Positions 1-17,041 of a stretch of 17,041 nucleotides of DNA are shown piece by piece. The notes under the pieces are model-generated. The model did not search any database. It saw only the letters and a list, made by a program, of their open reading frames with translations, and was not told the origin of the DNA. The position numbers and the translations under genes are program-made. Origin of the DNA: an uncultured Gemmatimonadota bacterium (GTDB lineage: Bacteria > Gemmatimonadota > Gemmatimonadetes > Gemmatimonadales > GWC2-71-9); the NCBI GenBank assembly GCA_946887295.1, contig CAMPKP010000064.1, positions 1 through 17,041 of the forward strand, in the 5' to 3' direction. Each line of letters begins with the position of its first letter. Position 1 is the first letter of the stretch.

Positions 1-24
1 GCCACGCCAGCCAAATGCTCTCCG

Positions 25-453
25 CTACGGCAGCGGATACTTCCTCAAATAGTACTCCCGATTCCTCGTCGCCCGCGCCCGGTACAGATGCTCCTCGTCG
101 TCCTCCGGGTCGTGCACGAACAGGTGCAGCGACCCCGGCCACATCGTGGCCTGGAGCGACCAGTTGGTCGAGGGCGCGTGCAGCACCCACTGGAGCGCCC
201 CGCCGCCGGCGTCGGTCAGATGGACCTCGCTGGCCCGCTCCAGCGGGACACTGGACGGAATGCCCGCGATCGCCGCCTCGATCGGATCCAGCTGCAGCTC
301 GGCGTCGCCCCACGACAGGAACGTGACCTTCCCGTGCACCGGCGCCTCCGATTCAGGCAGCTCGAACTCCGCCTGCCACTCCCCCAGAAGATCCCACGCG
401 TGATCCATCGGACCGATGTCCGGGATCTGCACCGTCGGATGTCGCTTCAGCAT
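25..453 (-). CDS. Hypothetical protein (142 aa)
   Basis: I do not recognise this protein. The frame stays open upstream to 606, but I chose the ATG at 453 because GGAGGAGG sits a few bases before it and the extra N-terminal stretch looks non-coding (basic, no conserved feel). The product is acidic in its C-terminal half (PEDDEEHLY around residue 120) and rich in Trp and aromatic residues, with alternating hydrophobic residues that suggest a small soluble beta-rich fold. No signal peptide, transmembrane segment or metal motif is visible. It is divergent from the small membrane protein at 569. It is probably a real gene given the strong ribosome binding site, but the function is unknown. Confidence 0.65.
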   Translation of the reverse strand: MLKRHPTVQIPDIGPMDHAWDLLGEWQAEFELPESEAPVHGKVTFLSWGDAELQLDPIEAAIAGIPSSVPLERASEVHLTDAGGGALQWVLHAPSTNWSLQATMWPGSLHLFVHDPEDDEEHLYRARATRNREYYLRKYPLP

Positions 454-522
454 CGCTGGCCTCCTCCCGTCGAATTCGAGGGCTAAGGACAGAGTCGCCG
501 CGGATGAATCTTTCACCTCGGT

Positions 523-537
523 GTTCCGTACTGGAAC
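523..537. promoter_or_regulatory. Dyad GTTCC-N5-GGAAC between divergent genes
   Basis: A perfect 5-bp inverted repeat with a 5-nt spacer lies in the 115-bp gap between the divergent genes at 453 and 569. GGAAC is also the generic -35 core of ECF sigma promoters, so it could be an operator or face-to-face ECF -35 boxes. No convincing -10 is placed at the right distance on either side. Low confidence. Confidence 0.2.
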
Positions 538-568
538 GCGAAACCGCTTTCTCCATCGGAGCACCACA

Positions 569-850
569 ATGACCGAATTCCTCGTGACCCTCGCCGCAGG
601 CTTCACCGGCTATCTGCTGGCCCGCCGGCTCGTGAGCCGGCGCCTCAGGTTCGTCGATGCCGTCCAGTCCCGCTTCGCACCCCTGGTAGCCGCGGTAACG
701 GCGACGATCCTGGCCTGGCCGCTGACCCTGCTCCCTGCTATAACCTTGTTTACCGCAATCGTTTTCGGCATTGGCACCGGCCTCGGTACAGCCAGTGGCG
801 CCCGCCGGGTGCACCGGGCGGACGTAGAGCTGAGGCGTATAGCCTCCTGA
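569..850 (+). CDS. Small membrane protein, hypothetical (93 aa)
   Basis: The start at 569 is set by a GGAG 7 nt upstream; the open frame reaches back to 416, but that part overlaps the opposite gene. The protein begins with a short hydrophobic stretch (FLVTLAAGFTGYLLA, residues 4-18), then a basic cytoplasm-like patch (RRLVSRRLR). Next come two close hydrophobic segments (about 37-55 and 57-76) containing a glycine-rich GIGTGLGTASG motif, and the tail is basic and charged. This looks like a small inner-membrane protein with two or three helices. I do not recognise the family. It stands alone, divergent from the gene at 25-453. Confidence 0.6.
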   Translation: MTEFLVTLAAGFTGYLLARRLVSRRLRFVDAVQSRFAPLVAAVTATILAWPLTLLPAITLFTAIVFGIGTGLGTASGARRVHRADVELRRIAS

Positions 851-910
851 CACATAGTAGCGCCGCCGGCCGCCCCGGCCCGTAGACTGGATCACATTTC
901 CCGGGCCGCC

Positions 911-916
911 TATCTT
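911..916 (+). promoter_or_regulatory. -10 element for the YggX-like gene; leaderless start
   Basis: TATCTT is followed by exactly 6 nt (gccgcc) and then the ATG at 923, which would place the transcription start on or next to the A of the ATG. No Shine-Dalgarno sequence precedes this ATG. At a 17-nt spacer the -35 would be TGGATC (888-893), a weak match. The same TANCTT-6 nt-ATG geometry recurs at 2174 and 6666. Confidence 0.45.
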
Positions 917-922
917 GCCGCC

Positions 923-1165
923 ATGGCGACGATACAGTGCCGGCGGTGCGGCCAGACGCGCGAGGGAATGGCCTTTCAGCCCTTCCCGACCGAGCTCGGC
1001 CGCCGGGCCTTCGAGCAGATCTGCGGCATTTGCTGGGCCGAATGGACCAAGACCCAGCAACAGCTCATCAACCACTACGGACTGAACCTTCGCGACCCGA
1101 AGGCCAGGGAGTTCCTGCTCCAGAACATGGAGCAGTTCCTGTTCCCCACCCGGTCCGGCGTATAG
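923..1165 (+). CDS. yggX: Fe(2+)-trafficking / oxidative damage protection protein, YggX family, with two CxxC pairs
   Basis: The 80-aa length and the core pattern match the YggX family, which protects Fe-S clusters from oxidation and may handle ferrous iron in the cytosol. Visible family features are EGMAFQPFPTELGRRAFEQI (the usual EG.DF..YPGELG.R.Y), WAEWTKTQQQLINHYGLNL, and DPKAREFLLQNMEQFLF. Classical members have one conserved Cys near the N-terminus. This one has C6xxC9 and C34xxC37, which together look like a zinc-ribbon or rubredoxin-like metal site grafted onto the fold. The start lacks a ribosome binding site and sits 6 nt after a -10-like TATCTT, so the mRNA is probably leaderless. 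It ends 20 bp from the convergent DUF3187 gene, with no hairpin in between. Confidence 0.82.
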   Translation: MATIQCRRCGQTREGMAFQPFPTELGRRAFEQICGICWAEWTKTQQQLINHYGLNLRDPKAREFLLQNMEQFLFPTRSGV

Positions 1166-1185
1166 CCGTATAGTAGAGACGGCGC

Positions 1186-2136
1186 TCAGAGCCTTCCCCC
1201 CACCCGGAACACCAGGTCGACCGCCGGCCCGCCGGGCTCCAGGTCCTCCGTCATCCCCACCCGCAGCTCCCGGCCGCCGGCTCCGGCGAGGATCCAGCCG
1301 AAGTCGAAGGCGAAGTCGCGCCGGTCGAGCGCGGGAATCGTCGTGTCGTGGTAGTAGGGGCTGTGCACCACGAGGTTCCCGTACAGCGACTGGCGTCCCC
1401 AGAAGCGCCAGCGGAGCCCCGAGCTGCCGGCGATGAACAGCTCGCGCTGCCATGGCGAGAGGGGGCCGTGCGAGGGGGTGTATCCGCCGGAGAGGCTCCC
1501 CTCGAACACGAGACGCGGCGTGAGCGGAAGCCGGGCCGTGTTGAGCAGGCTCGCCGAGACCACCTCGCGTCCGTAGCCGGCGGGCCCCGTGTTGGTCGGG
1601 AGCGTGAGGGCGAGCACGCTCTGCACCCGCGACAGCGTCCGCAGCCCGAATCCGACCCGCAGGTCGCCGATGAACAGATCGCCCGGGCGGCGGAGCAGCG
1701 GTGCCCTCGCCGGAAGCTCCGCCGCGTAGAGGAAGTCGTTTCTCGGCCGCCGCTCCCGCTCGGGGATCTCGATGCCGAGCAGGTCGTGATACCACTCGAG
1801 GAATCCATCGAGCACGCCGGAGTACGCGCCCAGCAGCTCCGCCTCCGCCAGCACGAACGTCGTAGGGCTCAGGTCCCGGGCGAGCGATGCGCGCACGCGG
1901 AGGAGCTCCGAATCGAGCAGGAAGGAGGCGTCCGGCAGCACGTTGTACTCGATGGTGCTGGCGTACTCGAGGCCCACGTCCGCCGACCACCGGCGGGGCC
2001 GCGGCGTGTGATACGGCTCGAACGAGACGCCGCTGCGGGATGCGGCGGCGGGATTGATGGACCGGAATGGCGGGAGGCCCTGCGCCCGGGTCGACTCCGG
2101 GAGCACGAGCAGCAGGACCAGTGCGAGAAGGAGCAC
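1186..2136 (-). CDS. DUF3187 family protein, probable outer-membrane beta-barrel
   Basis: The 316-aa product begins with a Sec signal peptide (hydrophobic LLLALVLLLVLP, cleavage near residue 19 after STRAQ). The rest shows alternating hydrophobic/polar strands, many Tyr and Trp, and a C-terminal aromatic-poor strand ending VFRVGGRL. The end of the protein (FGWILAGAGGRELRVGMTEDLEPG...PAVDLVF) matches the typical C-terminus of DUF3187 proteins, predicted outer-membrane barrels of unknown function. The start is GTG, with no Shine-Dalgarno visible. A TATCTT lies 5 nt upstream on the minus strand, so this too may be leaderless. Its promoter region overlaps that of the aromatic leader on the other strand. 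The family call is good; the biological role is unknown. Confidence 0.75.
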   Translation of the reverse strand: MLLLALVLLLVLPESTRAQGLPPFRSINPAAASRSGVSFEPYHTPRPRRWSADVGLEYASTIEYNVLPDASFLLDSELLRVRASLARDLSPTTFVLAEAELLGAYSGVLDGFLEWYHDLLGIEIPERERRPRNDFLYAAELPARAPLLRRPGDLFIGDLRVGFGLRTLSRVQSVLALTLPTNTGPAGYGREVVSASLLNTARLPLTPRLVFEGSLSGGYTPSHGPLSPWQRELFIAGSSGLRWRFWGRQSLYGNLVVHSPYYHDTTIPALDRRDFAFDFGWILAGAGGRELRVGMTEDLEPGGPAVDLVFRVGGRL

Positions 2137-2141
2137 GTTTC

Positions 2142-2147
2142 AAGATA
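2142..2147 (-). promoter_or_regulatory. Candidate -10 (TATCTT, minus strand) for the DUF3187 gene
   Basis: Read on the minus strand this is TATCTT, 5 nt before the GTG at 2136. It lies just beside the plus-strand TTGACA at 2150, so the two divergent promoters would overlap. I see no good -35 at 17-18 nt. Confidence 0.3.
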
Positions 2148-2149
2148 AC

Positions 2150-2179
2150 TTGACAAAGGAGCGCGCCGCCCCGTAGCTT
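2150..2179 (+). promoter_or_regulatory. Promoter of the aromatic leader/aroF unit
   Basis: A perfect -35 TTGACA (2150-2155) is followed after 18 nt by TAGCTT (2174-2179), a TAnnnT -10. The expected start, about 7 nt downstream, falls on the ATG of the leader peptide at 2186. Confidence 0.6.
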
Positions 2180-2185
2180 CAGCCC

Positions 2186-2272
2186 ATGGTCCGCTCACAG
2201 AGCTCGTGGTTCTTCTACTTTACCAACGCCGGCGCGGCGCTCCAGCCGTCCGGTGTCGGTGGCGTAGTCTAG
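2186..2272 (+). CDS. Aromatic amino acid leader peptide (28 aa) with WFFYF run
   Basis: A short ORF, ATG at 2186 and TAG at 2270-2272, encodes a peptide starting MVRSQSS. Next comes the run Trp-Phe-Phe-Tyr-Phe (codons 8-12, 2207-2221: tgg ttc ttc tac ttt), then TNAGAALQPSGVGGVV. Five consecutive aromatic codons covering all three aromatic amino acids are the signature of a ribosome-mediated transcription attenuator, as in E. coli pheL and pheM. The ORF lies between a TTGACA promoter and a strong intrinsic terminator placed directly before the DAHP synthase/prephenate dehydratase gene. That is the position expected for control of aromatic synthesis by charged-tRNA supply. No Shine-Dalgarno is present and the promoter predicts a start at the ATG itself, so translation is probably leaderless. 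The stop codon falls in the loop of a long hairpin (2248-2286). Confidence 0.8.
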   Translation: MVRSQSSWFFYFTNAGAALQPSGVGGVV

Positions 2273-2304
2273 CGCCCCGACCGGACCGCCCGACGCCCCG
2301 CCGG
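2229..2304 (+). promoter_or_regulatory. Alternative RNA pairings of the attenuator
   Basis: Several mutually exclusive pairings are visible. First, 2248-2264 pairs with 2273-2286: GTCCGGT/ACCGGAC, CGG/CCG and GGCG/CGCC, with small bulges and the leader stop in the loop. Second, 2229-2239 (CCGGCGCGGCG), just after the aromatic codons, pairs with 2294-2304 (CGCCCCGCCGG) with one C-C mismatch, and so would sequester the 5' arm of the terminator. Third, 2250-2265 can pair with 2293-2304 with bulges. Fourth, 2274-2284 is a near copy of the terminator 5' arm and could pair with its 3' arm. Which fold wins when the ribosome stalls cannot be decided by eye. Confidence 0.55.
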
Positions 2305-2330
2305 ATTCCCCGGCGGGGCTTTTTGTTTTT
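2295..2330 (+). terminator. Rho-independent terminator of the attenuator
   Basis: A perfect 10-bp stem GCCCCGCCGG/CCGGCGGGGC (2295-2304 and 2310-2319) has a 5-nt loop, followed by TTTTTGTTTTT (2320-2330). It sits 18 bp before the ATG of the fusion gene and after a promoter on the same strand. It must therefore be conditional unless the main gene has another promoter, and none is visible in the 18 bp. Confidence 0.9.
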
Positions 2331-2348
2331 CATCCTCGGAGCGTACGC

Positions 2349-4073
2349 ATGCGTGTTGCGATTCAGGGCACCCACGGGTCCTTCAGCGAGGCGGCTGCGC
2401 GTCGCCGGTGGCCCGGGCTGGAGACGCTTCCCTGCCGCGAGGCGAAGGACGTCGTGGCCGCCGTCCGGGAGGGCCGGGCGGAGGCCGGGTGCCTGCCGAT
2501 CGAGAACTCTCTCATAGGCTCGGTCACGACCACCTACGACCTCCTCGAAGAGGCTTTCGGCGACGGCCTGCTGCGGCTCACCCACGAGATTCTCTACCCG
2601 GTGCACCACACGCTGATGGCGGTGCCCGGCGCGAAGCTGGAGGGGATCAAGCGAGTCCTCTCCCATCCGGTGGCGCTGGGGCAATGCCGGGTGTGGCTGG
2701 CCGAGCATCTTCCCGACGTCGAGCTGGTGAGCGCGTGGGACACGGCGGGTAGCGCCGAGATCGTGGCCCAGGAGGGGAACCCCGCCATCGCCGCCATCGC
2801 GGCGCGCCACGCGGCCGACTCCCACGGACTCCTGCCGCTCGCCGAGCGCATCGAGGACGACCCCACCAACCAGACCCGCTTCCTCACCTTCACCCGCTCC
2901 GACGGGGCCGAGCTGCCCGCGGCGAGCGGGGGCGACGTCCGCTACAAGACCTCGGTGATCGTGCTGATCGATCACAAGCCGGGAATGCTGGCGCTCACGC
3001 TCCAGGCGTTCGGCGTGCGGGGCGTGAACCTCATGGCGCTCCAGTCCCGTCCCGAGCGCTCAGCGCCGTGGACCTACCGGTTCTACGTCGACGTGGACGG
3101 CGCGGCGAGCGACCCCCGTCTCGCGGAGGCGCTCGAGGAGGTGGAAGCGCTCGCCGCCCGGGTCGTCGTGCTGGGAAGCTACGAGGCCTGGATCGAGGGC
3201 TCCCGGCTCTCCGCACCCCCGCCGACGCCCGCGCACCACACCCGGAAGCCCGAGATCCCGCTGGTGGACCGCCGCCGCTCGCCGGAGGGGACCCGGGTGC
3301 AGGTGCGGGACGTCGTGTTCGGCGGGCCCGCGCCGGTGCTGATCGCCGGACCCTGCTCGGTCGAGAGCGAGGCCATGATCCTGGAGACCGCGGATGCCAT
3401 CGCCCGGGCGGGCGGGGACATGCTGCGCGGAGGCGCGTACAAGCCCCGGACCTCCCCCTACGATTTCCAGGGACTGGGCGTGAAGGGACTGCGCTACCTG
3501 GCCGACGCCCGCGAGCGCACCGGGCTGCCCGTCGTCACCGAAGTGCTGAGCTGGGAGGAGGTGGCGGTGGTGGGGCACTTCGCCGACATGCTGCAGATCG
3601 GCGCGCGCAACATGCAGAACTTCACCCTGCTCCGCGCGGCCAGCCGGAGCGGCAAGCCGATCCTGCTCAAGCGGGGCGCGGGAGCGCAGATCGAGGAGTG
3701 GCTGATGGCGGCCGAGTACATCCTCGCCGAGGGCAACCCCAACGTGGTGCTGTGCGAGCGGGGCATCCGGACCTTCGAGCGCGCCACCCGCCATACGCTG
3801 GACCTGAACGCGGTGGTGATGGTTCGCGAGCGCACCCATCTGCCGGTGATCGTGGATCCGAGCCACGCGGCCGGCGTCCGCTCGCTGGTCGTACCGCTCA
3901 GCCTCGGCTCACTCGCGGCGGGAGCCAGCGGACTGCTGGTGGAGGCTCACCCCGATCCGGACCGGGCCATGAGCGACGGGGCCCAGAGCCTCGATCTGAC
4001 CATGTTCGCGCAGCTCGCCCGGCTGGTGCATCCGGGAAGAGCGGCACGGGAGCCCGCGGCGCTGACCGCGTGA
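2349..4073 (+). CDS. aroF: Fused prephenate dehydratase - ACT - DAHP synthase (class I beta)
   Basis: This 574-aa fusion joins the first step of the shikimate pathway to the Phe branch. Residues 1-183 are prephenate dehydratase (GTHGSFSEAA, CLPIENSLIGSV, catalytic TRF at 176-178). Residues about 200-283 are an ACT domain (HKPGML, LQSRPER), the usual Phe-binding allosteric module. Residues about 312-565 are a class I-beta DAHP synthase barrel: GPCSVES at 334, KPRTSPY at 365, QIGARNMQN, LLKRG, DPSHAAG and VEAHPDPDRAMSDG. Metal ligands C336, H506, E532 and D543 have the same spacing (170, 196, 207) as those of the Thermotoga enzyme. There is no chorismate mutase domain. The start is set by GGAG 7 nt upstream of the ATG. 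The ACT domain directly precedes the barrel, where Thermotoga DAHP synthase has its own regulatory domain, so Phe may control both activities (inference). A leader-peptide attenuator lies upstream. The gene could equally be named pheA. Confidence 0.95.
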   Translation: MRVAIQGTHGSFSEAAARRRWPGLETLPCREAKDVVAAVREGRAEAGCLPIENSLIGSVTTTYDLLEEAFGDGLLRLTHEILYPVHHTLMAVPGAKLEGIKRVLSHPVALGQCRVWLAEHLPDVELVSAWDTAGSAEIVAQEGNPAIAAIAARHAADSHGLLPLAERIEDDPTNQTRFLTFTRSDGAELPAASGGDVRYKTSVIVLIDHKPGMLALTLQAFGVRGVNLMALQSRPERSAPWTYRFYVDVDGAASDPRLAEALEEVEALAARVVVLGSYEAWIEGSRLSAPPPTPAHHTRKPEIPLVDRRRSPEGTRVQVRDVVFGGPAPVLIAGPCSVESEAMILETADAIARAGGDMLRGGAYKPRTSPYDFQGLGVKGLRYLADARERTGLPVVTEVLSWEEVAVVGHFADMLQIGARNMQNFTLLRAASRSGKPILLKRGAGAQIEEWLMAAEYILAEGNPNVVLCERGIRTFERATRHTLDLNAVVMVRERTHLPVIVDPSHAAGVRSLVVPLSLGSLAAGASGLLVEAHPDPDRAMSDGAQSLDLTMFAQLARLVHPGRAAREPAALTA

Positions 4074-4090
4074 TCGGCAAACGGCGGACG

Positions 4091-4116
4091 GGAAGGGCAG
4101 ACAGGAAGGCCAGACA
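4091..4116 (+). repeat. Tandem 13-bp near-duplicate
   Basis: GGAAGGGCAGACA (4091-4103) is followed directly by GGAAGGCCAGACA (4104-4116), differing at one base. The second copy forms the outer 5' arm of the terminator dyad at 4105-4165. Confidence 0.7.
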
Positions 4117-4165
4117 ATAAAGAGGGGACCTCATGCCGAGGTCCCCTCTTTATTGTCTGGCCTTC
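4105..4165. terminator. Bidirectional terminator, perfect 28-bp inverted repeat
   Basis: Arms 4105-4132 and 4138-4165 are perfectly complementary over 28 bp with a 5-nt loop (atgcc). The GC core GAGGGGACCTC/GAGGTCCCCTC is flanked by AATAAA on one side and TTTATT on the other, so either strand gives a hairpin followed by a U-rich stretch. It lies between the convergent aroF-type gene (ends 4073) and the GlsB-like gene (ends 4188) and probably terminates both. The extra outer 10-11 bp (GAAGGCCAGAC) are longer than a terminator needs. Confidence 0.88.
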
Positions 4166-4187
4166 ACCCTGTCCCACGGTCCCGCAG

Positions 4188-4454
4188 TTACGGCACCGTC
4201 GTCCCGCGCCGTCCCACGAACATCCGGTAGATCAACAGCAGGAGCAGTGCGCCGATGATCGAGGCGATGATCCCAGGACCCTCGCCGGGATTGGCGTACC
4301 AGCCGAGCGCCCGGCCCAGAAATCCGGCCAGCAGCGCGCCCGCGACGCCGATCAGCATGGTGATGAAGAACCCGCCGGGATCCTTCCCGGGCATCAAGAA
4401 CTTCGCGATCGCACCGACCACCAACCCGATGATCAAGGTCCACAGGATTCCCAT
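4188..4454 (-). CDS. GlsB/YeaQ/YmgE family stress-response membrane protein
   Basis: The 88-aa protein has the family layout of three hydrophobic helices: GILWTLIIGLVVGAIAKFLM at the N-terminus, the signature AKFLMPGKDPGGFFITMLIGVAGA, and a C-terminal GIIASIIGALLLLLIYRM. Members are small inner-membrane proteins, historically called transglycosylase-associated, and are often induced by general or acid stress; the molecular role is not settled. The ATG at 4454 is supported by GGAGGG 5 nt upstream, so the longer open frame to 4520 is not used. It lies 79 bp downstream of the PDZ gene on the same strand. A TATATCTT at about 4480 (minus strand) could be its own -10, so it may be a separate transcript or the last gene of the sigma-factor operon. 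Confidence 0.88.
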   Translation of the reverse strand: MGILWTLIIGLVVGAIAKFLMPGKDPGGFFITMLIGVAGALLAGFLGRALGWYANPGEGPGIIASIIGALLLLLIYRMFVGRRGTTVP

Positions 4455-4533
4455 AGTTCCCTCCAAGGTGGGCCGAAGATATACCAGCGTCCCGGGTCGA
4501 ACATCTGTGAGCGGGCGCACACGCGCGGGCAGG

Positions 4534-5418
4534 CTACCGGTCGCGCTCTCCGATGCGGGCGGTGATCGTCTCCCGCTTGCGGTTCCGCATGATGTCCAGC
4601 TTGAAGGTTTCCCCCGTTTCGTAGCTCCGCAAGATGCGCAGCAGGTGGGAGGGGCTGGAGGGGGCCCGGCCGTCCACGACCAGGACCACGTCCCCGCCCC
4701 GCAGGCCGAGCGCCGAGTCCTTGGGGGCGCTGATCACCAGCACTCCCTCGGCCGTGCCGAAATACCGTCCCAGATCGGGGTTGAGGGGCGCCAGCTCCAG
4801 CCTGCCGAGTGGCGAGCCGCTGAAGTATTCCCAGCGGGAGCCCGGCTCGAGCCGCTCCAGGAAGTCGCCCACCGGCACCCGGCCCACGCCCGGCCCGATC
4901 GGCCCCGGGTAGCGGAACTCGAACCGGCCGCCGTCGCCCGGGCCCATGGTCATCTCGGGCTCCTCGGCGGTCACAACGGAGGCGGTCCGGCGCTCCGTCC
5001 CCCGACGGTACTCGACCGCGACCGTATCGTTCGGCTCCAGCCGCGCCGCCAGCTCGATGAGCCGAAGGCCGGGGAGAGACTCCTGCGGGCGGACGTCGCT
5101 TTCGTCCTCGGCCGCGCCGCCGGCCAGCACCGACTTTCCGTCCACGCGGGTGATGAGGTCCCCCGACCGGATGCCGGCCTGGGCCGCGGGACCGCCCGGG
5201 GTCACGGCGTCCACATAGGCGCCGATGGAGTCGGTCTCACGGGCATGCAGGTTGACCTTGATGCCGAGCCGCGCCCTCCGGTCGAGCATGATGCGCATCA
5301 GCCGCTGGGGGCCTCGCTCGAGCTGGATGACCCCGGGCTCCTGGGCCGCTGCCGGGAACGCGGGGGCGGTGAGGCCTCCGGCCGCGAGGAGCGCGCCGAT
5401 GATCGCTTGACGTCGCAT
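4534..5418 (-). CDS. Secreted two-PDZ-domain protein in an ECF sigma operon
   Basis: The 294-aa protein has a signal peptide (basic MRRQ, hydrophobic core, cleavage near AAAQ at residues 23-26). PDZ domain 1 covers about 50-150 (LGIKVNL, AYVDAVTPGGPAAQAGIRSGDLITRVDGKSV), and PDZ domain 2 about 200-290 (ALGLRGGDVVLVVDGRAPSS, ETFKLDIMRNRKRETITARI). There is no trypsin-like or site-2 protease domain and no His-Asp-Ser triad, so it is a binding or scaffold protein rather than a DegP-type protease. It starts 17 bp after the anti-sigma gene with GGAGGATC upstream of the ATG, so it is co-transcribed. A plausible role, by inference, is to sense misfolded envelope protein C-termini and present them, or the anti-sigma factor, to a protease encoded elsewhere. 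Confidence 0.85.
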   Translation of the reverse strand: MRRQAIIGALLAAGGLTAPAFPAAAQEPGVIQLERGPQRLMRIMLDRRARLGIKVNLHARETDSIGAYVDAVTPGGPAAQAGIRSGDLITRVDGKSVLAGGAAEDESDVRPQESLPGLRLIELAARLEPNDTVAVEYRRGTERRTASVVTAEEPEMTMGPGDGGRFEFRYPGPIGPGVGRVPVGDFLERLEPGSRWEYFSGSPLGRLELAPLNPDLGRYFGTAEGVLVISAPKDSALGLRGGDVVLVVDGRAPSSPSHLLRILRSYETGETFKLDIMRNRKRETITARIGERDR

Positions 5419-5435
5419 GACGAGATCCTCCGGGG

Positions 5436-6038
5436 CTACAGCCCCACGTGACTGGCGCGGGTGACGTGAACGTCCACCAGAGCGTCGAGCAGGCCCACCC
5501 GCTCCCGCCAGAGCTTCAGCACCTCCGCGTCCCTGCCCTGCTGCCCCATCAGCTCGGCCATCTCCAGCTCCCGATCCACCCGCGCGATCCGGTCCTCCAG
5601 CTGCTGGGTGATCCCCGCGGTCCTGCCGTCCAGCACCCGGCTCTCCGGATCGAGCCGGTCGAGGGCGGACTCCAGGGCCTGGGAGCGGACCATCGCCTGC
5701 TCGATCTCCGCCGGCGTCAGCGCGGGCCGGGATCCCCGGGGCGTGCCGACGCCCACGGCCACTGCGACCGACGCGGCGGCGGCCAGTCCGGCCAGCCCGG
5801 CGAACCGGGTGCGGTGCCGCCTCCGCTCCGCCCGCACCCGGTCGCGCACCGCGGGCCAGCGGTCCCGCGAAGGCCGGAGCGCCGGAAGCGCCTTGATCCG
5901 GGCGACCCGCTGGTGGAGCCGCTCCATCTCGCCCCGGCAGAGCGCGCAGCTCTCCAGGTGCTGGCGGGCGGCGGCGGCGCCGGGCTCGAGGCCGGGCTCC
6001 CGGAGGCCGACCAGCGTCTCGATGGAGAGATGGGTCAT
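5436..6038 (-). CDS. Anti-sigma factor, zinc-motif membrane protein
   Basis: The 200-aa protein has the anti-sigma hallmark H27-x3-C31-x2-C34 (QHLESCALC), the ZAS-type zinc motif that grips an ECF sigma factor. A basic linker (RRRHRTR) and one transmembrane helix at about 79-98 follow. The C-terminal, presumably periplasmic, part is helical with likely coiled coil (QQLEDRIARVDRELEMAELMGQQ, about 140-165). The ATG at 6038 overlaps the TGA of the sigma gene in an ATGA junction, implying translational coupling and balanced synthesis. Known partners of this arrangement sequester the sigma factor at the membrane until proteolysis or a conformational change frees it. The signal here is unknown. Confidence 0.88.
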   Translation of the reverse strand: MTHLSIETLVGLREPGLEPGAAAARQHLESCALCRGEMERLHQRVARIKALPALRPSRDRWPAVRDRVRAERRRHRTRFAGLAGLAAAASVAVAVGVGTPRGSRPALTPAEIEQAMVRSQALESALDRLDPESRVLDGRTAGITQQLEDRIARVDRELEMAELMGQQGRDAEVLKLWRERVGLLDALVDVHVTRASHVGL

Positions 6039-6595
6039 ACGATCACCTCTTCCCCCAGCCACCGGCGGAGCCGGGCATGGGCCCGGGCCAGCTGCGACTT
6101 CGAGAAGCTGGGGGTCTTCCCCATCATCCCGGCGATCTCGTCGTGGGTGTAGCCCTCGACGTCGTGCAGCCAGACCACCGCGCGGGAGACCTCCGGCAGG
6201 CGCTCCAGCGCCGCCTCGAGGTCCATCCGGAGGTGGGTCTCGTCATGCCGGCGCCCCACCAGCTCGTCGTGCAGCTCGTCGGTGTCGCGGTACTTGTTGC
6301 GGCGGAGGCGCATGAGCGCCTTGCTGGCGGCGATGGTCCGGATCCAGCCCCACAGGCTCCCCTCCTCCCGATACCGGCCGATGCTCCGGCAGACCTCGAA
6401 GAAGGTCTCCTGGAGCACGTCCTCGGCGTCTTCTTTGGTCCGGCAGATCCGGCGGGCGAGGTTGTAGACCGGCACCTCGAACGCCCGGTAGAGCGCCTCG
6501 AGGGCGGTCTCGTCCCCCTGTCGCGCCCTGGCAACCACGGACTCGGCATCGGCGAGGAGATAGGACTCCATGGACAAGGTCCTGGTCATGGTCAT
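6035..6595 (-). CDS. ECF RNA polymerase sigma factor (RpoE-like)
   Basis: The 186-aa protein has only the two ECF regions. Sigma-2 spans about 20-95 (ALEALYRAFEVPVYNLARRI, DAEDVLQETFFEVCRSI, the -10 recognition/melting part SLWGWIRTIAASKALMRLRR). Sigma-4 spans about 125-178 (LEAALERLPEVSRAVVWLHDVEGYTHDEIAGMMGKTPSFSKSQLARAHARL), the helix-turn-helix that reads the -35. GGAGG stands just before the ATG at 6595; a second ATG 6 nt further in (6589) is equally possible. It is first in an operon with the anti-sigma and PDZ genes and divergent from the iron transporter. Two GGAAC copies upstream may be part of an autoregulated promoter. Confidence 0.93.
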   Translation of the reverse strand: MTMTRTLSMESYLLADAESVVARARQGDETALEALYRAFEVPVYNLARRICRTKEDAEDVLQETFFEVCRSIGRYREEGSLWGWIRTIAASKALMRLRRNKYRDTDELHDELVGRRHDETHLRMDLEAALERLPEVSRAVVWLHDVEGYTHDEIAGMMGKTPSFSKSQLARAHARLRRWLGEEVIV

Positions 6596-6665
6596 GGTCC
6601 TCCAAAGATGCACGCAGCGGGGAGATGGTTGCAGGTCCGCCGTTCCGCCGTTCCGCGCTTCCGCC

Positions 6666-6671
6666 TACCTT
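6666..6671 (+). promoter_or_regulatory. -10-like TACCTT for the VIT1 gene; leaderless start
   Basis: TACCTT is followed by exactly 6 nt and the ATG at 6678. No Shine-Dalgarno precedes the ATG. The -35 is weak (TTCCGC at a 17-nt spacer), so this rests mainly on geometry shared with 911 and 2174. Confidence 0.35.
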
Positions 6672-6677
6672 CCCCTC

Positions 6678-7799
6678 ATGCCCGCCTCGACCCCTCCCGC
6701 CGAGTGGCTCCACCACCTGAAGGATGAAGCCGACGCGGCCTTCCTCTACCGCGAGCTCGCCCGGGCCGAGCCCGATGCCGGCCGCGCCGACCTGTTCCTG
6801 AAGCTGGCCGACGTGGAAGACCGCCACGTGGCGATGTGGCGCAAGCTGCTCGCCGAGAACGGTCATGCGGTCGGGGTGCCGGCGCCGAGCCGGGCCGCCC
6901 GCCTCCGCGCCTGGCTGGCCCGCCGGCTCGGCGGCTCGGTGCTCCTCCCGATGCTCCTCGCCGAGGAGGGCCGCGAGGTCAAAGGGTACCTCCGCCTCTA
7001 CGACTCTACCCCCGACGGCCCGGTCGCCCCGACCGCGCTCCAGCTGGCCCAGGAGTCGAAGGAGCACGCCCAGACCCTGGCCCGGATGACCGGCGCCGAA
7101 GGCGAGCCCTGGCACAAGACCGGAGCCGGCGGGTTCCTCCGCAACGTGGTCTACGGCTTCAACGACGGCCTGACCGCCAACTTCGGCCTGGTCGCCGGCA
7201 TGATCGGCGCCCAGGGAGGCATGGAGCTGGCCGGCCACACGGTGGTCGTGGCCGGACTCGCGGGAGCGATGGCGGACGCCCTCTCCATGGGCGCCTCCGG
7301 CTACCTCGCCGCCAAGAGCGAGCGCGAGGTCTTCGAGCACGAGATCGCGATGGAGCGGGAGGAGATCCGGCTCATGCCGGACCTCGAGCGCGAGGAGCTG
7401 AGCCTGCTCTACCAGGCCAAGGGGATCCCCGCCGCGCAGGCCGAGTCGCTGGCCACCCAGGTGATGAGCGACCCCGAGCGGGCCCTCGGCGAGAAGGTGC
7501 GCGAGGAGCTCAAGATCGGGGAGGCGAGCAGCACCCCCATGCGCGAGGCCTGGATCACGGGCGCCGCGACCGCGCTCGGCGCGGTCATCCCGGTGGCGCC
7601 GCTGCTGGTGAGCACGGCGCCGTGGGCGATCTGGACCTCGTTCGCGCTCGCGATGGTCTCGCACTTCGCCGTGGGCGCCGCCCGGAGCGTGTTCACCGGC
7701 CGCGGGCTCCTGCGCAGCGGCATGGACATGTTCCTCGTGGGACTCGGCGTCGCGGTGGTGGGATACCTGCTGGGCGACTGGGTCGTCGGCATCCTGTGA
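6678..7799 (+). CDS. Ferritin-like domain fused to VIT1/CCC1-type iron/manganese transporter
   Basis: The 373-aa membrane protein belongs to the erythrin-vacuolar iron transport type (MbfA-like), which exports Fe(II), or Mn(II), across the inner membrane. The N-terminal ferritin-like domain (about 1-135) shows iron-ligand patterns: E17/E26, E47DRH50, EEGRE at 96-100, and ESKEH at 126-130. The VIT1 part (about 150-373) begins NVVYGFNDGLTANFGLVAGM. It contains MADALSMGASGYLAAKSEREV and the cytoplasmic acidic metal-binding helices EHEIAMEREEIRLMPDLEREE, and ends with three hydrophobic helices. The ATG at 6678 is chosen because the domain begins there; the longer frame from 6570 overlaps the sigma gene. 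It precedes the UV endonuclease by 7 bp, so the two are probably co-transcribed. The transported metal is inferred from the family. Confidence 0.92.
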   Translation: MPASTPPAEWLHHLKDEADAAFLYRELARAEPDAGRADLFLKLADVEDRHVAMWRKLLAENGHAVGVPAPSRAARLRAWLARRLGGSVLLPMLLAEEGREVKGYLRLYDSTPDGPVAPTALQLAQESKEHAQTLARMTGAEGEPWHKTGAGGFLRNVVYGFNDGLTANFGLVAGMIGAQGGMELAGHTVVVAGLAGAMADALSMGASGYLAAKSEREVFEHEIAMEREEIRLMPDLEREELSLLYQAKGIPAAQAESLATQVMSDPERALGEKVREELKIGEASSTPMREAWITGAATALGAVIPVAPLLVSTAPWAIWTSFALAMVSHFAVGAARSVFTGRGLLRSGMDMFLVGLGVAVVGYLLGDWVVGIL

Positions 7800-7806
7800 G
7801 GAGCCC

Positions 7807-8715
7807 ATAGCGACCGGCCTCATCCCGCGCCTCGGCCTCTGCTGTCAGTTCCTCGATGCGCCGATCCGGTTCCGCACGGCGACCCATCGCTATGTCTCCA
7901 CCCTGACGCCCGCACGCCGGCGGGCCCATCTGTCCGCCATCGCCGCGGAGAACGCGGCGGCGCTCGCCGCCGCGGTGGAGCAGTGCGCCGCGCTCGGCAT
8001 CGGCGCGTTCCGGATCAACAGCCAGATCCTGCCGCTGGGCACCCACCCGGTGAGCCGGTACACCCTGGAGGCGCTGGACCGGACGGGTGAGATCCGCGCC
8101 GCCTTCGAGCGGGCCGGGTCGCTGGCGCGGGACCGGGACGTGCGGCTCAGCTTCCATCCCGACCAGTTCGTGGTGCTCAACTCGGAGCGGCCGGAGGTGG
8201 TGCGGGCCTCGGCGGAGGAGCTGGAGTTCCAGGCCGCGATCGCCGAGCTCATCGGGGCGGGCACGCTGGTCTTCCACGGGGGGAGCACGGCGGGCGGCAT
8301 CCCCGCGGCGCTGGAGCGGCTGGAGCGCGGACTCGACCTGCTGAGCGAGCGGGCGCGAGCCCGGGCGGCGCTGGAGAACGACGATCACCGTTTCGCGCCG
8401 TCCGACCTCCTGCCGCTCTGCCGGCGAGCCGGGGTGCCGATGGTGTACGATGCGCACCATCACCGCTGCCACCCGGACGGGCTCTCGGTGGAGGAGGCGA
8501 CGGAAGGGGCGTCGGCGACCTGGCGCGGGCGCGAGCCCTGGATGCACATCTCGTCGCCGCGGGACGGCTGGCGCGCGAGCAACCCGCGGCCGCACGCCGA
8601 CTACATCGACCCCGAGGACTTTCCCGCCGCCTGGCTGGGGCGGCGGATCACCGTGGACGTCGAGGCGAAGGCGAAGGAGCGGGCGGTCCTGGCCCTGATG
8701 GAGGCTCTGCGGTGA
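7807..8715 (+). CDS. uvsE: UV damage endonuclease UvsE/UvdE, non-canonical start
   Basis: This protein nicks DNA 5' to UV photoproducts and other distorting lesions, giving a repair route alternative to UvrABC. Reading from codon 7807, conserved sequence starts at once: RLGLCCQFLDAPIRFRTATHRYV, then INSQILPLGTHP, SFHPDQFVVLNS, FHGG, LENDDHRF, YDAHHHRCHPDGLS, HISSPRDG, PHADYI and DVEAKAKE. Metal-site residues are visible: H117, H157, E190, D215, H218, H247, H263, E286. No ATG, GTG or TTG lies in frame before 7975, yet 56 codons of family-conserved sequence precede 7975. A GAGGAG (7798-7803) sits 3 nt before an in-frame ATA at 7807, which I take as the start or as a mutated or misread ATG. The length (302 aa) fits the family. 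It is tightly linked to the VIT1 gene. Confidence 0.88.
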   Translation: MATGLIPRLGLCCQFLDAPIRFRTATHRYVSTLTPARRRAHLSAIAAENAAALAAAVEQCAALGIGAFRINSQILPLGTHPVSRYTLEALDRTGEIRAAFERAGSLARDRDVRLSFHPDQFVVLNSERPEVVRASAEELEFQAAIAELIGAGTLVFHGGSTAGGIPAALERLERGLDLLSERARARAALENDDHRFAPSDLLPLCRRAGVPMVYDAHHHRCHPDGLSVEEATEGASATWRGREPWMHISSPRDGWRASNPRPHADYIDPEDFPAAWLGRRITVDVEAKAKERAVLALMEALR

Positions 8716-8768
8716 GCCTGCGGTTACCCGGGGCGCGAGTGCATCTTGTATGCGAAGGGAGGCTGCCC

Positions 8769-10112
8769 ATGGACCGTCGCAAGTTCGTCCGGAGCATGAG
8801 CGGCCTTGCCGCTCTGACGATGTTGCCGCCCCGCGGTGACCGGCGCCCGACCGGCCGTGCGCCCAACATTCTGCTCATCGTCGCCGATGACCTCGGCTAT
8901 GCGGACCTCAGCATCACCGGGCGCAGCGACTACCAGACCCCGGCCATCGACCAGATCGGGCGCGAAGGCGCGCTGCTGAGCCAGGCGTATTCATCGGCGC
9001 CGGTCTGTTCGCCTACCCGCGTTGCGCTCATGACGGGCCGCTATCCGGCCCGCTACCCCGCGGGCCTCTACGAGCCGCTCACCACCCAGGCCCTCGGGCT
9101 CGCCCCACATCCGGCCACGCTCCCGCGCCTGCTCAGGAACGCCGGGTATCACACCGCTCTGGTGGGCAAGTGGCATCTCGGGCTGCTGCCGCAATTCCAT
9201 CCGCTCAGGCATGGCTTCGACGAGTTCTACGGCTTTCTCGGTCCTGGTGCCGATTACGCCAGCCATCGCGACGTCGCGACGCGGGCGGTCTCCTACTTCC
9301 AGGATGGGGAGCGGACGATCCGGCGAGCGGGCTACCTCACGGATCTGTTCACCGACCGTGCCGTCGAGATCGTGGGTCGCCGGCGCCGGAGGCCGTTCTT
9401 CCTGAGCCTGCAATACAATGCTCCGCATTGGCCCTGGCAGGCGCCCGGGGACTCGCCGTACCCGGACACCCTGCCACCGAGAGCCGGCGGCTCACCCGAG
9501 GTCTACGCCCGCATGATGCGGAGCATGGATGAGGGGGTCGGGCGTGTGCTCGATGCCCTGCACCGCCGCCGTATCGAGCGAGACACCCTGGTGGTGTTCA
9601 CCAGCGACAACGGGGGCGAGCGCTTCTCGCACATGGAGCCCTTCAGCCAGGGCAAGATGACGCTCTGGGAAGGGGGCATTCGGGTTGCCGCCGTCGCGCG
9701 ATGGCCGGGCGTCATCCCGGCCGGAAGCCGGTGCGATCAGGTATGCGCGACGTTCGATCTTCCGGCGACGGCGGCCGCGCTCGCGTCGACCCGGGCTGAC
9801 GACATGGCGCCCTTCGACGGCATCGACCTCATGCCCGCGCTGCGGGGTGGAGCGCCTCGGCCGCGCGAGCTCTCGTGGCGGCTGGCGCAACGACAGCAGC
9901 AGAGCGCGCTGCGCAGCGGGGACTGGAAGTACCTGAGGGTCGCGACCGACGAGTATCTCTTCGACCTCGAGACCGATCCCGGCGAGAAACACGACCGCAG
10001 CACGGAACACCCCGAGGTGCTCGCGGAGCTGCGGCGCAAGTATGCGGACTGGGAGGGCGAGATGCTGGTGCCGGCCCCTCTCGAGGTGGACGGCTCCCGG
10101 TCGCCGCGCTGA
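8769..10112 (+). CDS. Tat-exported sulfatase (arylsulfatase family)
   Basis: The 447-aa alkaline-phosphatase-superfamily hydrolase cleaves sulfate esters. Metal aspartates D40-D41 are in NILLIVADDLGYADL. The sulfatase signature C80-S-P-T-R84 is followed by VALMTGRYP, where Cys80 must be converted to formylglycine. GKWHLG follows, and VVFTSDNGGE holds the late Asp-Asn metal pair. The C-terminal DWKYL..DEYLFDLETDPGEKHD is the usual sulfatase ending. The N-terminus MDRRKFVRSMSGLAAL is a twin-arginine signal, so the folded enzyme is exported. The ATG at 8769 has GGGAGG 7 nt upstream; the frame opens earlier at 8712 but lacks a ribosome site. It lies 53 bp after uvsE and ends 19 bp from convergent leuS. 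The natural substrate cannot be read from sequence. No formylglycine-generating enzyme or carbohydrate cluster is nearby. Confidence 0.93.
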   Translation: MDRRKFVRSMSGLAALTMLPPRGDRRPTGRAPNILLIVADDLGYADLSITGRSDYQTPAIDQIGREGALLSQAYSSAPVCSPTRVALMTGRYPARYPAGLYEPLTTQALGLAPHPATLPRLLRNAGYHTALVGKWHLGLLPQFHPLRHGFDEFYGFLGPGADYASHRDVATRAVSYFQDGERTIRRAGYLTDLFTDRAVEIVGRRRRRPFFLSLQYNAPHWPWQAPGDSPYPDTLPPRAGGSPEVYARMMRSMDEGVGRVLDALHRRRIERDTLVVFTSDNGGERFSHMEPFSQGKMTLWEGGIRVAAVARWPGVIPAGSRCDQVCATFDLPATAAALASTRADDMAPFDGIDLMPALRGGAPRPRELSWRLAQRQQQSALRSGDWKYLRVATDEYLFDLETDPGEKHDRSTEHPEVLAELRRKYADWEGEMLVPAPLEVDGSRSPR

Positions 10113-10131
10113 ATCTGGTCGAGGCGGCTCT

Positions 10132-12612
10132 CTACCCCACCACCAGGTTGAGCAGCCGGTTCGGCACGTGGATCCGCTTCCGGATCGTCTTCCCCTCCAC
10201 GAACCGCTGCACCCCCACCTCCCGCAACGCCGCCGCGACGACGGTGTCCTCGTCGGCATCCCGCGCCACCTGGACCTTCGACCGGGTCTTCCCGTTCACC
10301 TGGATCACCACGTCCACCCGGTCCTCGACCACCAGCGACTCGTCCCACACCGGCCAGCGGGCCTCGAAGACCGAGGTGTCGTGTCCGAGACGCTCCCACG
10401 CCTCCTCGGCGAAGTGCGGGGCGAACGGCGCGAGCATGATCACCAGCTCCTCCACGATCGCGCGCTCGGAGCAGTTCTCCGCCCTGAGGGTGTTCACCAG
10501 CTCCATCAGCGCCGCGATGGAGGTGTTGTAGCGCAGGTCCTCGAGTCCCTCGGTGACGCGCTTCTTGGTCTGGTGCGACTTCACCAGCACCGCGTGCTGA
10601 ATCTCCCCGCCGCTGGCGTCGTGGCGGATCGAGTCGCCCACCAGCGCCCAGACCTTGTCGAGGAACCGCCGGGGCCCGCTGATGCCGTCCTCCCGGAAGT
10701 CGCCGCCCTCCTGGAAGGGACCCAGGAACATCAGGTACATCCGGAAGGTGTCGGCCCCCCAGCGCGCGATGTACTCGTCGGGGACCACGACGTTCCCCCG
10801 CGACTTCGACATCTTGGCGCCGTCCTTCACGATCAGCCCATGGGCCCGGAACCGCCGGAACGGCTCCTCGAAGTCCACGTAGCCGAGGTCGTGCAGCACC
10901 ATGGTGATGAAGCGGGAGTAGAGCAGGTGCAGGACCGCGTGCTCGTTGCCGCCGATGTAGGTGTCCACCGGGAGCCAGGTGCGGGTGCGCGACGGATCGA
11001 ACGGGCGGTCGTCGAACTCGGTGCTCGGATAGCGGAGGAAGTACCACGCCGAGTCGAGGAAGGTGTCGCTGACGTCGGTCTCGCGCCGGCCGCGCTTGCC
11101 GCAGACCGGGCAGGGCGCGTAGTACCACTCCGTGTGGCGGGCCAGCGGCGAGATCCCGCTGTCGTCGGGCGTGAAGTCCTCCAGCTCGGGCAGCAGGACC
11201 GGCAGATCCCGGTCGGGCACCGGCACCGCGCCGTGCTCGTCGCAGTAGATGATGGGGATCGGCGGGCCCCAGTAGCGCTGGCGCGAGATGCACCAGTCGT
11301 GCAGCCGGTAGCGCACCACGCCGCAGCCGGCGCCGATCTCCTCCAGCCAGCGGGTCACCGCGACCTTCGCCTCGGGCACCGGGAGGCCGTCGAACCGGCC
11401 CGAGCCGACCAGCCGGCCGCTCTCGTTGTCGGTGTAGGGCGCGTCCAGCGGCGTCTCGGCCCCTTCGCCGGGGCCGGCCACGACCCGCGCGATCGGCAGC
11501 CCGAACCGGGTCGCGAACTCGAAGTCGCGCTCGTCGTGTCCCGGCACCGCCATGATGGCGCCGGTGCCGTACTCCATGAGCACGTAGTCCGCGACCCAGA
11601 CCGGGATCCGGCCGCCGGTGGCCGGATTGAGCGCGAAGCCGCCGGTGAAGACGCCGGTCTTCTCCCGCTCGCCGATCTTCCGCGAGACCAGGTCCTTGGA
11701 GGCCGCCGCCCGCCGGTACTCCTCCACCGCCGGCCGCTGCTCCGGCGTCGTGAGCGCGTCCACCAGCGGGTGCTCCGGGGCCAGCACCATGAACGTCGCG
11801 CCGAAGATCGTGTCCGGACGGGTGGTGTAGACCGCGATCGTCGTGCCCGCCGCCGGAAACCCGATCTCCGCGCCCTCCGACCGCCCCAGCCAGTTGCGCT
11901 GCGCCGTGACGGTGCTCTCCGACCAGTCCATCTTGGTGCGGTCGTCGAGATTGGCGAGCAGGCGGTCGGCGTACTCGCTGATCCGGAAGAACCACTGCTC
12001 CAGGATCCGCTGCTCCACCAGCGAGTCGCAGCGCTCGCAGCGGCCGTTGATGACCTGCTCGTTGGCGAGCACGGTCCTGTCCCTGGGGCACCAGTTGACC
12101 GCGGCCGCCTTCTTGTACGCCTTCCCCGCCTTCAGCAGCTGGAGGAAGATCCACTGGGTCCACTTGTAGTAGCGCGGATCGGTGGTGGACAGCTCGTGGC
12201 GCCAGTCGAACATGCCGCCGATGCGCTTCAGCTGCCGGCGGAAGTTCTCGATGTTGCGCGGGATCAGCTCGGCGGGGTTGACCCCCACCTTGATCGCGTA
12301 GTTCTCGCTGTGGATGCCGAACGCGTCGTAGCCGATCGGCTGGAAGACGTCGTGCCCCTGGAGCCGCTTGAACCGGCCGTAGGTGTCGCTGCCGGTGAAC
12401 GCGAACATGTTCCCCACGTGCAGCCCTTCGGCCGACGGGTAGGGGAACATCATGAGGTTGTAGAACGGCCGCGCCGCCCGGTCGAGGTCCGGCTCGTTGG
12501 TGTGGCGCTCGGCCCACCGGGCCTGCCACTTGGCCTCGACGGCTTCGGGGTGGTAGGCCTCGTCGGCCGCGGCGGGCGTTGGGACGGATGCGGTCTTGCT
12601 GGTCTCGGTCAT
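10132..12612 (-). CDS. leuS: Leucyl-tRNA synthetase
   Basis: This class I synthetase charges tRNA-Leu. The 826-aa protein shows the HIGH-type motif HVGN at residues 65-68 (FPYPSAEGLHVGN). The CP1 editing domain follows, with TTRPDTIFGATFMVLAPEH and GTGAIMAVPGHDERDFEFA, and zinc-type Cys pairs (CERC, CPVC). DTFLDSAWYFLRYPS comes next, then KMSKS at 600-604 (GAKMSKSRGNVV). The C-terminal anticodon-binding and LeuRS-specific domain ends VNGKTRSKVQV...IHVPNRLLNLVV. The length is usual for bacterial LeuRS. The ATG at 12612 is preferred over a GTG two codons earlier; neither has a clear ribosome binding site. It is convergent with the sulfatase with only 19 bp between stops and no hairpin. It may be transcribed alone or after the DUF1206 gene 92 bp upstream. 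Confidence 0.97.
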   Translation of the reverse strand: MTETSKTASVPTPAAADEAYHPEAVEAKWQARWAERHTNEPDLDRAARPFYNLMMFPYPSAEGLHVGNMFAFTGSDTYGRFKRLQGHDVFQPIGYDAFGIHSENYAIKVGVNPAELIPRNIENFRRQLKRIGGMFDWRHELSTTDPRYYKWTQWIFLQLLKAGKAYKKAAAVNWCPRDRTVLANEQVINGRCERCDSLVEQRILEQWFFRISEYADRLLANLDDRTKMDWSESTVTAQRNWLGRSEGAEIGFPAAGTTIAVYTTRPDTIFGATFMVLAPEHPLVDALTTPEQRPAVEEYRRAAASKDLVSRKIGEREKTGVFTGGFALNPATGGRIPVWVADYVLMEYGTGAIMAVPGHDERDFEFATRFGLPIARVVAGPGEGAETPLDAPYTDNESGRLVGSGRFDGLPVPEAKVAVTRWLEEIGAGCGVVRYRLHDWCISRQRYWGPPIPIIYCDEHGAVPVPDRDLPVLLPELEDFTPDDSGISPLARHTEWYYAPCPVCGKRGRRETDVSDTFLDSAWYFLRYPSTEFDDRPFDPSRTRTWLPVDTYIGGNEHAVLHLLYSRFITMVLHDLGYVDFEEPFRRFRAHGLIVKDGAKMSKSRGNVVVPDEYIARWGADTFRMYLMFLGPFQEGGDFREDGISGPRRFLDKVWALVGDSIRHDASGGEIQHAVLVKSHQTKKRVTEGLEDLRYNTSIAALMELVNTLRAENCSERAIVEELVIMLAPFAPHFAEEAWERLGHDTSVFEARWPVWDESLVVEDRVDVVIQVNGKTRSKVQVARDADEDTVVAAALREVGVQRFVEGKTIRKRIHVPNRLLNLVVG

Positions 12613-12704
12613 CGGCACGGTCGTGGGTTAGGAGCGTAAATCTAGCCGGGCGGTGGGTTTACTGCCATTCCGCGGCCTGCCCACGCGCGAGGGCCGTCGT
12701 GCCG

Positions 12705-13547
12705 CTACGCGACCCGGATCCGCCGGTACCTCGCGTTGAGCAGCTCGTACAGGGCGTACGCCACGAGACCCAGCGCCACGACGGCCAGCGGCCACCGGCC
12801 CATGCTCCCGACCATCTCCAGCGATTCCCGAATCCCGCCCGCCTGCTCCGGATCGTGGTGCTGCGCCGCCCGCGCGAGCAGGACCCCGATCAACCCGAAG
12901 ACGATCCCGCGGGCGGCGATCCCGATCCGGCACAGGGCGATCACCGAGCGCACCGCGCCCGCCGGCAGCTCCGCGAGACTCAGGCGGCTGCCGAGCTTCG
13001 CCGCATACGCACGGTAGAGCTGGTAGCCGCCGTACCCGAGCATGACCGCCGCGGCGCTCCAGAGCAGCCACTCGCCGGCCGGCAGGCCGAGCGCCTGGGC
13101 GGCGAGCCGCTCGGAGCGCTGCCCGCCGCCCTCGCGCGAGCCGGTCGCCAGGCGGAACGCGGCGAGGGCGAGCGCGGCGTGCGCCAACCCTCGCAAGGCG
13201 CTTCCCACCCGGCGAACGATGCCCTTCGCGTCCCCGCCTCTGCCCTCCGCGTCGGTGATGGCGTCCACCACCCGCCACACGGCGTAGGCGGCGAGCCCCA
13301 GCGCGATCACGAGCAGCATCACGCTGCCCATCGGCGCGTGCAGCACCGCGTGAAGGGCGCCGCCCAGATCGGTGGTGCGCCCGCCCTCTCCCAGCGCCGC
13401 CCGGGCGGCCAGGACACCGACCGTCGCGTAGAGCACCGCCTTCGCCACGTAGCCGATGCGCGCCAGGTGGGCGACCCACGGCGCGACCTCCCTGGCCGCG
13501 TCCTCGAGCTGGCGCGCGCTGCCACCGTCCGCCTGTGGAAGAGCCAT
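12705..13547 (-). CDS. DUF1206 family membrane protein
   Basis: The 280-aa integral membrane protein is built of three repeats, each a pair of helices with the DUF1206 pattern. An (A/R)IGY.AKAVLYATVGVLAARAA-type helix is followed by a small-residue loop and a second helix ending (G)LAAYAVWRVVDA, LGYGGYQLYRAY or LGLVAYALYELLNA. The repeats start near residues 27, 115 and 200. The family has no established function. I placed the start at the ATG 13547 (GGAG just upstream); the open frame extends to a TTG at 13664, but that region is Pro-rich and lies in the divergent promoter gap. It is divergent from the DUF1269 gene, and its downstream neighbour on the same strand is leuS. Confidence 0.82.
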   Translation of the reverse strand: MALPQADGGSARQLEDAAREVAPWVAHLARIGYVAKAVLYATVGVLAARAALGEGGRTTDLGGALHAVLHAPMGSVMLLVIALGLAAYAVWRVVDAITDAEGRGGDAKGIVRRVGSALRGLAHAALALAAFRLATGSREGGGQRSERLAAQALGLPAGEWLLWSAAAVMLGYGGYQLYRAYAAKLGSRLSLAELPAGAVRSVIALCRIGIAARGIVFGLIGVLLARAAQHHDPEQAGGIRESLEMVGSMGRWPLAVVALGLVAYALYELLNARYRRIRVA

Positions 13548-13759
13548 GGCTCCAAGCTCCGCCCGTTCTGCCGCCGGCGCCGTGACGGGGGTCGCAGGAT
13601 CGCGCCAGGGCGAGACGACCGGGGTCAGGGTCCCGAAGCCCCCCGGAGGCGGCGGTGCTACCAAAGTTCAATTCCGGGTTCGCCTGCCGCACACGATAGT
13701 TGCCGGGTGGTGGCTCGACTCGACCCTTCGCGAACTTTCAAGGACCCCGGGAGTGAAGA

Positions 13760-14293
13760 ATGGCGCTGGATACATACGTCGTGCTGGCCGCCCAGTACGA
13801 CAACGAGGCGGACGCCCTCGCCGACTTTGAGGCCGTCCGCAAGCTCTACACCGACCTCGACATCATCGACACGTACGACGCGGCCGTGATCACACGCCGA
13901 CCCGACGGGAAGGTGGAGATCGTCAAGCGGGTGGAGGAGCCGACCCGTCAGGGCGGGGCGATGGGATTGCTGATCGGGCTGGCTGTCGGAACGGTCGTGG
14001 CCCTGTTCCCGGGGGCCGGCCTGCCCCTGAGCGCCGGGATTCTGGGAGGCGGCGCGATCGGAGCCGCCGTCGGCGCCGTCGCCGGCCACGTGACCGGAGG
14101 CTTGAAGCGGTCCGACCTGGAGCAGCTGGGGGAGCTGCTCGACCGGGGGGCCAGCGGCCTGGTGGTGGTCGCGGCCGCGGACCTCGAGGCGAAGGTGAAC
14201 GCGGCGATCACCCGGGCCCGGAAGCAGCTCAAGGCCCAGCTCCAGGCCGACGTGGATGCCCTGAAGAAGGAGATAGACGCGATCCACGAGTGA
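13760..14293 (+). CDS. DUF1269 family membrane protein
   Basis: The 177-aa protein has a ferredoxin-like alpha/beta N-terminal half (TYVVLAAQYDNEADALADFEAV, then DAAVITRRPDGKVEIVKRVE). A glycine-zipper hairpin follows at about 68-115 (GGAMGLLIGLAVGTVVALFPGAGL, GGGAIGAAVGAVAGHVTGG), and then a soluble part (LEQLGELLDRGASGLVVVAAADLEAKV) ending in an amphipathic coiled-coil tail. This order is typical of DUF1269 proteins, which are of unknown function and often found among stress genes. The ATG at 13760 follows a GGGAG about 7 nt upstream. It is divergent from the DUF1206 membrane protein; the 212-bp gap has an AAAGTTC/GAACTTT inverted pair (13663 and 13732). Confidence 0.82.
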   Translation: MALDTYVVLAAQYDNEADALADFEAVRKLYTDLDIIDTYDAAVITRRPDGKVEIVKRVEEPTRQGGAMGLLIGLAVGTVVALFPGAGLPLSAGILGGGAIGAAVGAVAGHVTGGLKRSDLEQLGELLDRGASGLVVVAAADLEAKVNAAITRARKQLKAQLQADVDALKKEIDAIHE

Positions 14294-14316
14294 CCGGACA
14301 GGGCCGGGGAACGACA

Positions 14317-14348
14317 CCGCCGCCGACAGTCGCGACTATCGGCGGCGG
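14317..14348. terminator. 32-bp near-perfect dyad between convergent genes
   Basis: CCGCCGCCGACAGTCG is followed directly by CGACTATCGGCGGCGG, complementary at 15 of 16 positions. It lies 23 bp after the DUF1269 stop and 36 bp before the stop of the opposite gene. There is no T-tract, so it is a weak candidate bidirectional terminator or mRNA 3'-end stabiliser. Confidence 0.5.
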
Positions 14349-14384
14349 TTCACGTATCGCCGTCCGGAGTGATCGGCTCCGGCG

Positions 14385-15086
14385 TCATGCGGCCGGCCGG
14401 ATCTCGCCGCCGGCGGGCGGCGTGGTCCCCGGTCCGGGCCTGGGCGCGCCGTTCTTCGGCGTGGCGAGCACGTTGCTCGCGCTCTCCCACGCCGCCAGCA
14501 GCTCCGCGTCGTTCATGAAGCGGTAGCGGTTGAGGCCGTCCATCACCTGCACGATCTGCACGACCTCGTCGGCCACCGCCTTGAGCTCCGCGCTGGCGCC
14601 CACGTGCGCCTGGCGGCCTCCGCCCCAGCTCTCCACCGCCGCGTCGAACTGGTCGAGCGTCTGGACCAGGTTCTCGAGCACGCTGTCCATCAGGCCGTGC
14701 TTCACCAGCACGTCCTTCCGGCTCTCCGCCTCCGCGGCCATCCCGCGCGCCGCGGTCCGGAACGCCAGGTAGGTCGTGGTGCCCGGCTTGAGCACGAGCT
14801 TCTGGGCCAGGTCGGGCATCTCCCGGGCGGCGACCCTGGCCACGCGCGCCAGGTGCGTCAGGTGGGTCCGGCGCATCGTCCGGCGCAGCTCCCGCTTCCG
14901 CGCGGTGGCGGCGCGCACCTGAAGGGTTCCCTCCCGCTGCTGGGTCGCCAGCTGCTCCGCTCGCGCGAGCCGCTCCTCCAGCCGCGTGACTGCGGCGGTG
15001 TAGCCGGGGCTCGCGTCGGGGTGGGCGCGGCTGAAATCCAGCGCGCGCGTCCCCATCTCGATCCTTCGACGGGACTTCGCGTTCAT
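14385..15086 (-). CDS. Conserved-looking helical protein of unknown function
   Basis: I do not recognise a named family. The ATG at 15086 has GGGAGG 5 nt upstream, which makes the start convincing; the frame runs on to 16049, but the sequence there is arginine-rich and non-coding in character. The 233-aa product is almost wholly helical. A basic N-terminus (MNAKSRRRIEM) leads to ALDFSRAHPDASPGYTAAVTRLEERLARAEQL. After a basic patch (RKRELRRTMRR), a long stretch of heptad-like helices runs to about residue 205, and the tail is Pro/Gly-rich and disordered. It has no signal peptide, membrane helix or Cys. It is convergent with the DUF1269 gene. DNA- or nucleoid-binding cannot be excluded given the basic patches. 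Confidence 0.72.
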   Translation of the reverse strand: MNAKSRRRIEMGTRALDFSRAHPDASPGYTAAVTRLEERLARAEQLATQQREGTLQVRAATARKRELRRTMRRTHLTHLARVARVAAREMPDLAQKLVLKPGTTTYLAFRTAARGMAAEAESRKDVLVKHGLMDSVLENLVQTLDQFDAAVESWGGGRQAHVGASAELKAVADEVVQIVQVMDGLNRYRFMNDAELLAAWESASNVLATPKNGAPRPGPGTTPPAGGEIRPAA

Positions 15087-16063
15087 ACGGTCCTCCCGCT
15101 TCATCGGCCGGACGGCGGCCGGGCGCAGTACCGGCTCTGGTAGTGAGAATGGCGATCCGACCGGCCGAGCCCGACCGCGGACCGGTCGGAAGGGGAGAGA
15201 GGCGAGGAGTGTGCCAACTCTTGCGCGGCGGGTGCGGAGGGTGATGAGGACGATGCGGATGATGGCGGAGCGGCAGCGGAGTCGGGTGGGTCCGGTGCGA
15301 AGACTCGGGAGTGCGACGCGAAGGCGTGAGCCCGTTGCGCGGAGCCGGTGCGCGCGATGCGAAGTCGCTCGCGATGAGCGCGGACGCCGACGCATGCGGT
15401 GCGGGGGCTGACGCGTGAGATGCGGACTCCGGCGGCGGCGGTGCTGAGCCGGAAGGCCATGCCGTGGATGCTGGAGGGCGCGACGCGGACGCGTTCGCGG
15501 CTCACGCGGGCACCGACGAGCCGATGCGATCGTGGTCGCGCCATATATGGAAGGGGACGGGTCTGCGGCGAGCCGGGAAGAATCGCGATGCGGGGGTGTC
15601 GTGCCTCGTGCGGACCCGGGCGCGGCCGGTGCATCCGCTTCGGGGAGAGCGCGGCGCTGGTGAGATCGAGCAACGTCCCGACCGCATCGAGCGCGTCCAC
15701 GGTCACGGCAAATGCGGCCGCGCTCGACCGGCGCGCGGTCCCGGTCACGGGAGATGCATCCGCGCTCCGGTCGAGGGTGGTTCCGATCGCCGACGCGCGT
15801 CCGGTGTCGGCCGCGATCCGTGCTCGTCCACGCGCGGCCGGCTCCGAGCGCGGAGGGTGGAAGCGATTTCCGGCTGACGCTCGGCGGAGACAGTCGGCAT
15901 GCGTGAGCGTTCACGAAAGTGGACGACGCGATCGAGGGAGCGGCGGTGCGTGCTCCGCGATTCGGCCGTGCATGCGTTGGCACGTCCGATGCGAGTGGGC
16001 GGCGGCGCTCGCGAGCGCAACGGTCCTGCGGACGACACCGACTCTCCACCGGGAGATACGATC
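15087..16063. other. 977-bp stretch with no supportable gene
   Basis: Long open frames exist on both strands, but all give Arg/Ser/Pro-rich low-complexity translations with no recognisable domain, and none has a ribosome binding site at a sensible start. The plus strand repeats the hexamer GATGCG at least six times and is G-rich between about 15180 and 15660. The only AT-rich island is the palindrome at 15541-15550. It could be promoter/5' UTR for the gene at 16064, a decayed gene, or a structured RNA; I cannot choose between these. Confidence 0.5.
15541..15550. repeat. AT-rich palindrome CCATATATGG
   Basis: A perfect 10-bp palindrome, the only AT-rich spot inside about 1 kb of very GC-rich gene-free DNA. 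It could be a regulator site or chance. Confidence 0.25.
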
Positions 16064-17041
16064 ATGTCCCGCCCCTGCTCCGCCCTGCTCCTGCTGCTCG
16101 GACTCGCGAGCGCCGGCGCCGCCCAGGCGCCGAACACTGCCCCCTGGACCCTGGCCCTCGGCGACTTCACCGTCTACGGCCACACCACCTACAACCCGAC
16201 GGTCGTCCTGGTCCCGCGCATCGTGTACGACACCGCGCACGGCGTGGACAGCGCGCGCGTGGTGGACAGCGTGCGCGCGGCGGCGAAGCCGCCGGGCGGC
16301 TTCGCGGCCGGCCTCAGCGCCTGGCCTACCGACTCCTACTGCGGCGGGCCGGTGTCGGCGGCGATGCAGCAGGTGGATCCGCGGGCGGTGCTGGGCCGGA
16401 TCCAGCTCGCCGCGCGGTGCAACATCCGGCTGGTGCTCGTGCCGCCCCGGCGGCTCCTCACCGCGAGCGGCCAGACAGGCGGCCCCTTCTCGGTGGACAG
16501 CGCCCGGCGGCTCACCGACCGCTACGCGGCGGTGCTGCCGGCGGACACCCTGCGGAAGTACCGCGCGACCATCCTCGGCCTCAACCTCGCGGACGACTAC
16601 GGCTGCACCGACTGCTGGGGCGGCAGGGCGATCACCCAGGCGCAGATCGCCGAGTGGGCGGCGTACGTCCGCGCCCGGCTGCCGGGCGTCCCCCTCGGCG
16701 TGCGGGTGACGCCGGACTGGGTGGAGGCGCATCCGCCGCTGGTGCCGCTGATCGACTACGCCTGGGCACAGTACCACACCAAGAAGGGCGACCCGCGGGC
16801 GTACTACGACAACGCGGCGAGCATCGCGCAGCGGCTGGGCCTCCGGGTGGTCATGGGCGTCAACGTCGAGAACTGCTATGGGGTGGGCACCGACCCGTGC
16901 GCGGCGGCGGACCTGGTACGGTTCGGGACCATGGCGGTGAGCCACGCGGCGAGCTGCGCGTTCATCAACTGGCGCTACGACGAGGCGACGTGGGCGCGGA
17001 CGGAGATTCGTGAGGCGTGGGAGGGATTGCTGGGGGTGGCG
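16064..17041 (+). CDS. Secreted protein of unknown function, 3' end cut by the window
   Basis: The frame is open for 326 codons from the ATG at 16064 to the last base, so the C-terminus is missing. GGGAG ends 8 nt before the ATG. A clear Sec signal peptide (SALLLLLGLASAGAAQA) is cleaved near residue 21. The mature part has alternating strand/helix motifs: FTVYGHTTYNPTVVLVPRIVYD, IRLVLVPPRRL, ILGLNLADDYGCTDCWGG, LGVRVTPDWVEAH, IDYAWAQYHTKKGDPRAYYD, LRVVMGVNVENCYG and FINWRYDE. The repeated strands ending in D, E, W or Y resemble a TIM-barrel of the glycoside-hydrolase kind. Acidic candidates lie in NLADDYG and GVNVENC, and there are several Cys for disulfides. The family and substrate are not recognised, so I do not assign an enzyme. 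Confidence 0.75.
   Translation, partial: MSRPCSALLLLLGLASAGAAQAPNTAPWTLALGDFTVYGHTTYNPTVVLVPRIVYDTAHGVDSARVVDSVRAAAKPPGGFAAGLSAWPTDSYCGGPVSAAMQQVDPRAVLGRIQLAARCNIRLVLVPPRRLLTASGQTGGPFSVDSARRLTDRYAAVLPADTLRKYRATILGLNLADDYGCTDCWGGRAITQAQIAEWAAYVRARLPGVPLGVRVTPDWVEAHPPLVPLIDYAWAQYHTKKGDPRAYYDNAASIAQRLGLRVVMGVNVENCYGVGTDPCAAADLVRFGTMAVSHAASCAFINWRYDEATWARTEIREAWEGLLGVA

What the first reader, a model, noticed from the sequence alone, without database searches (positions are those of the whole stretch)
2186..2348. Leader-peptide attenuator reading all three aromatic amino acids upstream of a prephenate dehydratase-DAHP synthase fusion
The sequence shows a 28-codon ORF with consecutive codons for Trp-Phe-Phe-Tyr-Phe (2207-2221), then a hairpin whose loop holds the leader stop codon. 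A perfect 10-bp terminator with a T-tract (2295-2330) and the ATG of the aromatic pathway gene (2349) follow. Ribosome-mediated attenuation is well known for enteric pheA, pheST and trp operons. A mixed W/F/Y sensor controlling the first, shared step of the pathway together with the Phe branch would be an unusual design, and I know of no description in this lineage. The mechanism itself is inference.
Basis: partly seen in the sequence, partly recalled or inferred. Interest (0 to 1): 0.85.

Follow-up and report, generated by a model that had tools for sequence, protein, structure and literature searches.

The report
Aromatic leader-peptide attenuator in Gemmatimonadota
Just in front of a fused gene for making aromatic amino acids, a soil bacterium carries a tiny gene rich in codons for exactly those amino acids and a switchable RNA stop signal, which very probably lets the cell make the enzyme only when the amino acids run short; the trick is known from other bacteria, but this is an unusually compact version in a phylum where it seems not to have been described.

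Summary
All 16 loci examined (window plus 15 Gemmatimonadota genomes; in one, L010, the contig ends inside the gene) have, before the prephenate dehydratase-DAHP synthase gene, a leader ORF with an aromatic-codon cluster and a terminator. At the last five cluster codons 13, 14, 14, 14 and 16 of 16 leaders are aromatic; at the next eight, none. (2) The antiterminator was found: in 16 of 16 the nascent RNA after the cluster folds into one long rod that uses the terminator's 5' arm, with the stop codon overlapping the apical loop. The modelled rod tolerates a ribosome up to the last Phe codon and is lost four to five codons later. (3) 'All three amino acids' is weaker: Phe 16 of 16, Tyr 13, Trp 11; Phe-rich, Trp-free leaders precede some other pheA genes of the phylum. 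A Phe-Tyr-Phe leader before a DAHP synthase is known in Corynebacterium glutamicum. Verdict: very likely a true ribosome-mediated attenuator, a new variant of a known kind; Trp sensing plausible, unproven.

The parts
2150..2179 (+). Predicted promoter: TTGACA (2150-2155), 18-nt spacer, TAGCTT (2174-2179), placing the start site at the leader ATG
   Evidence: Sequence. TTGAC starts 36 nt before the leader ATG in 13 of 16 loci, 38 in L007 and L024, and 30 before the first, 36 before the second in-frame ATG in L026. Against: the promoter scan found no site; the -10 matches only 3 of 6.
2186..2272 (+). Leader peptide ORF, 28 codons plus TAG, probably leaderless
   Evidence: a leader ORF in 16 of 16 loci
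2207..2221 (+). Regulatory codons Trp-Phe-Phe-Tyr-Phe
   Evidence: aromatic in 13, 14, 14, 14 and 16 of 16 loci at these five places, 0 of 16 at each of the next eight codons
2229..2242 (+). Segment 1: near-copy of the terminator 3' arm (one C-C mismatch), 5' strand of the outer antiterminator helix
   Evidence: begins 10 nt after the first base of the last Phe codon
2248..2286 (+). Segments 2 and 3: inner hairpin (2248-2259 with 2277-2286) whose apical loop the leader stop codon overlaps
2295..2304 (+). Segment 4: terminator 5' arm, also 3' strand of the antiterminator
2310..2330 (+). Segment 5: terminator 3' arm (2310-2319) and T tract (2320-2330)
2338..2341 (+). GGAG Shine-Dalgarno-like site of the main gene
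   Evidence: Sequence; GGAG stands before the main ATG in 15 of 16 loci of the alignment, not in L027
2349..4073 (+). Regulated gene: prephenate dehydratase - ACT - DAHP synthase fusion, 574 aa

Best explanation
Ribosome-mediated transcription attenuation with a leaderless leader peptide. Transcription starts at the leader ATG (predicted). RNA polymerase makes the leader RNA while a ribosome translates it. If charged Phe-tRNA (and probably Tyr- or Trp-tRNA) is scarce, the ribosome halts on the aromatic codons; its front edge then lies just before segment 1. Segments 1-4 fold into one long rod (1 pairs with 4, 2 with 3), which captures the terminator's 5' arm before the 3' arm is made, and polymerase reads through into the PDT-DAHP synthase gene. 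If the amino acids are plentiful, the ribosome runs on to the stop codon at the rod's apex, opens 2:3 and separates 1 from 4; arm 4 pairs with arm 5 and transcription stops near 2328. Without any translation the rod would form, so the predicted default is 'on'. Shown here: sequence, conservation, geometry and computed folds. Inferred: start site, stalling, termination, and which amino acids count.
For: Leader, cluster and terminator in 16 of 16 loci. The rod is the minimum-energy fold of the nascent RNA with a ribosome held at the cluster in 16 of 16, -39.6 to -53.0 kcal/mol; folded free, z is -2.1 to -6.1 against dinucleotide shuffles. The stop codon overlaps the rod's apical loop in 16 of 16, even in L004, which has lost one base after the cluster and reads the rest in another frame: the part after the cluster is conserved as RNA and stop position, not as peptide. 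Ribosome scan: on average 13.9 pairs between segments 1 and 4 for A sites before the last Phe codon, 12.2 at it, 1.4 four and 0.2 five codons later, 0.0 from six on (pairs bridging the ribosome are excluded by construction). The last Phe codon starts 12 nt before the GGCGCGGC-type block in 15 of 16 and 11 in L004. A covariance model hit the 15 genomes of the order that hold this gene and nothing convincing in the other 273. Similar Phe-rich leader-terminator units precede some other pheA genes of the phylum.
Against: No transcript or reporter data. At equilibrium the terminator beats the rod by 6.2 to 20.6 kcal/mol in 16 of 16 full-length folds with a stalled ribosome, so antitermination must be kinetic. 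Base-pair covariation is not above shuffles (5 pairs changed on both sides, shuffles 3.7, sd 1.0); the terminator pairs show none: the core is nearly invariant. The -10 box is weak and the promoter scan found no site. The ribosome front edge used (12 nt past the A site's first base, 15) is a recalled value. The model R1 was built from the loci that it then found, and it missed the Phe-rich leader of L028, so its silence elsewhere does not exclude other attenuators.
Confidence: 0.86

Rival explanations
1. It is an attenuator, but it senses phenylalanine alone; Tyr and Trp codons are passengers.
For: Phe in 16 of 16 leaders, Tyr in 13, Trp in 11. Trp needs three changes on the protein tree (L010 not in that tree). 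L026 and L027, the most divergent of the fusions (70-72%), have no Trp or Tyr; neither has the leader of the related chorismate mutase-PDT-DAHP synthase gene L028. In C. glutamicum the FYF leader AroR responds to Phe limitation but, per a review (passage read), not to Tyr availability.
Against: Trp persists in 11 of 16 leaders, at shifted places in L005, L007 and L021, while codons just before the cluster drift. A stall at the Trp place leaves the modelled rod as intact as a stall at Phe.
Confidence: 0.4
2. The hairpin and T tract are only an ordinary terminator of an upstream unit, and the short ORF with aromatic codons is a coincidence.
For: The same kind of hairpin (GCCCCGCCGG with CCGGCGGGGC) stands at other places in these genomes, apparently at gene ends (weak hits L047-L050).
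Against: The upstream neighbour lies on the other strand and starts at about 2136, so no upstream gene needs a terminator here; cluster, spacing, rod, stop position and terminator are conserved together in 16 of 16.
Confidence: 0.03
3. A metabolite- or tRNA-binding RNA (riboswitch or T-box) controls the gene, the ORF being incidental.
For: A strong conserved RNA fold before a biosynthetic gene.
Against: No Rfam family at gathering threshold; the coding constraint (aromatic codons conserved in frame) and the ribosome-edge geometry would be unexplained.
Confidence: 0.03
4. Translation of the main gene, rather than transcription, is the main output: the alternative folds alter access to its ribosome site.
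For: GGAG and ATG lie within 30 nt of the terminator, and in the full-length fold of the window part of the GGAG pairs with bases just 5' of the terminator, so an added effect on translation is not excluded.
Against: A perfect GC hairpin followed by a T tract, in 16 of 16 loci with a T-rich tail, is the mark of transcription termination.
Confidence: 0.06

Closest known systems
AroR leader before aroF, Corynebacterium glutamicum (Neshat et al. 2014, itself not read; described in PMC11802643 and PMC4046766, passages read)
   Same: Leader peptide with Phe-Tyr-Phe before a DAHP synthase gene, ribosome-mediated attenuation.
   Different: Different phylum; only Phe-Tyr-Phe is mentioned there; the target here is a PDT-DAHP synthase fusion; sequence homology was not tested. 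The review reports a response to Phe limitation and none to Tyr availability.
PheL leader before pheA, Escherichia coli (named in a passage read; details recalled)
   Same: Phe codons in a leader before a prephenate dehydratase gene, attenuation by charged Phe-tRNA.
   Different: Here probably leaderless, mixed aromatic codons, one nested rod as antiterminator with the stop codon at its apex, and DAHP synthase fused to the target.
Multivalent leaders of thr and ilv operons, enteric bacteria (recalled, no call)
   Same: One leader with codons for several amino acids of a branched pathway.
   Different: Branched-chain or Thr/Ile pathways, not aromatic.
Leader peptides of Streptomyces lividans (PMC8079986, passages read)
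   Same: Several leader peptides said there to be transcribed leaderless, some followed by hairpin and uridine-rich stretch.
   Different: Leu, Trp, Ala, Ile, Met and Thr leaders are listed there; no aromatic mixture and no DAHP synthase in the passages seen.

Membership tests
Ribosome-mediated (leader-peptide) transcription attenuator | Short ORF with clustered codons for the pathway's products | tested here: met
   16 of 16 loci, (translation itself not tested)
Ribosome-mediated (leader-peptide) transcription attenuator | Intrinsic terminator between leader ORF and biosynthetic gene | tested here: met
   for the window; hairpin folds in 16 of 16
Ribosome-mediated (leader-peptide) transcription attenuator | Antiterminator that excludes the terminator, free when the ribosome stalls on the regulatory codons | tested here: met
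   Computed fold and ribosome scan only; covariation not above shuffles; terminator favoured at equilibrium
Ribosome-mediated (leader-peptide) transcription attenuator | Read-through rises when the cognate charged tRNA falls | not testable with these tools
   Needs expression data
Any family of Rfam 15 (leaders, T-box, riboswitches) | Covariance-model match at the curated threshold | tested here: not met
   0 matches in the window
Corynebacterial AroR element | Leader with Phe and Tyr codons before a DAHP synthase | tested here: met
   Window WFFYF; Phe in 16 and Tyr in 13 of 16 loci; so it works like AroR
Corynebacterial AroR element | Common descent with AroR | not tested
   The C. glutamicum sequence was not fetched
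Leaderless leader transcript | Transcript begins at the leader start codon | tested here: inconclusive
   -35 spacing nearly constant but no transcript data; -10 weak

The most novel reading that the evidence does not exclude
A three-input aromatic attenuator: stalling at Trp, Phe or Tyr each releases a PDT-DAHP synthase fusion, so one RNA switch reads the whole aromatic pool; it evolved from Phe-rich, Trp-free leaders of pheA, gaining a Trp codon after DAHP synthase was fused to the gene, and uses a single nested rod with the stop codon at its apex, on by default, on a leaderless transcript.
Probability: 0.4. Interest if true: 0.65.

Novelty: new variant of a known kind. Interest (0 to 1): 0.5.

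Why it matters
It would extend leader-peptide attenuation to a phylum for which my paper searches showed no description (0 papers; ten of 322 listed, none on the subject by title). It offers a natural series (Phe only; Phe and Tyr; Phe, Tyr and Trp) in which the sensed amino acids can be compared with the fused enzyme's role. The rod with the stop codon at its apex gives an unusually simple, testable rule for how ribosome position sets termination, without a Shine-Dalgarno site for the leader.

Tried and rejected
Own-genome searches: no whole genome is held for this window. Viral contigs gave no relative. Weak covariance hits (E 1e-4 to 0.01; L047-L053) were inspected: L047-L050 and L053 are hairpins of the same kind without an aromatic leader, L051 and L052 look like chance; rejected. 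Leaders before 28 anthranilate synthase-like loci and 3 second DAHP synthase loci: my first scan took the wrong gene position for a few loci cut by contig ends; the corrected scan found four short ORFs with scattered Trp and none with a terminator, in 29 of 31 loci that have at least 450 nt upstream; L069 and L080 have almost no upstream sequence. A pattern search for Trp-Trp leaders gave matches in 13 of 14 genomes, in numbers like those of the reversed control pattern; from the listed matches I saw no clear leader, but the 30 fetched loci were not read one by one. Survey of prephenate dehydratase: of 96 places in 94 of 150 genomes I scanned 87 loci (86 besides the fusion L108); not scanned there were six fusion genes covered elsewhere, L028 and two fragments in G124. 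Seven of 87 passed the mechanical filter (aromatic cluster in a short ORF plus hairpin and T run), but 4 of 87 passed on the reverse strand too, and 0 in each of 5 shuffled sets: the count alone is weak. Besides L108 I keep L089, L102 and L106 (and L028) as convincing by -35 spacing, cluster and, for L089, L102 and L106, fold (z -2.6 to -3.4); L100 and L166 as moderate (z -1.2 and -1.8; L028's fold alone is also weak, z -1.2); and reject L088 (no TTGAC within 50 nt). Covariation as proof of the rod was tried and does not stand out. A tree of 16 proteins (15 fusions and L028) does not settle whether Trp was gained once (3 changes, 53 of 500 shuffles as low, long outgroup branch). One script reported zero terminator pairs with the ribosome at the stop; that was a fault of the constraint, so I folded the RNA downstream of the ribosome instead, where the terminator forms in 16 of 16.

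Full report
WHAT IS THERE. WFFYF is the only run of four or more aromatic codons in any frame of the 17-kb window. The main protein is prephenate dehydratase (residues 3-183), ACT (202-266) and DAHP synthase (321-559), the last of the TIGR01361 type. Relatives that bear names are called Gemmatimonadales or Gemmatimonadetes. The gene seems to stand alone: the upstream neighbour is divergent (1186-2136) and the downstream one convergent (4188-4520).

CONSERVATION. I collected 16 loci: the window, ten from a scan of GTDB genome contigs (L001-L010; an eleventh, L011, is only 35% alike, comes from an Anaerolineales genome and was left out) and five from searches of whole genomes (L021, L024-L027). 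Fifteen show the whole fusion; in L010 the contig ends after residue 190, so the fusion is assumed there. A more distant gene of the order, L028 (45%), is a chorismate mutase-PDT-DAHP synthase and is treated apart. All 16 have a leader ORF and a terminator between a TTGAC box and the main ATG. Relative to the last Phe codon, aromatic residues occupy places -4 to 0 in 13, 14, 14, 14 and 16 of 16 leaders, place -5 in 5 of 16, places -8 to -6 in 1 of 48 and places +1 to +8 in none. Phe is in 16 of 16, Tyr in 13 (not L008, L026, L027), Trp in 11 (not L006, L008, L010, L026, L027).

PROMOTER. The first base of TTGAC lies 36 nt before the leader ATG in 13 of 16; in L026 it is 30 nt before the first and 36 before the second in-frame ATG; in L007 and L024 it is 38. 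In the window TAGCTT then occupies -12 to -7. This is the place of a promoter whose start site is the leader ATG itself, so the leader would be translated without a ribosome-binding site, as reported for several Streptomyces lividans leaders (PMC8079986, passages read). The -10 is a poor match and the scan did not report the site; no transcript data exist here.

THE ANTITERMINATOR. The stretch right after the aromatic codons (2229-2238) is a near-copy of the terminator's 3' arm, with one C-C mismatch, and so can pair with the 5' arm. Folding each nascent RNA up to the end of the 5' arm, with a ribosome held at the cluster, gave in 16 of 16 a single long rod: segment 1 with 4 outside, 2 with 3 inside. 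The stop codon overlaps its apical loop in 16 of 16. Energies run from -39.6 to -53.0 kcal/mol; z from -2.1 (L027) to -6.1 (L004) against 200 shuffles each. Sliding a ribosome along the leader keeps on average 13.9 pairs between segments 1 and 4 for A sites up to one codon before the last Phe, 12.2 at it, 1.4 four codons later, 0.2 five codons later and 0.0 from six codons on, as far as printed (15 or 16 codons); pairs bridging the ribosome were excluded by construction. The last Phe codon starts 12 nt before the GGCGCGGC-type block in 15 of 16 and 11 nt in L004. Thus the aromatic codons occupy the last places from which a halted ribosome spares the rod. L004 has lost one base after the cluster and reads the rest in another frame, but keeps the fold and a stop codon in the apical loop: the later codons serve the RNA.

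RESULTS AGAINST. With the whole leader made, the terminator is more stable than the rod by 6.2 to 20.6 kcal/mol in 16 of 16, so the switch must be decided while the RNA is being made. Pair changes on both sides (5 pairs) do not exceed shuffles (3.7, sd 1.0), although pairing itself (83.7% of cells) is higher than in 497 of 500 shuffles and than in all six slid registers; the terminator has no compensatory change. Both follow from near-invariance, but they mean that the rod rests on folding and geometry, not on covariation. In the full-length fold of the window part of the main gene's GGAG is paired, so an added effect on translation is not excluded.

DISTRIBUTION. A covariance model built from the 16 loci hit 19 of 288 genomes of the order: 15 true hits, all before this gene in the 15 genomes that hold it (one search lists 17 matches; the other two are L028's genome and a lone DAHP synthase half), and 4 further genomes plus a second place in G230 with weak hits that on inspection show no aromatic leader. 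Of 395 genomes of the phylum 17 were hit, 12 of the same true ones and 5 weak. The model did not find L028's leader, so it sees only close kin. Some unfused or otherwise fused prephenate dehydratase genes of the phylum carry Phe-rich leaders of their own: L028 (AFFFSF), L089 (AFFAFTFFAF), L102 (YGFSFTF), L106 (TYFIDLDFFF), and less surely L100 and L166. TTGAC lies 35 to 38 nt before a plausible start in all six (for L089 and L100 this is a GTG inside the listed ORF, and for L166 either of two ATGs, counted by eye); L089, L102 and L106 also fold into rods that take up the terminator's 5' arm. None has Trp; L102, L106 and L166 have Tyr. The mechanical filter alone is not selective (7 of 87 forward, 4 of 87 reverse), so this part is suggestive. 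I infer that a Phe-rich, Trp-free leader is the older state and that Trp was added in the fusion lineage; the tree does not prove it.

WHICH AMINO ACIDS. Phe is the constant core. A Trp codon kept in 11 of 16 leaders next to drifting codons speaks for selection, and a DAHP synthase makes sense of it. But a second protein, 52-55% like the DAHP synthase half, exists in 5 of 5 relatives searched (three typed), the three inspected lack a leader with a terminator, and the C. glutamicum FYF leader reportedly does not respond to Tyr availability. I found no Trp-type leader with a terminator before anthranilate synthase-like genes either (28 loci, two of them without usable upstream sequence).

COMPARISON WITH THE LITERATURE. 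The kind is known: enteric pheA and trp leaders, and AroR of C. glutamicum before aroF (PMC11802643 and PMC4046766, passages read; the original 2014 paper was not seen). Searches: Gemmatimonadetes with leader peptide and attenuation, 0 papers; three of the terms leader peptide, attenuat, tyrosine codons, phenylalanine codons, 0; two of Gemmatimonadota, attenuation, leaderless, 322 papers, ten listed, none on this subject by title; prephenate dehydratase, DAHP synthase, fusion, leader peptide, 4 papers, seen as a listing only. So I know of no description in this phylum, within those searches of an open-access library.

VERDICT. A genuine, conserved leader-peptide attenuator, very probably leaderless, with a compact nested antiterminator; new variant of a known kind. 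The three-amino-acid reading is plausible and directly testable.

Noticed in passing
L089, L100, L102, L106, L166, L028 (upstream of prephenate dehydratase): Phe-rich leader peptides with terminator, and TTGAC 35-38 nt before the likely start codon, precede some unfused or otherwise fused pheA genes of the phylum: possible leaderless Phe attenuators.
   Followed up: partly
window 2229-2238 against 2295-2304, and the aligned loci: Segment 1 keeps a C-C mismatch with the terminator's 5' arm in the window and most loci, and in L026/L027 the mismatch has moved by a base; perfect pairing seems to be avoided.
   Followed up: no
L028 (G034): A chorismate mutase-prephenate dehydratase-DAHP synthase gene with an AFFFSF leader: a related but separate domain fusion.
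   Followed up: partly
window 6570-7796, +: VIT family membrane domain behind a rubrerythrin-like N-terminal part (the latter weak, below cut-off).
   Followed up: no
window 7975-8715 and 8712-10112, +: UvdE-type UV endonuclease ORF overlapping a sulfatase ORF by 4 bases (mechanical start codons, not verified).
   Followed up: no
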